This document shows positions 1-64,000 of a stretch of DNA of 64,000 nucleotides, in pieces. Origin of the DNA: Amycolatopsis viridis. Lineage in GTDB: Bacteria; Actinomycetota; Actinomycetes; Mycobacteriales; Pseudonocardiaceae. The notes beneath the pieces were generated by a model that did not search any database, was not told the origin of the DNA, and saw only the letters and a list, made by a program, of their open reading frames with translations. The stretch lies in assembly GCF_011758765.1 (NCBI RefSeq), contig NZ_JAANOU010000001.1, positions 4,650,001-4,714,000 of the forward strand, given 5' to 3'. The position numbers and the translations under genes are program-made. Each line of letters begins with the position of its first letter. Position 1 is the first letter of the stretch.

Positions 1-1532
1 GCGGACACGCCGGTGGGTGCCCGGTACTCGCCGAACACCTCGCGCAGCGCCCCCGCCCACTCCCCGGTGGTCACGCCGGCCGCCGCGCAGGCGAGGGTGG
101 CCTCGAACAGGTTCGCGGAGGTCTTCGCGACCTCCCGCAGGCGCGTCAGCGACGCGTCGACCACGGCCTGGTCACGCTCGGCACGCCAGCGGGCCAGCGC
201 CGCGACGGCCTGCTCCTCCACCACCGGGTCGACGGTCTCGATCGCCTCGGCGCCCTCGGCCTGCAGCGGGCTCGGCTCGGTGGTGGCGAACCGGTTGACC
301 CCGACGATGACCCGCTCACCGGACTCCACCTCGCGCCGGTACTCGGCAAGGGAGGAGACCAGCTGGGACTTCAGGTATCCGCTCTCCACCGCGGCCACCG
401 CACCACCGAGATCCTGCACCTGCTCAATCTCGGCGCGCGCACCCGCGACGATCTCGTCTACTTTGGACTCGACGACGTGCGATCCGGCGAAGATGTCCTC
501 GTACTCCAGCAGATCCGTCTCGTAGGCGAGCACCTGCTGCATGCGCAGCGCCCACTGCTGGTCCCACGGGCGCGGCAGGCCGAGCGCCTCGTTCCACGCC
601 GGCAACTGGATCGCGCGGGCCCGCGCGTCGCGGGACAGCGCCACACCGAGCATCTCCAGCACGATCCGCTGCACGTTGTTCTCCGGTTGCGCCTCGGTCA
701 GCCCGAGCGAGTTGACCTGGACGCCATAGCGGAGCCGGCGCGCCTTCGGGTCCGTGACGCCGTACCGGTCGCGCGTGATCTCGTCCCACAACCGGGCGAA
801 CGCGCGCATCTTGCACATCTCTTCGACGAACCGGGCACCGGCGTTGACGAAGAACGAGATCCGGCCGACCACCCTGGCCATGTCGGCCGGCTCGATCTGA
901 CCGGAGTCGCGCACCGCGTCCAGCACGGCGATCGCGGTGGACAACGCGTAGGCGACCTCCTGCGTCGGGGTCGCGCCCGCCTCCTGCAGGTGGTAGCTGC
1001 AGATGTTGATCGGGTTCCACTTCGGGACGTGGTGCACCGTCCAGGCGATCACGTCGGTGATCAGCCGCAGGCTCGGCGCGGGCGGGAAGATGTGGGTGCC
1101 GCGGGACAGGTACTCCTTGATGATGTCGTTCTGGGTGGTGCCGGTGAGCTGGGCGAGCACCTCGTCCCGGTCGCGGCCCGCCGCGTCGGCCTGCTCCCGC
1201 GCGACGGTGACGTAGAGCGCGAGCAGCCACATCGCCGGCGCGTTGATCGTCATCGAGGTGTTCGCCTCGGCCAGCGGGATGCCGTCGAACAGGCGGCGCA
1301 TGTCGCCCAGGTGCGCGACGGGCACCCCGACCTTGCCGACCTCGCCCCGGGCGAGCGGGTGGTCCGGGTCGTAGCCGGTCTGGGTGGGCAGGTCGAAGGC
1401 CACCGACAGGCCGGTCTGCCCCTTGGCGAGGTTGCGGCGGTAGAGCTCGTTGGAGGCTGCGGCCGACGAATGCCCGGCGTAGGTGCGCATGACCCAGGGC
1501 CGGTCCCGGTCACGGTCGGTGGGGTAGGGCAT
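1..1532 (-). CDS. meaA: ethylmalonyl-CoA/methylmalonyl-CoA mutase family protein, MeaA-like (3' end outside window)
   Basis: This is the N-terminal 510 residues of a B12-dependent acyl-CoA mutase; the gene continues off the left edge. The protein starts MPYPTDRDRDRPWVMRTYAG and keeps family signatures: GLSVAFDLPTQTGYDPDHP, NTSMTINAPAMWLLALYV, TQNDIIKEYLSRGTHIFPP and NICSYHLQEAGATPTQE, which build the substrate-binding TIM barrel. The C-terminal cobalamin-binding domain (DxHxxG) lies outside the window. The ATG is preceded by a strong AGGAGG, which fixes the start. MeaA-type enzymes isomerise ethylmalonyl-CoA to methylsuccinyl-CoA in the ethylmalonyl-CoA pathway; an isobutyryl- or methylmalonyl-CoA mutase-like role cannot be excluded without the full protein. 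A cobalamin adenosyltransferase, which would supply its cofactor, lies 4 kb away. Confidence 0.85.
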   Translation of the reverse strand, partial: MPYPTDRDRDRPWVMRTYAGHSSAAASNELYRRNLAKGQTGLSVAFDLPTQTGYDPDHPLARGEVGKVGVPVAHLGDMRRLFDGIPLAEANTSMTINAPAMWLLALYVTVAREQADAAGRDRDEVLAQLTGTTQNDIIKEYLSRGTHIFPPAPSLRLITDVIAWTVHHVPKWNPINICSYHLQEAGATPTQEVAYALSTAIAVLDAVRDSGQIEPADMARVVGRISFFVNAGARFVEEMCKMRAFARLWDEITRDRYGVTDPKARRLRYGVQVNSLGLTEAQPENNVQRIVLEMLGVALSRDARARAIQLPAWNEALGLPRPWDQQWALRMQQVLAYETDLLEYEDIFAGSHVVESKVDEIVAGARAEIEQVQDLGGAVAAVESGYLKSQLVSSLAEYRREVESGERVIVGVNRFATTEPSPLQAEGAEAIETVDPVVEEQAVAALARWRAERDQAVVDASLTRLREVAKTSANLFEATLACAAAGVTTGEWAGALREVFGEYRAPTGVS

Positions 1533-1663
1533 TGGTGCACCTCCTGCGGAACGACACCCAGAGCGTACTGGGCGGTAACTTCGCGTGCAGCCCCGCAAGG
1601 ACGCACGTCACTGGTGCAAAATGACCTGACGTCGCCCGGGGTGCTGGAGTTAGCCTGGCAGAC

Positions 1664-2287
1664 GTGACGTGGAGTCTGTACCTGAGCTACCTGGTGTTCG
1701 CGCTGATCATCGCGGCGCTGCCGGGTCCGGACACGATGGTGGTGCTGAAGAACGCCCTGTCCGGCGGTGCGCGGGGCGGGCTGTTCACGTGCGCGGGCAT
1801 CGCGCTGGGCAACTTCGTGCAGGCCACCGCCGTCGGGCTCGGGCTGGGCACGCTGATCGTGCAGGTGCGGCCGCTGTTCGAGGGCGTGCGCTGGGCCGGT
1901 GTGGCGTACCTGTGCTGGCTCGGGTTCCAGGCCCTGCGCGGGGCGCGGCGCGGCGACTACGAGACGCTCGACGCGCTGGAACGCCGCCGGGCGAGCGGCC
2001 TGCGCCGGTTCCGCGAGGGTTTCCTGTCGAACATCACCAACCCGAAGGTGATCGCGTTCTACCTGTCCGTGCTGCCGCAGTTCCTCGACCCGGCGACGAC
2101 CGGGGCCGGCGAGGCGCTGCTGCTGGCCTACACCGTGCTGGTGGTGGGCACCGTGTGGCAGCTGATGCTGCTGGCCGTGGTGCGCCGGGTGAGCGGCTGG
2201 CTCAGCCGGCGACGCGTCCGCCGCACCCTGGACGGGCTCACCGGCACCGCGTTGATCGGCTTCGGGATCGGGCTGGCCGTGGAGTGA
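1664..2287 (+). CDS. LysE/RhtB family amino-acid exporter
   Basis: A 207-residue, strongly hydrophobic protein with about six membrane segments. It matches the LysE family: the N-terminal pattern LPGPDTMVVLKNALSGGARGG, the glycine-rich TCAGIALGNF stretch and the loop FLSNITNPKVIAFYLSVLPQF are family hallmarks. Such proteins export basic or neutral amino acids or related metabolites using the proton motive force. It starts at GTG and is divergent from the mutase gene, with a 131-bp intergenic region holding both promoters. The substrate cannot be told from sequence. Confidence 0.85.
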   Translation: MTWSLYLSYLVFALIIAALPGPDTMVVLKNALSGGARGGLFTCAGIALGNFVQATAVGLGLGTLIVQVRPLFEGVRWAGVAYLCWLGFQALRGARRGDYETLDALERRRASGLRRFREGFLSNITNPKVIAFYLSVLPQFLDPATTGAGEALLLAYTVLVVGTVWQLMLLAVVRRVSGWLSRRRVRRTLDGLTGTALIGFGIGLAVE

Positions 2288-2288
2288 G

Positions 2289-2843
2289 TCAGAGCAGGGC
2301 GGCCAGGTCGAGCGTGACCGCGAACGGCTCGGCAACGGTCGCCTTGCCGGTGTCCACACCCGCCGGGGCGTAGACCCGCGTGGTCGGGTCGAGGCGGTAG
2401 CGGAACAGGGAAACCTCACCCCGGTCCACGCCCTCGACACGCCAGTAGGGCGGAACACCCGCCGCCGCATACTGCACCGGCTTGCCCCTCCGGTCCACGG
2501 TCGCGGAATCGCGGGACACCACCTCGGTGATCAGGATGCACCGCTCAGGCGCCGGCGCACCCCCGCGCGACGAACGGTGCACGACGAGATCCGGCCTGCG
2601 GTTGAGCAGCGGTCGCTCCCGGAGCCGGAGGTCGACGCGGATGGCGACCTCCCAATCGGGTCCGCAGACCTCCGTCAGCACAGTCGCCAGGCGGCCGAGA
2701 ACCCGCTCGTGCTCGGAGGGCGGCGCCGGCCGGACGACGACCGCGCCGTCGACGACTTCGAGACACCGGCGCACCTCCTCCGGCAGCGCCTCGTATCCCG
2801 CGCGCGACAGTCCCTCCGGCGGCAGCGCCAGCCAGGCCGGCAT
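2289..2843 (-). CDS. Uma2 family putative restriction-endonuclease-like protein
   Basis: A 184-residue protein with the Uma2 (DUF820) fold signature. Residues PDLVVHRSS, ILITEVVSRDSATVDRRGKP and QYAAAGVPPYWRVE correspond to the D, E and K positions of a PD-(D/E)XK nuclease core. The biological role of Uma2 proteins is largely unknown; they are abundant in actinobacteria and cyanobacteria. The ATG lies five bases after the murA stop codon, so it may be co-transcribed with murA, although no functional link is evident. Its stop codon is one base from that of the LysE-type gene on the other strand. Confidence 0.8.
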   Translation of the reverse strand: MPAWLALPPEGLSRAGYEALPEEVRRCLEVVDGAVVVRPAPPSEHERVLGRLATVLTEVCGPDWEVAIRVDLRLRERPLLNRRPDLVVHRSSRGGAPAPERCILITEVVSRDSATVDRRGKPVQYAAAGVPPYWRVEGVDRGEVSLFRYRLDPTTRVYAPAGVDTGKATVAEPFAVTLDLAALL

Positions 2844-2848
2844 CGTGC

Positions 2849-4123
2849 TCAGCAGCGCTCCGCCGCGCCGATCACCCGCTCCACGCGGGCGCCCAGCCGG
2901 TTCAGGTTCTCGACGAAGTACGGGTATCCGCGGTCGATGTGGAACACGTCCCAGATCTCGGTGATCCCGTCGGCGCACAGCCCGGCCAGGACCAGGCCCG
3001 CGCCGGCGCGGATGTCTGAGGCCCAGACCGGCGCGCTGGACAGCTTGTCGACCCCGCGCACCACGGCGTGGTGGCCGTCGGTGCGGGCGTCGGCGCCCAG
3101 GCGGACCATCTCCTCGATGAACCGGAACCGCGCCTCGTACACGTTCTCCGTGATCATCGACGTGCCCTCGGACACCGCGGAGAGCGCGACGGCGAACGGC
3201 TGCAGGTCGGTGGCGAACCCCGGGTAGGGCAGCGTGACGAAGTCGACCGACTTGGGCCGGTCGTTCTGCACGACCCGGAACCCGCTGTCGTCGAACGTGG
3301 TCACGTCGGCGCCGGCCATCCGCAGCTTCTCCAGCACCAGGTCCAGGTGGTGCGGGTTGACGCCCTTGACGGTCACGTCGCCCCGGGTCATCGCCGCGGC
3401 GAACGCCCACGTCGCGCCCACGATCCGGTCGCCGATCACCCGGTGCTCGGTCGGGTGCAGCTCGGACACGCCCTGCACGGTCAGCGTGGAAGTGCCGGCA
3501 CCCTCGATCCGCGCGCCCATTTGGTTGAGCATCACGCAGATGTCGACGATCTCCGGTTCCCGCGCGGCGTTGTCGATCACCGTGGTGCCCTCGGCCAGCA
3601 CCGCGGCCATCAGGATGTTCTCGGTCGCCCCGACGCTCGGGAAGTCCAGCCAGATCTGCGCGCCCTTGAGCTCGTCGGCCTTGGCCACCACACAGCCGTG
3701 CTCGATGGTGCTGGTCGCGCCGAGCGCACGCAGCCCGTTCTGGTGCATGTCCAGCGGACGCGACCCGATCGCGTCGCCACCGGGCAGCGCGACGACGGCC
3801 CGCTTGAGGCGCCCCACCAGCGGCCCGAGCACGCAGACGGAAGCACGCAGCTTGCCCATCGCGGGCGAATCGGCCCGGTGCGACAGCTCGGGCGGGGTCG
3901 TGATCTTCGCGGTGTCGCCGTCCAGGACCACCTCGCACCCGACGCTGCGCAGCACGTCCGCCATCAGGGGGACGTCGAGGATCTGCGGGCAGTTGGTGAT
4001 CGTCGTGGTGCCCTCGGCGAGGAGGGCGGCCGCCATCAGCTTGAGAACGCTGTTCTTGGCCCCGACGACCTCGACCTCGCCCACCAGCCGCGCACCACCG
4101 TGCACGTCGAAGTGCTCGCTCAT
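2849..4123 (-). CDS. murA: UDP-N-acetylglucosamine 1-carboxyvinyltransferase
   Basis: MurA, 424 residues, transfers enolpyruvate from PEP to UDP-GlcNAc, the first committed step of peptidoglycan synthesis in the cytoplasm. The start [13 protein letters not shown] and the AKNSVLK motif are typical of actinobacterial MurA. The catalytic loop reads [11 protein letters not shown], placing Asp at residue 117 where E. coli has Cys115. The same substitution occurs in Mycobacterium tuberculosis and gives intrinsic fosfomycin resistance. In-frame codons upstream (ATG at 4135 and 4132, and a further start at 4198) would extend the N terminus; none has a clear Shine-Dalgarno, and 4123 matches the usual family N terminus. 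Confidence 0.93.
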
Positions 4124-4275
4124 GGCCGCCATCATGCCTGCCGGTTCGGGCACTCGAACGGAGGGGCGGGACATAACGGAGGGCGACGGGGTTCGCACTA
4201 TCGTGTCTCACACCGTGCTCTTTTCCGGCGATCATGTGCCCGGCTTCGCACCCGACTGGGGGACCCTTGAGCGAA

Positions 4276-5781
4276 ATGTTGACCCCACCGGCGTCTCCGT
4301 CGCTGCCCGAGGTGCACCGCACCGAGATCGACGGGGTCCCGGTCTTCTGGACCGGCCAGCCCGGCAGGCTCAGCGCGAGCCTGCTGTTCGGGGTCGGCCT
4401 CGCGCACGAGTCGTTCCTCGAGACCGGCGTCACGCACCTCGTCGAGCACCTGGCGATGCGGCGCGTGCGCACCAGCCGCTACGAGAACAACGCCACCACC
4501 GGGGTCCTCTGCACCAGCTTCGACGTCAGCAGCGCGCCGGAGACCGTCAGCGGGCACCTGCGGCGCGTGTGCGAGTCGCTGGCCGAGCTGGACACCGGCC
4601 CGTTGCGGCTGGAGCGGGGAGTGCTGCTGGCCGAGGAGCGCGGCACCGACGGTCCCGGGGTGACCGCGTGGCTGCCGTCCGCGCTGTGGTTCGGCAACCG
4701 GGCGTTCGGGCTGGCCGGCAACGTCCAGCTGGCGGCCGTCACCGCCGGCCCGCAGCAGGTGCGTGAGTGGTGCGCGCGCTGGTTCCACCGCGGCAACGCC
4801 GCGCTCGTGCTGTCCGGGCCGCCCCCGGCGGATCTGACACTCCCCCTGCCCGACGGGCCGCCACGGCAGCCGGTCGATGTCCCGCCGTTCGACCTGCCCA
4901 CGCCCGCCTACACGACCGTCCCCAACGGCGTGGTGGGCTGCGCGCTGGTCGACTGGACCGCGGAGACGGCGTGCGCGGCCGGGGTGCTCATCCACCGCCT
5001 CACCGACCGGCTGCGGCACCTCGAGGGCCTGGTCTACGACATCGCGTTCGACCACCAGATGGTCGGCCCGCGCCGGGCGGCGCTCGGGTTCGGCGCCGAC
5101 GTGCCGGACCGGCACGTCGCGCGGGTGGCCGAGGCGATCCGCACCGAGCTGGCCGAGCTGGGCCGCGGCGGGCCGACGGAGGAGGAGCTGGCCGTGGACC
5201 GGGCCGGGCTCGCCGAGGAGATCGCGGACCGCGAGTTCGCGGTGTCCCGGGCGTTCGACGCGGCGATGAGTGAGCTGACGGGGTGGCCCTCGGCCGCCGA
5301 GCACCAGCGTCGCGTGCTGGCCGGCCTGGACCCGGCCGCGGTCGCGGCGGCGGCCCGTGACCTGGCCGGGCGGCTGGTGCTGTGCGTCCCGGAGTCGCAC
5401 GTCCCGCGCGACCTGCCGGAGCTGCCCGGCAGCCCGCTGCCCGCGCCGCCCGGACGCGAGATGAAACGCGCGCTGGTCGGTGCCACGACGCCACGCGGCT
5501 ACCGGCTCGTGGTGGGTGAGGACGGCCTGGCCACCTACTACGGCCCGAACACCGTGCCGGCGGCCGTCGTGCGGTTCGACGACCTGGCCGGCGCCGGGAT
5601 CGAGCACACCGACGGGCAGTTGCCGATCCTGCACCTGTTCGGGCGCCACGGCGGGGCGATCAGCGTGCGGCCCGGCGACTGGCGCGGTGGCCGGGCGCTG
5701 GTGCGGGAACTGCGGGCCCGGCTCGATCCGGCGGTGTGTTTCGACGTGCCGGAGGCCATGCGGATGTTCGAACAGTCGTAG
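4276..5781 (+). CDS. M16-family (insulinase-like) zinc peptidase domain protein
   Basis: A 501-residue protein with the inverted zinc motif HLVEH at residues 54-58 (HxxEH) and downstream glutamates in LRLERGVLLAEE (about residue 120), the usual third-ligand region of M16 peptidases. It has no signal peptide, so it is probably cytoplasmic. Homologues cut small peptides or process pqqA-like precursors, but no precursor gene is visible here. The ATG at 4276 was chosen because a GGGGGA run lies about 12 bases upstream; alternatives are the upstream ATG at 4234 and the TTG at 4267. It is divergent from murA and lies 10 bp before the adenosyltransferase. Confidence 0.7.
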   Translation: MLTPPASPSLPEVHRTEIDGVPVFWTGQPGRLSASLLFGVGLAHESFLETGVTHLVEHLAMRRVRTSRYENNATTGVLCTSFDVSSAPETVSGHLRRVCESLAELDTGPLRLERGVLLAEERGTDGPGVTAWLPSALWFGNRAFGLAGNVQLAAVTAGPQQVREWCARWFHRGNAALVLSGPPPADLTLPLPDGPPRQPVDVPPFDLPTPAYTTVPNGVVGCALVDWTAETACAAGVLIHRLTDRLRHLEGLVYDIAFDHQMVGPRRAALGFGADVPDRHVARVAEAIRTELAELGRGGPTEEELAVDRAGLAEEIADREFAVSRAFDAAMSELTGWPSAAEHQRRVLAGLDPAAVAAAARDLAGRLVLCVPESHVPRDLPELPGSPLPAPPGREMKRALVGATTPRGYRLVVGEDGLATYYGPNTVPAAVVRFDDLAGAGIEHTDGQLPILHLFGRHGGAISVRPGDWRGGRALVRELRARLDPAVCFDVPEAMRMFEQS

Positions 5782-5791
5782 AGTTCTGCCC

Positions 5792-6364
5792 ATGCCGGTA
5801 CGGATCAACCGCGTGTACACCAGGGTCGGCGACAACGGAACGACGGCGCTCGGCGACGGGTCGCGCGTGCCCAAGACCGACCCGCGGCTGGCGGCCTACG
5901 CCGACGTCGACGAGACGAACTCGGTGGTCGGGCTGGCGCTCGCGATGGGCGGTCTGGACGAGGAGATCGCCGCGGTCCTGCGGCACGTGCAGAACGACCT
6001 GTTCGACGTCGGCGCCGACCTGTGCTCGCCGGTGGTGCCCGATCCGGAGTTCCCGCCGCTGCGGATCACCGGGGCCTACATCGAACGGCTGGAAGGCTGG
6101 TGCGACCGGTTCAACGAGCGCCTGCCCAAGCTGACGTCGTTCATCCTGCCGGGCGGCACGCCCGGCGCGGCGTTCCTGCACCAGGCCCGCACGGTGAGCC
6201 GCCGGGCCGAGCGGGCCGGCTGGGCGCTCGTCGAGGCCGATCCGGACCGGACGAACGCGCTGGCCGTGAAGTACCTCAACCGGCTGTCCGACCTGCTCTT
6301 CATCCTGGCCCGGTTGGCCAACCCCGAGGGCGACGTGCTGTGGAAGCCCGGCGGCGAGGACTGA
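5792..6364 (+). CDS. cob(I)yrinic acid a,c-diamide adenosyltransferase (PduO type)
   Basis: A 190-residue PduO-type ATP:cob(I)alamin adenosyltransferase, which attaches the 5'-deoxyadenosyl group to reduced cobalamin. Recognisable motifs are the N-terminal YTRVGDNGTTALGDGSRVPK phosphate/ATP-binding segment, AYADVDETNSVVGLA, and the C-terminal RRAERAGWALVEAD and VKYLNRLSDLLFILAR helices. Length and motif order are normal for the family. It starts ten bases after the M16-like gene and is probably co-transcribed with it. It can supply coenzyme B12 to the acyl-CoA mutase at the left edge of the window. Confidence 0.92.
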   Translation: MPVRINRVYTRVGDNGTTALGDGSRVPKTDPRLAAYADVDETNSVVGLALAMGGLDEEIAAVLRHVQNDLFDVGADLCSPVVPDPEFPPLRITGAYIERLEGWCDRFNERLPKLTSFILPGGTPGAAFLHQARTVSRRAERAGWALVEADPDRTNALAVKYLNRLSDLLFILARLANPEGDVLWKPGGED

Positions 6365-6428
6365 CGGCGCCGCCCCTCAGCAACACACCCTCATACCCGC
6401 CGTCGGCGCGGCGTTCTAGGTTGGTGCC

Positions 6429-6875
6429 GTGATCGACGATGCGACGCTGCCGGGAAGCATCCGGCTGCCGGACGGATCCTGGGTCCGCGGGCGCGGCCTG
6501 CGCCACCCACAACCCACTGGCCCGGCGCCCCGATTCGGCCTCTACCTGGGCTCTGCGCGGCTGCGCCGCGAGCACGACGCCCGCCTGGAGTGGCCGCACA
6601 CCTGGCTGGACTGGCCGGACTTCCGGCTGCCCCGGGACCAGGACGCCGCCGTCCGGGAGATCCGCGCCCTGCACGAGCGGGCGCGCGCGGGCGAAGCGGT
6701 CGAGGTCGCCTGCGGCGGCGGGGTCGGGCGGACCGGCACGGTCATCGCCTGCCTCGCCGTGCTGAGCGGCGTCGACCCCGCTGAGGCCGTCGCCTGGGCG
6801 CGGCGGCACCACCACCCCCGGGCGGTCGAAACGCCGGGGCAACGCCGGTGGGTGCGCCGGTTCGCTCCGGGCTAG
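6429..6875 (+). CDS. protein-tyrosine phosphatase family protein
   Basis: A 148-residue cytosolic phosphatase of the Cys-based superfamily. The P-loop CGGGVGRTG (Cys95, Arg101) fits C-x5-R, and a WPD-like loop WPDFRLP (Asp64) supplies the general acid. The residue before the Cys is Ala rather than the usual His. It starts at GTG, 64 bp after the adenosyltransferase gene, and converges on the DUF2550 gene with a single base between stops. Substrate is unknown; tyrosine, dual-specificity or small-molecule phosphate hydrolysis are all possible. Confidence 0.75.
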   Translation: MIDDATLPGSIRLPDGSWVRGRGLRHPQPTGPAPRFGLYLGSARLRREHDARLEWPHTWLDWPDFRLPRDQDAAVREIRALHERARAGEAVEVACGGGVGRTGTVIACLAVLSGVDPAEAVAWARRHHHPRAVETPGQRRWVRRFAPG

Positions 6876-6876
6876 A

Positions 6877-7311
6877 TCAGGAAGCTCGCGGCACCTGGCG
6901 GCCCGGCGGCGCGGACTCCAGCCAGGACAGGAACCCGGTGAGCGCGTCCGGGCCCATCGCGATCTCGATGGGCTTCTGGCCTGCGGACTCGCAGCGCAGG
7001 ACCGTGGCGTCCGAGGGCACCGCGTACGCCTCGGTACCGACCGGGTCGCGCCGGTCGGCGATCATCAGCATTTCGCGTTCGAACACCCGGTCCGGGCCGC
7101 TGCGCAAGCCCCACACCCGGTACCAGGCGAACACTTCACCCTCGTAACGACCCATGCCCAGGTGCCAGCCGGCGCGCGTGTTGTCCGGGTCCCATCGCAA
7201 CGCGACGCTCACACCGCCGTTGCGGCGCATCCGGACCCACCGCAGGCTGTACCAGAAGGCGAGAACGGCAAGACCGAGCAGGACGACCAGGACAACGAGG
7301 GCGATTTCCAC
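6877..7311 (-). CDS. DUF2550 family membrane protein
   Basis: A 144-residue protein with one N-terminal membrane helix (EIALVVLVVLLGLAVLAFWY) followed by a basic RWVRMRR stretch, then a cytoplasmic domain with the conserved ALRWDPDNTRAGWHLGMGRY segment. DUF2550 proteins sit directly downstream of atpC in many actinobacteria, exactly the arrangement here (24 bp after atpC). Function is not established; its conserved position suggests a link with the ATP synthase or the envelope. Start is GTG. Confidence 0.8.
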   Translation of the reverse strand: MEIALVVLVVLLGLAVLAFWYSLRWVRMRRNGGVSVALRWDPDNTRAGWHLGMGRYEGEVFAWYRVWGLRSGPDRVFEREMLMIADRRDPVGTEAYAVPSDATVLRCESAGQKPIEIAMGPDALTGFLSWLESAPPGRQVPRAS

Positions 7312-7335
7312 GGCCGGCTCCCGCTCGTCGCCCGA

Positions 7336-7701
7336 TCAGACCGACTGACCGGCCGCGCGGAGCCGAGCGGTCGCTCTGGCGCGCTCGGCCTCGTCCTCGG
7401 CGCCCAGCGCGGAGCGGGCGGCCTCGACGTCGATCTCCTCGGCCAGCTCGGCCGACTCGGCGAGAATGCTCACCCGCTCGGCGGTCACGGAGAGGAACCC
7501 ACCGTGGACCGCGGCACGCACGGTCTCACCGTCCGTGGTCGTCACCTTGACGACGCCACCCTCGACGAGCTGACCGAGTACCGGCTCGTGGCCCGGCATC
7601 AAGCCGATCTCACCCTCGGTGGTCTGCGCGACCACGAACGTCGCCTGACCGGACCAGAGACGGCGTTCGACGGCGACAAGCTCGACGGTCATCTCAGCCA
7701 C
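7336..7701 (-). CDS. atpC: ATP synthase F1 subunit epsilon
   Basis: A 121-residue epsilon subunit, part of the rotor stalk that binds gamma and the c-ring and restrains ATP hydrolysis. The N-terminal beta-barrel ([35 protein letters not shown]) and the short C-terminal helical region ([17 protein letters not shown]) are clear. It is the last atp gene and is separated from atpD by 113 bp containing a strong hairpin, unlike the other atp junctions, which are nearly gapless. Confidence 0.95.
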
Positions 7702-7759
7702 GTGGTTCTCCTTCGTTCCCGCGCGATGAGCGCAGTCTAATAGGTTCGCGACCGGTTAC

Positions 7760-7808
7760 GACAACGGCGGGGTGGGAGTCCACAAAGGACCCCCGCCCCG
7801 CCGTCGTC
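7760..7808 (-). terminator. intercistronic hairpin between atpD and atpC
   Basis: The bases at 7760-7776 and 7791-7808 pair over about 17 positions (GACAACGGCGGGG against CCCCGCCGTCGTC, with a few G-U or mismatched pairs) around a 14-nt loop. No T-tract follows on the minus strand, so it may act as a partial terminator or an mRNA-stabilising hairpin that sets atpC dosage relative to atpD rather than as a full terminator. Confidence 0.55.
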
Positions 7809-7814
7809 CCGACA

Positions 7815-9239
<1,425 letters not shown>

Positions 9240-10184
9240 CTACTCATCACTTCCTACAGCGGCGAGCGCATCGGCCCCACCGACGATTTCGCTGATCTCC
9301 TGCGTGATCTGGGCCTGCCGGGCCTGGTTGGCCAGCCGGGTGTAGGTGTCCACGAGGTCCTTGGCGTTGTCCGACGCCGACTTCATGGCGGTGCGGCGGG
9401 CGGCCAGCTCGGAAGCGGCCGACTCCAGCAGTGCCGAAAAGATCCGCGTGTTGATGTACTTCGGCAGCAGGGCCGACAGCAGCCGGTCCGCGCTGGGCTC
9501 GAACTCGTACGCGGGGAGGATGTCGCCCGGAGCGGGTTCGGCACCTTCCTCGGCGTACTCGATCTCCAGCGGTGCCATCCGCTTCGCGACCGGGGTCTGG
9601 GTCAGCATCGACTTGAACTCGGTGTACACGATGTGCACCTCGTCCACGCCGAGCACGCCGTCCTCGCCCGTACCGGTCCCGGTGTCGTCCGCACCGGCGA
9701 GGAACGCCTTGGTCAGGGTGTCCCCCGCCGCCGCGGCGTTCTCGTAGTGCGGCTGGTCCGAGAAGCCCGTCCAGCTGCCGGCCACCTCGCGGCCCCGGAA
9801 CCGGTAGTAGTTCAGGCCCTTGCCGCCGATCACGTAGACCAGCGGTTCCTTGCCCTCGGACCGCAGCAGCGAAAGCAGCTCCTCGGTCGCCCGCAGCACG
9901 TTGGTGTTGTAACCACCGCACAGGCCCTTGTCACTGGTCACCACCAGCACGGCCGCCCGCTTCGGGTTCGGCCGCTGCACGAGGAACGGGTCGTCGAGGC
10001 TCGCGGCCCCGCCCGCCAGGGCGGAGAGCACCTTGGTGATCTCCGTGGCGTACGGGCGCGAAGCCTCGACCCGTGCCTGCGCACGGCCGATCCGCGAGGT
10101 GGCGATCAGCTCCATCGCCTTGGTGATCTTGCCGATCGATTTCGTCGCCCGGATCTTTGCCCGGAGCTCGCGAAGTTGCGCCAT
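9240..10184 (-). CDS. atpG: ATP synthase F1 subunit gamma
   Basis: Central rotor shaft, 314 residues. The N-terminal coiled coil ([20 protein letters not shown]) and the C-terminal helix ([19 protein letters not shown]) are conserved. Residues about 165-178 ([14 protein letters not shown]) form an acidic, flexible insertion at the position of the extra gamma loop of mycobacterial ATP synthases, where it has been linked to suppression of ATP hydrolysis. It lies between atpA (11 bp gap) and atpD (no gap). Confidence 0.97.
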
Positions 10185-10195
10185 CAGCTATCCGG

Positions 10196-11839
10196 TCACT
10201 TCGTCGGGGCGGGCTTGTTGACCTTGACGGTCTCCTGCCCCACCTTGTCGGCGTCCATCGCCTCGGCCTCGGCCTCGTTCACGAGCTGCTCACCGGAGGA
10301 GGTGGTGAAGCCCTTCTTGAACTCGGTGGTCGCGGCGATGACGCGCTCGGCGAGCTCGTCGGTCCACTTACCCTTGTCGCGGATCTCGGCGAGGATGTCG
10401 TCGTGCTTGTGGCGGATGTTCTCCAGCAGCTCGGTGTTGAACCGGGCCACGTCCTCCACCGGCACGTCGTCGAACTGGCCCTTGGTGCCGAGGAACACCG
10501 TGACGACCTGCTGCTCCACCGGGATCGGCGAGTACTGCGGCTGCTTGAGCACCTCGTAGAGGCGGGCACCGCGGTCCAGCTGGGCGCGCGAGGTCGGGTC
10601 CAGGTCGGAGGCGAAGGCGGCGAACGCCTGCAGCTCCTGGTACTGCGACAGGTCGATCCGCAGCGAACCGGACACCGTCTTCATCGCCTTGATCTGCGCG
10701 TCACCGCCCACCCGGGAGACCGAGGTGGTCACGTCGACCGCGGGGCGCTGACCCGAGTTGAACAGGTCGGACTGGAAGAAGCACTGCCCGTCGGTGATCG
10801 AGATGACGTTGGTGGGGATGTAGGCCGAGATGTCGTTGGCCTTGGTCTCGATGACCGGCAGACCGGTCAGCGAACCCCCGCCCAGCTCGTCCGACAGCTT
10901 CGCGCACCGCTCGAGCAGCCGCGAGTGCAAGTAGAAGACGTCGCCGGGGAACGCCTCGCGGCCCGGCGGGCGGCGCAGCAGCAGCGAGATGGCGCGGTAG
11001 GCGTCGGCCTGCTTGGTCAGGTCGTCGAACACGATCAGGACGTGCTTGCCCTGGTACATCCAGTGCTGGCCGAGCGCAGACCCGGTGTAGGGGGCGAGCC
11101 ACTTGAAGCCGGCGGAGTCCGACGCGGGGGCCGCGACGATCGTGGTGTACTCCAGCGCGCCCGCGTCCTCCAGGGACTTGCGGACACCGGCGATGGTGGA
11201 ACCCTTCTGGCCGACCGCGACGTAGATGCAGCGGACCTGCTTGCTCGGGTCACCGGTCGCCCAGTTGGCCTTCTGGTTGATGATCGTGTCGACGCAGACC
11301 GCGGTCTTGCCGGTCTTGCGGTCGCCGATGATCAGCTGGCGCTGGCCGCGGCCGATCGGGGTCATCGCGTCGATGGCGGTGATGCCGGTCTGCAGCGGCT
11401 CGGACACCGGCTGGCGCTGCACGACCGAGGCGGCCTGCAGCTCGAGGGCGCGGCGGTCCTCCGCCACGATGTCACCGAGGCCGTCGATCGGCTTGCCGAG
11501 CGGGTCGATGACCCGGCCCAGGAAGCCCTCACCGACCGGGATCGAGAGGATCTGGCCGGTGCGCTTGACCTCCTGGCCCTCCTCGATCGACTCGTAGTTA
11601 CCGAGGATGACGACACCGATCCGGCGTGGCTCCAGGTTCTGGGCCACACCCAGGATGCCGCCGGGGAACTCCAGCAGCTCGTTGGCCATCGTCGAGGGCA
11701 GACCCTCGACGTGGGCCACGCCGTCGCCGGTGTCCACGACGACGCCGACCTCTTCCCGGTTGACTTCGGGTGAGTAACTCGAGACGTAGTTCTCGATCGC
11801 GCTACGGATCTCGTCCGAGGAGATCGTCAGCTCCGCCAT
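10196..11839 (-). CDS. atpA: ATP synthase F1 subunit alpha
   Basis: Regulatory alpha subunit, 547 residues, with the non-catalytic nucleotide site: Walker A GDRKTGKT at 172-179 and the [14 protein letters not shown] signature. It is longer than the E. coli subunit (about 513) because of a polar C-terminal tail beginning near [19 protein letters not shown]. An equivalent extension in mycobacteria restrains ATPase activity, so this enzyme is probably also biased toward synthesis. The ATG lies 50 bp after atpH. Confidence 0.98.
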
Positions 11840-11889
11840 GTCGTTCCCGCTCTCTCGTTCCTGCAGGTGTGCAAAGTCTTGTTGTGGTG

Positions 11890-12714
11890 TCAGGCCAGCT
11901 GCCGGCGCAGCTCGGCGATCCGGCCCGCAGCGCTGCCGTCGATGACCTCGTCGCCCACGCGGACGACGAGCCCGCCACCGAGGCGGCGGTCGACCTCGAC
12001 GTGCAGCCCGATCGGCCGCCCGTAGATCCGGTGCAGCTGCTCGGCCAGCCGCTCCCGCTGCTCCGCGGACAGCTCGCTCGCGCTCGTGACGTACGCGACC
12101 GAGCGCTCACGGCGCTGCGCGGCGAGCTTGACCAGCTCGTCCAGGTTGTACCCGACGCTGCGGCCCGCCGACCGGCCGACGACCTGCTCCACGAGGGCGA
12201 GGGTCACGTCGTCCACCTTGCCCTGCAGCAGCTCGCGCAGCAGCCTGCGCTTCGCGTCGCCGGATGCCGTCTGGTCGGACAGCGTCTGCTCCAGCTCCGG
12301 GTTGCTCACCACGATACGGGCGATGCGGAACAACTGGTCCTCGACGGCGTCCAGTTTTCCGGCCCGCTCCGCGGCGGTGAGCAACGCGTTGCGGCCGAGC
12401 GACTCCACTCCGTCAACCAGTTCCCGCGGGCTGGACCAGCGGGCCTCGACCACGGCGTCGAGCACGCGCAAGGTCTGCTCGGACACCTTCCCGGTCAGCA
12501 CCGCGCGAACCAGCCGCGTGCGGGCCCGCGGGTCGGACGAGGCGTCGGCGACCGCGCGGCGCAGCCCGATCTCCCTGCCGAGCAGGTCGACCACGGCCAG
12601 CAGCTCGTTGCCGAGGGCGGCCGGGTCGGTGCCGGCCCCGCCGGTGACCTCGGCGAGCCGGGTCTCGGCCGAGGCGAGCGCCTCGCGGCTCGCGGCGTGC
12701 AGCGTCAGCGTCAT
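11890..12714 (-). CDS. atpH: ATP synthase F1 subunit delta
   Basis: Peripheral-stalk delta subunit, 274 residues; this is longer than the usual 175-180 because of an N-terminal extension, as in many actinobacteria. The C-terminal half carries the family pattern [31 protein letters not shown] and [20 protein letters not shown], and a [15 protein letters not shown] strand typical of the delta C-terminus. It connects alpha to subunit b. It starts five bases after atpF. Confidence 0.96.
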
Positions 12715-12719
12715 CTGGA

Positions 12720-13274
12720 CTACTTCCCCGCTCCGTTACCGGCGCTGCTGCCGAGCTCGGCGAGGAACCGGTCGACCGTGCCCCGGCGGCGGACCTCGTC
12801 CTCGAGGTGCTCCCCGACGATCCGGCTCGCCAGCTCGATCGAGTTCCGGCCCAGCTCGTTGCGCAGCTCCGTGACGATCTGTGCCTTCTGCGCCTGCAGC
12901 GCGGCGTGACCCTGCGCGATGATCCGGGCGGCCTCGTCCTGGGCCTCGGCCCGCAGCTCCTCCTTGATCCGCTCCGCCTCGAGACGGGCGTCGTCACGGA
13001 TCTTGGCGGCCTCGGAATAGGCGTCCTTGAGCTGCGCCTGGTACTTCGCGAGCGCCTCTTCGGCTTCGGCCTGCGCCTTCTCCGCCTTGGCGATGCCACC
13101 CTCGATGGCCGCGGTGCGCTCTTCGTACATCTTCTCGAAGCGCGGCACGGCGAACTTCTTGAGCAGCCACAGCAGGATCAGGAAGGCGACCAGGCCGAGG
13201 ATGATCTCGCTGACGTGCGGCAGCACCGGGTTCGGCGCTTCCTCAGCGGCCAGCACGATCTGGGTCTTCACCAC
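12720..13274 (-). CDS. atpF: ATP synthase Fo subunit b
   Basis: A 184-residue peripheral stalk subunit. One membrane helix near the N terminus (ISEIILGLVAFLILLWLLKKF region) is followed by a long charged coiled coil rich in Glu, Lys, Arg and Ala that dimerises and reaches up to delta. Translation begins at one of two adjacent GTG codons (13274 or 13271). It lies between atpE (29 bp gap) and atpH. Confidence 0.96.
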   Translation of the reverse strand: MVKTQIVLAAEEAPNPVLPHVSEIILGLVAFLILLWLLKKFAVPRFEKMYEERTAAIEGGIAKAEKAQAEAEEALAKYQAQLKDAYSEAAKIRDDARLEAERIKEELRAEAQDEAARIIAQGHAALQAQKAQIVTELRNELGRNSIELASRIVGEHLEDEVRRRGTVDRFLAELGSSAGNGAGK

Positions 13275-13303
13275 AACGACTCCTTCAGCGGTGAGCGGTT
13301 AAC

Positions 13304-13552
13304 TCAGGCGGCGGAGGCGATGAAGTAGACGACCAGACCGATCAGGGCGAGCACCTCGGTAAGCACGAAGGTGGTCCAGGCGATACCCATGAGCTTGCCC
13401 TGGGCCTCCGGCTGACGGGCGGTGCCGTTGATGACCGCGGCCCAGATCAGACCCACACCGATGCCCGGCCCGATCGCGCCGAGGCCGTAGCCGATGGCGG
13501 CGAGACCGGGGTTGATGCTGCTGGCGGCCTCGGCGAGAACGATGTTGCTCAC
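13304..13552 (-). CDS. atpE: ATP synthase Fo subunit c
   Basis: An 82-residue hairpin of two membrane helices that forms the proton-driven c-ring. Helix 1 holds the glycine-rich [14 protein letters not shown] packing motif, the polar loop is ARQPEAQG, and helix 2 has the proton-carrying carboxylate Glu66 in [10 protein letters not shown]. The GTG start at 13552 follows an AAAGGGA ribosome binding site; longer in-frame starts upstream would overlap atpB and lack family similarity. Confidence 0.96.
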
Positions 13553-13608
13553 TTGCGTTTCCCTTTCAGTCGGTCCGCTACCACGCGGATCGGGGGCTTC
13601 GGTTTCTT

Positions 13609-14391
13609 CTAGTGGTCTTCGGCGAGCGCGGCGCCGATGTAGTTCGCCGACAGCACGGCGAACACGTACGCCTGGATCACCTGGATCAGCGCTTCCACGA
13701 AGGTCATCAGGATCGCGAACGCCCACGAGACCACCGAGATCGGCTTGAACACGCCTCCGGCGTGGAGAAGCAGGAACTCACCCGCGACCGTGAACACCAG
13801 CAGGATCAGGTGGCCGGCGAACATCGCGGCGAACACCCGGACCGCCAGGGTGAGCGGGTTGAGGACGAACTTCTGCAGGAACTCGATCGGCGTCAGCAGC
13901 AGGTAGATCAGCGCCGGCGCGCCCGGCGGGACGGTCGCGTGCTTGAGGTAGCCGACGAAACCGTGCCGCTTGAACCCCACGTAGTGGTAGACCGGGTACA
14001 CGACGAACAGCGACAGCGCGAGCGGGAAGCCGATGTGCGCGAAGGTGGGGAACTGGAAGATCGGGATGATCCCGAACACGTTGTTCACCAGCACGAAGCT
14101 GAACAACGTCAGCACCAGCGGGATGAACGGCTTGAAGTCCTTCGACCCGATCTGCTCACGGGCGATGCCGTTGCGCGCGAAGTCGTAGACGTACTCGGCG
14201 ACGAACTGCCCCTTGCCCGGGACGACCTTCAGCTTGCGGGTCGCCAGCAGGAAGAAGGCCGCGATGATGACCACCGACAGCACGATGAGGATCATCGGCT
14301 TGGTGACGCCGAGGAAGATCGACGGCAGCTCGAAATCTCCGGCACCCGGGGGCGTGAACGTGTCGCCCGCGGCCAATACCAGCGCGCCCAA
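13609..14391 (-). CDS. atpB: ATP synthase Fo subunit a
   Basis: Proton-channel subunit a, 260 residues with about six membrane segments. The essential arginine is Arg185 in [18 protein letters not shown], next to the half-channels facing the c-ring; the C-terminal [17 protein letters not shown] is also a signature. The start is TTG at 14391, supported by a GGAAGGAG site eight bases upstream. It is the first gene of the atp operon proper, since a terminator separates it from atpI. Confidence 0.96.
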
Positions 14392-14737
14392 CTGGGCTCC
14401 TTCCGGTTCTCCCGGCCGGCGTTCACTCCGCCGGGGGAATCGTCACGATCTGGACTTAACGTACCCGATACGTTTCGGGTAGTTGGAGGCGGATCCCCTG
14501 AGTGAACACCAGGTGTACGGTCAGCCACTTGGGGGTTTCGGTACTACGATCACCGACGGCAGAATCGGCCCTTCCGGTTCAGGGGCCATCCGTCTCGATC
14601 GCCACGTTGCCGGTCGGGGTTCCGCATCGGGAGCGCGGCCCGGGGGGCCCACCTCCACAATGCGGACGATACCAGCTGGTAAAACGACACCGTACGGGCG
14701 TACTCCTTAACGGCTCCGCACTCCGTTTCCGATCTGG
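14392..14737. other. promoter/leader region of the atpB operon (no gene)
   Basis: About 350 bp without a supportable gene lie between atpB and the atpI terminator. It must hold the promoter of the minus-strand atp operon. Visible structure includes a 12-bp perfect palindrome TACCAGCTGGTA at 14670-14681, a dyad at 14462-14481 and a small GC hairpin (CCGGCG/CGCCGG) at 14416-14434 just upstream of the atpB ribosome binding site. I could not assign -35/-10 boxes with confidence. Confidence 0.5.
14462..14481 (-). promoter_or_regulatory. inverted repeat upstream of atpB
   Basis: A perfect dyad TACCCGA-6 nt-TCGGGTA lies about 70-90 bp upstream of the atpB start. It could be a repressor/activator operator or a 5'-leader hairpin for the ATP synthase operon. 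No regulator in the window is an obvious partner. Confidence 0.4.
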
Positions 14738-14772
14738 AAAAAACCGCCCCGACCTGCGCCGATCAGCCGGGG
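14738..14772 (-). terminator. rho-independent terminator after atpI
   Basis: On the minus strand CCCCGGC pairs with GTCGGGG (7 bp, one G-U) around a 12-nt loop and is followed by CGG and a run of six T. It overlaps the last codons of the atpI-like gene, so the wecA-atpI transcript probably ends here and atpB has its own promoter. Confidence 0.6.
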
Positions 14773-15194
14773 ATGATCGTCGGGATCTTGGTCTTGCGGA
14801 AGGCGAGGAATTCCGCGGCCGCCCACACCAGGATGACCGCGAGCGTGGTGAGCGCCAGGGCGTAGCGGTTGAACGCATCCACGCCCTTGAGCGCGGTCAT
14901 CACCCCGAACAGCACGAGCACCTTGAGGATGTAGCCCCCGACGGCCACCGCCATCACCATGAACGGGTCCAGCGCCGCGGACTTGCGCATCATGAACAGC
15001 GTGACCAGCGAAGACGCGAAGGCGATGGCCCCGCCGACGAGCGAGCCGAGCAGGCCGGGGACACCGCTGAGCACCGTGGAGACGACCACGCCGACCACCA
15101 CCGTGGCCACCGCGGGCCAGAGCGCGAAACGCAGCATCGCGTCGGCCAGCTTGAGCACCGACTGCGCGTGCGGGTTCTCGGTCTTGTCGGTCAT
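14763..15194 (-). CDS. atpI: ATP synthase protein I (AtpI-like membrane protein)
   Basis: A 143-residue protein with four hydrophobic segments (for example FALWPAVATVVVGVVVSTVL and ILKVLVLFGVMTALKG) at the position of atpI, upstream of atpB. AtpI-family proteins assist c-ring assembly or magnesium supply but are not part of the mature enzyme. The ATG at 15194 follows AGGGAG and overlaps the wecA stop codon (ATGA), implying coupling to the upstream glycosyltransferase gene. Confidence 0.8.
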   Translation of the reverse strand: MTDKTENPHAQSVLKLADAMLRFALWPAVATVVVGVVVSTVLSGVPGLLGSLVGGAIAFASSLVTLFMMRKSAALDPFMVMAVAVGGYILKVLVLFGVMTALKGVDAFNRYALALTTLAVILVWAAAEFLAFRKTKIPTIIPG

Positions 15195-16351
15195 GACACT
15201 CCCTGGTTCCGCGATCTCAGACGCGGAATGACGGACACGATTCCGGCGAGGACGAGGCCCGCGCCGACAATCCAGAGTACCGCCGTGGTGTCGAACAGCG
15301 TCACCGAGACCGCGCCGAAGCCGAGCAGGCCGGCCCACAGGTAGATCAGCAGCACCGCCCGGCGCTGCGAGTGCCCGATCTCCAGCAGGCGGTGGTGCAG
15401 GTGCATCTTGTCCGCCGCGAACGGGCTCTCGCCGCGCCGGGTGCGCCGCACCACCGCCATCAGCAGGTCGAGCACCGGCAGGAACAGCACCGCGACGACG
15501 ACCAGCAGCGGCGACAGCAGAGCCAGCGCGTCCGAGCCGCCGAACCGGGTGTAGTTGATCTTCCCGGAGGCGGAGGTGGTGGCACCGGCCAGCATCAGGC
15601 CGATCATCATCGAGCCGGAGTCACCCATGAAGATCTTCGCCGGCTGGAAGTTGTGCGGCAGGAAGCCCAGGCACGCGCCGGCCAGCGTCGCGGCGATCAG
15701 CGCCGGCGGGTACACGCCGACGTCCCCGCCCTGCGAGCGGAGCAGGCCGAGCGAGAACGCGCAGGTCGCGGCCGCTGCGATGAACCCCAGCCCCGCGGCG
15801 AGCCCGTCCAGTCCGTCGACGAAGTTCAGCGCGTTGACCAGCAGCACGACCAGCAGCACCATCAGCAGGCCGCCCTGGTTGTTGTCCAGGGTGACCACGG
15901 AACCGAGCGCGTCGCCGTTGCCGCCCCACGGCACCCAGAAGACGTTCCACTGGACACCGAAGATGACCAGGATCCCGGCGCACATGACCTGTCCGGCGAG
16001 CTTGGTCCAGGCGTCGATCTCGAACCGGTCGTCCAGGGCGCCGATCAGGACGATCACGCCACCGCCGATCAGAACACCGACCGGGTCGAGCGAGAAGTCG
16101 AACGCGCGGCGCAGCACGGGCAGCTGGTGCGCCATCGCCATCCCGCCGACAACGCCCAGGTACATGCCGACGCCGCCCATTCGCGGGATCGGGATGACGT
16201 GCACGTCGCGGGCGCGCGGGTTGGCGATCGCACCGAGGCGGATCGCCAGGCGGCGGATGACGCCCGTGAGCAGGAAGGTCAGGGTCGCGGCGATGAGGCC
16301 GACCAGGATGTACTCCCGGATCGGGAGGCCGGCGGTCGTTACGGGGGTCAT
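15191..16351 (-). CDS. wecA: MraY/WecA family undecaprenyl(decaprenyl)-phosphate sugar-1-phosphate transferase
   Basis: A 386-residue polytopic membrane enzyme of the MraY superfamily that transfers GlcNAc-1-phosphate to a polyprenyl phosphate carrier, initiating arabinogalactan-linker or other wall-glycan synthesis. Family motifs are HVIPIPRMGGVGMYLG (cytoplasmic loop 1), ALNFVDGLDGLAAGLG (metal-binding Asp cluster), FMGDSGSMMIGLMLAG and the C-terminal HLHHRLLEIGHS. It overlaps sua5 upstream and atpI downstream. WecA rather than MraY is inferred from gene order (sua5-rfe-atpI is the usual actinobacterial order). Confidence 0.9.
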   Translation of the reverse strand: MTPVTTAGLPIREYILVGLIAATLTFLLTGVIRRLAIRLGAIANPRARDVHVIPIPRMGGVGMYLGVVGGMAMAHQLPVLRRAFDFSLDPVGVLIGGGVIVLIGALDDRFEIDAWTKLAGQVMCAGILVIFGVQWNVFWVPWGGNGDALGSVVTLDNNQGGLLMVLLVVLLVNALNFVDGLDGLAAGLGFIAAAATCAFSLGLLRSQGGDVGVYPPALIAATLAGACLGFLPHNFQPAKIFMGDSGSMMIGLMLAGATTSASGKINYTRFGGSDALALLSPLLVVVAVLFLPVLDLLMAVVRRTRRGESPFAADKMHLHHRLLEIGHSQRRAVLLIYLWAGLLGFGAVSVTLFDTTAVLWIVGAGLVLAGIVSVIPRLRSRNQGVS

Positions 16352-17001
16352 CAGGCCGCGGTCTTCACCGGCGCGCCGAGCACCTCCGAGATCGCCTCGG
16401 CGCCGACCGCGCCCGCCCGGAGCAGGACGGGCTCGGCCCCGGTCAGGTCGATGACCGACGAGGGCACCGGCTCACCGCTGGGCCCGCCGTCGAGGTAGAC
16501 CGCAACCGACTCCCCCACCTGGTCCTGCGCCTCCGGCACGCTGGTCGGCGCGGGACGACCGGCGACGTTGGCACTGGAGACGGCCATCGGGCCGACGTCG
16601 CGCAGCAGCTCCAGCGCGACCGGGTGCAGCGGCATCCGCAGCGTGACGGTGCCGCGGGTGCTGCCCAGGTCCCAGCGCAGGCTCGGCGCATGCGGGAGCA
16701 CAATGGACAGATCCCCGGGCCAGAACGCCTCGATCAGCGCCCGCGCCTGCGGCGGCACGCCGAGCACCAGACCGTCTACTGTGGACCAGGAGCCGACCAG
16801 GACGCCGACGGGCAGGTCCGGTCCGCGGTGCTTCGCCCGCAGCAGCGCGCCGACGGCGGACGAGTCGAAGGCGTCCGCGCCGATGCCGTACACCGTGTCC
16901 GTGGGCAGCACGACCAGGCGCCCCGAACGCACCGCGCTCGCCGCCGCGGCCAGCCCTTCCGCCCGCGTTTCCGGACGGTTGCAGTCGTACACCGCGCTCA
17001 T
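16351..17001 (-). CDS. tsaC: L-threonylcarbamoyladenylate synthase (Sua5/TsaC)
   Basis: A 216-residue YrdC/Sua5 domain enzyme that makes threonylcarbamoyl-AMP for the t6A37 modification of ANN-decoding tRNAs. Motifs are RLVVLPTDTVYGIGADAF, the basic KHRGPDLPVGVLV loop and SSANVAGRPAPTSVPEA. The start MSAVYDCNRPE at 17001 was chosen because the longer reading frame would run through the 21-bp repeat array upstream. Its TGA overlaps the wecA ATG. Confidence 0.93.
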   Translation of the reverse strand: MSAVYDCNRPETRAEGLAAAASAVRSGRLVVLPTDTVYGIGADAFDSSAVGALLRAKHRGPDLPVGVLVGSWSTVDGLVLGVPPQARALIEAFWPGDLSIVLPHAPSLRWDLGSTRGTVTLRMPLHPVALELLRDVGPMAVSSANVAGRPAPTSVPEAQDQVGESVAVYLDGGPSGEPVPSSVIDLTGAEPVLLRAGAVGAEAISEVLGAPVKTAA

Positions 17002-17058
17002 GGGGTGAAGACTATTCCGGAGCGCGTAACGACTTGGTTGCGGGTCGCGGTCACGCTT

Positions 17059-17244
17059 CGGCCAACACACCGCCGCGACCGGCCGACACACCGCCCCATC
17101 CGGCCAACACACCGCCACGAGCGGCGAACACGGCGCGACGAGCAGCAAACACGCGGACGCGGCGTGTTGGCTGCTGCGGGCGGCGTGTTGGCCGCTCCGG
17201 GTGGTGAGTTGGCTGCTGCGGGTGGTGGGTTGGCTGCTGCGGGA
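17059..17244. repeat. head-to-head array of 21-bp-period units (array 1)
   Basis: Nine units fill the 259-bp gap between prmC and tsaC. Four 21-bp units of the type CGGCCAACACACCGCC run from 17059 to 17142, an 18-bp unit follows (17143-17160), then four 21-bp units in the opposite orientation of the type GGCGTGTTGGCYGCT run at 17161, 17182, 17203 and 17224. The two halves are mutually complementary, so the array can fold into a long imperfect hairpin. A second array of the same family lies at 60687-60875. It is not CRISPR: there are no unique spacers. Confidence 0.85.
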
Positions 17245-17260
17245 CGCGGGTGGTGAGGAG

Positions 17261-18124
17261 TCAGCCGCGGAGGGCGGTCACGAAACGGGGGCGTCCGGCG
17301 AGGTCGCGGTGGTCCTGGACGTCCGTCAGCACCTTGCGGGACGCCAGCAGCGCCGGCGCGGCCGAACCGTGCGTGTCGTCGTGTTCCACGGCCACCCCGC
17401 CGCCGGGCTTGAGCAGCCGGCAGGCGGTCGCGACGGCCTGCCGGACCACCGCCAGCCCGCCGTCCGGGGCGAAGACCGCCTGCGGCGGGTCGAAGTCGAC
17501 CACCTCGGGCGGCAGGTCCCCGCCCGGCGGGACGTACGGCGGGTTGCACACCACCAGGTCGACCAGGCCGTCCAGCTCGGCGAAGATCGTGTTGTCCCCG
17601 ACGTCGCCGGAGTACAGGCGGATCGGGGTGTCCCCCGCCGCAGCCTGCTTGTCGGCGTTGTGGCGCGCCCAGGCCAGCGCGTTCGGGTCGACGTCCACGG
17701 CGTAGACCACCGCGTCCGGCCGCTCGTGCGCGATCGCCAGCGCCAGCGCCCCGGATCCGGTGCACAAATCGACCACGACCGGGTACTGGCGGCCGTGGAT
17801 GTGCCGCAGACCCCACTCGACCAGCAGTTCCGTCTCCGGCCGGGGGATGAACACGCCGGGACCGACGTCGAGGGTGATGCCGGCGAACCCGGCCCACCCG
17901 GTCAGGTGCTGCAGCGGCACGCGCTTGGCCCGCTGCGCGACGAGCTTGCCGATGGCCTCCACCACCGGCGGGTCGACGAGCGGCACCAGCGGCAGGCGGC
18001 CGCGCTCGACACCCAGCACGTGCGCGGCGATCAGCTCGGCGTCCGCGCGCGGGGACGCCACGCCCGCATCCTCCAGGATGCGCATCGCCTCGAGGATCGC
18101 CAGTCGCAACGGTTGCCGCTTCAC
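17261..18124 (-). CDS. prmC: peptide chain release factor N5-glutamine methyltransferase
   Basis: A 287-residue SAM-dependent methyltransferase that methylates the Gln of the GGQ motif in release factors. The class I SAM fold starts at VVVDLCTGSGALALAIA, and the substrate-glutamine motif NPPY is in DLVVCNPPYVPPGG. The N-terminal helical domain (residues 1-75) binds the release factor. It starts at GTG. Its substrate gene prfA is only about 0.9 kb upstream, with an oppositely oriented hydrolase gene between them. Confidence 0.94.
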   Translation of the reverse strand: MKRQPLRLAILEAMRILEDAGVASPRADAELIAAHVLGVERGRLPLVPLVDPPVVEAIGKLVAQRAKRVPLQHLTGWAGFAGITLDVGPGVFIPRPETELLVEWGLRHIHGRQYPVVVDLCTGSGALALAIAHERPDAVVYAVDVDPNALAWARHNADKQAAAGDTPIRLYSGDVGDNTIFAELDGLVDLVVCNPPYVPPGGDLPPEVVDFDPPQAVFAPDGGLAVVRQAVATACRLLKPGGGVAVEHDDTHGSAAPALLASRKVLTDVQDHRDLAGRPRFVTALRG

Positions 18125-18196
18125 GTACCCAACTTTTCCACAGCGCCCGCCCGGTGGTGGGGACGTGTGCCGCGAGCGGTCCGCGCGTCCGCGGGC

Positions 18197-18228
18197 TTGA
18201 CCTTCACACCGGTATGAACGCTTACGTT
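18197..18228 (+). promoter_or_regulatory. MerR-type promoter of the alpha/beta hydrolase gene
   Basis: TTGACC (18197-18202) and TACGTT (18223-18228) are separated by 20 bp, too long for normal sigma-70 use. The spacer is filled by the near-perfect palindrome TTCACACCGGTATGAA. This layout is characteristic of MerR-family activated promoters. A second dyad GAACG-CTTA-CGTTC overlaps the -10. The predicted transcription start coincides with the ATG at 18235, so the mRNA may be leaderless. Confidence 0.5.
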
Positions 18229-18234
18229 CGCGGC

Positions 18235-19005
18235 ATGACCGAACGTTTCTCGCATCTCGTCCGCGGGTCCGGCCCCGGCCTGCTGCTCGCGCACGGCGCG
18301 GGCGGCAGTGTCGAGGCCAACTTCGGCCCGATCCTGGACGACCTCGCCCGCACGCACACCGTCGTCGGCCCGGACTACCCCGGCACCGGGGCGACCCCGC
18401 GCAGCCGGCGTCCGCTGGACCTGGACGAGATGGCCGATTCGCTCGTGGCCACCGCCGTGGACGCCGGGGTGGACCGGTTCACCGTCCTCGGCTACTCGCT
18501 CGGCACCGCGGTGGCGGTGCGGGCGGCGACGCGGCACCCGGACCGGGTCACCGGCCTGGTGCTGACCGCCGGGTTCGCGCGCCTGTCGAACCAGATGCGG
18601 CTGGCCGTCGGCGTGTGGCGGGAGCTGCTCGAAGCTGGGAACCCGGAGCTGCTCGCGAAGTACATGACCTTCGTGGCGACCGGCCGGGACTTCCTCAACG
18701 CGCTGTCCCGCCCGGAAGTCGACGCCGCACTGGCCGGGCTGGTCGTACCGCCCGGCACACCGGACCAGGTGGATCTGGTGGCCGCCGTCGACACCCGTGC
18801 CGACCTGGCCCTGGTCACCGCGCCAACGCTGGTGATCGGTACCCGGCAGGACCTGCTGGCGCCGCTCGACCTGCAGCGCGAACTGGCGGCCGGCATTCCC
18901 GGCGCGGAGTACGTGGAGATCGAGTCGGGGCACCTGATGCAGATCGAGGCCCGCGACGACTGGCTCGCGCACATCCGGAAGTTCCTGGAGCGCGACCCGT
19001 CCTGA
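18235..19005 (+). CDS. alpha/beta fold hydrolase
   Basis: A 256-residue cytosolic alpha/beta hydrolase. The oxyanion segment is LLLAHGAGGSVEANF, the nucleophile Ser88 is in GYSLG, the acid is probably Asp in IGTRQDLLAPL, and the catalytic His is in ESGHLMQIEA. Substrate is unknown. It is on the opposite strand to its conserved neighbours prmC and prfA and interrupts their usual adjacency, so it looks like a lineage-specific insertion. The ATG at 18235 was chosen from the promoter position and from family N-terminal length. Confidence 0.8.
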   Translation: MTERFSHLVRGSGPGLLLAHGAGGSVEANFGPILDDLARTHTVVGPDYPGTGATPRSRRPLDLDEMADSLVATAVDAGVDRFTVLGYSLGTAVAVRAATRHPDRVTGLVLTAGFARLSNQMRLAVGVWRELLEAGNPELLAKYMTFVATGRDFLNALSRPEVDAALAGLVVPPGTPDQVDLVAAVDTRADLALVTAPTLVIGTRQDLLAPLDLQRELAAGIPGAEYVEIESGHLMQIEARDDWLAHIRKFLERDPS

Positions 19006-19037
19006 ACCCGCCGGTGAGCTGACCCGTGCCGCCGCCG

Positions 19038-20108
19038 TCACTGGCCGGCGGCGGCCAGGCGCTCCTCGCGGTCGGCGGCGGCCAGCGCATCCAGCACGGC
19101 GTCCAGATCGCCGTCGAGGACCTGGTCCAGGTTGTACGCCTTGTAGTTGACCCGGTGGTCGGAGATGCGGTTCTCGGGGAAGTTGTACGTCCGCACCCGC
19201 TCCGAGCGGTCCACGGTCCGGACCTGCGACTTGCGCGCGTCGGCGGCCTTGGCGGCGGCCTCCTCCTCCGCCATGGCCTGCAGGCGGGCCTGCAGCACCT
19301 GGATGGCCCGCGCACGGTTCTGGATCTGCGACTTCTCGTTCTGGCAGGACACCACGATGCCGGTGGGCAGGTGGGTGACCCGCACCGCGGAGTCGGTGGT
19401 GTTCACGCTCTGGCCGCCGGGCCCGGACGACCGGAACACGTCGATGCGCAGGTCGTTGGGGTCGATCTCGACCTCGACCTCCTCCGGTTCCGGGTAGATC
19501 AGGACACCGGCCGCGGACGTGTGGATCCGGCCCTGCGACTCGGTGGCCGGCACGCGCTGCACGCGGTGCACGCCACCTTCGAACTTCAGCCGCGCCCAGA
19601 CGCCGTCGGCATCGCCGGCCCTGCTCTTCACGGCCACCGTGACGTCCTTGTAGCCGCCCAGGTCGGAGTGCACGGCGTCGAGCACCTCGGCCTTCCAGCC
19701 GTGCCGCTCCGCGTACCGCAGGTACATGCGCAGCAGGTCGCCGGCGAACAGGGCCGACTCCTCACCGCCCTCACCGGACTTGATCTCCATGACGACGTCG
19801 GAGCCGTCGTAGGGGTCGCGCGGCAGCAGCAGCTCGGTCAGCCGCGACTCCAGCTGCGGGATGCGGGCGGCGATCTCGTCGGCCTCGTCGGCGAACCCCG
19901 GGTCCTCGCCGGCCAGCTCCCGGGCCGTGGTCAGGTCGTCACGCGCGCTGTCGAGCTCGGTGATGACCTTCACGATCGGGCTGAGCTCGGCGTACCGGCG
20001 GCCGAGCTTGCGCGCCCGGCCCTGGTCGGCGTGCACGGCCGGGTCCGCCAGCTGCTTCTCCAGCTCGGCGTACTCGTCGAGCAGCCCGTGCAGGGAAGAC
20101 GAGTCCAC
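19038..20108 (-). CDS. prfA: peptide chain release factor 1
   Basis: RF1, 356 residues, decodes UAA and UAG stop codons and triggers peptide release. The catalytic GGQ is in [20 protein letters not shown] and the codon-recognition PxT motif appears as [16 protein letters not shown]. The GTG start at 20108 follows AGGAAGGGAC. A GC-rich dyad GCCGCCGCC/GGCGGCGGC overlaps its stop codon and may help termination. It sits downstream of rpmE as in other actinobacteria. Confidence 0.96.
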
Positions 20109-20143
20109 GACCGTCCCTTCCTCTCGTCGCCGGAACACAAAAG

Positions 20144-20178
20144 CGGCGCCCACCCCCGATGCTCGGGAGCGGGCGCCG
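20144..20178 (-). terminator. rho-independent terminator after rpmE
   Basis: CGGCGCCC (20144-20151) pairs with GGGCGCCG (20171-20178), with an inner CCCCGA/TCGGGA stem, and on the minus strand the hairpin is followed by CTTTTGTG. It separates rpmE from prfA. Confidence 0.65.
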
Positions 20179-20187
20179 TCGGTGGAG

Positions 20188-20415
20188 CTACTTGGCGTCG
20201 GCCTGCTTCTGGCGCTTGCCGTAACGCGCCTCGAACCGCGCGACCCGGCCACCGGTGTCCATGATCTTCTGCTTGCCGGTGTAGAAGGGGTGGCAGTTCG
20301 AGCAGATTTCGACCGTGATGGCGCCGGAGGTCTTGGTGCTGCGGGTCGTGAAGGTGTTGCCGCAACCACAGGTGACCGTGGTGGGCACGTACTCGGGGTG
20401 GATACCGCTCTTCAT
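20188..20415 (-). CDS. rpmE: 50S ribosomal protein L31 (zinc-binding type)
   Basis: A 75-residue L31 that bridges the large and small ribosomal subunits. It has the four zinc-ligand cysteines Cys16, Cys18, Cys38 and Cys41 (CGCGN and [14 protein letters not shown]), so it is the zinc-containing form rather than the zinc-starvation paralogue. It starts with MKSGIHPEY, typical of the family. Confidence 0.96.
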
Positions 20416-20635
20416 GGAGTCCTCTCATCGTGGCCGCCGGGTCCCCGCGCCGATCTGTCAACACGTGGGGTGAACCGGAGCCGGACGTTAGCGGGTTGAT
20501 TCTGCCAGACGCACTGACGTGCAGGTCAACGCACCCCGCACCGCGCATATTCCGGATACCGGGAGTGTACGGGTTTTGTACGGGAGCGCGGGAGCCTGCT
20601 CACCAGACCCGGACCCGCCGGGTAAGGAGGAGCCG

Positions 20636-21130
20636 ATGTCCCGCACCGTCAAGTCCCTGGCAGTCGCCGCGCTCGCGGCCGCGGCGCTCACGCTGGTCCC
20701 GCTCACGAGCGAGGCCGCCACCACCACCGAGGCCGCGACCAGCGACCTGTCGGTTCTCAGCGCCGGTGACGGCACCGTCTCCGGCGCGATCGAGTGGTTC
20801 CAGAACCGCAACGGCAGCAGCGCCTACGAGGGCATGTGCGAGAAAGCCGTGGAGAACGCCTACGGCACCACCGGGGTGTGGTCGTCGGCCAACGCGCACT
20901 GGAACGGGGCGAGCAGCCGGCACGCCGGCGACCGCAACCCACCGCGCGGCGCGTTCGTGTACTGGGCGATCGGCGGGGGCTACGGGCACGTCGGCATCTC
21001 CGACGGTGCCGGCGGCTTCTGGTCGACCAGCGTCAACAACAAGATCGGGCACGTGACCAAGGCCATGGGCGGCTACGGCTACTTCGGCAGCTACCGCGGC
21101 TGGACGCCCGCGGCGGTGCCCAGCAAGTAG
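20636..21130 (+). CDS. secreted CHAP/NlpC-P60-like cysteine hydrolase domain protein
   Basis: A 164-residue exported protein. The signal peptide is residues 1 to about 27 (MSRTVKSLAVAALAAAALTL, cleavage near SEA-A). The mature part has a candidate catalytic Cys68 in EGMCEKAVENAYG and His118 in GGGYGHVGISDG, matching the Cys/His arrangement of CHAP or NlpC/P60 peptidoglycan amidases; a third polar residue cannot be placed confidently. A strong AAGGAGG precedes the ATG. It is encoded on the plus strand between rho and rpmE, usually direct neighbours. It may cut stem peptides or be a secreted effector. Confidence 0.65.
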   Translation: MSRTVKSLAVAALAAAALTLVPLTSEAATTTEAATSDLSVLSAGDGTVSGAIEWFQNRNGSSAYEGMCEKAVENAYGTTGVWSSANAHWNGASSRHAGDRNPPRGAFVYWAIGGGYGHVGISDGAGGFWSTSVNNKIGHVTKAMGGYGYFGSYRGWTPAAVPSK

Positions 21131-21135
21131 TGACG

Positions 21136-21175
21136 CGAAAACGGCCACCCTCCGCGCGGAGGGTGGCCGTTTTCG
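21136..21175. terminator. bidirectional terminator between the secreted hydrolase and rho
   Basis: A perfect 40-bp palindrome (20-bp arms beginning CGAAAACGGCCACCCTCCGC) with an A-tract on one side and T-tract on the other on either strand. It sits between convergent genes and should stop transcription from both. Confidence 0.9.
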
Positions 21176-21188
21176 TCCGTCACCAGGC

Positions 21189-23111
21189 TCAGTCGTCGTC
21201 CGACGCCAGCGCCGTCTTGGAGACCTGCATCAGGAACTCGATGTTGGTCTTGGTCTTGCGCAGGCGGGACAGCAGCAGGTCGATGGCCTGCTGGGAGTCC
21301 AGCGCGTGCAGGACCCGGTGCAGCTTGTGCGTCACCGCCAGCTCGTCCGGCGAGAGCAGCAGCTCCTCCTTGCGGGTACCGGACGGGTTGACGTCCACCG
21401 CGGGGAAGACGCGCCGCTCGGCGATCTTGCGGTCGAGCTTGAGCTCGGCGTTGCCGGTGCCCTTGAACTCCTCGAAGATCACCGTGTCACCGGTGGATCC
21501 GGTCTCGACCATCGCCGTGGCGAAGATCGTCAGCGAGCCGCCGTTCTCGATGTTGCGCGCCGCGCCGAGGAACCGCTTCGGCGGGAACAGCGCGGTCGAG
21601 TCGACACCACCGGACAGGATCCGGCCGGACGCCGGGGCCGCCAGGTTGTAGGCGCGGCCGAGGCGGGTGATCGAGTCGAGCAGGACCACCACGTCCATGC
21701 CCATCTCGACCAGGCGCTTGGCCCGCTCGATGGACAGCTCGGCGACCGAGGTGTGGTCCGACGGCGGCCGGTCGAAGGTCGAGGCGATGACCTCGCCCTT
21801 CACCGAGCGCTGCATGTCGGTGACCTCTTCCGGACGCTCGTCGACGAGGACGACCATCAGGTGGCACTCGGGGTTGTTCGTGGTGATCGCGTTCGCGATG
21901 TCCTGCATGATCGTGGTCTTGCCGGCCTTCGGCGGCGACACGATCAGGGCACGCTGCCCCTTGCCGACCGGCATGACCAGGTCGATCACGCGGGTGGTCA
22001 GCTTGTGCGGTTCGGTCTCCAGGCGCAGCCGCTCGTTCGGGTAGAGCGGGGTCAGCTTGGTGAACTCGGGACGGCGCTTCGCCTCGTCCGGGTCCAGGCC
22101 GTTCACGCTGTCGACGCGCACCAGCGGGTTGAACTTCTGGCGCTGCTGCTCGCCGTCGCGCGGCTGCTTGACCACACCGGTGATCGCGTCACCGCGGCGC
22201 AGGCCGTGCTTGCGGACCAGGGACAGCGACACGTACACGTCGTTCGGCCCGGGCAGGTAGCCCGAGGTGCGCACGAACGCGTAGTTGTCCAGGACGTCCA
22301 GGATGCCGGCGACCGGCAGCAGGACGTCGTCCTCGCGGATCTCGGTGTCCGTGCCGCCCTCACCGCGGTTGCCGCGGCGGCGGCGGTCCCGGAACCGGCG
22401 GCCGCGGCGGCCGCCCTCGTCGTCGTCCCCGCCGCCGGAGTTCTGGCCGCCGCCCTGGTTCTGCTTGGGCTGGCCACCACCGGCGTTGTCGCGCTGGTTG
22501 TTCTGCTTGCGCTGGTCGCCACCGCCCTGCTGGGACTGGTCGCCACCGCGCTGGTCACGCTGGTCGCGCTGGTCGCGCTGGTCACCGCGCTGCTGGTCGT
22601 TGCCGCGGTTGTCCGGGCTGCCCCCCGCGCGGTTGGAGCCGCGGCGACGGCGGGCGCCGCCCTCCCGCCGGGGGCCGTCCTCGTGCTGCTGGGGCGCCTC
22701 GGCACCGTTCACGGGCTTCTCGGCCTGCGCCGGCTTGTCGGCCTTCTCCGCCGCGGGGGCGGTCTGACCGGCCGGCGCCTCCTCCTGCCGGGGCGCCTTC
22801 TCGACGGGCTTGCTCGGCGCCGGAGCCTCCACCTTCGCGGCGATGCCGTCGAGGGGCAGGGTCTCGTCGGCGGCGCGCTTGCGCGGGGCCTTGCCCTGAC
22901 GCTCGCGGATGGCGGCGATCAGGTCGCCCTTGCGCATCCCCTTGGTGTCGCCGATGCCCAGCTGGGCGGCGAGTTCCCGCAGGTCGGCGATCACCATGCC
23001 GGACAGGCCGCCACTGCGGCGCTTCGGCGCGGCCGTACCGTTCTGCTCCCCTGGCTCAGCGTTCGACGGGGCGGTCGCCACGTCGCCGCTCAAAAGATCG
23101 GTGTTGCTCAC
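21189..23111 (-). CDS. rho: transcription termination factor Rho
   Basis: A 640-residue hexameric RNA helicase that ends transcription. The Rho N-terminal SAP-like domain is at about 40-75, a low-complexity insertion at about 90-255 is rich in Arg, Gly, Asn, Gln and Asp (repeats of RDQ), the RNA-binding cold-shock fold follows (DNYAFVRTSGYLPGPNDVYV), and the P-loop SPPKAGKTT is at 391-400. The insertion is typical of high-GC actinobacteria. The GTG start at 23111 has AAGGA upstream; an in-frame start at 23135 is less likely. Confidence 0.96.
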   Translation of the reverse strand: MSNTDLLSGDVATAPSNAEPGEQNGTAAPKRRSGGLSGMVIADLRELAAQLGIGDTKGMRKGDLIAAIRERQGKAPRKRAADETLPLDGIAAKVEAPAPSKPVEKAPRQEEAPAGQTAPAAEKADKPAQAEKPVNGAEAPQQHEDGPRREGGARRRRGSNRAGGSPDNRGNDQQRGDQRDQRDQRDQRGGDQSQQGGGDQRKQNNQRDNAGGGQPKQNQGGGQNSGGGDDDEGGRRGRRFRDRRRRGNRGEGGTDTEIREDDVLLPVAGILDVLDNYAFVRTSGYLPGPNDVYVSLSLVRKHGLRRGDAITGVVKQPRDGEQQRQKFNPLVRVDSVNGLDPDEAKRRPEFTKLTPLYPNERLRLETEPHKLTTRVIDLVMPVGKGQRALIVSPPKAGKTTIMQDIANAITTNNPECHLMVVLVDERPEEVTDMQRSVKGEVIASTFDRPPSDHTSVAELSIERAKRLVEMGMDVVVLLDSITRLGRAYNLAAPASGRILSGGVDSTALFPPKRFLGAARNIENGGSLTIFATAMVETGSTGDTVIFEEFKGTGNAELKLDRKIAERRVFPAVDVNPSGTRKEELLLSPDELAVTHKLHRVLHALDSQQAIDLLLSRLRKTKTNIEFLMQVSKTALASDDD

Positions 23112-23504
23112 ACATGTCCTTCCTGACCGATCCACGCCTCCAGGTGGATCAGCGGACTACCGCCCGCGTCCGATCGCGGAACGGTCTGCTCCTGCCCGGT
23201 GTGGCTTCCCCGGCCGGGACACGCGGGTCACAGCGGCCGAGCCGCCACACGGGGTTCTCGCGTGTTCCAGGTGGAACGCGCCGAATTCGTGTCACCGTAG
23301 CTACCGGAAACCCGCCTAGGTCAATCCCTGCACCAGCTATGCGGAATTATCGACTCGACGAGAGAATGCGATCCGGGATGGAGCCCCCGGGACCGACACC
23401 GGGTGCGGATTGCCCGCGGTGATCGAACGCCCCCGAGGGTAGACCGACGCGGCACGTGGTGCAACAACCACCCCCCCGGCGCGCCGCGAATCTCCGCACG
23501 GAAT
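23112..23504 (-). other. gene-free rho promoter and leader region
   Basis: About 390 bp between thrB and rho contain no supportable gene. A candidate rho promoter lies at 23294-23324 (TTGACC, 19-bp spacer, TACGGT on the minus strand), which would give a leader of about 175 nt. Inside the leader, 23260-23281 forms a hairpin (GCGCGTTCCA paired with TGGAACACGC, one G-U). Long leaders are known for autoregulated rho genes, but no specific mechanism is shown here. Confidence 0.45.
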
Positions 23505-24386
23505 CTACCGGCTCGTGACCCGGACCCCGGCCTGATCGACCGGCAGCTCGATGACTTCGAAACCCTCAACGCCCGCCACCGGCGGGATTATTCCGTCGAT
23601 CGTCAGCGCCAGCACGGTCGGCCCCGCACCGGACACGGTGGCCGCGACGCCCGCGGCACGCAGGTCCCGCACCAGGCGGCCGGTCGCCGGATACGCGGGC
23701 TCGCGGTAGTGCTGGTGCAGGCGGTCCTCGGTGGCCGGCAGCAGCAGCGACGGGTCGGTCGTCAGCGCGTGCACCGCGAGCGCCGCGCGGCCCGCGGAGA
23801 ACGCGGCGTCGGCGTGCGGCACCTCGGCGGGCAACAGGCCGCGCGTGGCCTCGGTCGACGACTTCACCGGCGGCACCGCCACGACCGGCCGGATCTCCGG
23901 GTGCGGCGTGAGCCGTTCCGCGTGGAAGCGGCCGTGGTCGCACCAGGCCAGCACGAAACCACCCAGCAGGCTGGCAGCCGCGTTGTCCGCGTGGCCCTCG
24001 AACTCCGCGGCCAGCTGCACCGCGTCCCCGTCGAGGGTGCGGCCGGCGAGGGCGTAGCCGGCCGCGATGCCGGACACCACCGCCGCGGCCGAGGAGCCCA
24101 GCCCGCGCGCGTGCGGGATCTTGTTGAAGCACCGCAGGTGCAGACCCGGCGGGGTGACGCCGAGGTACTGGCACGCGCGCCGCAGCGCGCGCACGACCAG
24201 GTGGGTCTCGTCCGTGGGGACGTCCTCGACCCCGCCGGCCCCGGAGTCGAACACCTCGACCTTGAGACCGGCGTCGGTCACCTGCACCTCGACGACGTCG
24301 TGCAGCCCGAGCGCCAGCCCGAGCGCGTCGAAACCCGGGCCGAGGTTCGCGCTCGACGCCGGGACGGTGACGCGCAGAGCGGTCAC
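23505..24386 (-). CDS. thrB: homoserine kinase
   Basis: A 293-residue GHMP kinase that phosphorylates L-homoserine on the way to threonine. The substrate-binding start [18 protein letters not shown] and the GHMP ATP loop [16 protein letters not shown] are diagnostic, as is the C-terminal [10 protein letters not shown]. The GTG start overlaps the thrC stop as GTGA. It is the last gene of the argS-lysA-hom-thrC-thrB operon. Confidence 0.96.
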
Positions 24387-25447
24387 GCCAGCTCCAGCGC
24401 GGAGGCCACGGCGCGCGGGTCCACCGCCAGCGGCTCGACCTCGACGTTGCCCTCCAGCGCGGTGCCCGGGTCCTTCAGGCCATGGCCGGTGACCGTGCAC
24501 ACCACCGTCGAGCCCTTCGGGATGCGGCCGTCGGCGGCGGTGGCGAGCAGGCCCGCGACGCTGGTCGCCGACGCCGGCTCGACGAACACGCCCTCCTTGC
24601 TGGCCAGCAGCCGGTACGCGGCGAGGATCTTCTCGTCGGTCACCGCCTCGAACAGGCCACCGGAGCCGTTCTTCGCCTTGACCGCGCCCTCCCAGGAGGC
24701 CGGGCTGCCGACGCGGATCGCGGTCGCGATCGTCTCCGGCTCGGCCACCGGCTCGCCCCGCACCAGCGGTGCGGCTCCGGCGGCCTGGAAGCCGAACATG
24801 CGCGGCGTGTTCTTCACCACACCATCCGCGGCGTACTCGGAGTACCCGGCCCAGTAGGCGGTGATGTTGCCGGCGTTGCCGACCGGCAGGCAGTGGATGT
24901 CCGGCGCCTCGCCGAGGACGTCGCAGATCTCCCACGCGGCGGTCTTCTGGCCGATCAGGCGCACCGGGTTGACGGAGTTGACCAGCGTCACCGGGTGGTC
25001 GATCGCGGTCTTGCGGGCCAGCTCGAGGCAGTCGTCGAAGTTGCCGTCGATCTGCAGGATGCGGGCACCGTGCAGGATGGCCTGCGCGAGCTTGCCCATC
25101 GCGATCTTGCCCTGCGGGATGAGGACCGCGCAGGTGAGCCCGGCGCGCGCGGCGTAGGCGGCGGCCGAGGCCGAGGTGTTGCCGGTGGAGGCGCAAATGA
25201 CCGCCTGCAGCCCGCTGGCCTTCGCGTGGGTGATCGCGACCGTCATGCCGCGGTCCTTGAACGAGCCGGTCGGGTTGGCCCCTTCGACCTTCAGGTAGAC
25301 CGTCGAGCCGGTCAGCTCGGACAGGTGCGGTGCGGGCATCAGCGGCGTGTTGCCCTCACCGAGGGTCACGACCTCCGCCCCGGCCGGAACCGGCACCCGG
25401 TCGGCGTACGCCTCGATGATCCCGGGCCAGCCGGCCTTCGCAGTCAT
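24383..25447 (-). CDS. thrC: threonine synthase
   Basis: A 354-residue PLP enzyme converting O-phosphohomoserine to threonine. The cofactor lysine is Lys64 in [11 protein letters not shown], and the phosphate-binding loop is in [12 protein letters not shown]. The length is that of the short class II form. The start overlaps the hom stop as ATGA, and its own stop overlaps the thrB start. Confidence 0.96.
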
Positions 25448-26760
25448 GAATCCTCGCCTTCCACCCGCATCACGCTGACGACCTCGTTGACGACGTCCAT
25501 TGTCCCGATGGCCTCGACGGTGGCTTGCAGTGCCGCGTCCGGTGCGAGGTGCGTCACGATGACCAGGCTCGCCGTGTCGTTCCGGTCCCGCTGCCGGACC
25601 GCCGCGATGCTCACCTCGTGGTCCGCGAACACGTGCGCGACCTGGGCGAGCACACCCGGCTTGTCGGCGACGTCGAGGCTGACGTGGTAGCGGGTCGGGG
25701 TCTGCCCCATCGGCCGCACCGGCAGCGCGGCGTGCGCGGACTCGCGCGGGCCGCGTCCGCCGATCACCCGGTTGCGCGCCACCGCCACCAGGTCGCCGAG
25801 CACCGCGCTGGCGGTGGGCGCCCCGCCGGCGCCCTGGCCGTAGAACATCAGCTGGCCGGCCGCGTCGGCCTCGACGAACACCGCGTTGAACGCGCCGCCG
25901 ACGCTCGCCAGCGGGTGGCTGCGCGGGATCATCACCGGGTGCACCCGCGCGGAGACCGACTCGGTGCCGTCCGCGCTCGCCACGCGCTCGCAGATGGACA
26001 GCAGCTTCACCGTGCGGCCCAGCGCCTTCGCCGCCGCGATGTCCGAGGCGGAGACGTTCGCGATGCCCTCGCGGTGCACGTCGGAAGCGGTGACGCGGGT
26101 GTGGAAGGCGAGCGAGGCGAGGATGGCCGCCTTCGACGCCGCGTCGTAGCCGTCCACGTCCGCGGTCGGGTCCGCCTCGGCGTAACCCAGCCGGCTGGCC
26201 TCGTCCAGGGTCTCGGCGTAGCCGGCACCGGTGGAATCCATCGCGGAGAGGATGAAGTTCGTGGTGCCGTTGACGATGCCCATCACCTTGGTGATGCGGT
26301 CACCGGCCAGCGACTCGCGCAGCGGGCGCAGCAGCGGGATCGCCCCGGCCACCGCGGCCTCGAAGTAGAGGTCGGCACCGGCGGAGTCAGCGGCCTCGAA
26401 CAGCTCCGCGGAGTGCTCGGCCAGCAGCGCCTTGTTCGCGGTGACGACGGACTTCCCCTTGCGCAGGGCGGTGAGCAGCCACTCGCGCACCGGGTCGACG
26501 CCACCGATCAGCTCGACCACGACGTCCACATCGGACTCGACGAGCGCGGCCGCGTCGTGGGTCAGCAGGTGCTGCGGCAGCTCGGGGTGCTTGTCCGGGC
26601 GGCGCACCGCGATGCCGGCCAGCTCGACCGGGGCGCCGGCGCGGGCGGCCAGCTCGTCGGCGTGCTCGGTGAGCAGGCGGGCCACCTCGGTACCCACCGT
26701 GCCGCAGCCCAGCAGCGCCACCCGTACCGTTTTGCCGTCTACAGTGGACATTGCAGTCAC
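25444..26760 (-). CDS. hom: homoserine dehydrogenase with C-terminal ACT domain
   Basis: A 438-residue NAD(P)H-dependent enzyme reducing aspartate semialdehyde to homoserine. The Rossmann motif is [17 protein letters not shown], the active-site segment [15 protein letters not shown] is present, and residues about 350-438 form an ACT domain ([21 protein letters not shown]) likely used for threonine feedback inhibition. The GTG start at 26760 overlaps the lysA stop and has GGAGG four bases upstream; an ATG three codons later is an alternative. Confidence 0.96.
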
Positions 26761-28193
26761 GACACCTCCAGCTGCAGCATGTCGTCGATCGTCTCGCGGC
26801 GCAGCAGCAGCCGCGCGCTGCCGTTGCGGACCGCGACGACCGCCGGGCGCGGCTGCCGGTTGTAGTTGCTGGCCATGGAGTAGCAGTAGGCGCCGGTCGC
26901 GGCGACCGCGAGCAGGTCGCCCGGGGCGAGGGTGTCGGGCAGCCAGCAGTCGCGCACCACGATGTCACCGGACTCGCAGTGCTTGCCCACCACCCGGCTC
27001 AACGCCGCGCCGACCTGCTCGTTCGTCCCGTCGTCGCTCGCCCGCGAGACCAGGCGGACGTCGTACACGGCGTCGTAGAGCGGCGTGCGGATGTTGTCGC
27101 TCATCCCGCCGTCGACGCTGACGTACCGCCGCGACTCGGTGTCCCCGAGCGACACGTCCTTGATGGTGCCGACCTCGTAGAGCGTGACGGTGCCCGGGCC
27201 GGCGATGGCGCGACCCGGCTCGCCCGCGATGCGCGGCACCGGCAGGCCCGCGAACTCGCACTCCTTGCGCACGATCTCGCGGATCTGCGTGATCATCTGC
27301 GCCGGCGGTGGCGGGTTGTCCTTGTCGGTGTAGGCGATCCCGAAGCCACCGCCGAGGTCCACCAGCGACAGCTGCTCCAGCAGCCCCTCGCCGTGCTCCT
27401 TGACCAGCTCGGCCATCAGCCCGATCACCCGGCGCGCGGCGACCTCGAAGCCGTCGGCGTCGAAGATCTGCGAGCCGATGTGGCTGTGCAGGCCGACCAG
27501 CCGCAGCGACGGCGCGTTGAGCACGCGGCGCACCGCCTCGGCCGCGTCGCCGGCCGCGAGCGAGAACCCGAACTTCTGGTCCTCGTGCGCGGTGGCGATG
27601 AACTCGTGGGTGTGCGCCTCCACGCCGACCGTGACGCGGATGAGCACCTTCTGCTCGACATCGAGCCGCGCGGCCACATCGGCCAGCCGCGCGATCTCGT
27701 AGTAGGAGTCGAGCACGACCGTGCCGACCCCGGCGCCGACCGCGGTCTCCAGCTCGGCGACCGACTTGTTGTTGCCGTGGAAGGTGATCCGCTCCGGCGG
27801 GAACCCGGCCCGCAGTGCGACCGCCAGCTCACCGCCGCTGGCGACGTCCATGCTCAGCCCCTGCGCCGCGACCCAGCGGGCCACCTCGGTGCACAGGAAC
27901 GCCTTGGCCGCGTAGTGCACCAGCGACGGGTCGTCGAACGCCTCCGCGTACTCGGCGCAGCGGGACTTGAAGTCCGCCTCGTCCACGACGAACAGCGGTG
28001 TGCCGTACGTCTCGGCCAGCTGCCGGACGTCGACACCGGCGATGCGCACGACACCGTCCGGGGCGCGGTAGGTGTTGCGGGGCCAGACCTTCGGGTAGAG
28101 CCGGTCGAGCTCCTCGGAACTGGAGGGTGGGAAACCGGAGGCGTCGGCGTGCGGGTAGACCTCCGCGTGCCGCGGGCCGGCGGGGTGAGCCAT
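26757..28193 (-). CDS. lysA: diaminopimelate decarboxylase
   Basis: A 478-residue fold-type III PLP enzyme that makes lysine from meso-diaminopimelate. The cofactor lysine is Lys97 in HYAAKAFLC, the glycine-rich phosphate site is in [11 protein letters not shown], and the C-terminal [17 protein letters not shown] completes the dimer active site. The start is six bases after argS, as in other actinobacteria. Confidence 0.96.
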
Positions 28194-28199
28194 CAGAAG

Positions 28200-29855
28200 T
28201 TACATCCGTTCCGGAGCGGAGACACCGAGCAGGGCGAGACCGTTGGCGAACACCTGGCGCGCCGCCTCGCACAGGGCGAGCCGCGCGAAGGTGAGCGGCG
28301 TGGCCTGTTCGTCGCCCTTGGGGAGGACCTGCGCGACGGCGTAGAACTTGTGGAACGCGCCGGCCAGGCTTTCCAGGTAACGCGCGACCCGGTGCGGTTC
28401 CCGCAACTCGGCGGCGCGCTGCACGACCGTGGGGAACTCCCCGATCGTGCGGATCAGGTCACCCTCGCGGTCGAGGGTGAGCAGCCCGAAGTCGGCGTCG
28501 TCGCGGTACTCCAGTCCGAGTTCCGCGGCGTTGCGCTGCAGCGAGGCGAGCCGGGCGTGCGCGTACTGCACGTAGTACACCGGGTTCTCGTCGCTGCTCT
28601 TGCGCAGCAGGTCGAGGTCGATGTCCAAAGAGGAGTCCACCGAGTAGCGGGTCAGCTCGTACCGCGCGGCGTCCACGCCGACGGCCTCGACCAGGTCCTC
28701 CATCGTGATCACCGTGCCGGCGCGCTTGCTCATCCGGACCGGCTTGCCGTCGCTGACCAGGTTCACCAGCTGGCCGATCAGCACCTCGACCACGTCCGGG
28801 TCGTGGCCCATCGCCGACGCGGCGGCCTTGAGCCGGGCGATGTAGCCGTGGTGGTCCGCGCCGAGCATGTAGATGCACAGGTCGAACCCGCGGTTGATCT
28901 TGTCCTGCAGGTAGGCGATGTCACCGGCGATGTAGGCGGGGGCGCCGTCGCTCTTGATGACCACGCGGTCCTTGTCGTCGCCGAATTCGGTGGAGCGCAA
29001 CCACCAGGCGCCGTCGGCCTCGTAGAGGCTGCCGTTCTCCTTCAGGCTCGCCACGGCCTTCTCCACCGCGCCACTGCTGTGCAGCGAGTCCTCGTGGAAG
29101 TAGACGTCGAAGTCGGTGCCGAACTGGTGCAGGCTGTTCTTGATCTCGGCGAACATCAGCTCGACGCCGACCCGGCGGAACGTCTCGTTCCGCTCGTCCT
29201 CCGGCAGCGACAGCGCGCTGGGCTCCTGGCGCAGGACCTCGGCGGCGATGTCGGAGATGTAGCCACCGGCGTAGCCGTCCTCCGGCGCGGGCTCGCCCTT
29301 CGCGGCGGCGATCAGCGACCGCACGAACCGGTCGATCTGCGCGCCGGCGTCGTTGAAGTAGTACTCGCGGGTGACCTCGGCGCCCTGCGCGGTGAGGACG
29401 CGGCCGAGCGCGTCGCCCACCGCGGCCCAGCGCGTACCGCCCAGGTGGACGGGGCCGGTCGGGTTGGCCGAGACGAACTCGAGGTTGATCCGGCGGCCGG
29501 CCAGCGCGGTGCCTCGGCCGTAGGTATCGCCGAGGGTGAGCACCTGGCGGATCTGCTCGCCCTGCGCGTCGGCGGCCAGCCGGAGGTTCACGAAACCCGG
29601 GCCGGCGATCTCGGCCGAGGCGATGCCGGTCGCTTCCGCGAGCGCGTCCGCGAGCTCCTGGGCGAACTCGCGGGGGGCGAGGCCGGCCTTCTTCGCCACC
29701 TGCAGCGCGACGTTGGTGGCGTAGTCTCCGTGCTCCGGGTTGCGCGGGCGCTCGACCGTCACCGCGGCGGGGAGCAGGGCGGTGTCGGCGCCGCGGGTGG
29801 AGAGCACCCGCTCGGCGGACGTACGGACCAGGTCAGCTAGGGCCTCGGGAGTCAC
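28200..29855 (-). CDS. argS: arginyl-tRNA synthetase
   Basis: A 551-residue class I aminoacyl-tRNA synthetase that charges tRNA-Arg. The HIGH signature appears as [19 protein letters not shown], the KMSKS-equivalent is [11 protein letters not shown], and the C-terminal DALR anticodon-binding domain ends with [16 protein letters not shown]. The GTG start is close to a TACACT -10 box (29862-29867), so translation may be leaderless. It heads the lysA-hom-thrC-thrB operon. Confidence 0.96.
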
Positions 29856-29861
29856 CAGCCG

Positions 29862-29867
29862 AGTGTA
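29862..29867 (-). promoter_or_regulatory. -10 element of a probably leaderless argS promoter
   Basis: On the minus strand TACACT fits the actinobacterial TANNNT -10. Its predicted start site falls on or beside the GTG at 29855, leaving no room for a ribosome binding site. The matching -35 is weak. Confidence 0.4.
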
Positions 29868-29886
29868 AGGGCCACGACCTCGGGCG

Positions 29887-29918
29887 TTGACAGGGACCGA
29901 ACACGGGGTCCCTAAACT
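29887..29918 (+). promoter_or_regulatory. MerR-like promoter upstream of the DUF3105-DUF305 genes
   Basis: TTGACA (29887-29892) and TAAACT (29913-29918) are separated by 20 bp, and the spacer is a dyad GGGACC-8 nt-GGTCCC that fills it exactly. Overlong spacers with an internal dyad are the hallmark of promoters untwisted by MerR-family activators such as CueR. No MerR regulator gene is adjacent. Confidence 0.5.
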
Positions 29919-29957
29919 CTACCCCGGTATATCCAGTTGACAGGAGACGCGGGAGCC

Positions 29958-30764
29958 ATGGCCAGCGGCACGAAGAAGAAGGGCGCACCGAAGAAGGGCA
30001 GCGTGACGGCTGCCCGCGGTTCGGTGGTGTCCAAGAAGGGCGTGCCCTGGGGCACGATCATCTCGGTGGTCGCGGTCGTCGCGCTGGCCGCCGTGGTGGT
30101 CACCTACTACCTGGTCCAGTCGGCGCCCAAGCGCGCGCTGGCGAGCTGGGCGCCGACCGCGGACAACCCGGACCCGTCGCTGAAGATCTCCGGCATCGTC
30201 ACCGCGCAGTACCAGGGCAGCGTGCACGTCCTGCCGACCGAGCGGGTGGCCTACGACCACTCGCCGCCCTTCGGCGGCCCGCACGACGGCTACTGGGCGG
30301 CGTGCAACGGCATCGTCTACCCGAAGGCGGTGCGCACCGAGAACATGGTGCACTCGCTCGAGCACGGCGCGGTGTGGATCGCCTACAACCCGGACCAGGT
30401 CACCGGTGACGCGCTGAACACGCTCAAGGGCAAGGTCGAGGGCAAGCCGTACACGATGATGTCGCCCTACCCGGGGCTGGACAAGCCGGTGTCGCTCCAG
30501 TCGTGGGGGCACCAGCTCAAGGTCGACTCGGCCGGCGACCAGCGCATCGACGAGTTCATCGCGGCCCTGCGAACCAACCAGAACACCTATCCGGAGGTCG
30601 GTGCCTCGTGCGACGCGCTCGGCCCGGGCGCGTTCGACCCGGACAACCCGCCGCCGTTCGACCCGGCCCCGCCGGGACCGGACGCCAAGCCGATGAACTA
30701 CCAGGGCTCGACGGGCACGCAGCAGGACTCGGGCATGCCGCCGGCCCCGGCGCCGACGTCCTGA
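29958..30764 (+). CDS. DUF3105 domain membrane-anchored protein
   Basis: A 268-residue protein with a lysine-rich N terminus, one membrane helix at about 29-52 (VPWGTIISVVAVVALAAVVV) and an extracytoplasmic DUF3105 domain. Conserved His/Cys-containing segments are SPPFGGPHDGYWAACNGIVYP and MVHSLEHGAVWIAYNP, which look suited to metal or thiol chemistry. A Pro-rich tail ends the protein. The ATG at 29958 follows GGAGACGCGGGAG. It is followed within 5 bp by a DUF305 gene, a common pairing in actinobacteria. Function is not established; copper-related envelope handling is an inference. Confidence 0.8.
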   Translation: MASGTKKKGAPKKGSVTAARGSVVSKKGVPWGTIISVVAVVALAAVVVTYYLVQSAPKRALASWAPTADNPDPSLKISGIVTAQYQGSVHVLPTERVAYDHSPPFGGPHDGYWAACNGIVYPKAVRTENMVHSLEHGAVWIAYNPDQVTGDALNTLKGKVEGKPYTMMSPYPGLDKPVSLQSWGHQLKVDSAGDQRIDEFIAALRTNQNTYPEVGASCDALGPGAFDPDNPPPFDPAPPGPDAKPMNYQGSTGTQQDSGMPPAPAPTS

Positions 30765-30769
30765 TCGTG

Positions 30770-31480
30770 ATGGCCGGCGAAGACGAGTCCCCGGCGGCGG
30801 ACCGCCCGGGTCCCCGGCCGGTCGTCATCGGCGCGACGGTGGTCGTGGTGCTGCTGGTCGGTGCGGTGCTGGGGATGTTCCTGACGCAGCTCGCCCTGCG
30901 GCCGGACTCGTCGGCGACACCGGCCGCCGGGTCGGTGGAGGCCGGGTTCGCGCAGGACATGTCGGTGCACCACCTGCAGGCGGTGACGATGGCGAGCTGG
31001 GAGCGGGACCACACCACCGACCCGGAACTCAAGCAGCTCGCATTCGACATCGAGTCCACGCAGCGCGAACAGGTCGGCCGGATGAAGGGCTGGCTCATGC
31101 TGTGGGGCCAGCCGGAGCAGGCCACCGGCGCGCCGATGTCCTGGATGACCTCCGACGCGGGGCACGGCCACATGGCGATGGCGCCGACGACGGCCGCCGC
31201 GGGCGGGTCCGACGGGGCGGTGATGCCCGGGATGGCCACCAACACGGAGCTGGCCAAGCTGCGGTCGCTGTCCGGTCGTGAGCTGGACGTGTACTTCCTG
31301 CAGCTGATGCTGCGGCACCACCAGGGCGGCACGGAGATGGCGCAGTACGCGCACGACCACACCACGGTGGCGGCGGTCAAGGCGCTGACCCAGAGCATCC
31401 TCACCTCCCAGGGCGCGGAGATGACGCAGATGCGGACGATGCTCACCGCGCGTGGCGCGCAGCCGCTCCCCTACCCCTGA
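30770..31480 (+). CDS. DUF305 domain protein (membrane-anchored, His/Met-rich)
   Basis: A 236-residue protein with an N-terminal membrane anchor (PVVIGATVVVVLLVGAVLGM) and two DUF305 halves marked by SVHHLQAVTMASW and MLRHHQGGTEMAQYAHDH. The central linker is rich in Met and His (WMTSDAGHGHMAMAP). The DUF305 family includes the periplasmic copper-binding protein CopM, so copper or silver binding outside the membrane is likely. Start is ATG at 30770 or the adjacent GTG at 30767. It follows DUF3105 closely and converges on the CDF exporter gene. Confidence 0.8.
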   Translation: MAGEDESPAADRPGPRPVVIGATVVVVLLVGAVLGMFLTQLALRPDSSATPAAGSVEAGFAQDMSVHHLQAVTMASWERDHTTDPELKQLAFDIESTQREQVGRMKGWLMLWGQPEQATGAPMSWMTSDAGHGHMAMAPTTAAAGGSDGAVMPGMATNTELAKLRSLSGRELDVYFLQLMLRHHQGGTEMAQYAHDHTTVAAVKALTQSILTSQGAEMTQMRTMLTARGAQPLPYP

Positions 31481-31492
31481 CGCGCCGGCCCG

Positions 31493-32410
31493 TCACCAGC
31501 GGAGTTCGTTGCAGCGCGCCGCCGATTCGCGCGGTTCGCACTGGAGCGTGGCGTGTTTGATGGAGTACTCGTCCGCCAGGAGGGTCTGCGCGGCGGCGAG
31601 CACCTCGGCCGGCTGCGCGGCGCGTTCCAAGGTGAGGTGCGCCGAGGCGACCTCCATGCCCGACGTGAGCGTCCACACGTGCAGGTCGTGCACGTCGCAC
31701 ACCCCGGCAAGGGCGGCGAGGTCCGCGCTGATGCGCTCGACGTCGAGGTCCGCGGGGGCGTGCTGGAACAGGATGCGCAGTGCCCGCCGGGCCAGCGCGA
31801 CGGTCCGCGGCAGCACGAACAGTCCGATCGCCACACCCACGATGGGGTCGGCGTAACGCCAGCCCGTGGTGAGCGTGATCGCGCCGCTGATCAGCACACC
31901 GATCGAGCCGATCAGGTCGGCGAGCACCTCCAGGTACGCGCCGCGGAGGTTGAGGCTTTCCGTGGCGCCCTCGCGCAGCAGCGCGAACGCGACGACGTTC
32001 GCGGCCAGCCCGCCGGCGGCCACGAGCAGCACCGGGAGCCCGGGCACCTCGGGTGGCTCCGCGATCCGCTGGACGGCTTCGAAGACCACGTAACCGGCGA
32101 CCGCGAAGAGCAGGAGGGCGTTGGCCAGGGCGGCGAGCACCTCGGCGCGGTACAGCCCGAACGTGCGCCGGTACGTCGGCCCCGACCGGCGCGCCAGGAC
32201 GATCGCCGTGAGCGCCATGCCGAGGCCGAGGACGTCGGTCAGCATGTGACCGGCGTCGGAGATCAGCGCGAGCGACCCGGTGGCCACCCCGACGACGACC
32301 TCGAGGACCAGGAACGCGACCCCGATCCCGAGCGCCGCGGCCAGCCGTGACTGATGGCGGCCCGACGCGCTGGCAGGCAGCTGGTGCCCGTGTCCGTGGC
32401 CGTGTCCCAT
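31493..32410 (-). CDS. cation diffusion facilitator family metal exporter (CzcD-like)
   Basis: A 305-residue proton/metal antiporter of the CDF family with six membrane segments, a His-rich N terminus (MGHGHGHGHQ) and a cytoplasmic C-terminal domain (VCDVHDLHVWTLTSGMEVAS). The transport site in helix 2 is HMLTD (His55, Asp59) and in helix 5 ExxxD (Glu160, Asp164 in YLEVLADLIGS). Metal specificity cannot be read safely; Zn/Cd/Co is usual for CzcD, and Fe or Mn is possible given the iron-box-like site in its promoter. The ATG at 32410 has GAAGGAGG upstream. Confidence 0.9.
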   Translation of the reverse strand: MGHGHGHGHQLPASASGRHQSRLAAALGIGVAFLVLEVVVGVATGSLALISDAGHMLTDVLGLGMALTAIVLARRSGPTYRRTFGLYRAEVLAALANALLLFAVAGYVVFEAVQRIAEPPEVPGLPVLLVAAGGLAANVVAFALLREGATESLNLRGAYLEVLADLIGSIGVLISGAITLTTGWRYADPIVGVAIGLFVLPRTVALARRALRILFQHAPADLDVERISADLAALAGVCDVHDLHVWTLTSGMEVASAHLTLERAAQPAEVLAAAQTLLADEYSIKHATLQCEPRESAARCNELRW

Positions 32411-32442
32411 GTTGCGCTCGTACCTCCTTCGCCCGCACCCGG

Positions 32443-32471
32443 AATATATAGTGATATGCGCATGTGTGCAA
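32443..32471 (-). promoter_or_regulatory. promoter of the CDF exporter gene
   Basis: On the minus strand TTGCAC (32466-32471) and TATATT (32443-32448) are separated by exactly 17 bp, a near-ideal sigma-70 promoter in an AT-rich island. The spacer carries the near-palindrome ATATGCGCATGT (32454-32465), a candidate ArsR/SmtB-type repressor site. Confidence 0.65.
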
Positions 32472-32473
32472 TG

Positions 32474-32492
32474 GCAGGTGAGGCTTACCTTG
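32474..32492. promoter_or_regulatory. iron-box-like IdeR/DtxR operator
   Basis: The 19-mer GCAGGTGAGGCTTACCTTG contains the DtxR/IdeR core AGGTnAGnCTnACCT without mismatch. It lies 2 bp upstream of the -35 box of the CDF promoter, a position more compatible with activation than repression. The site itself is seen; its use is inferred. Confidence 0.55.
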
Positions 32493-32588
32493 CTCCACAG
32501 CTTAATCATCGCTGCCGGGATTAGGGGTAGCCGCTCGCCAGGCGGAAACCCGGGTGCGCTAGGCTGTACCACGTCGCACAGCGATGAA

Positions 32589-32661
32589 GCCCTCGTAGCT
32601 CAGGGGATAGAGCACTGCCCTCCGGAGGCAGGTGTCGCAGGTTCGAATCCTGCCGAGGGCA
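32589..32661 (+). tRNA. tRNA-Arg (anticodon CCG)
   Basis: A complete 73-nt cloverleaf: acceptor GCCCTCG/CGAGGGC, D arm GCTC/GAGC, anticodon arm CTGCC-CTCCGGA-GGCAG with CCG at 32622-32624, short variable loop, T arm GCAGG-TTCGAAT-CCTGC and discriminator A. The 3' CCA is not encoded. It reads CGG, a common Arg codon in this GC-rich genome. A decayed integrase follows, so the gene probably served as an attachment site. Confidence 0.96.
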
Positions 32662-32683
32662 CCCCTTCTCCACCTGTAAAAAC

Positions 32684-32716
32684 CGGCCCCTGCCAGCGAA
32701 AACGCGGTAGGGGCCG
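32684..32716 (+). terminator. terminator hairpin after tRNA-Arg
   Basis: CGGCCCCTGCC (32684-32694) pairs with GGTAGGGGCCG (32706-32716), one G-U, around an 11-nt loop, preceded by an A-run and followed by ATTC. It probably ends the tRNA transcript. Confidence 0.6.
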
Positions 32717-32820
32717 ATTCATGTGCTTCCCGGGCAACACGGCCGGCCGCGATCAAACCCGGGGATCGGCGTGCAATGCGTGTGTGCACGTCCATAGGCC
32801 TCCACTGAGCGCTCGCTCGA

Positions 32821-32976
32821 CCGGACGATCACGCCGTAGGAGCTGCAGGCGTCAGACAGAGCGGCAACCTGTGCGCGACTCAGGGAGCGGTGGTCCGGAA
32901 GCGGCGGCCGGGGTTCGGCGTAAGCCCCGGGTCCTTGGTCCGCCCCGAGACCCAGGCCCGCCGGCGGATCGGACGA
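32821..32976 (-). pseudogene. degraded tyrosine-recombinase (integrase) fragment
   Basis: On the minus strand one frame reads HRSLSRAQVAALSDACSSYG followed by VIV, which resembles the start of the catalytic domain of actinobacterial phage/ICE integrases (LTHEQVAALADACG-like). Just upstream a second frame reads GRTKDPGLTPNPGRRF and a third gives DPPAGLGLG, both like the linker before that domain. The pieces need at least two frameshifts to join and the catalytic R-H-R-Y part is absent. Its position about 160 bp from a tRNA gene fits a remnant of an integrated element. The match is from memory of the family. Confidence 0.55.
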
Positions 32977-33032
32977 GCGTTGCCGCCCCCGGCACGGCGT
33001 GATCGAGACGCCATCAGGCGACGGCTGCACCG

Positions 33033-34166
33033 CTACCCAGGCCGTGGCGTGCGGAACCCGATCGTCGCCGCGGCCGACAGTGCGAGAGAGACGGGGACGG
33101 CGAGCAGAGCACCTGTGCCGAGCAAGAGCAGGCAGATCACCAGTAGGTCCGGCCCGTGCAGCGTTTGGACCAGCAGACCTACCGGCATCAGGATGCCCGC
33201 GACCGATGTGACGCCAAGATTGCCGAAGTCCATACCGGATCTGGTGACCGTGCGGACGACGGCGGCCGCCGCCACGACGAGGGCAAGTGCGCCGTGGCCG
33301 GTCAGTGAGACACCCAGCGCCACGGCCAAGCCTGCCCAGGCGGCCATGAACAGCATCAGCACGACGGCCGCGGTCACGCGGATCTCCCGGTCGCTGTGGC
33401 CGACCCACCGCCTCAGCCCGCGCGAGCGGGTCAGTGCGGCGAGCCCGCCCGCGAACGGCATCCCTGCACCGTAGGCACCCAAGCCCAACCACCACGCCGG
33501 ATCGACCGCCGGGAACAGCACGTGCGCAAGTGCCGCGACGGCCACCAGCGCCAGGGCCACGGGCAGTGACCGGCCTCGCGCGAGCATCCCGGCGACCACG
33601 AACCGCACGACGAGCAGGCGTCCGCTCAGCACGGCGCGCCACGCCACTGCTCGACCGGACGGCAGCAGCGCCCACGGATCCAGGAACGCCCATGCCGTCC
33701 GCCGCACCATCCGCTCGCGAAAGCGGCGCACCAGATCGGCGCGCCCGGAATGGACACCGGGCCAGGCGACGACGAGCGCTGCGCCCGCCGCCAGCACGAA
33801 CACCGAAGCCTGAGCGACCGGCCAGGACATGCCGAGCAGCAGCCCGACGACCACGGTCAGGTAGGCGACGACGGCGAACCGCGCTGCCCAGACGCGCAGA
33901 AGCCGGTGATACAGGACCCGCGTGCGAGACCCGTCGAAGTCCGACCAGGTCAACCATGCCGGGTCGGCCCACGCGAACCGTTTGCGGACCAACGACCAAC
34001 CAGCGAGCAGCACGCTCACCGCGAGCACCGCGGCCCCCGCCCAATGCGGCGGCGCACCCGCGCCGAGGAATTGGGCACGAAGTTCCTGCACGTGGGTCAC
34101 CGGCACACTGAGAAAACCCACGCCCAGCAGCGCGCACAACCACACGGTCACCCGGTCGTCGATCAC
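33033..34166 (-). CDS. ABC-transporter-associated integral membrane protein (permease)
   Basis: A 377-residue polytopic membrane protein with about nine or ten hydrophobic segments and no domain I recognise by name. Its GTG start overlaps the stop of the ABC ATPase gene (GTGA), so it is very likely the permease partner. It resembles a two-component exporter arrangement of ATPase plus membrane protein rather than a binding-protein-dependent importer, as no binding-protein gene is nearby. Substrate unknown. It lies between the integrase remnant and the ars genes and may be island cargo. Confidence 0.7.
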   Translation of the reverse strand: MIDDRVTVWLCALLGVGFLSVPVTHVQELRAQFLGAGAPPHWAGAAVLAVSVLLAGWSLVRKRFAWADPAWLTWSDFDGSRTRVLYHRLLRVWAARFAVVAYLTVVVGLLLGMSWPVAQASVFVLAAGAALVVAWPGVHSGRADLVRRFRERMVRRTAWAFLDPWALLPSGRAVAWRAVLSGRLLVVRFVVAGMLARGRSLPVALALVAVAALAHVLFPAVDPAWWLGLGAYGAGMPFAGGLAALTRSRGLRRWVGHSDREIRVTAAVVLMLFMAAWAGLAVALGVSLTGHGALALVVAAAAVVRTVTRSGMDFGNLGVTSVAGILMPVGLLVQTLHGPDLLVICLLLLGTGALLAVPVSLALSAAATIGFRTPRPG

Positions 34167-34771
34167 GAGAGCCGCACCACCGCTGCGGCGACCGCGTCAA
34201 CCAGCGGGTCGTGATGGCTCACCACGACGACAGCGGCACCCGCGGCAAGGCTGCCGCGCACGAGCTCCGTGAGCCACTCGCGCCCCGCTGCGTCGAGAGC
34301 GCGTTCAGGTTCGTCCAGCAGCAGGACCTCGTGTGGCCGGGCGATGCAGCCCAGCAGGAGCAAACGACGCCGCTGGCCGGCAGATAGCTGCCCGGCAGGC
34401 ACGTCGGCGCGGTGATCCAGACCTGCCCACGCAAGCAGGTCATCGGGTTCGGGTCGGGCACCGGGGAAGGTGCGCAACAGATGGAGGTGCTGGCGCGGGC
34501 TCAGCTCATCGAACAGCGCCGAGTCCTCAAGCAGCACCGAAACGCGGCGCCGAAACGCGGGCGAGTGCTCGTCGGGTTGCTTACCGCCCACGGTCACCGA
34601 GCCTTCCGATGGCATCCGCGTCCCGTAGAGGCAGCCGAGCAGAGTGGACTTGCCGGACCCGTTCGTGCCGGTGACCGCGAGGCACTCACCGGGATTCACC
34701 GACAGGTCCAGGCTCTTGAAGAGCCATTCGCCCCCCACGGCGACGCCGAGCTGTTCGGTCACAATCGTCAC
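34163..34771 (-). CDS. ABC transporter ATP-binding protein
   Basis: An ABC ATPase of about 202 residues. Walker A is GTNGSGKSTLLG, the signature LSAGQRRRL, Walker B EVLLLDEPERALD and the switch His is in VVSHHDP, so the domain is complete and probably active. Its length and lone nucleotide-binding domain fit a heterologous exporter pair with the downstream membrane protein. The start is uncertain: GTG at 34771 or 34762 gives a normal N terminus, but no clear ribosome binding site is visible; a TTG at 34855 would add 28 residues. Confidence 0.85.
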   Translation of the reverse strand: MTIVTEQLGVAVGGEWLFKSLDLSVNPGECLAVTGTNGSGKSTLLGCLYGTRMPSEGSVTVGGKQPDEHSPAFRRRVSVLLEDSALFDELSPRQHLHLLRTFPGARPEPDDLLAWAGLDHRADVPAGQLSAGQRRRLLLLGCIARPHEVLLLDEPERALDAAGREWLTELVRGSLAAGAAVVVVSHHDPLVDAVAAAVVRLS

Positions 34772-34953
34772 AGCGGATGCAACTGTCGCGAGCCGGGCAA
34801 AGTTCCGCGCATTCCGCCGAGGCGCGTCTCCATGCCACAGGCGGCCGATACACAAGAAGGGCGCACGTCACCCTCTTGGCAAGCCTTGAGCCCCCGAGGT
34901 CGATGGTCCCGGCCATAAGCGGCCTCCGCGCAGCCGGAACACCGGGCGGAACG

Positions 34954-35844
34954 TCAATGCCGGCAGCCGCAGCCCGCGGCGGCCTTCGCCTGCGCGGCGG
35001 TGGTCGACGGGTCGGCCGCGCGCTCGCCGGGGGTGCAGCAGGAGGTCACGCCACCACCGGAGTCCGTGGCCGACGTGATCGCCGCGTCCTCAGCGGAGAG
35101 CGGCTTGGCGGCGCGGACGATGGCCGAGTGCATCCCGTCGGCCACGGCATGGGTCGGGGTGATCTCGATGCCCGTGAACCCGGCTGCTTGCAGGCCCTGG
35201 CGGTACTCGGTGAAGGACAGCGCGCCGGCGATGCAGCCGACGTGGTCGCCGCGTTCGGCACGCTGTGCCGGGGAGAGGGCATCGTCGGCGACGACGTCGG
35301 AGATTCCGATGCGGCCGCCGGGCTTGAGGACGCGGAAGGTCTCGGCGAACACGGCGGGCTTGTCGGTGGACAGGTTGATCACGCAGTTGGAGATCACGAC
35401 ATCGATCGTGCTGGCGGGCAGCGGGATCGCCTCGATCGTGCCCTTGAGGAACTCGACGTTCGTGGCTCCGGCCTTCGCGGCGTTCGCGAGGGCCAGGGCG
35501 AGCATCTCTTCGGTCATGTCCAGGCCGTAGGCCTTCCCCGTGGGGCCGACGCGGCGGGCGGACAACAGCACGTCGATGCCTCCGCCGGAACCCAGGTCCA
35601 GTACTCGCTCTCCGGGGTGCAGATCGGCTACCGCGGTCGGGTTGCCGCAGCCGAGGGAGGCGGCCACGGCCTCGGCGGGCAGGGCGTCGCGCTCATCGGC
35701 GGCGTAGAGCGTCGAGCCGAAGTTCTCGTTCACCTCGACCGGCTCCGGGCCGCAGCACGCGACTCCGCCTTCAGCGACCTGCACGGCCGCCGCGGCGTAG
35801 CGCTCCCGCACGGTCTCCCGCAGGTCAGTGGTCTGCTCACCCAT
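34954..35844 (-). CDS. arsM: arsenite methyltransferase
   Basis: A 296-residue SAM-dependent enzyme that methylates As(III) to less toxic or volatile species. The SAM motif is [20 protein letters not shown], and the As(III)-binding thiols are represented by GVACCGPEP near the N terminus, ISNCVINLS and [12 protein letters not shown]. The C terminus ends in a Cys/His-rich GCGCRH preceded by TSCCTPGE, possibly an extra metalloid site. The ATG at 35844 follows GAGGAG. It is divergent from arsR with about 100 bp between. Confidence 0.92.
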
Positions 35845-35912
35845 CACACACTCCTCGCCCACACCGCCGATACCAGCAGGCTGTATTGGTGTTCGTGGAT
35901 GCAAGCTTGTGC

Positions 35913-35933
35913 CTTGGATCGAAAAACGTCAAG
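35913..35933. promoter_or_regulatory. candidate ArsR operator in the arsM-arsR divergent promoter
   Basis: An imperfect dyad beginning CTTGGATC and ending CGTCAAG lies between TTGTGC (35907-35912) and AAGATA (35931-35936), plausible -35 and -10 boxes of arsR with an 18-bp spacer. An adjacent 8-bp palindrome CAAGCTTG is at 35902-35909. Confidence 0.4.
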
Positions 35934-35947
35934 ATAGAAAGGTGTCG

Positions 35948-36307
35948 ATGCAGGAAGTGGAGCTGGCCGACCAGTCCGTTGCGTGCTGTGCCGGACTGGC
36001 GTCCGCACCGTTGGGCGCTGGGGACGCCGTCGAGCTGGCCCGGGTGTTCAAGGCGCTGGGCGATCCGGTGCGGCTGCGGCTGCTGTCGATGATCGCCTCC
36101 CGGGAAGGCGGCGAGATGTGCGTGTGCGAGCTGACCCCGGCGTTCGAACTGTCCCAGCCGACCATCTCGCATCACCTGAAACTGTTGCGCCAGGCCGGCC
36201 TCATCGACGGCGAGCGGCGCGGCACCTGGGTTTACTACTGGGCAGTGCCCGCCACGATGAACCGTCTCGCCTCCGTGCTGCGTTCCCCGCCACGAGAGCG
36301 GGTGTGA
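35948..36307 (+). CDS. arsR: ArsR family metalloregulator
   Basis: A 119-residue winged-helix repressor. The recognition helix region reads LSQPTISHHLKLLRQAGLID, and the metalloid-binding motif in helix 3 is EMCVCEL, the standard ELCVCDL arsenite site with a conservative change. An extra VACCAG pair of cysteines lies near the N terminus. It should repress itself and arsM until As(III) or Sb(III) binds. The ATG has GAAAGG eight bases upstream. Confidence 0.9.
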   Translation: MQEVELADQSVACCAGLASAPLGAGDAVELARVFKALGDPVRLRLLSMIASREGGEMCVCELTPAFELSQPTISHHLKLLRQAGLIDGERRGTWVYYWAVPATMNRLASVLRSPPRERV

Positions 36308-36352
36308 CCGGCGGTCCTGCCGTCGATGCGTTCGCGGAGCGGGTCGAACGCC

Positions 36353-36508
36353 TCAGGGATCGGCGCCGTCGACGGCGAGGTCCGCACCGCACAACGCCGT
36401 GAACCATGCGCGCTGGACACCGGTCAGGTGGCGGATCAGGCCGAGGAGCGAAAGGGCCGGCACGGCGCCGGAGCCGGTCAGCATCGCGCGCTCGTCCACA
36501 TGTCAGGG
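36353..36508 (-). pseudogene. DinB/DUF664 family gene remnant
   Basis: A short minus-strand frame reads VPALSLLGLIRHLTGVQRAW then FTALCGADL, matching the core helix of DUF664 mini-DinB proteins (LLGLVRHL-x-VExxWF). Only about 45-50 codons remain, beginning DERAMLTGS and stopping soon after, whereas intact members are about 160-170 residues. The metal-ligand His of RHL is kept. It looks like a deletion product between arsR and the CGNR gene. Confidence 0.5.
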
Positions 36509-36545
36509 CGTCTCCGCCCGGTCGTTCTCGTCCGTCCGGTGACGA

Positions 36546-37121
36546 TCACTTCGCCGGTTCGGGGTTCGTGCGCTGCTTGGCGATGAAACGCGCTTTCTTC
36601 TGCCGATTCCCGCACGTGTTCATGTCGCACCACTTGCGGGTGCGGCTCTGGCTGGTGTCGAAGAAGGCGGCCCGGCAGGTCGGCGAGGCGCACAGGGCCA
36701 GTCGACCGTCTCGTTCGCCCGCGATGATGCTGATCGCGTCCGCGGCGATCACGCCGAGGGCATCCTCCACCGAGGAAGGCGAGCTGAGCTGCCATCGCCG
36801 GCTGCCGTCGGGCGTCAGGACAGCCGCGGCCCGGCCCTGAGCGCTGCGGTCGTTGATGACCCGGACCGGAGAGGCAGGAAGAGCCTCCTGCATCGCGGCC
36901 GCCGTCGCGGCGGCGTGGATCGACTCCCGCAGTTCCCGGGCGAGTTCGAGCTGCGCACTGGTGCAGGACGCCACGGCGAGGCCGTTCACCGCCAGCCAGT
37001 CGACGAGCCGCTGCGGGGTGGGAATGCGCTCCACCGGGTTGCCGTAACGCTCCGACAAAGTCCCCGTGAAGCTCGTCGCCAGCACGCTACCGAGGCGGAA
37101 GTCGGGGAACTCGGCGGGCAT
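36546..37121 (-). CDS. CGNR zinc-finger transcriptional regulator (ABATE domain)
   Basis: A 191-residue protein with an N-terminal ABATE-like helical domain and the C-terminal zinc finger: LCASPTC, WCDMNTCGNRQKKARF. The CGNR motif binds DNA. Such regulators usually act on a neighbouring gene, and here the epoxide hydrolase is divergent with a 93-bp gap that holds repeated CCGGTTC boxes. Confidence 0.85.
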   Translation of the reverse strand: MPAEFPDFRLGSVLATSFTGTLSERYGNPVERIPTPQRLVDWLAVNGLAVASCTSAQLELARELRESIHAAATAAAMQEALPASPVRVINDRSAQGRAAAVLTPDGSRRWQLSSPSSVEDALGVIAADAISIIAGERDGRLALCASPTCRAAFFDTSQSRTRKWCDMNTCGNRQKKARFIAKQRTNPEPAK

Positions 37122-37163
37122 GGAACCACCTTAGCAGGTTGCCCGCGGACGGGACGGCGTGTT

Positions 37164-37194
37164 AGAACCGTCTTAGCCGGTTCTCAGCCGGTTC
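37164..37194. promoter_or_regulatory. CCGGTTC repeat operator between the CGNR regulator and epoxide hydrolase
   Basis: AGAACCG (37164-37170) and CGGTTCT (37178-37184) form a perfect 7-bp dyad with a 7-bp spacer; a third copy CCGGTTC follows at 37188-37194 as a direct repeat. Candidate binding sites for the divergent CGNR regulator. Confidence 0.45.
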
Positions 37195-37214
37195 CGCGAC
37201 GGACAGGAGGTCTC

Positions 37215-38378
37215 ATGCCCACCGACGTACACGCGTTTGAAGCCCGTGCCACTGACGCTGACCTCGACGATCTGCGTGCGCGACTCGCCGCGGCGCGGCT
37301 ACCGGAAGCCGAGACGGTCCACGGCGCCGCGCCCGGCCCGGCCCGATGGGACCAGGGCGTGCCGCTCGCCGACCTCGCCGATGTCGTGAACTACTGGCGC
37401 ACCGGGTACGACTGGCGCTCGTTCGAAAAGCGACTCGACCGCATCGGGCAGTTCCGCACGACCATCGATGATCTGGGAATCCACTTCCTGCACCGCCGAT
37501 CCGCGCGCGCAGACGCCACTCCGCTGATCTTGACGCACGGGTGGCCGGGCAGCGTCGCCGAGTTCGTCGACGTCGTGGACGAGCTGGCAGACCCGGAAAA
37601 CGCGGACGCACCGGCGTTCCACGTCGTGGTTCCGTCGCTACCGGGCTTCGGCTACAGCGACAAGCCGGCCACCACCGGATGGGGAACCGAGAAGATCGCG
37701 GCCGCCTGGGTGGAACTGATGGGACGGCTCGGCTACGACAAGTTCCTCGCTCACGGCGGCGACTGGGGCGGTGTCATCACCACGCTGCTCGGCGGCCGGT
37801 TCCCGGAGCACGTTCTCGGCATCCACACGACGTTCGCGGCGGGACCGCCCGGGTTCACCACGGACGGACTGACGGCGCTCGAACGCGAGTGGGTCGAGCA
37901 CACCCGCGATTTCTGGCACCACCGCGCCGCGTACGCGAAGCAGCAGGCGACCCGGCCGCAGACCGTCGGCTACTCGCTCGTCGACTCACCGGTCGGGCTT
38001 CTCGCCTGGATCCTGGACAAGTTCGCCGAATGGTCGGACACCGAGGACAGCCCGTTCGAGACGATCTCCCGGGACCGGGTTCTCGACGACGTGACCCTGT
38101 ACTGGCAGACGCGGACCGGCGCATCGGCGGCGCGCATCTACTACGAAAGCCACAACTCGCTCGACCCCGACCTCCGGGTCGACGTCCCATCGGCGATCAC
38201 CACTTATCCCCGCAACATCGAGAAGTACCCGCGCCCCTGGGCACGGGAGCGGTACCGCCAGATCGTCCGATGGCGGTCCCCCGAAACCGGAGGGCATTTC
38301 CCGTCGCTGGAGGTTCCCGAGTACTTCGTCAAGGATCTGCAAGAGGGCCTCGCGGCGGTGTTGGCCGCCAATCGGTGA
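37215..38378 (+). CDS. epoxide hydrolase (EHN plus alpha/beta hydrolase)
   Basis: A 387-residue epoxide hydrolase with the N-terminal EHN domain (residues about 1-110, ADLADVVNYWRTGYDWR) and an alpha/beta hydrolase core. The oxyanion motif is THGWPGSVAEF, the nucleophile Asp is in AHGGDWGGVI, a lid Tyr is available in the ARIYYESHNS segment, and the catalytic His is in TGGHFPSLEVP. It opens epoxides to diols through an aspartyl ester. AGGAGG precedes the ATG. Induction is probably controlled by the divergent CGNR regulator. Confidence 0.88.
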   Translation: MPTDVHAFEARATDADLDDLRARLAAARLPEAETVHGAAPGPARWDQGVPLADLADVVNYWRTGYDWRSFEKRLDRIGQFRTTIDDLGIHFLHRRSARADATPLILTHGWPGSVAEFVDVVDELADPENADAPAFHVVVPSLPGFGYSDKPATTGWGTEKIAAAWVELMGRLGYDKFLAHGGDWGGVITTLLGGRFPEHVLGIHTTFAAGPPGFTTDGLTALEREWVEHTRDFWHHRAAYAKQQATRPQTVGYSLVDSPVGLLAWILDKFAEWSDTEDSPFETISRDRVLDDVTLYWQTRTGASAARIYYESHNSLDPDLRVDVPSAITTYPRNIEKYPRPWARERYRQIVRWRSPETGGHFPSLEVPEYFVKDLQEGLAAVLAANR

Positions 38379-38529
38379 ACGCACTGACCGCTCCCGGGTC
38401 CGCTCGAACAGCGATTTCGCGTCATTCGTGCATCAATTGTTGGAGCACGTGCACCCAGCGGTATACCTTCGTCACCGCTTGTACTGCGTTCTTCCGGTGG
38501 TGCGGCGGCCGAATCGGACGGAGGTCCGG

Positions 38530-39183
38530 ATGGAACTCGAAGACGAGCTTCGTTCACTGCTCATCGCTCACGCCGACGACCTCGAGGAGGGCCAATGGCC
38601 GCTCGAGTCGGCGCGCTGGGCCGAGCTGGTTTTCTGCGTCCTGAACGCATACGCGGACGGCGATGCCGGGCTCGCCCGGGAAATCGTCACCGCACTCGCC
38701 GGAATCGGGATGGTGGAGCCGGCCGCGCTGAACCGCGCCCGGAAACGGTCTAACGACGAACACCTCGTGCTCCGGCACGTCCTGACCCACTACGGTTTCG
38801 ACGAGGCCGAGGGGCAGCGTGTGATCGCCGTCCTCGGGCAGCTGGGCCGCACCTTCACCCGCCAGTTCGACGGGAAGCTGCAACGCTACCTCCGGGCCAA
38901 GGCCGAAGAGCTGCGCGACGATCTGGTCGATCTCCTGGATGCGCCCGAGGAGTCGGCCGACGAGGTGCGCGGTGCGGTGACGCACTGGTTGCAGAACGCC
39001 CTGGCGCTGCCGCTGTCGGTCAACGACCGGCACGTCCGGGAGTTCTGCGACGAGCGCGGTATCAGCGTCGGCGAGCTGCAGGACACGGCCGACGACATCG
39101 ATCTCAACGTGGCCGTCGTCGACGACCTGATCCGCGTGCGGAACACCGCCCGCGCCACGGCCGGCGCGGAGGCCGGAGCATGA
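38530..39183 (+). CDS. hypothetical helical protein, partner of the repeat-bearing gene
   Basis: A 217-residue acidic, apparently all-helical, soluble protein that I do not recognise. It has no signal peptide, membrane segment or evident motif; residues such as LVLRHVLTHYGFDEAEGQRV and VTHWLQNALALPLSVNDRHV suggest helical repeats. The ATG follows GGAGGT. Its stop overlaps the start of the next gene (ATGA), so the two are almost certainly translated together and may act together. Confidence 0.65.
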   Translation: MELEDELRSLLIAHADDLEEGQWPLESARWAELVFCVLNAYADGDAGLAREIVTALAGIGMVEPAALNRARKRSNDEHLVLRHVLTHYGFDEAEGQRVIAVLGQLGRTFTRQFDGKLQRYLRAKAEELRDDLVDLLDAPEESADEVRGAVTHWLQNALALPLSVNDRHVREFCDERGISVGELQDTADDIDLNVAVVDDLIRVRNTARATAGAEAGA

Positions 39184-40484
39184 GCGGGCCGCCGCCGAGG
39201 ACCTGGGGCGGGACGTGGACCCCACCGGCCACCCATCCGTCCTCGTTCATCGAGGGGATGCGGTCGAAGGTGCACGAGATCGCCCGGATGTGGACGGCGG
39301 AACGGGTGCTCGACCAGCACGCGGCGGGCCTGGTCGGGCTGAGCCCCGACGTGCGCCGCCAGCTCCAGCAGGCCGCGGGCCGCGTGCCCGCCGCCAACGG
39401 CCGCCCCCGCCCCGGTGATCCCTCGGTGCTCAGCGATGCGCTGGCGCAGGGCCTCAACCGGTGGGTCGACGCGGCGGTGGATCGCCGGGCGAACCGGCCG
39501 GGGCGGGCCACCGGGAAGAATCCGGACTGGGACTTCGTCCTTGCCGGCCGGATCCACGGGAACGGCAGCTCCGTCGACCTGACCCGCTACGCCGGCCGCG
39601 ACCTGCGATTCACCAGCAGCGCGCGGGACCAGGCCGAGGGAACCGCGCAGGCGTACCGCGATCTCATCGGCCGGGAGAACGGAGTCCAGGTACGCCCGGA
39701 AACCGACGCCCGCTTCTCCTTCGGTCTCACCCGGAACCTGAAAAGCGATCCCACCGGTGCCGAGAAGGACTACTTCGATCCGAAACACCCCGACAAGAAG
39801 CGGTACTACGACGGACAGTGGATCCACGACAAGCAACGGCAGTCGTCGCGGTTCTCCCCCGAGCTGAAACGGGAATACCAACGTGAGGCGGTCTTCTTCG
39901 GCAATGACGAGCCGGTGCTTTCCCCGGAGCGGTTCAACCAGAAGCCCGAAGCGGCCATCGAGGCCATGCGGCGCGGCCCGGGTCAGGCCCTGACCCCCGG
40001 CGGTGCCGCCCTGGCGCAGGTGCGCAAGGACGACGTCCACGGCCAGCTGGGCTGGCTGGCTTCGGACGGGCACGACCACCTGCACGTCCAGTTCGCGCAC
40101 CAGCAGCGCAGCAACCTCAACTTCGCCGTGTCCCGGTCCGGGACGACGGCCCTGGCCCAGCACGCCGCCGGCCTGCAAACGTCGATCTTGCGTGCCGCCG
40201 CCCAGGCCTACCGGCCACCCCCGCCCAGCCCCATGGCACAACACGCCGCCGGCCTACAGACCTCGATCCTGCGCGCGGCCGCCCAGGCCTACCGCCCACC
40301 CCCGCCCAGCCCCATGGCACAACACGCCGCCGGCCTACAGACCTCGATCTTGCGCGCGGCCGCCCAGGCCTACCGGCCACCCCCGCAGGTATACCGGCCG
40401 CCGAGCACGATGAGCCGGTACGCGAGCGGCTTGCAGGCCTCCATCCTGCGCGCGGCGACGCAGGCGTACCGGCCACACGCCTGA
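39180..40484 (+). CDS. unknown protein with LAS-peptidase-like zinc motifs and C-terminal 27-residue tandem repeats
   Basis: A 434-residue soluble protein without signal peptide. Residues 126-133 read HGNGSSVD, fitting the HxxGx(S/A)xD zinc motif of LAS metallopeptidases (M15/M74, peptidoglycan D,D- or L,D-peptidases), and residues 298-305 read HDHLHVQF, fitting their terminal HxH motif. The segment between (FSFGLTRNLKSDPTGAEKDY and after) is unfamiliar. From residue 326 a 27-residue unit (AQHAAGLQTSILRAAAQAYR plus a Pro-rich linker) recurs four times. An N-terminal LDQHAAGL echoes the unit. It overlaps the upstream gene by 4 bp. Peptidase activity is an inference from motifs; a structural or effector role is equally possible. 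Confidence 0.6.
   Translation: MSGPPPRTWGGTWTPPATHPSSFIEGMRSKVHEIARMWTAERVLDQHAAGLVGLSPDVRRQLQQAAGRVPAANGRPRPGDPSVLSDALAQGLNRWVDAAVDRRANRPGRATGKNPDWDFVLAGRIHGNGSSVDLTRYAGRDLRFTSSARDQAEGTAQAYRDLIGRENGVQVRPETDARFSFGLTRNLKSDPTGAEKDYFDPKHPDKKRYYDGQWIHDKQRQSSRFSPELKREYQREAVFFGNDEPVLSPERFNQKPEAAIEAMRRGPGQALTPGGAALAQVRKDDVHGQLGWLASDGHDHLHVQFAHQQRSNLNFAVSRSGTTALAQHAAGLQTSILRAAAQAYRPPPPSPMAQHAAGLQTSILRAAAQAYRPPPPSPMAQHAAGLQTSILRAAAQAYRPPPQVYRPPSTMSRYASGLQASILRAATQAYRPHA
40155..40481 (+). repeat. 81-bp in-frame tandem repeat (four copies)
   Basis: Units start at 40155, 40236 and 40317 with an exact 81-bp period; a fourth, diverged copy begins at about 40410. Units 2 and 3 are almost identical at DNA level, indicating recent duplication. 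Each encodes a helix (AAGLQTSILRAAAQAY) and a linker RPPPPSP. Confidence 0.9.
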
Positions 40485-40563
40485 GGGCTCGCCGGGGCCG
40501 CTGCACGCTCGCGGGGCAGGCACGTGTCGCGCAGCCCGGCGGAACACGCGAGGTCGCGACACA

Positions 40564-40986
40564 ATGATCGACATGACGCTACCGACCCTGAGCCAGGTCG
40601 TCCTCGACTGCACCGAACCCCGCCGCCTCGCCGAGTTCTACCGCGAACTGCTCGGGCTGGTGTACCGGGCGGGCGACGAGGACGGCGATCTCGACTGGCT
40701 GGTGCTGCGGACCCCGGACGGCGTGCCCCAGCTGGCGTTCCAGCAGGTCGGCTCCCTGCCGGAGGCGACGTGGCCGGACGGCCCGGTCCCGCAGCAGCTG
40801 CACCTCGACATCACGGTGCCTTCGAAGCACGACCTGGACGCCCAGCACGAGCGGGTCCTGCGCCTGGGCGGACGGCTGCTGCGCGACCAGAGCGACGACC
40901 CCGTGGAGCCGCTGCGCGTGTACGCCGACCCGGCCGGCCATCCGTTCTGCCTCTTCGTGCCGCCGTCGCCGGCCGCTACCAGGTGA
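40564..40986 (+). CDS. VOC (glyoxalase/bleomycin-resistance) family protein
   Basis: A 140-residue protein with two beta-alpha-beta-beta-beta modules. It starts LSQVVLDCTEPRRLAEFYRE, has LHLDITVPSKHDLDAQHERV in the second half, and ends with YADPAGHPFCLF. These are features of the VOC superfamily, but few classical metal ligands stand out, so it may be a binding protein rather than an enzyme. The start may be ATG at 40564 or 40573. It overlaps the convergent P450 gene by 11 bp. Confidence 0.8.
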   Translation: MIDMTLPTLSQVVLDCTEPRRLAEFYRELLGLVYRAGDEDGDLDWLVLRTPDGVPQLAFQQVGSLPEATWPDGPVPQQLHLDITVPSKHDLDAQHERVLRLGGRLLRDQSDDPVEPLRVYADPAGHPFCLFVPPSPAATR

Positions 40987-42187
40987 CCGGGAGTTCGTGC
41001 ACGCCGTAGATGTTCATGTCGGTGCGCAGCTTCACGTCACCGGCGGGCACGGCGAGCGCGAGGCCGGGGAACCGGCGGAGCAGCCCGTGGAAACCGGCGC
41101 GCATCTCGATCCGGGCCAGTTGCTGGCCGAGGCACTGGTGGACACCGTGGCCGAACGACAGGTGCCCGCGCGCCGTGCGGTGCACGTCCAGCACATCCGG
41201 GTTCTCGAAGCGCCGCGGGTCGCGGTTGGCGGCGAGCAACGAGACGACGACGGTCGATCCCTCCGGGATCAGTTCACCCCCGAGCTCGACGTCCTCGGTG
41301 GCGTAGCGGTAAAAGATGTCGGCGACGGACAGGTAGCGCAGCAGTTCCTCCACCGCGCCGGGCATCAGGTCCGGGTCGGCACGCAGTTCGGCCAGTTGTT
41401 CCGGGTGTTCCAGGAGCGCGAACGCGCCCAGCCCGAGCATGTTGGCGGTGGTCTCGTGGCCCGCGAGCAGCAGCAGGAAGGCGGCGCCGGTCAGCTCCTC
41501 GATCGTCAGGTCGTCGTGGCGGGCCAGGTCGGACAGGATGTCCTCGCCCGGGGCGGCGCGCTTGGCGGTGACCAGTTCGGACAGGTACGTCATCATCGCA
41601 CCGTAGGCGGCCATCTTCTCCTCCAGCGGCTGGTCCCGGACCAGGAACCGCGCGGAGTTGACCTGGAAGGTGTCCCGGTCGGCGTAGGGCACGCCGAGCA
41701 TCTCGCAGATCACCAGCGACGGCACCGGCAGGGCGAACTCCCGGACCAGGTCGGCCGGCGCGGTCAAGGACGCCAGGTGGTCCAGCTGCCGCTCGACGAT
41801 TCCGGCGATGTGCTCCTCGAGCGCCTTCATGCGCTTGACCGTGAACGCGCCGGTCAGCCGGCGCCGCAGCCGGGTGTGCTCCGGCGGGTCCATGGCGATG
41901 AACACGCCCGGGATCGGCGGGGACGGCTCGGTCTGGACGGGCATACCGGGCACCCCGTACGGCACGTGGAGGACACCGATGTCCTGCCTCGAGCTGAACC
42001 GCGTGTCGGTCATCATCCGGCGGACCTCTTCGTAGCCGGTGACCAGCCAGCCCTCGTGACCGTCCGGGAAGATCAACGGACTGACCGGGCGGGCGTCCCG
42101 AAGCCGGGTGATCGCGGCGGGCGGGTCGAAGGGACCGGCGTCGCGCTCCGTCGGAAGGCCGTGCGGGACCGGAACCGGGTGGGTCAT
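40976..42187 (-). CDS. cytochrome P450
   Basis: A 403-residue soluble bacterial P450. The oxygen-binding I-helix motif is AGHETTAN, the K-helix ExxR is EELLRYL, and the heme-thiolate loop is FGHGVHQCLGQQLAR with the axial Cys. It has no dedicated ferredoxin or reductase gene nearby. Substrate is unknown; the CYP105/107-like motif pattern is typical of actinomycete drug or secondary-metabolite oxidases. The ATG at 42187 follows AAAGGA. Confidence 0.94.
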   Translation of the reverse strand: MTHPVPVPHGLPTERDAGPFDPPAAITRLRDARPVSPLIFPDGHEGWLVTGYEEVRRMMTDTRFSSRQDIGVLHVPYGVPGMPVQTEPSPPIPGVFIAMDPPEHTRLRRRLTGAFTVKRMKALEEHIAGIVERQLDHLASLTAPADLVREFALPVPSLVICEMLGVPYADRDTFQVNSARFLVRDQPLEEKMAAYGAMMTYLSELVTAKRAAPGEDILSDLARHDDLTIEELTGAAFLLLLAGHETTANMLGLGAFALLEHPEQLAELRADPDLMPGAVEELLRYLSVADIFYRYATEDVELGGELIPEGSTVVVSLLAANRDPRRFENPDVLDVHRTARGHLSFGHGVHQCLGQQLARIEMRAGFHGLLRRFPGLALAVPAGDVKLRTDMNIYGVHELPVTW

Positions 42188-42288
42188 CGGGTGTCCTTTC
42201 GTGGCGGTTGTGCCACCACGATCATCGGCCCCCCTGACACGGCCCTGACACGGCTCTGACACCGGCCCCGCACGACGTGCACCGCGAC

Positions 42289-43200
42289 CTACACGGTCAG
42301 GACGATCTTGCCCCGGGTCCGGCCCGACTGGCTGAGCCGCCACGCCTCAGCCGCCTCGGCGAGAGGCAGCGCCTTGTCGACGTGCACGGTCAGCTTGCCC
42401 TCGTCGGCGAGACGGGCCAGCTCGGCCAGCTCGGCGCCGTCCGGGCGGACCCACACGTAGTGGCCGCCGCGGGCCTCGGCTTCGGGATTGGCGACCGACG
42501 CCACCCGATCCGGGCGCACGAACTCCAGGGACACCTCGACCGCATCACCACCGACGAAGTCCACGGCCGCGTCGATCCCACCGGCCGTGCGCAGCCGCTC
42601 GGCCAGGCCCTCGCCGTAGGTGACCGGCTCGGCGCCCAGCGACCGCAGGTAGTCGTGGTTGCGCTCGCTCGCCGTGCCGATCACGCGGGCACCCAGCGCC
42701 ACCGCGATCTGCGTGGCGAAGGACCCGACACCACCTGCGGCCGCGTGGATCAGCACCGTGTCGTCGGCCCGGACACCCACCCGCTTGAGCGTGCGGTACG
42801 CCGTCTGCCCCGCGAGCGGCACGCCTGCGGCCTGCGCCCAGTCGAGAGAACGCGGCTTCTTCGCGAGCATCCGGACGTTCGCCGACGCCAGCTCCGCGTA
42901 CGCGCCCTGCTGCACCCAGTCCTTGCGGATGTACCCGAAGACCTCGTCACCGACGGCGAACTCGCCCGCGTCCAACCCCACCTTCTCGACCACGCCCGCG
43001 ACGTCCCAACCGGGCACGAGCGGGAACCGGACCTCCATCAGGGCGTCCAGCCCGCCGGCGGCGAGCTTCCAGTCGACCGGGTTGACCGCGGCCGCCTTCA
43101 CCCGGATGAGCACCTCGGCCGGGCCGACCTTGGGGTCCGGCAGGTCGATCAGCTGGAGGTCGTCCGCCGAACCGTACTTCTGCAACGCGATGGCTTTCAT
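42289..43200 (-). CDS. NADP-dependent quinone-oxidoreductase-like MDR protein
   Basis: A 303-residue zinc-independent medium-chain reductase. The catalytic domain starts MKAIALQKYGSADDLQLIDL, the nucleotide motif is IHAAAGGVGSFATQIA, and zinc-ligand Cys/His residues of alcohol dehydrogenases are missing. It probably reduces quinones or enones with NADPH. It is divergent from a damaged padR gene that could once have controlled it. Confidence 0.88.
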   Translation of the reverse strand: MKAIALQKYGSADDLQLIDLPDPKVGPAEVLIRVKAAAVNPVDWKLAAGGLDALMEVRFPLVPGWDVAGVVEKVGLDAGEFAVGDEVFGYIRKDWVQQGAYAELASANVRMLAKKPRSLDWAQAAGVPLAGQTAYRTLKRVGVRADDTVLIHAAAGGVGSFATQIAVALGARVIGTASERNHDYLRSLGAEPVTYGEGLAERLRTAGGIDAAVDFVGGDAVEVSLEFVRPDRVASVANPEAEARGGHYVWVRPDGAELAELARLADEGKLTVHVDKALPLAEAAEAWRLSQSGRTRGKIVLTV

Positions 43201-43267
43201 GGTCCAGGCAACGAGGCGGGCCGGAGCGGGTATTCCGCGCGGTAACTGCTCGCCACCGTGCCAGTGA

Positions 43268-43816
43268 CCGTGGGCCGGCAAACCTCACCCGCGAACCGAT
43301 GCTCCGTACCAGCTCAGCCGCACCCTCCGCACCAACGGCGACGCCCGCAGCATCAAGTTCGCGCACGGCTCGCTCTACATGGTCGTGCAGCAGCTGGTCA
43401 AGGCCGGCTTCATCGCCGCGCAGGAAACCCGGCGCGAGGGCCTCCGGCCCGAGCGCACCACCTACGCCCTCACCCCGGAAGGCCGCGCGGAACTGCGGGA
43501 CTGGCTGCGGGAACTGGTCGAAGAACCCCGGCACGAGCACCCGCACTTCGTCGTCGCGCTGTCGCTGATCGGGGCGTTGCCGCCCGACGACGTGGTGACG
43601 CTGCTGCACAACCGCAACCGCCACCTCGGCGAGCAACGCGCCGAGATCACCGAGCTGATCGAGTCGGCGAAAGGCTGCTCGAACTGCCACATGAACTTCT
43701 CCGGCTTGGCGAACCGCATCGCGACCGCCATCAGCAGGTCGCGCAGGACGCGCGCGACCGGCCCAGCAGCCTTGGACCTTCGCCCACGTGTCCCGCCAGT
43801 CGCCGATCCGCTCTAG
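43268..43816 (+). pseudogene. padR regulator, 5' and 3' truncated
   Basis: The frame reads YQLSRTLRTNGDARSIKFAH then GSLYMVVQQLVKAG and GLRPERTTYALTPEGRAELR, an unmistakable PadR winged helix. No start codon exists between the in-frame stop at 43265 and Met at 43379, and the usual first helix (LxxLILGLL) is missing. After ELIESA (about 43671) the protein leaves the family and ends in an unrelated tail. The missing C-terminal part is found inverted at 43769-43906. Translation from 43379 would give 145 residues lacking half of the DNA-binding domain. Confidence 0.7.
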
Positions 43817-43906
43817 GAACAGGTCGACGAACGCGATCTCCGCGTCCAGCACCGCCAGCCGGTAGTCCTCCTTGACCAGGAACAGCGGATACACGCCGTC
43901 CCACAT
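43769..43906 (-). pseudogene. inverted C-terminal fragment of padR
   Basis: On the minus strand, PLFLVKEDYRLAVLDAEIAF then VDLFLERIGDWRDTW is the typical PadR C-terminal helix (LPRxFLVExEYxLAxLRAExxW). It would complete the plus-strand padR piece if the segment from about 43672 to 43925 were inverted. The fragment is preceded by SHSMWDGVY but has no separate gene structure. Confidence 0.6.
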
Positions 43907-43946
43907 CGAGTGGGACTCCCCGGCGCCGGTGCCCGTCTGACCGGCC

Positions 43947-43974
43947 GTGCCGGGGGCCGGCCGGCCCCCGGCAC
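43947..43974. terminator. perfect GC palindrome between padR remnant and formaldehyde dehydrogenase
   Basis: A perfect 28-bp palindrome (arms GTGCCGGGGGCCGG). It sits 10 bp beyond the fdhA stop and should end its transcript; no T-tract is present. Confidence 0.6.
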
Positions 43975-43983
43975 CAGCACCGG

Positions 43984-45204
43984 TCAAGCGTTGGTCAGCA
44001 TCCCGTGCGGGTCGAGCACGTACTTGCGCGCCGCACCCTTGTCGAACTCCTGGTAGCCGCGCGGAGCCTCGGCCAGCGGGATCGGCGTCGCGTTGACCGC
44101 CTTGGCGATCTGCACCCGGTCGTGCAGGATCGCCATCATCAGCCGCCGGTGGTAACGCATCACCGGGCACTGGCCGGTGGTGAACGCGTGCGACTTCGCC
44201 CAGCCCAGGCCGATCCGGATGGACAACGAACCCTGACGCGCCGCCTCCTCGGCAGCGCCCGGGTCACCCGTCACGTACAGGCCGGGGATGCCCAGGGCAC
44301 CGCCGGCGCGGGTGATGTCCATCAGCGAGTTCAGCACCGTCGCCGGGTGCTCGGTCGCCGCCTCCTTGCCGTGCCCGCGCGCCTCGAACCCGACGGCGTC
44401 GACACCGCAGTCCACCTCGGGCACGCCGAGGATCTGCTCGATCTGGTCCTTCGGGTCGCCCTGCGACACGTCCACCGTCTCGCAGCCGAAACTGCGGGCC
44501 TGCGCCAGCCGCTCCTCATTGAGGTCGCCGACGATGACCACGGCCGCGCCCAGCAACTGCGCAGACGCCGCCGCGGCGAGACCGACCGGACCCGCGCCCG
44601 CGATGTACACCGTCGACCCGACACCCACGCCCGACGTGACGCAGCCGTGGAACCCGGTCGGGAAGATGTCGGACAGCATGGTCAGATCGAGGATCTTCTC
44701 CATCGCCTGGTCGCGGTCCGGGAACTTCAGCAGGTTCCAGTCGGCGTAGGGCACCATCACGTACTCCGCCTGGCCGCCGACCCAGCCACCCATGTCGACG
44801 TAGCCGTACGCCGAACCCGGCCGGTCCGGGTTGACGTTGAGGCAGATCCCGGTCTTGCCCTCCTTGCAGTTCCGGCACCGTCCGCAGGCGATGTTGAACG
44901 GCACCGAAACCAGGTCGCCCTCCTTGATGAACTCCACGTCCCGGCCCGTCTCGACCACCTCCCCGGTGATCTCGTGTCCCAGCACGAGCCCTTCCGGCGC
45001 GGTGGTGCGGCCGCGGACCATGTGCTGGTCGCTGCCGCAGATGTTGGTCGCGACGTTCTTCAGGATGACACCGTGGTTGACCTCGCGTCCCACGTTGGCC
45101 TGGTGCACGCCCGGGCCGTCCTTGAGCGAGAAGGTCGGGTAGTCGATCGTCTCGACCTCGACCTTGCCCGGCCCCATGTAGGTGACCGCCTTGTTGCCCG
45201 CCAT
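43984..45204 (-). CDS. fdhA: formaldehyde dehydrogenase, glutathione-independent
   Basis: A 406-residue zinc medium-chain dehydrogenase oxidising formaldehyde to formate with bound NAD. It closely follows the Pseudomonas FdhA pattern: KAVTYMGPGKVEVETIDYP, the catalytic-zinc motif NICGSDQHMV, the structural zinc CGRCRNCKEGKTGIC, and the Rossmann GAGPVGLAAAASAQLLGA. Length matches the family (about 400). It probably detoxifies formaldehyde from demethylation reactions; a P450 is 2 kb away but a link is not shown. Confidence 0.93.
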   Translation of the reverse strand: MAGNKAVTYMGPGKVEVETIDYPTFSLKDGPGVHQANVGREVNHGVILKNVATNICGSDQHMVRGRTTAPEGLVLGHEITGEVVETGRDVEFIKEGDLVSVPFNIACGRCRNCKEGKTGICLNVNPDRPGSAYGYVDMGGWVGGQAEYVMVPYADWNLLKFPDRDQAMEKILDLTMLSDIFPTGFHGCVTSGVGVGSTVYIAGAGPVGLAAAASAQLLGAAVVIVGDLNEERLAQARSFGCETVDVSQGDPKDQIEQILGVPEVDCGVDAVGFEARGHGKEAATEHPATVLNSLMDITRAGGALGIPGLYVTGDPGAAEEAARQGSLSIRIGLGWAKSHAFTTGQCPVMRYHRRLMMAILHDRVQIAKAVNATPIPLAEAPRGYQEFDKGAARKYVLDPHGMLTNA

Positions 45205-45381
45205 GACTTCTGCCGCCTCGATTCCTCGTTCGCCGTTGAACGTCTGGATCCGATGCTAGGAACCCCGCAGGGGGCGGGCCTAGGGCCGGAAGACCATTCC
45301 GCAGCGCGATTTCCGGACGCCCACCGGGTGATCGGCGGCACCGGTGAGCAGGAACAGCGCGGCCGCCGCTGCGCCAGGCGG

Positions 45382-45666
45382 TCAGGGCAGCAGCACGACC
45401 TGCAGGGCGGTGAGCACACCCGCGCCCGCGACGGCGATCGAGGCCGCGGCGAGGACACGGCGGGAACTGCCGGTCCGGGGCGGGCGCCGCACCGCGACGA
45501 ACCACAGCACCACGACGACGACTGCGCACCCCGCGGCGGCGAAGTCCAGCGGAGCGTCCCGGGTCAACCCGCTGCGCAGCAGCAACACGGCCGCCACGGC
45601 GGCGGCGAGCGCGGTGCGCTGCCAGGCCAGCTCGGTGCGCTCCGGCTGGAGCCCCGGATCGCTCAT
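45382..45666 (-). CDS. DUF202 family small membrane protein
   Basis: A 94-residue protein starting PERTELAWQRTALAAAVAAV, the DUF202 motif (LAWxRT), with three membrane helices. Its start overlaps the stop of the next DUF202 gene (ATGA). Two adjacent DUF202 genes usually occur together in actinobacteria and probably form one complex; function unknown. Confidence 0.8.
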   Translation of the reverse strand: MSDPGLQPERTELAWQRTALAAAVAAVLLLRSGLTRDAPLDFAAAGCAVVVVVLWFVAVRRPPRTGSSRRVLAAASIAVAGAGVLTALQVVLLP

Positions 45667-46019
45667 CGCACACTGGCCAGCACGACTACGAGGACGACGG
45701 CCCCGGTGGCCGCCGCGGCCCACCCGACGATGAACGGCAGCCACGTCATCGGCAGGGGCCGCTTGTGCCGCATCGCCCGCTGCACCCGCGCCCAGCGGCG
45801 GTAGCCGAACCCGGCGAGGAGGGTGCCGGTGACGGCGAGCAACGCGGCGAGGGCGGCCCGCAGCCCGGCGACGGAGAACTGCGGTACGAACTGCATGAGC
45901 GCCACGGACCCGGCGACGAGCGCGAGCGCGGTCCGCAACCAGGCGAGGAACGTGCGCTCGTTGGCCAGCGTGAACCGGTAGTCGGGCTCCTCCCCCTCTT
46001 CGTACCACCGTGGGCTCAT
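45663..46019 (-). CDS. YidH/DUF202 family membrane protein
   Basis: A 118-residue YidH-type protein with FTLANERTFLAWLRTALALV, the family signature, followed by three membrane helices. It is the upstream half of a two-gene unit with the shorter DUF202 protein. GTG at 46028 is an alternative start. Function unknown. Confidence 0.8.
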   Translation of the reverse strand: MSPRWYEEGEEPDYRFTLANERTFLAWLRTALALVAGSVALMQFVPQFSVAGLRAALAALLAVTGTLLAGFGYRRWARVQRAMRHKRPLPMTWLPFIVGWAAAATGAVVLVVVLASVR

Positions 46020-46116
46020 GCGGCTCACGTTACTGTTCGGCCAGGTCGGGACCGGCGGGGGTGTCCCGGCACGCTGCGGCCGGGAGGATCTCGACGGCCG
46101 GCGCCGGGAGAGCGGG

Positions 46117-47037
46117 TCACCGTGCGCGGGGCAGCTGGACCGGTTCGCCGTGGAGGGTGGCGAACAGGTCGCCCAGTTCCGCGGTGCGGTCCAGGACGTC
46201 GTCGCTGCGGAACGTGAGCTGGGCGGGCCGGCGGCAGGCCTCGACCTCGTCCCAGGTGAGCGGCGTCGACACCGTCGGCTCCGCGCGGCCGCGCAGCGAG
46301 TACGGCGCGACCGTCGTCTTGTGCGGGTTGTTCTGGCTCCAGTCGATGAACACCTTTCCCGGTCGCAGGCTCCTGGTCATCGCGGCGGTGACCCGGTCCG
46401 GGGTCTCGGCGGCGAGTTTCTTCGCCGCCTCCCTGGCGAAGGCCGACGTGTCCTCCGGCGTCGCGGTGCGCACCGCCGCGTACAGCTGCATGCCCTTCGA
46501 CCCGCTGGTCTTCGGGTACAACCGCAGCCCGTCCGCGGCCAGCAGGTCACGCAGCCGCTCGGCGACCCGGCAGCAGTCGACGATCGTCGCCGGCTCCCCC
46601 GGGTCGAGATCGAACACCAGCAGGTCCGGGTTGCGGCGCGCGCCTCGCGGACCCACCGTCCACTGCGGCACGTGCAGCTCCAGCGCGGCGAGGTTCGCCG
46701 CCCAGATCAACGTCGGCACGTCGTTGACCAGAGGGTAGGCGTTGACGTCCGCACTCTGCCCGCGGCCGCCGCCGGCGATCTTCGCGGTCCGGCCCCAGCT
46801 GGGCGCGTGCCGTCCGGCGTCCTTTTCGTAGAACGGGTCTGCCTGGACGCCATTGGGCCAGCGGCGGAAGGTCAGCGCGCGATCCCGCAGGTGCGGCAGG
46901 ATCACCGGAGCGATCCGCGCGTAGTAGTCGATCACCTGCCCCTTCGTGAAACCGGCCTCCGGATAGAGGACCTTGTCCAAATTGGACAACACCAGCCGGC
47001 GCCCGTCGACCTGCACCGTCACCCTGTCCTCGGCCAT
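46117..47037 (-). CDS. LigD-type DNA polymerase domain protein (NHEJ, PolDom)
   Basis: A 306-residue stand-alone primase-polymerase domain like that of bacterial LigD. The catalytic metal motif is LLVFDLDPGEPA, with KTSGSKGMQLYAAV and LPHLRDRALTFRRWPNG as further family segments. It adds nucleotides, preferring ribonucleotides, at double-strand breaks together with Ku and a ligase domain. No ku or ligase gene is in the window. GTG at 47073 is an alternative start. Confidence 0.88.
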   Translation of the reverse strand: MAEDRVTVQVDGRRLVLSNLDKVLYPEAGFTKGQVIDYYARIAPVILPHLRDRALTFRRWPNGVQADPFYEKDAGRHAPSWGRTAKIAGGGRGQSADVNAYPLVNDVPTLIWAANLAALELHVPQWTVGPRGARRNPDLLVFDLDPGEPATIVDCCRVAERLRDLLAADGLRLYPKTSGSKGMQLYAAVRTATPEDTSAFAREAAKKLAAETPDRVTAAMTRSLRPGKVFIDWSQNNPHKTTVAPYSLRGRAEPTVSTPLTWDEVEACRRPAQLTFRSDDVLDRTAELGDLFATLHGEPVQLPRAR

Positions 47038-47094
47038 GTCCCCCAGCGTGCCCCAGCACCACCCGCCGTGCACGGCGGCGCGCTGCCCGCCGGC

Positions 47095-48144
47095 TCAGGG
47101 CACCAGGACCAGGCGGATCGGGTTGCCCTCCTTCCGTTCCAGGTGCTCCACCGCCGTGACGGCGTCGGCGAGCGGGAAGGTGCCACTGATCGAGCGGCTC
47201 CACTCGACGCGGTGGTAGCGGGCCAGCTCGATGAGCTGCTCGACCGCGCCGGGCTGGGACCCGTAGTGGCCGAGCAGGCGCTGACCGCGGTAGCTGAACC
47301 CGACGCCGTCGGTGATGGTCAGCGGTTTCGCGGTCAGCCCGACGAGCACCAGACGCCCGCCGAGACCGAGGCAGCTCACCGCCTGCTCGCGCACGGACGG
47401 CACCCCGGCCATGTCGAAGGCCACGTCCAGCCCGGCTCCCCCCGTGACGGCGAGGACCTGCTCGCGAAGCGTCGGCTCCTCCGGGTCCAGGACCAGGTCG
47501 GCACCGAACTCCAGCGCCCGCTTCCGCGCCGCCTCCAGCGGATCGACCGCCACGATCGGCGCCGCGCCGACCAGCCTGAGCAGCTGGACCGCGTGCGCCC
47601 CGAGCCCGCCGGCGCCCCAGACGCCCGCCGGCCGCGCGGGCTGGGCCTGCCCGGTGCCGGTGATCGCACCCCACGGCGTGGACACCGCGTCCGGCACGAT
47701 CGCCGCCTGCACGAACGGCAGGTCGTCCGGGATCGGGATCAGGGTGTGCTGGCTCGCGAGGGCGTATTCGGCCCACCCGCCGTCGTAGTCCACGCCCCGC
47801 GTCCGCACCTGGAGGCACGGGTCGCGGAACCGGACGCAGTTCGGGCACTGGCCGCACCGCTCGCCCGCCTCGATCGCCACGCGCTGCCCCTCCTGCCATC
47901 GGCTCGGCACGTCCGGCCCGATCGCGTCGATCTCGCCCGCCACCTCGTGGCCGAGGGTCACCTCGGGAGCGTCGAGGAAGAGCGGGGTGAGGCTGCCGTC
48001 GATCAGGTGCACGTCCGACAGGCACACCCCGGCCGCACGGACCTTGATCCGGACTTGCCCGGGGCCCGGTTCGGGTACCGGCACCTCCGTCACGCCGAAC
48101 GTGCGCGAACCGATCTCCAGCCGGCCGGCCAGCATGGTGGCCAT
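47095..48144 (-). CDS. zinc-dependent alcohol dehydrogenase
   Basis: A 349-residue medium-chain dehydrogenase. Catalytic zinc ligands are in AGVCLSDVHLI and LGHEVAGEI, the structural zinc site is CGQCPNCVRFRDPC, and the coenzyme motif is VWGAGGLGAHAVQLL. GGAGG precedes the ATG. Substrate is unknown; the sequence resembles broad-range actinobacterial alcohol dehydrogenases. Confidence 0.9.
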   Translation of the reverse strand: MATMLAGRLEIGSRTFGVTEVPVPEPGPGQVRIKVRAAGVCLSDVHLIDGSLTPLFLDAPEVTLGHEVAGEIDAIGPDVPSRWQEGQRVAIEAGERCGQCPNCVRFRDPCLQVRTRGVDYDGGWAEYALASQHTLIPIPDDLPFVQAAIVPDAVSTPWGAITGTGQAQPARPAGVWGAGGLGAHAVQLLRLVGAAPIVAVDPLEAARKRALEFGADLVLDPEEPTLREQVLAVTGGAGLDVAFDMAGVPSVREQAVSCLGLGGRLVLVGLTAKPLTITDGVGFSYRGQRLLGHYGSQPGAVEQLIELARYHRVEWSRSISGTFPLADAVTAVEHLERKEGNPIRLVLVP

Positions 48145-48280
48145 CGGTGTCCTCCCGTCGTCGCGGCCCGTGTCCACCACATGGTGTCCCGGCCGCGCGG
48201 ACTTCACACGTGACCGCGGGCCACGATCGGTGACGGATGTCCGCCCTCGTGATCCCGCCTGGCGCGATCGGGCCGCCGGG

Positions 48281-48778
48281 CTAGGGCCACGGTGGGACCA
48301 CGGCCTCCGCCACCACCGCACCGGCGCGCGGGCCGAGGACCGGCTGACGCCCGCCCGGGCCGTGCCAGCCGGGGCACCACGGCCATCGGCCCCGTGCATC
48401 GGCGTGGACGAGTTGTGTCGCGCGGATCTCCAGTCCGAACAGGTCGGCCGCGGTGCGCAGGTGGACCGGCGGCACCGCCACCGCGACCGCCTCCAGCAGC
48501 AGGTTGCCCGGGCCGGGCAGGCGCTCCCCCGGCGAGAGGTCCGGCTCGCCGGTGCGCAGCAGGTGCGCGGCCACGTCGTTCAGCACGTCACGCGCCGGCA
48601 GCGGCGCCATCGCGGTGACGACCAGCTCCGGTCTGCCCCGTGCCGTCAGCCCCACCGTGTAGGCCCACGGCGGCCGCGAACCGTTGCCCTCGAACGACAT
48701 CACCGCCCAGCCGTGCACGCCGATGATCTCGCACACGTGGCGCAGGTGACCACCCCGCCGGTCGCACAGTCCGCCCAT
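48281..48778 (-). CDS. DUF4262 domain protein
   Basis: A 165-residue protein with the DUF4262 pattern: an N-terminal HVCEIIGVHGWAVMSFEGNG, YTVGLTARGRPELVVTAM, and a C-terminal QLVHADARGRWPWCPGW. The ATG has GAGGGGGAG upstream. DUF4262 is widespread in actinobacteria and has no assigned function. Confidence 0.8.
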   Translation of the reverse strand: MGGLCDRRGGHLRHVCEIIGVHGWAVMSFEGNGSRPPWAYTVGLTARGRPELVVTAMAPLPARDVLNDVAAHLLRTGEPDLSPGERLPGPGNLLLEAVAVAVPPVHLRTAADLFGLEIRATQLVHADARGRWPWCPGWHGPGGRQPVLGPRAGAVVAEAVVPPWP

Positions 48779-48919
48779 CGTCTCCCCCTCGGAATCGGGT
48801 CGCTGTGCGATCGACTATGCCGCCCGGCACCGACAAAAAGACAGGCCGACCGCCAAGGGGTTCACCCGATCGGGGAGACCGTCACCCGCTTCTTCCACAG
48901 TGGACGACGACCGGGCCGG

Positions 48920-49144
48920 CTACGTGCGGTGGAGGCGGGGGCTGGGACGCGGGCCGGTCAAGGTCTGCGGCGCGGGCCGGACCTCGTGGCGCCAGGCCGT
49001 CGCTTCGGCGTGGATCCGCGGCGCGTCGCGGTCCTCGACGTCGAAGCTGCCGGACATCCGCGGCGACCCCTGGCGGCGGTGCGTGCGGTTGAGACCGGCC
49101 ACGACGAGGGCGATGAGCAGGACGAACATCAGCAAAGCGGTCAT
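48920..49144 (-). CDS. small single-pass membrane protein, hypothetical
   Basis: A 74-residue frame starting MTALLMFVLLIALVVAGLNR, a single membrane helix, followed by a basic and polar cytoplasmic tail. It is divergent from the GlxA-type regulator with 85 bp between. No ribosome binding site is obvious, so the call rests on a plausible membrane anchor and the free strand. Confidence 0.45.
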   Translation of the reverse strand: MTALLMFVLLIALVVAGLNRTHRRQGSPRMSGSFDVEDRDAPRIHAEATAWRHEVRPAPQTLTGPRPSPRLHRT

Positions 49145-49171
49145 GGCAAGAATTATTCGCTGCCGAAGAAA

Positions 49172-49187
49172 CTGCCAGAAGTGGCAG
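49172..49187. promoter_or_regulatory. TGGCAG dyad upstream of the GlxA-type regulator
   Basis: CTGCCA-GAAG-TGGCAG is a perfect inverted repeat in the short AT-rich promoter region of the regulator gene, with a further CTGCCG copy at 49160-49165. Candidate autoregulatory site. Confidence 0.4.
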
Positions 49188-49229
49188 AACAGCCCTTGTT
49201 CGACAAAATCCCGCCAGCTACCCTGAGGC

Positions 49230-50180
49230 ATGCTCCGCACCGTGGCCAGCGTGCTGGTGGACCGTTCCGCCGTCTTCGAGTTCGGCGTCGTCTGCGAAGT
49301 GTTCGGCATCGACCGGACCGACGATGGCGTGCCACCGTTCGAGTTCCGCGTGTGCGGCGAACGCGCCGGTGAGCCGATCCAGGCCAGCGTCGGCGTCCAG
49401 CTGATCCCCGAACACGGACTGGACGCGCTCGACGGCGCCGACCTGGTCGCCATCCCGGCGGCCATCGTCCGCGACGAGTACCCGGAGGTGGTGCTCGACG
49501 CGATCCGGAAGGCGCACGCGAACGGCGCCACCATCCTGACCGTGTGCAGCGGGGCGTTCCTGCTCGGCGCCACCGGCCTGCTCGACGGCCGGCCGTGCAC
49601 CACGCACTGGAAGCACATCGACGACTTCAAGCAACGCTTCCCCGAGGCGTACCTCGACCCGGACGTGCTGTTCGTCGACGACGGCGACATCATCACCAGC
49701 GCCGGCACGGCCGCGGGCATCGACGCCTGCCTGCACCTCGTCCGCCGGGAACTCGGCTCCGCGCCGGCCACCGCGATCGCCCGCCGCATGGTGGTGCCGC
49801 CGCAGCGGGACGGCGGCCAGCGCCAGTTCATCGACCTGCCGATCCCGGAGTCCACAGCGGACAGTCTGGAACCGGTGCTGGCGTGGATGATCGAGCACCT
49901 CGCCGACGAGCACAGCGTGCCGGAGCTGGCCCGGCGCGCGCAGATGTCCGAGCGCACGTTCGCGCGCCGGTTCGCGGCGGCGACCGGCACCACACCGGTC
50001 AAATGGCTGACCACGCAGCGCGTCCTGCACGCCCGCACCCTGCTGGAAACCAGCCGGCTGGGCATCGAGGAGATCGCCCGCGAGTGCGGGTTCGGCACGG
50101 GAGCCCTGCTCCGGCACCACTTCCACCGGGTGGTCGGGGTGTCCCCGCACGATTACCGCCGCACCTTCGCCGCTTCCTGA
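49230..50180 (+). CDS. GlxA family transcriptional regulator (DJ-1/PfpI plus AraC)
   Basis: A 316-residue regulator with an N-terminal class I amidotransferase-like domain (about 1-180, ILTVCSGAFLLGATGLLDG with the nucleophile-like Cys) and a C-terminal AraC-type pair of helix-turn-helix motifs (SVPELARRAQMSERTFARRF and IEEIARECGFGTGALLRHHF). Such regulators often sense nitrogenous compounds. It is immediately followed by the PLP-enzyme gene and leads the catabolic cluster. Confidence 0.9.
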   Translation: MLRTVASVLVDRSAVFEFGVVCEVFGIDRTDDGVPPFEFRVCGERAGEPIQASVGVQLIPEHGLDALDGADLVAIPAAIVRDEYPEVVLDAIRKAHANGATILTVCSGAFLLGATGLLDGRPCTTHWKHIDDFKQRFPEAYLDPDVLFVDDGDIITSAGTAAGIDACLHLVRRELGSAPATAIARRMVVPPQRDGGQRQFIDLPIPESTADSLEPVLAWMIEHLADEHSVPELARRAQMSERTFARRFAAATGTTPVKWLTTQRVLHARTLLETSRLGIEEIARECGFGTGALLRHHFHRVVGVSPHDYRRTFAAS

Positions 50181-50183
50181 GGC

Positions 50184-51392
50184 ATGCTGGGCCACGTGAC
50201 CTACGACGTGACCTCCGTCCGCACACACTTCCCCGCGCTCGACGAGGGCGCCGCGCACTTCGACGGCCCGGGTGGAACCCAGGTGCCCGACGTGGTCGGC
50301 GAAGCGGTCGCGGCGACCCTGTGCGCGGCGATCGCCAACCGCGGCTCGATCACCGCCGCCGAACGCCGCGCCGACCGCATCGTCGCCGAGGCGCGCCAGG
50401 CCGCCGCCGACCTGCTCGGCGCGCAGCCGGGCGGCATCGTCTTCGGGCGCAGCATGACGCAGCTGACCTACGACTTCTCGCGCACGCTGGCGAAGACGTG
50501 GCGGGCCGGCGACGAGGTGGTGGTGACCCGCCTCGACCACGACGCGAACATCCGGCCGTGGGTCCAGGCCGCCCAGAGCCGTGGGGTGACCGTGCGGTGG
50601 GCGGACTTCGACCCGGCGTCCGGTGAACTCGCCGTCGAGGCGGTCCGCGGCCTGCTGTCGGACCGCACGCGGCTGGTCGCGGTCACCGCCGCGTCGAACC
50701 TGCTCGGTACCCGCCCGGACATCCCGGCGATCGCCGCCGCGGTGCACGAGGCGGACGCGCTGCTCTACGTCGACGGTGTGCACCTGACCCCGCACGCGCC
50801 GGTGGACGTCACCGCCCTCGGCGCGGACTTCTACGGCTGCTCCCCGTACAAGTTCTGCGGCCCGCACCTCGGCCTGGTCGCCGCTTCGCCCGAGCTGCTG
50901 GCAACCCTGCACCCGGACAAGCTGGCGCCGTCGACGAACGCGGTGCCCGAGCGGTTCGAGCTGGGCACCCTGCCCTACGAGCTGCTCGCCGGAACCACCG
51001 CCGCGATCGAGTTCCTGGCGAACCTCGTCCCCGGCGAGGGCACTCGCCGGGAGCGGCTGCTGCGGTCGCTGACCGAGCTGGAGGAGCACGAACAGGCCCT
51101 GCTCGACCGGCTCGACAGCGGGCTCGCGCGGATCCCGGGCGTGACCCGGTACGGCTCTCCCGGCCGGCACCGCACCCCGACCGTGCTGTTCTCGGTCGCG
51201 GGCGTGCCCTCGCAGGTGGTGTACGAGCGGCTCGCCGCGCGCGGCGTGAACGCGCCCGCGAGCAGCTTCTACGCCTTGGAATGCTCCCGCCACCTGGGGC
51301 TGGGCGACACCGGTGCGGTGCGCGCCGGGATCGCGCCGTACACGACGGCCGGCGAGGTCGATCGACTTCTGGATGCGGTCCGCGAGCTCTGA
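50184..51392 (+). CDS. cysteine desulfurase-like aminotransferase class V protein
   Basis: A 402-residue PLP protein of the cysteine-desulfurase-like subfamily. The N terminus reads HFPALDEGAAHFDGPGGTQV, PLP contacts are in DHDANIRPW and YVDGVHLTPHAPVD, and the Schiff-base Lys is in GCSPYKFCGPHLG. The usual catalytic Cys loop (RxGHHC) is replaced by APASSFYALECSRHLGLG, so true desulfurase activity is uncertain. It begins 3 bp after the regulator gene. GTG at 50196 is an alternative start that better matches homologue N termini. Confidence 0.82.
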   Translation: MLGHVTYDVTSVRTHFPALDEGAAHFDGPGGTQVPDVVGEAVAATLCAAIANRGSITAAERRADRIVAEARQAAADLLGAQPGGIVFGRSMTQLTYDFSRTLAKTWRAGDEVVVTRLDHDANIRPWVQAAQSRGVTVRWADFDPASGELAVEAVRGLLSDRTRLVAVTAASNLLGTRPDIPAIAAAVHEADALLYVDGVHLTPHAPVDVTALGADFYGCSPYKFCGPHLGLVAASPELLATLHPDKLAPSTNAVPERFELGTLPYELLAGTTAAIEFLANLVPGEGTRRERLLRSLTELEEHEQALLDRLDSGLARIPGVTRYGSPGRHRTPTVLFSVAGVPSQVVYERLAARGVNAPASSFYALECSRHLGLGDTGAVRAGIAPYTTAGEVDRLLDAVREL

Positions 51393-51397
51393 CCGGC

Positions 51398-51441
51398 CGA
51401 GGTGCACAGGTGAGGCGGCAAGACTGTGCACCTCGCACAGT
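51398..51441 (+). promoter_or_regulatory. two mutually exclusive hairpins before the permease gene
   Basis: CGAGGTGCACAG (51398-51409) pairs perfectly with CTGTGCACCTCG (51424-51435). The overlapping ACTGTGC (51423-51429) can instead pair with GCACAGT (51435-51441). The two stems cannot coexist. They lie in the 113-bp gap before the NCS1 permease and could be an attenuator or a GTGCAC-type operator. Confidence 0.45.
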
Positions 51442-51505
51442 GACCGGGGCGTTGGCGCTGTTTACGGTGCTGTGAACCGCATCTTCTCCGGATAAAGGAG
51501 GTCGC

Positions 51506-52831
51506 ATGGCCTCGTCAGTCGGTGTCGACGACTACGCCCTGACCAGGGTCCCGGACAGCGCCCGCTACGCCTGGTGGTCGGTCGCGGTCCAACGGTTCGG
51601 TCAGGTCTCCGCACTGTCCCAGTTCCTGCTCGGCGCCACCATCGGCTTCGGCATGGGGTTCTGGCAGGCGTTCCTCGCGTTCACACTGGGCGCGGTCATC
51701 CTCGAACTGATCACGATCCTGGTCGGCGTGATCGGCATGCGCGAGGGCCTGTCCACGTCGATGATCGCCCGCTGGACCGGTTTCGGCCGCGGCGGCTCGG
51801 CGCTGATCGGGCTCGCGATCGGGATCAGCCTCATCGGCTGGTTCGGCATCCAGTCCGCCGTGTCGGCGCAGGGTCTGGTCTCGCTGATCGGCGGCCTGCC
51901 GGAATGGGGCTGGGCGCTGGTGTTCGGCCTGGTCGTGACCGCGATCGTGGTGCGCGGCTTCCACTCGATGACGTGGACGGCCTACCTCACCGTGCCGGCG
52001 TTCCTGATCCTGGTCGGCTGGTCGATCATCTCCGAGCTGTCCAGGCACGACGTCGGCGCGCTGGTGGCGTCGGCGCCGCCCGGGCCGCAGCTGAGCCTGC
52101 TGCAGGGCACCACCCTGGTCGCCGGCGGGTTCATCGTGGGCGCGGTGATCACGCCGGACATGACCCGGTTCAACCGCACCACCGGCGACGTGGTCAAGCA
52201 GACCCTCGTCGGCGTCACGCTCGGCGAGTACGTCATCGGCATGGCCGGTGTCCTGCTGGCCCACGCGGTGTCCTCCGCGGAGATCACCACGATCGTCACG
52301 TCGTCGGTCGGCTGGGTCGGGTTGCTCATCGTGATCGCCGGCACCATCAAGATCAACGACTGGAACCTGTACTCGTCCGGGCTCGGGGTCGTGAACTTCA
52401 TCGGCACCGTCTCCGGGCGCAAGGCCCACCGCGGCCTGGCCACCGCACTCCTCGGCCTGGCCGGCAGTGTCCTCGCGGCGGCCGGGATCCTGAGCAAGTT
52501 CACCGACTTCCTCACCGTGCTCGGCGTCGCGTTCCCGCCGATCGCCGGGATCATGGTGGCCGAGTACTTCGTGGTCAAGAAGTGGCGCGGCGACCTGGAA
52601 GCGGCGCGCGCCAAGGACACCGTGCCCGAGGACGCACCGCTGTGGGTGCCCGCCACGATCGTGGTCTGGGTCGCCGCCGCGCTCATCGGCGAGTTCGCCG
52701 ACTGGGGCCTGCCCAGCATCAACTCGCTGGTCGTGGCGTTCGTGCTGTACGTGGTCGCCGGCAAGCTCGGGCTGATCCGCGGTGTCGGCCGCAGCCGCAC
52801 CGCCGACGCCGACCCCATCCCCGCTCCCTAG
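51506..52831 (+). CDS. NCS1 family (cytosine/hydantoin-type) permease
   Basis: A 441-residue transporter with about 12 membrane helices. It resembles CodB-type NCS1 carriers: the N-terminal YAWWSVAVQRFGQVSALSQF, the helix ISLIGWFGIQSAVSAQGLV, and PDMTRFNRTTGDVVKQT are typical. NCS1 permeases import nucleobases, hydantoins, allantoin or thiamine precursors. AAAGGAGG lies upstream. Its place before a hydantoinase-like gene suggests a cyclic ureide or related ring as substrate. Confidence 0.88.
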   Translation: MASSVGVDDYALTRVPDSARYAWWSVAVQRFGQVSALSQFLLGATIGFGMGFWQAFLAFTLGAVILELITILVGVIGMREGLSTSMIARWTGFGRGGSALIGLAIGISLIGWFGIQSAVSAQGLVSLIGGLPEWGWALVFGLVVTAIVVRGFHSMTWTAYLTVPAFLILVGWSIISELSRHDVGALVASAPPGPQLSLLQGTTLVAGGFIVGAVITPDMTRFNRTTGDVVKQTLVGVTLGEYVIGMAGVLLAHAVSSAEITTIVTSSVGWVGLLIVIAGTIKINDWNLYSSGLGVVNFIGTVSGRKAHRGLATALLGLAGSVLAAAGILSKFTDFLTVLGVAFPPIAGIMVAEYFVVKKWRGDLEAARAKDTVPEDAPLWVPATIVVWVAAALIGEFADWGLPSINSLVVAFVLYVVAGKLGLIRGVGRSRTADADPIPAP

Positions 52832-52854
52832 CACAACCAGGAAAGGAACCTCTC

Positions 52855-54405
52855 GTGCGCATCGGCATCGACGTCGGCGGCACCAACACCGACGCGGTCC
52901 TGCTCGACGGGCGCCAGGTGCTCGCCTCGATCAAGACCAGCACCACCGAGGACGTCACCTCCGGCATCGTCGCCGCGATCAACGGCCTGCAGCAGCAGCG
53001 GGCGTTCGACCCGGCCGCGGTGCAGGCCGTGATGATCGGCACCACGCACTTCATCAACGCGCTGGTGGAGGCGCACCGCCTGGCGCCGACCGCCGCGGTG
53101 CGGCTCAGCCTGCCCGCCGGGGCGTCGCTGCCGCCGATGGTGGACTGGCCGCAGCGGCTGGTCGACGCGGTGTCCGGGCGCAGCTACCTGGTGCACGGCG
53201 GGCACGAGTTCGACGGCCGCCACATCGCCGAGCTCGACGAGGGCGAGCTGCGCAAGGCGGCCGAGGACATGGGGCAGGCCGGGGTGCGCAGCGTGGCGAT
53301 CACCTCGGTCTTCTCCCCCGTCAACGCCGAGTTCGAGGCCCGCGCCGCGGAGATCATCGCGGCCGAGCTGCCGGACGTGGCCATCTCGCTGTCCCACGAG
53401 ATCGGGCGGATCGGCCTGCTGGAGCGGGAGAACGCGACGGTCATCAACGCGGCGCTGCGTGAGCTGGCCGCGCACATCGTGGACGGCCTCGCGGCGTCCG
53501 TGTCCGGTGCCGGCATCACCGCTCCGCTGTACCTGAGCCAGAACGACGGCACGCTGATGGACGTCGACTTCGCCCGCCGCTACCCGGTGGCGACCTTCGC
53601 GTCCGGCCCGACCAACTCGATGCGCGGCGCCGCCGTGCTGTCCGGTCTGGACACCTGCGCCGTGGTCGACGTCGGCGGCACCACCAGCGACGTCGGCGTG
53701 CTGCGGCAGGGTTTCCCGCGCGAGGCGACCACGGACGTCAGCGTCGCCGGGATCCGCACCAACTTCCGCATGCCGGACGTGCTGTCCATCGGCATCGGCG
53801 GTGGCAGCCGGGTCCGCGGCGGCGCGGGTGACCTCACGGTCGGCCCGGACTCGGTCGGCTACGAGCTGACCTCGAAGGCATTGGTCTTCGGCGGTGACAC
53901 GCTCACCGCGACCGACATCGCGGTGGCCGCGGGCCGCGCCGAGATCGGGGACCCGGGCCTGGTCGCCCACCTCGATCGCGACCTGGTGCGGGCCGCGCTG
54001 GACAAGATCGCCGCGGACGTGGCCGACGTGGTCGAGCGGATGCGCACCTCGGCCGAGCCGCTGCCGGTGGTCGCGGTGGGCGGTGGTTCGGTGCTGCTGC
54101 CGGACGAGCTGGCCGGCGCCGGAACGGTGCACCGGCCGGAGAACTACGCGGTGGCCAACGCGATCGGGGCCGCCATCGCGCAGATCGGCGGCGAGGTCGA
54201 CCGGGTGTACGCGATCGAGCCGGGACGCCGCGAAGCGGTGGTCGAGGAGGCCAAGCAGGAGGCCGTGGACCGCGCGGTCGCCGCCGGGGCCAGCCCGGCC
54301 TCGGTCGGGATCGTCGACTTCGACGAGGTGCCCATCCCCTACCTGCCCGGCAACGCCACCCGCATCCGGGTCAAGGCCGTCGGCGACCTGCAGCTGGGAG
54401 CGTGA
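52855..54405 (+). CDS. hydantoinase/oxoprolinase family protein (HyuA-like)
   Basis: A 516-residue ASKHA-type ATPase. The phosphate-1 motif is RIGIDVGGTNTDAVLLDG, a second VVDVGGTTSDVGVLRQG and an adenosine motif PVVAVGGGSVLLPDELAG follow. HyuA-like proteins hydrolyse five-membered cyclic amides (hydantoins, 5-oxoproline) with ATP. Most partner with a HyuB subunit; here none is present and DUF917 genes take that position. The GTG start has AGGAAAGGA upstream. Confidence 0.9.
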   Translation: MRIGIDVGGTNTDAVLLDGRQVLASIKTSTTEDVTSGIVAAINGLQQQRAFDPAAVQAVMIGTTHFINALVEAHRLAPTAAVRLSLPAGASLPPMVDWPQRLVDAVSGRSYLVHGGHEFDGRHIAELDEGELRKAAEDMGQAGVRSVAITSVFSPVNAEFEARAAEIIAAELPDVAISLSHEIGRIGLLERENATVINAALRELAAHIVDGLAASVSGAGITAPLYLSQNDGTLMDVDFARRYPVATFASGPTNSMRGAAVLSGLDTCAVVDVGGTTSDVGVLRQGFPREATTDVSVAGIRTNFRMPDVLSIGIGGGSRVRGGAGDLTVGPDSVGYELTSKALVFGGDTLTATDIAVAAGRAEIGDPGLVAHLDRDLVRAALDKIAADVADVVERMRTSAEPLPVVAVGGGSVLLPDELAGAGTVHRPENYAVANAIGAAIAQIGGEVDRVYAIEPGRREAVVEEAKQEAVDRAVAAGASPASVGIVDFDEVPIPYLPGNATRIRVKAVGDLQLGA

Positions 54406-54407
54406 CG

Positions 54408-55478
54408 ATGCACGAGATCACGATCGACCACCTGGACGACATCGCCCGCGGCGCGGCCATCCTCGGCACCGGCGGCGGGGGCGACCCCTACATCGGCCGG
54501 CTGCTGGCCGCCGCCGCGGTGCGCGACCACGGCCCGGTGCCGCTGGTGCCGCTGGACGAGATCGGCGACGACGCGGTGGTCCTGCCCGTCGCGATGATGG
54601 GCGCGCCCACCGTGATGGTGGAAAAGCTGCCCTCGGCCGAGCAGGTCGGGGTCGCCGCCCGGACCCTGGCCACCTACCTTGGCAAGGAACTGACGCACAT
54701 CGCGTGCGCCGAGGCAGGCGGGGTCAACTCGCTCATCCCGGTGGTCGCGGCGGCGCAGCTGGGCCTGCCCCTGGTGGACGCGGACGGGATGGGCCGCGCG
54801 TTCCCCGAGCTGCAGATGGTGCTGCCCACGCTGTACGGCGTCCGCGCGACCCCGATGTCCATCGCCGACGAGAAGGGCAACCGCGGTGTCCTGGACACCG
54901 TGGACAACCACTGGGCCGAGCGGCTGGCCCGCTCCGCGACGGTCGACATGGGCTGCTCGGCGATGATCAGCAACTACGCGATGTCCGGTGCGCAGGCGCG
55001 CGAGTCGCTGGTGCCGGGCACCCTGAGCCTGTGCGCCGAGCTGGGCGCGCAGGTGCGGCAGGCGCGGGCCGAGCACGCCGACCCGGTCGCCCGCGTGGTC
55101 GAGCGGCTGGGCGGCCGGACGCTGTTCAGCGGCAAGGTCGTCGACGTCGCCCGGCGCACGGTGACCGGGTTCGCCCGCGGCGAGGCGAAGCTGTCCGGAA
55201 TGGACGGTGACACGGGCAGCGAAATGGTGCTCAAGTTCCAGAACGAGCACCTGGTGGCCGAGCGCGACGGCGTCCCGGAGGCGTCGGTGCCGGACCTGAT
55301 CTGCTGCCTGGACCGCGAATCCGGGGAGGCCGTCACCACCGAGGGCCTGCGCTACGGCCAGCGCGTCACGGTGATCGCCGCGCCCGCCGACCCGCGCTGG
55401 CACACGCCGGGCGGGATCGAACTCGCCGGGCCGCGCTACTTCGGCTACGACATCGACCCCGTCGGGGTGTTCGCGTGA
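54408..55478 (+). CDS. DUF917 family protein (first of three)
   Basis: A 356-residue protein with the DUF917 N-terminal signature AILGTGGGGDPYIGRLL. Further segments are VDADGMGRAFPELQM and FQNEHLVAERDGVPE. The family was renamed after S-methyl-thiohydantoin desulfurase, a metal-dependent hydrolase of ergothioneine-related breakdown; that name is from my memory of the family. The ATG at 54408 has GGGAG seven bases upstream; GTG at 54402 overlaps the previous stop and is an alternative. Confidence 0.85.
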   Translation: MHEITIDHLDDIARGAAILGTGGGGDPYIGRLLAAAAVRDHGPVPLVPLDEIGDDAVVLPVAMMGAPTVMVEKLPSAEQVGVAARTLATYLGKELTHIACAEAGGVNSLIPVVAAAQLGLPLVDADGMGRAFPELQMVLPTLYGVRATPMSIADEKGNRGVLDTVDNHWAERLARSATVDMGCSAMISNYAMSGAQARESLVPGTLSLCAELGAQVRQARAEHADPVARVVERLGGRTLFSGKVVDVARRTVTGFARGEAKLSGMDGDTGSEMVLKFQNEHLVAERDGVPEASVPDLICCLDRESGEAVTTEGLRYGQRVTVIAAPADPRWHTPGGIELAGPRYFGYDIDPVGVFA

Positions 55479-56569
55479 GCTGGACGCTGACCGAGGACCA
55501 CCTCGAAGACCTCGCGCGCGGTGCAGCCGTGCTCGGCACCGGTGGCGGCGGCGACCCGTACGTCGGGCGGCTGCTGGTGCGGCAGGCGATCCGCGAGCAC
55601 GGGCCGGTCACCGTCCTCGACCCGTCCGAGGTCGGCGACGAGGACCTGGTCGTGCCGACCGCGCAAATGGGCGCGCCGACCGTGGTGCACGAGAAGCTGC
55701 CCAGCGGCGCGGAACCGGTGCTGGCGCTGCGCACCCTGGAGAAGCACCTCGGCAGGCGGGCGATCGCGACCATGCCGATCGAATGCGGCGGGATCAACTC
55801 GATGATCCCGCTGGTCGTCGGCGCGCGGCTGGGCCTGCCGGTGGTCGACGCGGACGGGATGGGCCGCGCGTTCCCGGAACTCCAGATGGAGACGTTCGGC
55901 GTCTACGGCGTGGCCGGGTCGCCGATGGCCATCGGCGGGGAGCGCGGCGAAACCACGGTGATCGACACCGGCACCGACAACCGGCGGATGGAGTGGCTGG
56001 CCCGCGGCATCACGATCCGGCTCGGCGGGGTGGCGCACATCGCCGAGTACGCGATGAGCGGCGCCGAGGTCAAGCGCACCGCGGTACCGCGCACGTTGTC
56101 GCTGGCGCTGACCGTGGGACGCACGATCCGGGAGGCGCGGGAACGCAACCTCGACCCGGTGGCGGAACTGGGCACGGCGCTGGGCGAGACGCTGTACGGC
56201 CACCTGCGCGTCCTCTTCCGCGGCAAGGTGTCCGACGTGGAACGCCGGACCGAGGCGGGCTTCGCGCGCGGTCGCGCGCAGGCGACCTCGTTCGACGGCG
56301 ACCACAAGCTGGAGCTGCTGTTCCAGAACGAGAACCTGCTGGCACTGGTCGACGGCGAGGTGCGGTGCCTGGTACCGGACCTGATCTGCGTGCTCGAGTC
56401 GGAGTCGGGCGAGCCGATCACCACGGAGACGCTGCGCTACGGCCAGCGGATCGTGGTGGCCGGGATCTCCACCCCGCAGCTGATGCGCACCCCCGAGGCG
56501 CTGGCCACCTTCGGGCCGGCCGCGTTCGGCCTGTCCTACGAATTCACTCCCGTGGAGGAACTGCAGTGA
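55475..56569 (+). CDS. DUF917 family protein (second of three)
   Basis: A 364-residue paralogue of the preceding protein, again with AVLGTGGGGDPYVGRLL and VDADGMGRAFPELQME. Its GTG start overlaps the previous stop codon (GTGA). Adjacent tandem copies suggest either a heteromeric enzyme or successive steps on related ring substrates. The metal-binding residues of the family cannot be assigned securely from memory. Confidence 0.85.
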   Translation: MSWTLTEDHLEDLARGAAVLGTGGGGDPYVGRLLVRQAIREHGPVTVLDPSEVGDEDLVVPTAQMGAPTVVHEKLPSGAEPVLALRTLEKHLGRRAIATMPIECGGINSMIPLVVGARLGLPVVDADGMGRAFPELQMETFGVYGVAGSPMAIGGERGETTVIDTGTDNRRMEWLARGITIRLGGVAHIAEYAMSGAEVKRTAVPRTLSLALTVGRTIREARERNLDPVAELGTALGETLYGHLRVLFRGKVSDVERRTEAGFARGRAQATSFDGDHKLELLFQNENLLALVDGEVRCLVPDLICVLESESGEPITTETLRYGQRIVVAGISTPQLMRTPEALATFGPAAFGLSYEFTPVEELQ

Positions 56570-57276
56570 GTCTGACCGAGCGCACCGTGGTGATCATCGG
56601 CGGCGGATCGGGGATCGGGTTCGAGGTGGCGCGCCGCGCGGCGGACGCCGGCGCCCACGTGTTCCTCGGCGGCCGCACCGAGTCGACACTGGCGGCCGCG
56701 GCCGAGAAGATCGGCGCGCAGTGGCACGTGGTCGACAACACCGACCAGGACTCGCTCGCCGAGTTCTTCGGCGCGGTACCGCGCGTGGACCACCTGTTCA
56801 CCCCCGGCGCGTCCTACCGCACCGGGCCGATGCGCGAACTGTCCGACGAGGACGCGGCGAGCCCGTTCGTCACGAAGTTCTGGGGCCAGTACCACGCCGT
56901 GAAGCACGCCGCGCCGAAACTGTCCCCGGACGGGTCGGTGGTGCTGATGTCCGGTGCGGCGAGCGTCCGGCCACCCGGCCCGGCGCCCGCGTACATCGCG
57001 TGCAACGCGGCGATCGAGGGGCTCGGCCGCGGGCTGGCGGTGGAGCTGGCGCCGGTGCGCGTCAACGTCGTCGCGCCGGGCACGATCGACGGGAACCTGT
57101 GGTCGCAGCGGCCCGCCGAGGTGCGTGAGGCGAGCTTCGCGCAGTACCGGTCGGACACGGTGCTGCACCGCGTCGGCCTGGAGTCCGAAGTGGCCGACGC
57201 GGTGCTCTACCTGTTCGGCGCCACCTTCACCACGGGTTCGACGCTCTACCCGGACGGCGGCTACTCGTTCCGCTGA
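56566..57276 (+). CDS. short-chain dehydrogenase/reductase family protein, atypical active site
   Basis: A 236-residue Rossmann protein. The coenzyme loop is IGGGSGIG (residues 11-18). The active-site Ser is probably Ser129 (VVLMSGAAS), but the YxxxK motif is YIACN: Tyr143 is followed by Asn147 instead of Lys. Either the enzyme uses another base or it has lost dehydrogenase chemistry. The GTG start overlaps the DUF917 stop. Its 3' end overlaps the opposite-strand DUF1445 gene by 16 bp. Confidence 0.85.
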
Positions 57277-58070
57277 ACCGGGACGCGGTACTCGCTGTCG
57301 GCGCGGTCGGTGATGAACATGTGGCCGGGCGAGTGGGTGATCGCGAACGGTGGTTTCGACGCCATCAGCGCCGCCTGTGGCGTGACCCCGCACGCCCAGA
57401 ACACCGGCACGTCACCGGGGTCCGCCTCGACCGGTTCACCGAAGTCGGGGCGGCCCAGGTCGACGATCCCGAGCTCCCCGGGGTCGCCGACGTGCACCGG
57501 TGCGCCGTGCACCGCCGGCATCGCGCCGCTGATCGCGACGGCCTCGCCGACCAAACCGGCCGGGATCGGGCGCATCGACACGACCAGCGGGCCGTGCAGC
57601 CGTCCGGCCGGGCGGCACCGCCGGTTCGTCACGTACATCGGCACGTTGCGGCCCTGCTCCAGGTGCCGCAGCGGGACGCCGGCGGCACGCAGCCCGGTCT
57701 CGAACGTGAAGCTGCACCCGATCGAGAACGCGACCAGGTTCTCCTGCCACAGGCCGCGCACGTCCTCCACCTCCTCGGCCAGCTCGCCGTGCCGCCACAC
57801 CCGGTACCGGGGCAGGTCCCGGCTCAGGTCGGCGCCCGGCGCGAGCACCGTCGAGGTGTCCCCCGGGTCGGTCACGTCGAGCACCGGGCACGGCCGTGGG
57901 TTGCGCTGGCAGAACAGCAGCACGTCGTAGGCCCAGTCGCGCGGCACGGCGATCAGGTTGGTCTGCGTGAAGCCGGGAGCCCATCCCGACGTCGGCGCCA
58001 CGGTCCCGGCGCGGAACGCCGCGCGCGCCTGCTCCGGGGAAGTGGTCGCCGGATCGTCTACCCTGGTCAT
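57261..58070 (-). CDS. putative hydro-lyase, DUF1445/D-glutamate-cyclase-like
   Basis: A 269-residue protein of the DUF1445 family. Characteristic segments are [49 protein letters not shown] and the C-terminal [16 protein letters not shown]. The family includes D-glutamate cyclase, which makes 5-oxoproline from D-glutamate, fitting a hydantoinase/oxoprolinase neighbourhood. It is on the opposite strand within the cluster. Confidence 0.83.
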
Positions 58071-58099
58071 GCCCTCCAGCTCAGCACACGAAGGCCGGC

Positions 58100-59164
58100 A
58101 TGCGCATCACCGCGGCGGACGTTCCCGCACTCGAACGGGGTGTCGCGCTGCTCGGCTCCGGCGGGGGCGGCGACACGATGACGGCGGCGGCGCTGTTGCG
58201 CCAGCACGTGATCCACGGACGCGAACCCGAGGTTCCCGCCGCACTCGACCCGGCGACCCCGGTCATGCCGGTCGGCATCGCCGGCTCGACCGCGGCGTTC
58301 ACCGAAAAACTGCCGAGCGGGTCGGAGTTCGCGACCGCGGTGGCGGCCCTCGAACGCTGGACCGGCGCCCGCGCCGGCGCCCTGATGTCGATCGAGATCG
58401 GCGGCCTCAACGGGCTGATGCCGCTGGTGGCCGCCGTCGAGCTGGGCCTGCCGTGCGCCGACGCCGACCTGTCCGGACGCGGCCTGCCGCGGCTGAACCA
58501 GCTCGCCATCGCCGCGACCGGCCGCGGTCTCGCCCCGGCCGCGCTCGCCGAGCCCGGCGGCCAGGTGCTGCTGCTGGCGGCCGGATCGGACGAGGCGATC
58601 GAACGCGGCGCCCGCACGTTCGTGGCCGGTTCCGGTGGCTGGGCGGCGATGGCGTTCGCCCCGGTGCCCGCCGGTGAACTGCCCGGGTGCGCCGTCATGG
58701 GCAGTGTGCGCGCGGCGCTGGAGCTCGGCCGGCGCGTGCTCGCGGCCGGGGAGAGCCCGGACCCGGACCGGCTCGCCGCGGCCTCCGGTGGGCAGGTGCT
58801 GGCGATGGGCCGGGTGCTGGAGGTGTCCCGGCACATCGGCCCCGGGCGGCACGGCAGCGCCGGGTTCGGCCGCGGCAGCGCCACGCTGACCGACCACCGC
58901 ACCGGCGCGCTGCTGCGGCTGGAGATGGAGAACGAGTACCTCCTCGCGCTGCGCGACGGGCAGCCGGTGGCCTCCACGCCGGACGTGCTCGCCGTCGTCG
59001 ACCACCGCACCGGGGTCCCGGTGTCCTGCGACACGATCCGCGCCGGGATCGAGGTCGACGTGCTGCGGCTCGCCGCGGCGCCGTTCTGGACCGATCCGCG
59101 GCGGCTGCCGGTGCTGGAGCCGCGCGCCTACGGCATCGACTGCGATCCGGTGCTCGCACCATGA
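58100..59164 (+). CDS. DUF917 family protein (third, diverged)
   Basis: A 354-residue DUF917 protein more diverged than the other two: the signature is [18 protein letters not shown], and the conserved VDADGMGRAFPE stretch is reduced to [16 protein letters not shown]. It may act on a different ring or serve as a non-catalytic subunit. Its stop overlaps the pucR start (ATGA). Confidence 0.8.
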
Positions 59165-60657
59165 TCCTGCGCCGCCTGCTGGCCCTGCCGTCGTGGGCCG
59201 CCGACGTCCGGGTCGTCGCCGGACAGTCCGGGCTGGACAGTCCTCTCAAGACGGTCCGGGCGACCCTGGACGCCGCGGACAGCCCGGGCCCCGGCGAGCT
59301 GCTGGTGCTGGCCCGCGAACTGCGCGGCACGGACTGGCAGATCGACGCCCTGCTGCGGCGCGGCGCCGACAGCGGCGCAGCCGGCCTGCTCCTGCCGGAG
59401 GTCGAACCGCAGACCGCGACCCGGCTGCTGGCCGACCGGCTGGCGATGCCGCTGCTGGTGACCACCGCCCGGCCACTGGACCTGCTGGTCGACGCCCGGC
59501 TCATGCTCGCCGCGCCCGACCTGGACCGGGCGAACCTGGTGCTGGCGACGCATCGCGCGCTCGGCGAGCGGCCCCGGTCGCCGGAGGAGGTCGTGACGGC
59601 GCTGCGCGGGCTGCTGCGGTCACCGGTGGCGTTGCTGGACGACCGGGGCGAGCCGGTGGCCGGGGAGCTGCCGTCGGCCGGGCGGCTCCGGGTGGCCGAA
59701 CCGGTGCCGCAACGCGTCGAGCTCGACGACGGTGTCCTGCTCGCGCATCCCGCGCTGCTCGCCGGTCCGGTGCTGTGGGTGGCGGCCGAGCTGACCGGGG
59801 CGCACGCGGCGCGCGCGGACGTCGTGCCGCCCGCGCTGGCGGTCGCGGCCGGCGCGGTGCAGCGCTGGCTGCTGGCGAACCGGCTGGAGCTGGAGCGGGA
59901 CGCGCGGTCGCGGACGGCGCTGCTCGGTGATCTGCTCCGGCTGGACGCGGAGCCCGGCGCGGACCTGCGGCGGCGCGCGGCCGACGCCGGGTGGCGGCTG
60001 GGCGGCTGGCACGTGGGACTGCGCATCGGCGTGCCGTCCGGTGTGGACACCGTGGCGCGGACGACCGAGGTGGTGCGCGCACTGCGCGCGGAACAGATCG
60101 AGGCCGTGGTCGTCGAGCACGGCGACGGGTGGACCGGGTGGGTGACGTTCGACCAGGAGCCGACGGCCGAGCGCGTCCGCACGCTGGCGGCCCGGCTGCG
60201 CGCAGCGCACAAGGCGCTGCGCCGCACCCTCGGCTCACACCTCGGGGTCGGCCGGCCGCATCCCCAGCCGGACGGCCTCGCCGCGACGGTCGCCGAGGCC
60301 ACCGACGCCGCCCGGCTGGCCGCGACCCGGCCCGAATCGGGGCACTTCCTGCACGTGGACCAGCTCGGGATGGCGCAGCTGCTGCTGGAGTGGACACGCA
60401 CGGACACGTTCGAGCCGGCGGCACGGGCCCTCGTCGCACCGTTGCGCGGTGCGCCCGGTGACCTGGTGCGCACCCTCGCCACCTATCTGGACGCGGAATC
60501 GTCGATCGCCGAAACCGCCGCCGTGCTCGGCGTGCACCGCAACACGGTCGCGGCACGGATCGCCCGCATCGAACAGCTCCTCGGGGTGGACCTGTCCCGC
60601 CCGGACGACCGTCTCGCCCTGCACCTCGCCTCACGCGCCATCACCCTCGGCGACTGA
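59161..60657 (+). CDS. PucR family transcriptional regulator
   Basis: A 498-residue regulator with an N-terminal PucR domain (about 1-110), a central GGDEF-like degenerate region and a C-terminal HTH (residues about 445-498, SSIAETAAVLGVHRNTVAAR). PucR regulators control purine and ureide catabolism genes in response to pathway metabolites. Coupled to the third DUF917 gene by ATGA, it probably controls the permease-hydantoinase-DUF917 operon. Confidence 0.88.
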   Translation: MILRRLLALPSWAADVRVVAGQSGLDSPLKTVRATLDAADSPGPGELLVLARELRGTDWQIDALLRRGADSGAAGLLLPEVEPQTATRLLADRLAMPLLVTTARPLDLLVDARLMLAAPDLDRANLVLATHRALGERPRSPEEVVTALRGLLRSPVALLDDRGEPVAGELPSAGRLRVAEPVPQRVELDDGVLLAHPALLAGPVLWVAAELTGAHAARADVVPPALAVAAGAVQRWLLANRLELERDARSRTALLGDLLRLDAEPGADLRRRAADAGWRLGGWHVGLRIGVPSGVDTVARTTEVVRALRAEQIEAVVVEHGDGWTGWVTFDQEPTAERVRTLAARLRAAHKALRRTLGSHLGVGRPHPQPDGLAATVAEATDAARLAATRPESGHFLHVDQLGMAQLLLEWTRTDTFEPAARALVAPLRGAPGDLVRTLATYLDAESSIAETAAVLGVHRNTVAARIARIEQLLGVDLSRPDDRLALHLASRAITLGD

Positions 60658-60686
60658 GCCGCCGCCCCCGCCCGACCGCCCCGGAA

Positions 60687-60875
60687 CCGCCAACACACCG
60701 CCCCGCCCAGCAAACACGCCGCCACGAGCGGCAAACACGCGAGAACACCGGCGTGTTCGCCGCTCCCGCTGGCGTGTTTGCCGTTCGCGCGGGCGTGTTC
60801 GCCGCTCCCGCGCGCGTGTTCGCCGCTCCCGCTGGCGTGTTCGCCGCTCCTGTGCGCGGGTTGGCCGCCGCGGGC
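60687..60875. repeat. head-to-head array of 21-bp-period units (array 2)
   Basis: Nine 21-bp units with no phase break: three at 60687, 60708 and 60729 of the type CNGCAAACACGCCGCC, then six reversed units at 60750, 60771, 60792, 60813, 60834 and 60855 of the type GGCGTGTTCGCCGCT. Same family as the array at 17059-17244. It lies between the convergent pucR and citrate synthase genes, so it may also serve as a terminator. Because 21 is a multiple of 3, every frame encodes 7-residue repeats, giving false ORFs. Confidence 0.85.
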
Positions 60876-60899
60876 CTGGCGCCGGCTGGTGACCGGGCC

Positions 60900-62039
60900 T
60901 CAGCCCGGCACCCGGAAGCGCAGCCCCGGCTCGGCGTACTCCTCCAGCGCGTGCGCGATCCAGCCCGCGGTGCGGGCCACCGCGAAGATCGTCTCCCCGG
61001 CGTCCGCGCGCATGTCGAACGCGTGCATCATCGCGGCGAGCGCGAGGTCGATGTTGCAGAACATCTCCGCGCGCCCGGACAGCCGCTCCACCAGCTCGGC
61101 CACCACGGGGTCCGGCGGCAGCAGCGCCAGTAGCGCCTCCGCCCGCGGGTCGCGCCGCTGGTAGATCCGGTGCCCGAACCCGGGGACGCCGCCGGCGGTC
61201 CGCAGCCGCTCGGACAACGCACCCACCGGGTCCTCCCGCGCCTGCGCCAGGAACCGGTACGCCAGTGTGCTCGCCCCACCGTGGTAGTGCCCGTCCAGCG
61301 CGCCCAGCCCGGCCGACACCACCGCGTACACGTTGGCTCGCGCGCTCGCCGCCACCCGGGCGGCCACTGTGGACACCGCCAGCCCGTGGTCGGCGAGCAG
61401 GACCAGTGCGGCGTCGAGGAGATCCGGCTGCGCCCGGCGCGCGGTGAGCTTGGGCCACAGCCGCGCCCCCAGCGTTCCCCGTCCCGTGCGGCCCGGCAAC
61501 GCGTCGGCCAGTACCCCGATCAGCCGCTCCCCCGCCGCGCGCACCGCCCCTGGCGCGAGGTCGAACCGCAGCGGATCCGCCGCACCCAGCACGGCCACCG
61601 CGACCCGCAGGTGATCGGTCAGGCGCGCGGTTGCGGGCAGCGCGCCGGTGGCCGACCGCACCAGGCCGACCAGTTCCGGCGATTCCGGGAACGGCGGGCG
61701 GTCGCCCGGCTCACCCGTCCACAGGAAGTGCGTGACCGACTCGAACGACCACTGCGGCGCCAGTTCGGCGACCCGCTTCCCGCGGTAGTACACCTCGTCA
61801 CCGTCGAACCGGGTCAGCTGCGTGCGGACGCCCTCCACGACTCCCGGCTCGCGCCCACGCCCGGCCAGCCGGTCCACTTCCGCGGCCGCGAAGAGGCTGC
61901 CGCGCCGCCCGGGCTGTTTCACACTCGTCAGCAGCCCTCGGCTCGCGTATGCGTACACGGTCTCCGGCTTGACGCCCAGGCGCCGCGCGACCTCCGCCGT
62001 GGTCAGAAAGCCCTCGTCGCTCACTCTGCTCCGATTCAC
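60900..62039 (-). CDS. citrate synthase with N-terminal DNA-binding HTH domain
   Basis: A 379-residue protein. Residues about 10-60 form an excisionase/MerR-like HTH (FLTTAEVARRLGVKPETVYA); the rest is citrate synthase with the catalytic His pair in YHGGAS and GFGHRIYQ and the Asp in FCNIDLALAAMMHAF. The HTH suggests that it also regulates, most simply its own divergent promoter. GTG at 62039 or 62024 may be the start; the second has GGAG upstream. Citrate or 2-methylcitrate synthesis is likely. Confidence 0.82.
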   Translation of the reverse strand: MNRSRVSDEGFLTTAEVARRLGVKPETVYAYASRGLLTSVKQPGRRGSLFAAAEVDRLAGRGREPGVVEGVRTQLTRFDGDEVYYRGKRVAELAPQWSFESVTHFLWTGEPGDRPPFPESPELVGLVRSATGALPATARLTDHLRVAVAVLGAADPLRFDLAPGAVRAAGERLIGVLADALPGRTGRGTLGARLWPKLTARRAQPDLLDAALVLLADHGLAVSTVAARVAASARANVYAVVSAGLGALDGHYHGGASTLAYRFLAQAREDPVGALSERLRTAGGVPGFGHRIYQRRDPRAEALLALLPPDPVVAELVERLSGRAEMFCNIDLALAAMMHAFDMRADAGETIFAVARTAGWIAHALEEYAEPGLRFRVPG

Positions 62040-62059
62040 ATTGATTCAATCAATATTGA
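62040..62059. promoter_or_regulatory. overlapping palindromes in the divergent citrate synthase promoter
   Basis: ATTGATTCAATCAAT (62040-62054) is a perfect 15-bp palindrome and TCAATATTGA (62050-62059) overlaps it. TTGACA at 62056-62061 is a likely -35 for the plus-strand gene. The HTH-bearing citrate synthase is the obvious candidate binder. Confidence 0.55.
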
Positions 62060-62091
62060 CAATACTCCGTCCACATAAGGACAGTAAGGCT

Positions 62092-63226
62092 ATGACCGAA
62101 CTCATCGACGTGCCCGCCGGACTGCGGAACGTCGTCGTCACCACCACCGAGCTGGGAGACGTGCGCGGGCGCGAAGGCTTTTACCACTACCGGCAGTACT
62201 CGGCCATCGACCTGGCCCGGGCCAAGACCTCCGAGGACGTCTGGTTCCTGTTCCTGGAGGGCCGTCTCCCCGAACCCGAGGAACGCACCCGCTTCGCCAA
62301 GGAACTGGCACCGCTGCGCATCCTGCCGGCGGAAGTGCGCGAACTCCTGCCGCTGGTCGCCCGCGCCGGCGATCACCCCCTGGCCGGGCTGCGCACCGCC
62401 CTGTCCGTGCTCGCCGCGGCGCGGAACCTGCCACCGCTGTGGGACGCCGATCCGGAGCGCCGCAAGGCTGACGCGATGCTCGTCTGCGCGGTGACGCCGA
62501 CGATCCTGGCCGCGCTGCACCGCCTCCGCTCCGGGCAGGATCCGCTCGAGCCGCGCGCCGACCTCGGGGCGGCAGCCAACTGGCTGTACCTCGTGACCGG
62601 TGCGGAACCGGCGGCCGAGCACGCGCGGGCCATCGAGCAGTACCTGATCGCCACCGTGGACCACGGGTTCAACGCCTCGACCTTCACCGCACGCGTGGTG
62701 GCCTCCTGCGGCGCGGACCTGGTGTCGGCCGTCGCCGCCGCGCTCGGCGCGTTCAGCGGGCCGCTGCACGGCGGCGCACCCGACCGCGCCCTGGCGAGCC
62801 TCGACGAGATCGGCACCCCGGACCGCATCGACGACTGGGTGCGTGCCCGCATCGCCGCCGGTGACCGCATCATGGGCTTCGGGCACGCCGTTTACCGGAC
62901 GCAGGACCCGCGTGCGGTGCTGCTGCGGGACATCGCGCTCGGCCTCGGCGGCGACCTCGTCGACTTCGCCACCACCGTCGAGCGGCGGGTGGTGGAGATC
63001 CTGGCCGAGCTGAAACCGGGCCGCGAACTGTACGCGAACGTCGAGTTCTACGCCGGGGTCGTAATGGCGCTGTGCGGCCTGCCGCGCGCCCTGTTCACCC
63101 CGACGTTCGCGGTCAGCCGGGTCGTCGGCTGGTGCGCCAACGTGCTGGAACAGGCCGCCGGGTCGAAAGATCATCCGCCCGGCGGCGCGCTACGTCGGCC
63201 CGCCCGCCCCTCAGCCCTTGAGCTGA
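62092..63226 (+). CDS. citrate synthase (CitA-like) with frameshift near the 3' end
   Basis: About 377 codons of a CitA-like citrate synthase. Substrate loops are SGPLHGGAPDRAL, GFGHAVYRTQDPRA and LYANVEFYAGVVMALCG, with Glu in place of the more usual Asp as in mycobacterial CitA. At 63166-63168 an AAA run puts the last 20 codons out of frame: one A fewer gives SKIIRPAARYVGPPAPQPLS and a TGA at 63224-63226, the normal family ending. As sequenced, the frame stays open past the window edge. It is a real mutation, a sequencing error or, less likely, programmed shifting. Divergent from the HTH citrate synthase, 52 bp apart. Confidence 0.8.
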
Positions 63227-64000
63227 GGCAGCACCTTCGACGACCAGGCGTCGAAGAACTTGTCCTGCTCCGGCCCGATCTGCGACACGTACACCTCGTC
63301 GAACCCGGCGTCGGCGAACTGGCGCACCGCCTGCGCGTGCGCGTCGGCGTCCGGGCCGCACGGGATCTGGCCCGCGACCTGCTCCTCCGTGACCACCGGG
63401 ACGGCCTGCTCGAAGTCGCGCGGGGTGGGCAGGATCCGGCCGAGGCTGCCGGGCAGCAGGTCGCTCGCCCACAACCGGTGCGCCGTCTCGCGGGCTTGGT
63501 CGGCCGAGTCGGCCCAGCACACCTTGAACCCGCCCTGGACCGGCCCGCGGCCACCGGCCTCCCGGTAGGAGTGCACCAGCTCGCCGTCCGGCATCACCGT
63601 GGCGAAGCCGTCCGCGATCTTCGCGATCCGGCGCGCGATCTTGGGCCCGAACGCCGACACGTAGATCGGCACCGGCTGCTCCGGCAGCGTGTAGATGCGG
63701 GCCTGCTCGACGGTGTAGTGCTTGCCGTAGTGGGTGATCTCCTCGCCGGTGTGCAGCTTGCGGATCACCTCGACGGCCTCCTCCAGCATCTCCAGCCGCC
63801 GCGACCCGGGCGGCCACGGGTCGCCGAAGATGTGCTCGTTGAGCGCCTCCCCGGAACCGACACCGAGGACGAACCGGCCCTCGCACTGCACGGCCGCCGT
63901 CGCCGCGGCCTGCGCGATGATCGCCGGGTGGATCCGCACCGTCGGGCACGTGACCGCGGTCGTGATGGGCAGCGACACGGCCTGGGACAGGGCACCGACC
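63211..64000 (-). CDS. LLM class F420-dependent oxidoreductase (5' end outside window)
   Basis: C-terminal 262 residues of a luciferase-like, F420-dependent TIM-barrel oxidoreductase related to F420-dependent glucose-6-phosphate dehydrogenase. Segments TTAVTCPTVRIHPAIIAQAA, RFVLGVGSGEALNEHIFG and PIYVSAFGPKIARRIAKIAD are typical. The first ~60 residues lie beyond the right edge. An in-frame ATG-like start inside the window would cut off the first strand of the barrel, so the gene certainly extends further. Its stop overlaps the restored citrate synthase stop by 16 bp. Confidence 0.88.
   Translation of the reverse strand, partial: VGALSQAVSLPITTAVTCPTVRIHPAIIAQAAATAAVQCEGRFVLGVGSGEALNEHIFGDPWPPGSRRLEMLEEAVEVIRKLHTGEEITHYGKHYTVEQARIYTLPEQPVPIYVSAFGPKIARRIAKIADGFATVMPDGELVHSYREAGGRGPVQGGFKVCWADSADQARETAHRLWASDLLPGSLGRILPTPRDFEQAVPVVTEEQVAGQIPCGPDADAHAQAVRQFADAGFDEVYVSQIGPEQDKFFDAWSSKVLPQLKG

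Follow-up and report, generated by a model that had tools for sequence, protein, structure and literature searches.

Intergenic tandem arrays of a 21-bp unit form a family in the genome of Amycolatopsis viridis and some of its relatives; in the sequences compared, the unit carries a conserved 8-bp core at a spacing of two helical turns, the arrays are dispersed over the genome, lie mostly at the 3' ends of genes and change in copy number at fixed sites between species. As a tentative interpretation, to which we assign slightly less than an even chance, these arrays represent lattices of putative binding sites for a sequence-specific DNA-binding protein located just behind gene ends, where they would act as BIME-like barriers or insulators. 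The window, that is, the whole stretch of 64,000 nucleotides that was analyzed, covers positions 4650001-4714000 of the single 5.68-Mb contig of this genome (denoted G000) and contains two such arrays. Tandem Repeats Finder called a 21-bp period for both, and the two-core pattern has 11 matches in the window, all inside the two arrays, with 0.01 expected from shuffled sequences.

Array 1 (17051-17244) consists of nine units in a head-to-head arrangement (5+4) and separates prmC (17261..18124, minus strand; TIGR03534, 231.6 bits, cut-off 199.1), at the 3' end of which it is located, from the downstream threonylcarbamoyladenylate synthase gene of the tsaC/sua5 type (16351..17001, minus strand; TIGR00057, 194.8 bits, cut-off 123.2). 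Its left arm (17051..17155, minus orientation) comprises five 21-bp units that read GCCCGGAGCGGCVAACACGCC on the plus strand, and is followed by a junction spacer of 5 bp (17156..17160), the head-to-head point, and by a right arm of four 21-bp units (17161..17244, plus orientation) ending 16 bp from the prmC stop codon. Array 2 (60679-60875), likewise of nine units (3+6) and head-to-head, lies between two convergent genes: the left arm of three units (60679..60741, minus orientation) starts 21 bp past the stop of a plus-strand gene that ends at 60657, the junction spacer is 8 bp long (60742..60749), and the right arm of six units (60750..60875, plus orientation) leaves 24 bp to the stop of a minus-strand gene (60900..62039) that matches citrate synthase models below their cut-offs. 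The initial annotation had recognized array 1 with its period, its opposed halves and its split, and the nine units of array 2; all this stands, except that array 1 starts 8 bp earlier than had been noted and that what was taken for a central 18-bp unit makes better sense as a pair of opposed units around the 5-bp spacer (8 bp in array 2). The equal unit number of the two arrays does not reflect a rule, given that totals range from 4 to 32 and that only 11 of the 60 arrays sampled in this genome have nine units. The order prfA - prmC - tsaC is borne out by the family models. Among the 18 loci of the genus where both genes could be placed, 14 lack an array (defined here as two or more units), and the gap measures 49-160 bp in 13 of these, the other one containing a 1-kb insertion. 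The remaining 4 of the 18 carry at least two units (9, 4, 9 and 2). Although G000 and the sister species G001 have identical prmC and tsaC proteins, the gap holds nine units in the former and four in the latter.

A genome-wide search found the repeat family dispersed through the genome rather than confined to the two sites of the window, as had been suspected from the two arrays. The 15-mer GGCGTGTTNGCYGCT has 100 exact matches in the 5.68-Mb genome, and 617 unit pairs were found with up to 3 mismatches; the reversed controls gave 0 in both cases. Our sample, which is biased toward strong arrays, comprised 55 stretches around the 15-mer matches and the first of the unit-pair matches, plus the window, and yielded 60 arrays of at least three units that account for 489 of the 617 pairs, so that the whole genome can be estimated to contain about 75 arrays. 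With genes called computationally by a codon-usage script, independently of the annotation, the sampled arrays occupy 31 convergent, 26 co-directional and 2 divergent gaps. From the array-free intergenic length, 9.5, 34.1 and 15.4 would be expected, respectively (p = 3.5e-14), and from the number of gaps 12.2, 37.0 and 9.9 (p = 4e-9), both comparisons being made inside stretches that had been picked for holding arrays. In co-directional gaps, 22 of the 26 arrays are closer to the upstream stop than to the downstream start (p = 0.0005), and in convergent gaps 29 of 32 have a stop codon no more than 30 bp away, with an overlap of a few bases in some of them. One-sided arrays show the same gene-end location as inverted ones. 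Sampled stretches of another Amycolatopsis genome, G010, with a minimum of two units, gave 12 convergent, 8 co-directional and 1 divergent gap, many of the arrays being farther from genes than those of G000; among 15 placed arrays of other genera, 11 are in convergent, 4 in co-directional and 0 in divergent gaps, and 4 more are at the ends of stretches. Relative to the origin (dnaA at 185.8 kb), 49 array positions are compatible with an even spread over the distance from oriC (KS p = 0.45), with 31 and 18 arrays on the two replication arms. A three-unit array of A. acidicola (G009, L205:3587-3649) is embedded in frame in a called gene that exceeds 2300 codons and is truncated by the end of the stretch; the repeat can thus enter coding sequence, where it is read as a 7-residue repeat.

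The profile of 689 units gives the consensus GGCGTGTTBGCCGCTCCGGGC, in which strong constraint, measured by rescans with each column left unscored in turn, is confined to positions 4-11, an 8-bp core that reads G(T/A)GTT(not A)GC. A single base makes up 97-99% at core positions 4, 6, 7 and 8, 94-96% at positions 10-11 and 89% (T) at position 5, and the commonest base reaches only 57-84% at positions 12-21. With position 9 unscored, A occupies it in 2 of 1290 units from five Amycolatopsis genomes (1/688 in G000, 1/213 in G001, 0/127 in G010, 0/133 in G009 and 0/129 in G007); C, G and T are all common there in G000 and G001, and in G007, G009 and G010 there is little or no C. The rule does not hold family-wide because some cores in another genus (G235, G190) do have A at this position. 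Although an A would create a stop codon (TAG or TAA) in two frames, we rejected stop avoidance as the cause of its absence, given that TGA is tolerated in or beside the core, 60 times in 698 units at its two commonest places. Adjacent units within an arm are more alike than units from other arrays (0.715 vs 0.582), and the arms therefore grow by local duplication.

The 60 arrays of G000, with 4 to 32 units each, comprise 43 with a simple head-to-head layout, 14 that are one-sided, 1 that is tail-to-tail and 2 of mixed layout. The junction spacers look unrelated to each other in sequence, and the core-to-core distance across head-to-head junctions is 19-22 bp in 40 of 47 cases; two tail-to-tail junctions measure 21 bp. 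The arrays of G010 are also head-to-head, mostly at 23 or 12 bp. In G004 (6 of 6 clusters) and G007 (16 of 23 clusters), the tail-to-tail layout prevails, with 39 bp in 12 of the 22 simple junctions and 18-60 bp in the rest, and the outer units of these arrays often lie 1-10 bp past a stop codon. The sampled A. acidicola arrays are mostly one-sided, and two convergent gaps have one array behind each gene. The head-to-head layout is therefore not the essence of the arrays, since other Amycolatopsis species have them tail-to-tail or one-sided. The possibility that all junctions center on one identical lattice, which fits G000, had to be abandoned in view of the 39-bp tail-to-tail junctions of G004 and G007; junction distances vary by lineage, so that one common geometry across junctions is unsupported, and the regular lattice is kept only for units in the same orientation. 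Where a gene ends within 100 bp of a one-sided or tail-to-tail array, the array reads GGCGTGTT in the direction of that gene in all 12 cases of G000 and in 11 of the 15 cases of G001. A rule under which GGCGTGTT, as read in one-sided arrays, leads away from the closest gene covers most of them and fails for L142, L156, L228, L231, L038, L244 and L245; the orientation rule does not extend to head-to-head arrays. The one-sided arrays L231 (G007) and L090 (G000) occupy the gap of the same gene pair in opposite orientation relative to the genes, which suggests that they were gained independently at one gap.

Comparison with the sister species G001, in which the flanks are 92-99% identical (mostly about 96% at the nucleotide level), points to rapid turnover at fixed sites. 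The sequences on both sides were located in G001 for 50 of the 60 arrays, and 47 of these 50 gaps hold at least one unit there, the sites thus being inherited. The 50 orthologous gaps contain 606 units in G000 vs 215 in G001, with more units in G000 in 49 gaps and fewer in none, in a set of arrays picked in G000. Conversely, 18 of 20 G001 array loci fall on sampled G000 array loci, one having no match and one only a 75% match. The simple class (one-sided by direction, head-to-head or tail-to-tail) is unchanged in 37 of the 50. Beyond the sister species, where only the sampled G000 loci were compared, one of 20 G010 arrays is flanked by the same gene pair as a sampled G000 array and one more by homologs of genes near such an array; two of 22 G007 arrays share the gene pair and four more have one homologous neighbor; and none of 18 G009 and 5 G004 arrays has a flanking gene with over 70% identity to those loci. 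The array sites thus mostly differ between the more distant species. Next to array 2 (window 60700-63168), alignable DNA of G001 (L149) resumes at 63168 shortly past its own array, so that about 2.3 kb, including the citrate-synthase-like gene, has been gained or lost beside the array. The product of this gene has its best match to citrate synthase models at residues 203-370 and an N-terminal helix-turn-helix of the BldC/excisionase type at residues 11-58 (below cut-off), and might be a fusion regulator.

Within the family Pseudonocardiaceae (297 genomes), core pairs GWGTTNGC at 21 bp are most numerous in Amycolatopsis genomes G009 (620), G000 (488), G010 (380) and G007 (267), followed by G004 (171), G001 (88) and G013 (60). 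Other genera with such pairs are g17 (144 in G199, 115 in G162, 33 in G072), g10 (117 in G027), g33 (115 in G235), g5 (41 in G330, 19 in G301), g16 (37 in G354), g25 (25 in G232) and g4 (19 in G157); G011 has 19, G017 16, G229 12, G002 10 and G190 9, and the remaining genomes have 0-8, low counts including chance and coding matches. Reversed controls gave 0-4, except for 9 in G012 and 45 in G015. The distribution is very patchy, close relatives of array-bearing species lacking arrays. About 199 kb each of the array-poor relatives G003 and G006 contained no clear array and one weak cluster of at least two units each. These stretches contain some intergenic tandem repeats of other kinds; G006, which has almost no copies of the repeat, has a perfect 17-bp repeat of 10.8 copies (L402:3918-4101) and a 42-bp repeat of 6.4 copies (L403:11797-12066). 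The repeat is present on named contigs of Amycolatopsis acidicola and A. tucumanensis. In A. acidicola, arrays are found at contig ends (C10, C13, C15, C19, C111, C119 and C153), so that they seem to break the assembly and the counts there may be low. Outside the family, three consecutive cores occur in three genomes, with one match each, among 298 genomes of the order, family included. In g5, g10, g16, g17 and g33 the core is kept and the spacers differ by genus. In 13 array-bearing genomes, which were selected by their 21-bp pairs but with the control spacings left free, the GTGTTNGC core pairs comprise 1873 with a spacing of 21 bp, 32 with 13-20 bp and 590 with 22-29 bp. The last class is accounted for almost entirely (560 of 590) by two genomes of g17, G162 (509, compared with 115 pairs at 21 bp) and G199 (51, compared with 51), and among the pairs listed for them all but one are exactly 22 bp apart. 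Head-to-head junctions of G162 are estimated by eye at 33-37 or 42-44 bp.

The period and the inverted halves had initially been taken to indicate either a protein on one face of the DNA or a large RNA hairpin. Conservation of the 21-bp core spacing while the spacers diverge favors the protein, and the hairpin is not general because 14 of 60 arrays have a single orientation. Once transcribed, inverted arrays could nevertheless form long hairpins, with a role in ending transcription or in protecting the 3' ends of mRNA, an explanation that we consider unlikely, at about one chance in five. The predominance of inverted arrays speaks for it, as do the strong predicted folds of array 1 (z -5.7), array 2 (z -2.3) and 12 of 37 inverted arrays (mean z -5.5 and -6.9 on the two strands), although strong folding must follow from inversion. 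For thirteen one-sided arrays, z averaged -0.8 on one strand and -2.6 on the other (20 shuffles each); 8 of them show no z below -3 on either strand, but 5 have at least one strand at -3.9 or lower, with two values near -9. A one-sided array of 18 units has z -6.1. The idea that one-sided arrays fold on one strand by G-U pairing found no support as a rule, the other strand folding better on average. A hairpin followed by a T-rich stretch was detected by a simple scan at 30 of 88 array-bearing gene ends vs 3 of 91 others (gaps of at least 60 bp) and is probably formed by the array itself; the reading of GGCGTGTT in gene direction would also suit an element acting in RNA. Against this, the similarity of mirror partners exceeds that of non-partners by only 0.01-0.04 in each of four species sets (0.551/0.540, 0.577/0.548, 0.657/0.628 and 0.549/0.513), the unit numbers of the two arms are negatively correlated (rho -0.42, 43 arrays), and the core is kept although RNA pairing would permit any complementary change. 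Because there is hardly any covariation between arms and a strong fold is missing from 8 of 13 one-sided arrays, the RNA hairpin is not the common denominator, and for the same reasons, together with the unmatched arm sizes, we prefer recognition at the DNA level. Rfam models had two matches in the window, both elsewhere, and none at the arrays at the gathering threshold.

Somewhat better placed, at roughly one chance in four, is the possibility that the units are selfish satellite-like repeats, amplified and dispersed by an enzyme that recognizes the 8-bp core and retained at 3' ends as the places of least harm. Such an origin would account for the patchy distribution, the fast change in copy number between G000 and G001, the independent growth of arms, the few sites common to different species and the avoidance of divergent gaps, as purifying selection would give. 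It sits less well with the placement of convergent arrays within 30 bp of stop codons, tighter than harmlessness needs (though the gaps are short), with a spacing that stays at 21 or 22 bp even as spacers diverge between genera, and with the absence of a REP-type Y1 transposase from the array-rich species of the genus; plasmid records contained no match to array 1 and phage records none to array 2, and the matches listed in a viral scan were mostly single ones, uninformative on this point. We regard as very improbable that the arrays are recognition sites of an FtsK/TraB-type DNA translocase. The clt/TRS sites of actinomycete conjugative elements are 8-bp direct repeats read by an FtsK-gamma-like domain of the element, and the core resembles them in being 8 bp long and directly repeated, but location at gene ends and occurrence in both orientations are unexpected for a directional loading site, and no plasmid DNA similar to array 1 was found. 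Least probable of all, if only by a little, is that the units are remnants of a duplicated coding repeat, with seven codons per unit, or a sequence selected to be free of stops. The 21-bp length, the in-frame A. acidicola array and the stop codons that an A at position 9 would create fit this idea, as does the openness of reading frames (mean 4.7 of six per array vs 4.1 in dinucleotide shuffles, highest of 50 shuffles 4.35; all six open in 24 of 60 arrays). But frame openness mostly follows base composition, TGA is tolerated, T and G are equally common at position 9, against the expected codon bias, and all 60 sampled arrays, which might have been codon-biased gene remnants, lie between called genes.

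Under the preferred interpretation of the arrays as protein-binding lattices, the candidate protein would recognize the 8-bp core, and the remaining 13 bp would mostly set the distance, placing the sites two helical turns apart on one side of the helix (21 bp and, in one genus, partly 22 bp); repeated protein sites on one face require just such a two-turn spacing, with the spacer sequence left free. Several copies of the protein side by side would form a roadblock or insulator, stopping read-through and keeping neighboring transcription units, above all convergent ones, apart from each other. We infer that the protein would act on DNA rather than RNA and affect transcription or supercoiling; a barrier or insulator was chosen because the arrays sit at gene ends. 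It would not be a general terminator or insulator, since only an estimated 75 or so gene ends carry an array. Several observations weigh against such a lattice: exact 21-bp steps within one array could arise from tandem duplication alone, close relatives have no arrays, most sites are not shared, array orientation is lineage-specific, and the five strongly folding one-sided arrays need to be accommodated. A bolder version, in which an architectural protein of Pseudonocardiaceae reads GWGTTBGC two turns apart and builds polymer-like roadblocks on arrays that grow, shrink and reorient between species, appears doubtful, with little more than one chance in five; if true, it would constitute a hitherto undescribed sequence-addressed bacterial insulator or roadblock terminator.

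The closest known counterparts are the REP/BIME elements of gamma-proteobacteria and other bacteria, described in the relevant passages of PMC3733652 as hundreds of dispersed extragenic units, many of them opposed, located downstream of genes in convergent and co-directional gaps; CGTC REPs also occur without a dedicated Y1 transposase (the same passages), and BIMEs bind several proteins (PMC2817692). Binding of gyrase, IHF or further proteins is one of the features of this class. The arrays resemble them in having over 100 extragenic copies downstream of coding regions in the same classes of gaps, but the 689-unit consensus lacks a GTAG/CGTC tag and is not palindromic beyond GGC/GCC, and the arrays are long direct tandems with a fixed 21-22 bp period, an 8-bp core and free spacers. 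A RAYT-type Y1 transposase (PF01797) is absent from 18 of 19 genomes of the genus, the sole match being in the array-poor G012. Lacking such a gene in array-rich members and a tagged palindrome, the arrays cannot be assigned to the REP/RAYT class, and in our best reading of the comparisons made they would work like BIME elements without belonging to REP/BIME. As in bacterial satellite or VNTR families, at least as these are portrayed in parts of PMC6749651, the arrays are tandem, dispersed and fast-changing in copy number; unlike satellites described there, they combine a strongly constrained core with a strict two-turn spacing and a location at 3' ends. For A. mediterranei, a table row in the same survey appears to list 23 satellites, with no such family described in the accompanying passages, and the passages of PMC3733652 and PMC12306157 likewise make no mention of such arrays. 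Neither are they described in the titles and abstract openings of the mostly non-subscription literature covered, and text searches for six 12-mers of the unit returned nine matches that look unrelated by title.

Intrinsic bidirectional terminators also lie behind stop codons and between convergent genes and have an A-rich, stem, T-rich layout. The arrays share the location and, at some junctions, the layout; unlike these terminators, they include one-sided forms, arm covariation is nearly absent, and a stable hairpin is not present in every member, 8 of the 13 one-sided arrays having no strong structure on either strand. The DNA uptake sequences of Neisseria are a dispersed short word, often inverted at gene ends; the arrays are similar in this respect but differ in being phased in tandem. 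Collectively, the arrays look like an undescribed docking array for a DNA-binding protein in Amycolatopsis and some relatives. To our knowledge, transcription ending and insulation between convergent genes are poorly understood in high-GC actinomycetes, where, as the simple scan indicates, hairpins with T-rich tails are rare at array-free gene ends. The natural variants (head-to-head, tail-to-tail and one-sided arrays, 4 to 32 units, a sister species that has roughly one third of the units at the same sites) make a DNA-bound roadblock directly testable and, if the interpretation is true, actinomycete engineering would gain a useful part, a compact bidirectional insulator.

In addition to the two arrays, the window contains an 81-bp tandem repeat of another kind (40153-40386, 2.9 copies, 92% alike), an actinobacterial ribosomal protein L31 leader on the minus strand (20432-20484) and a tRNA (32589-32661).
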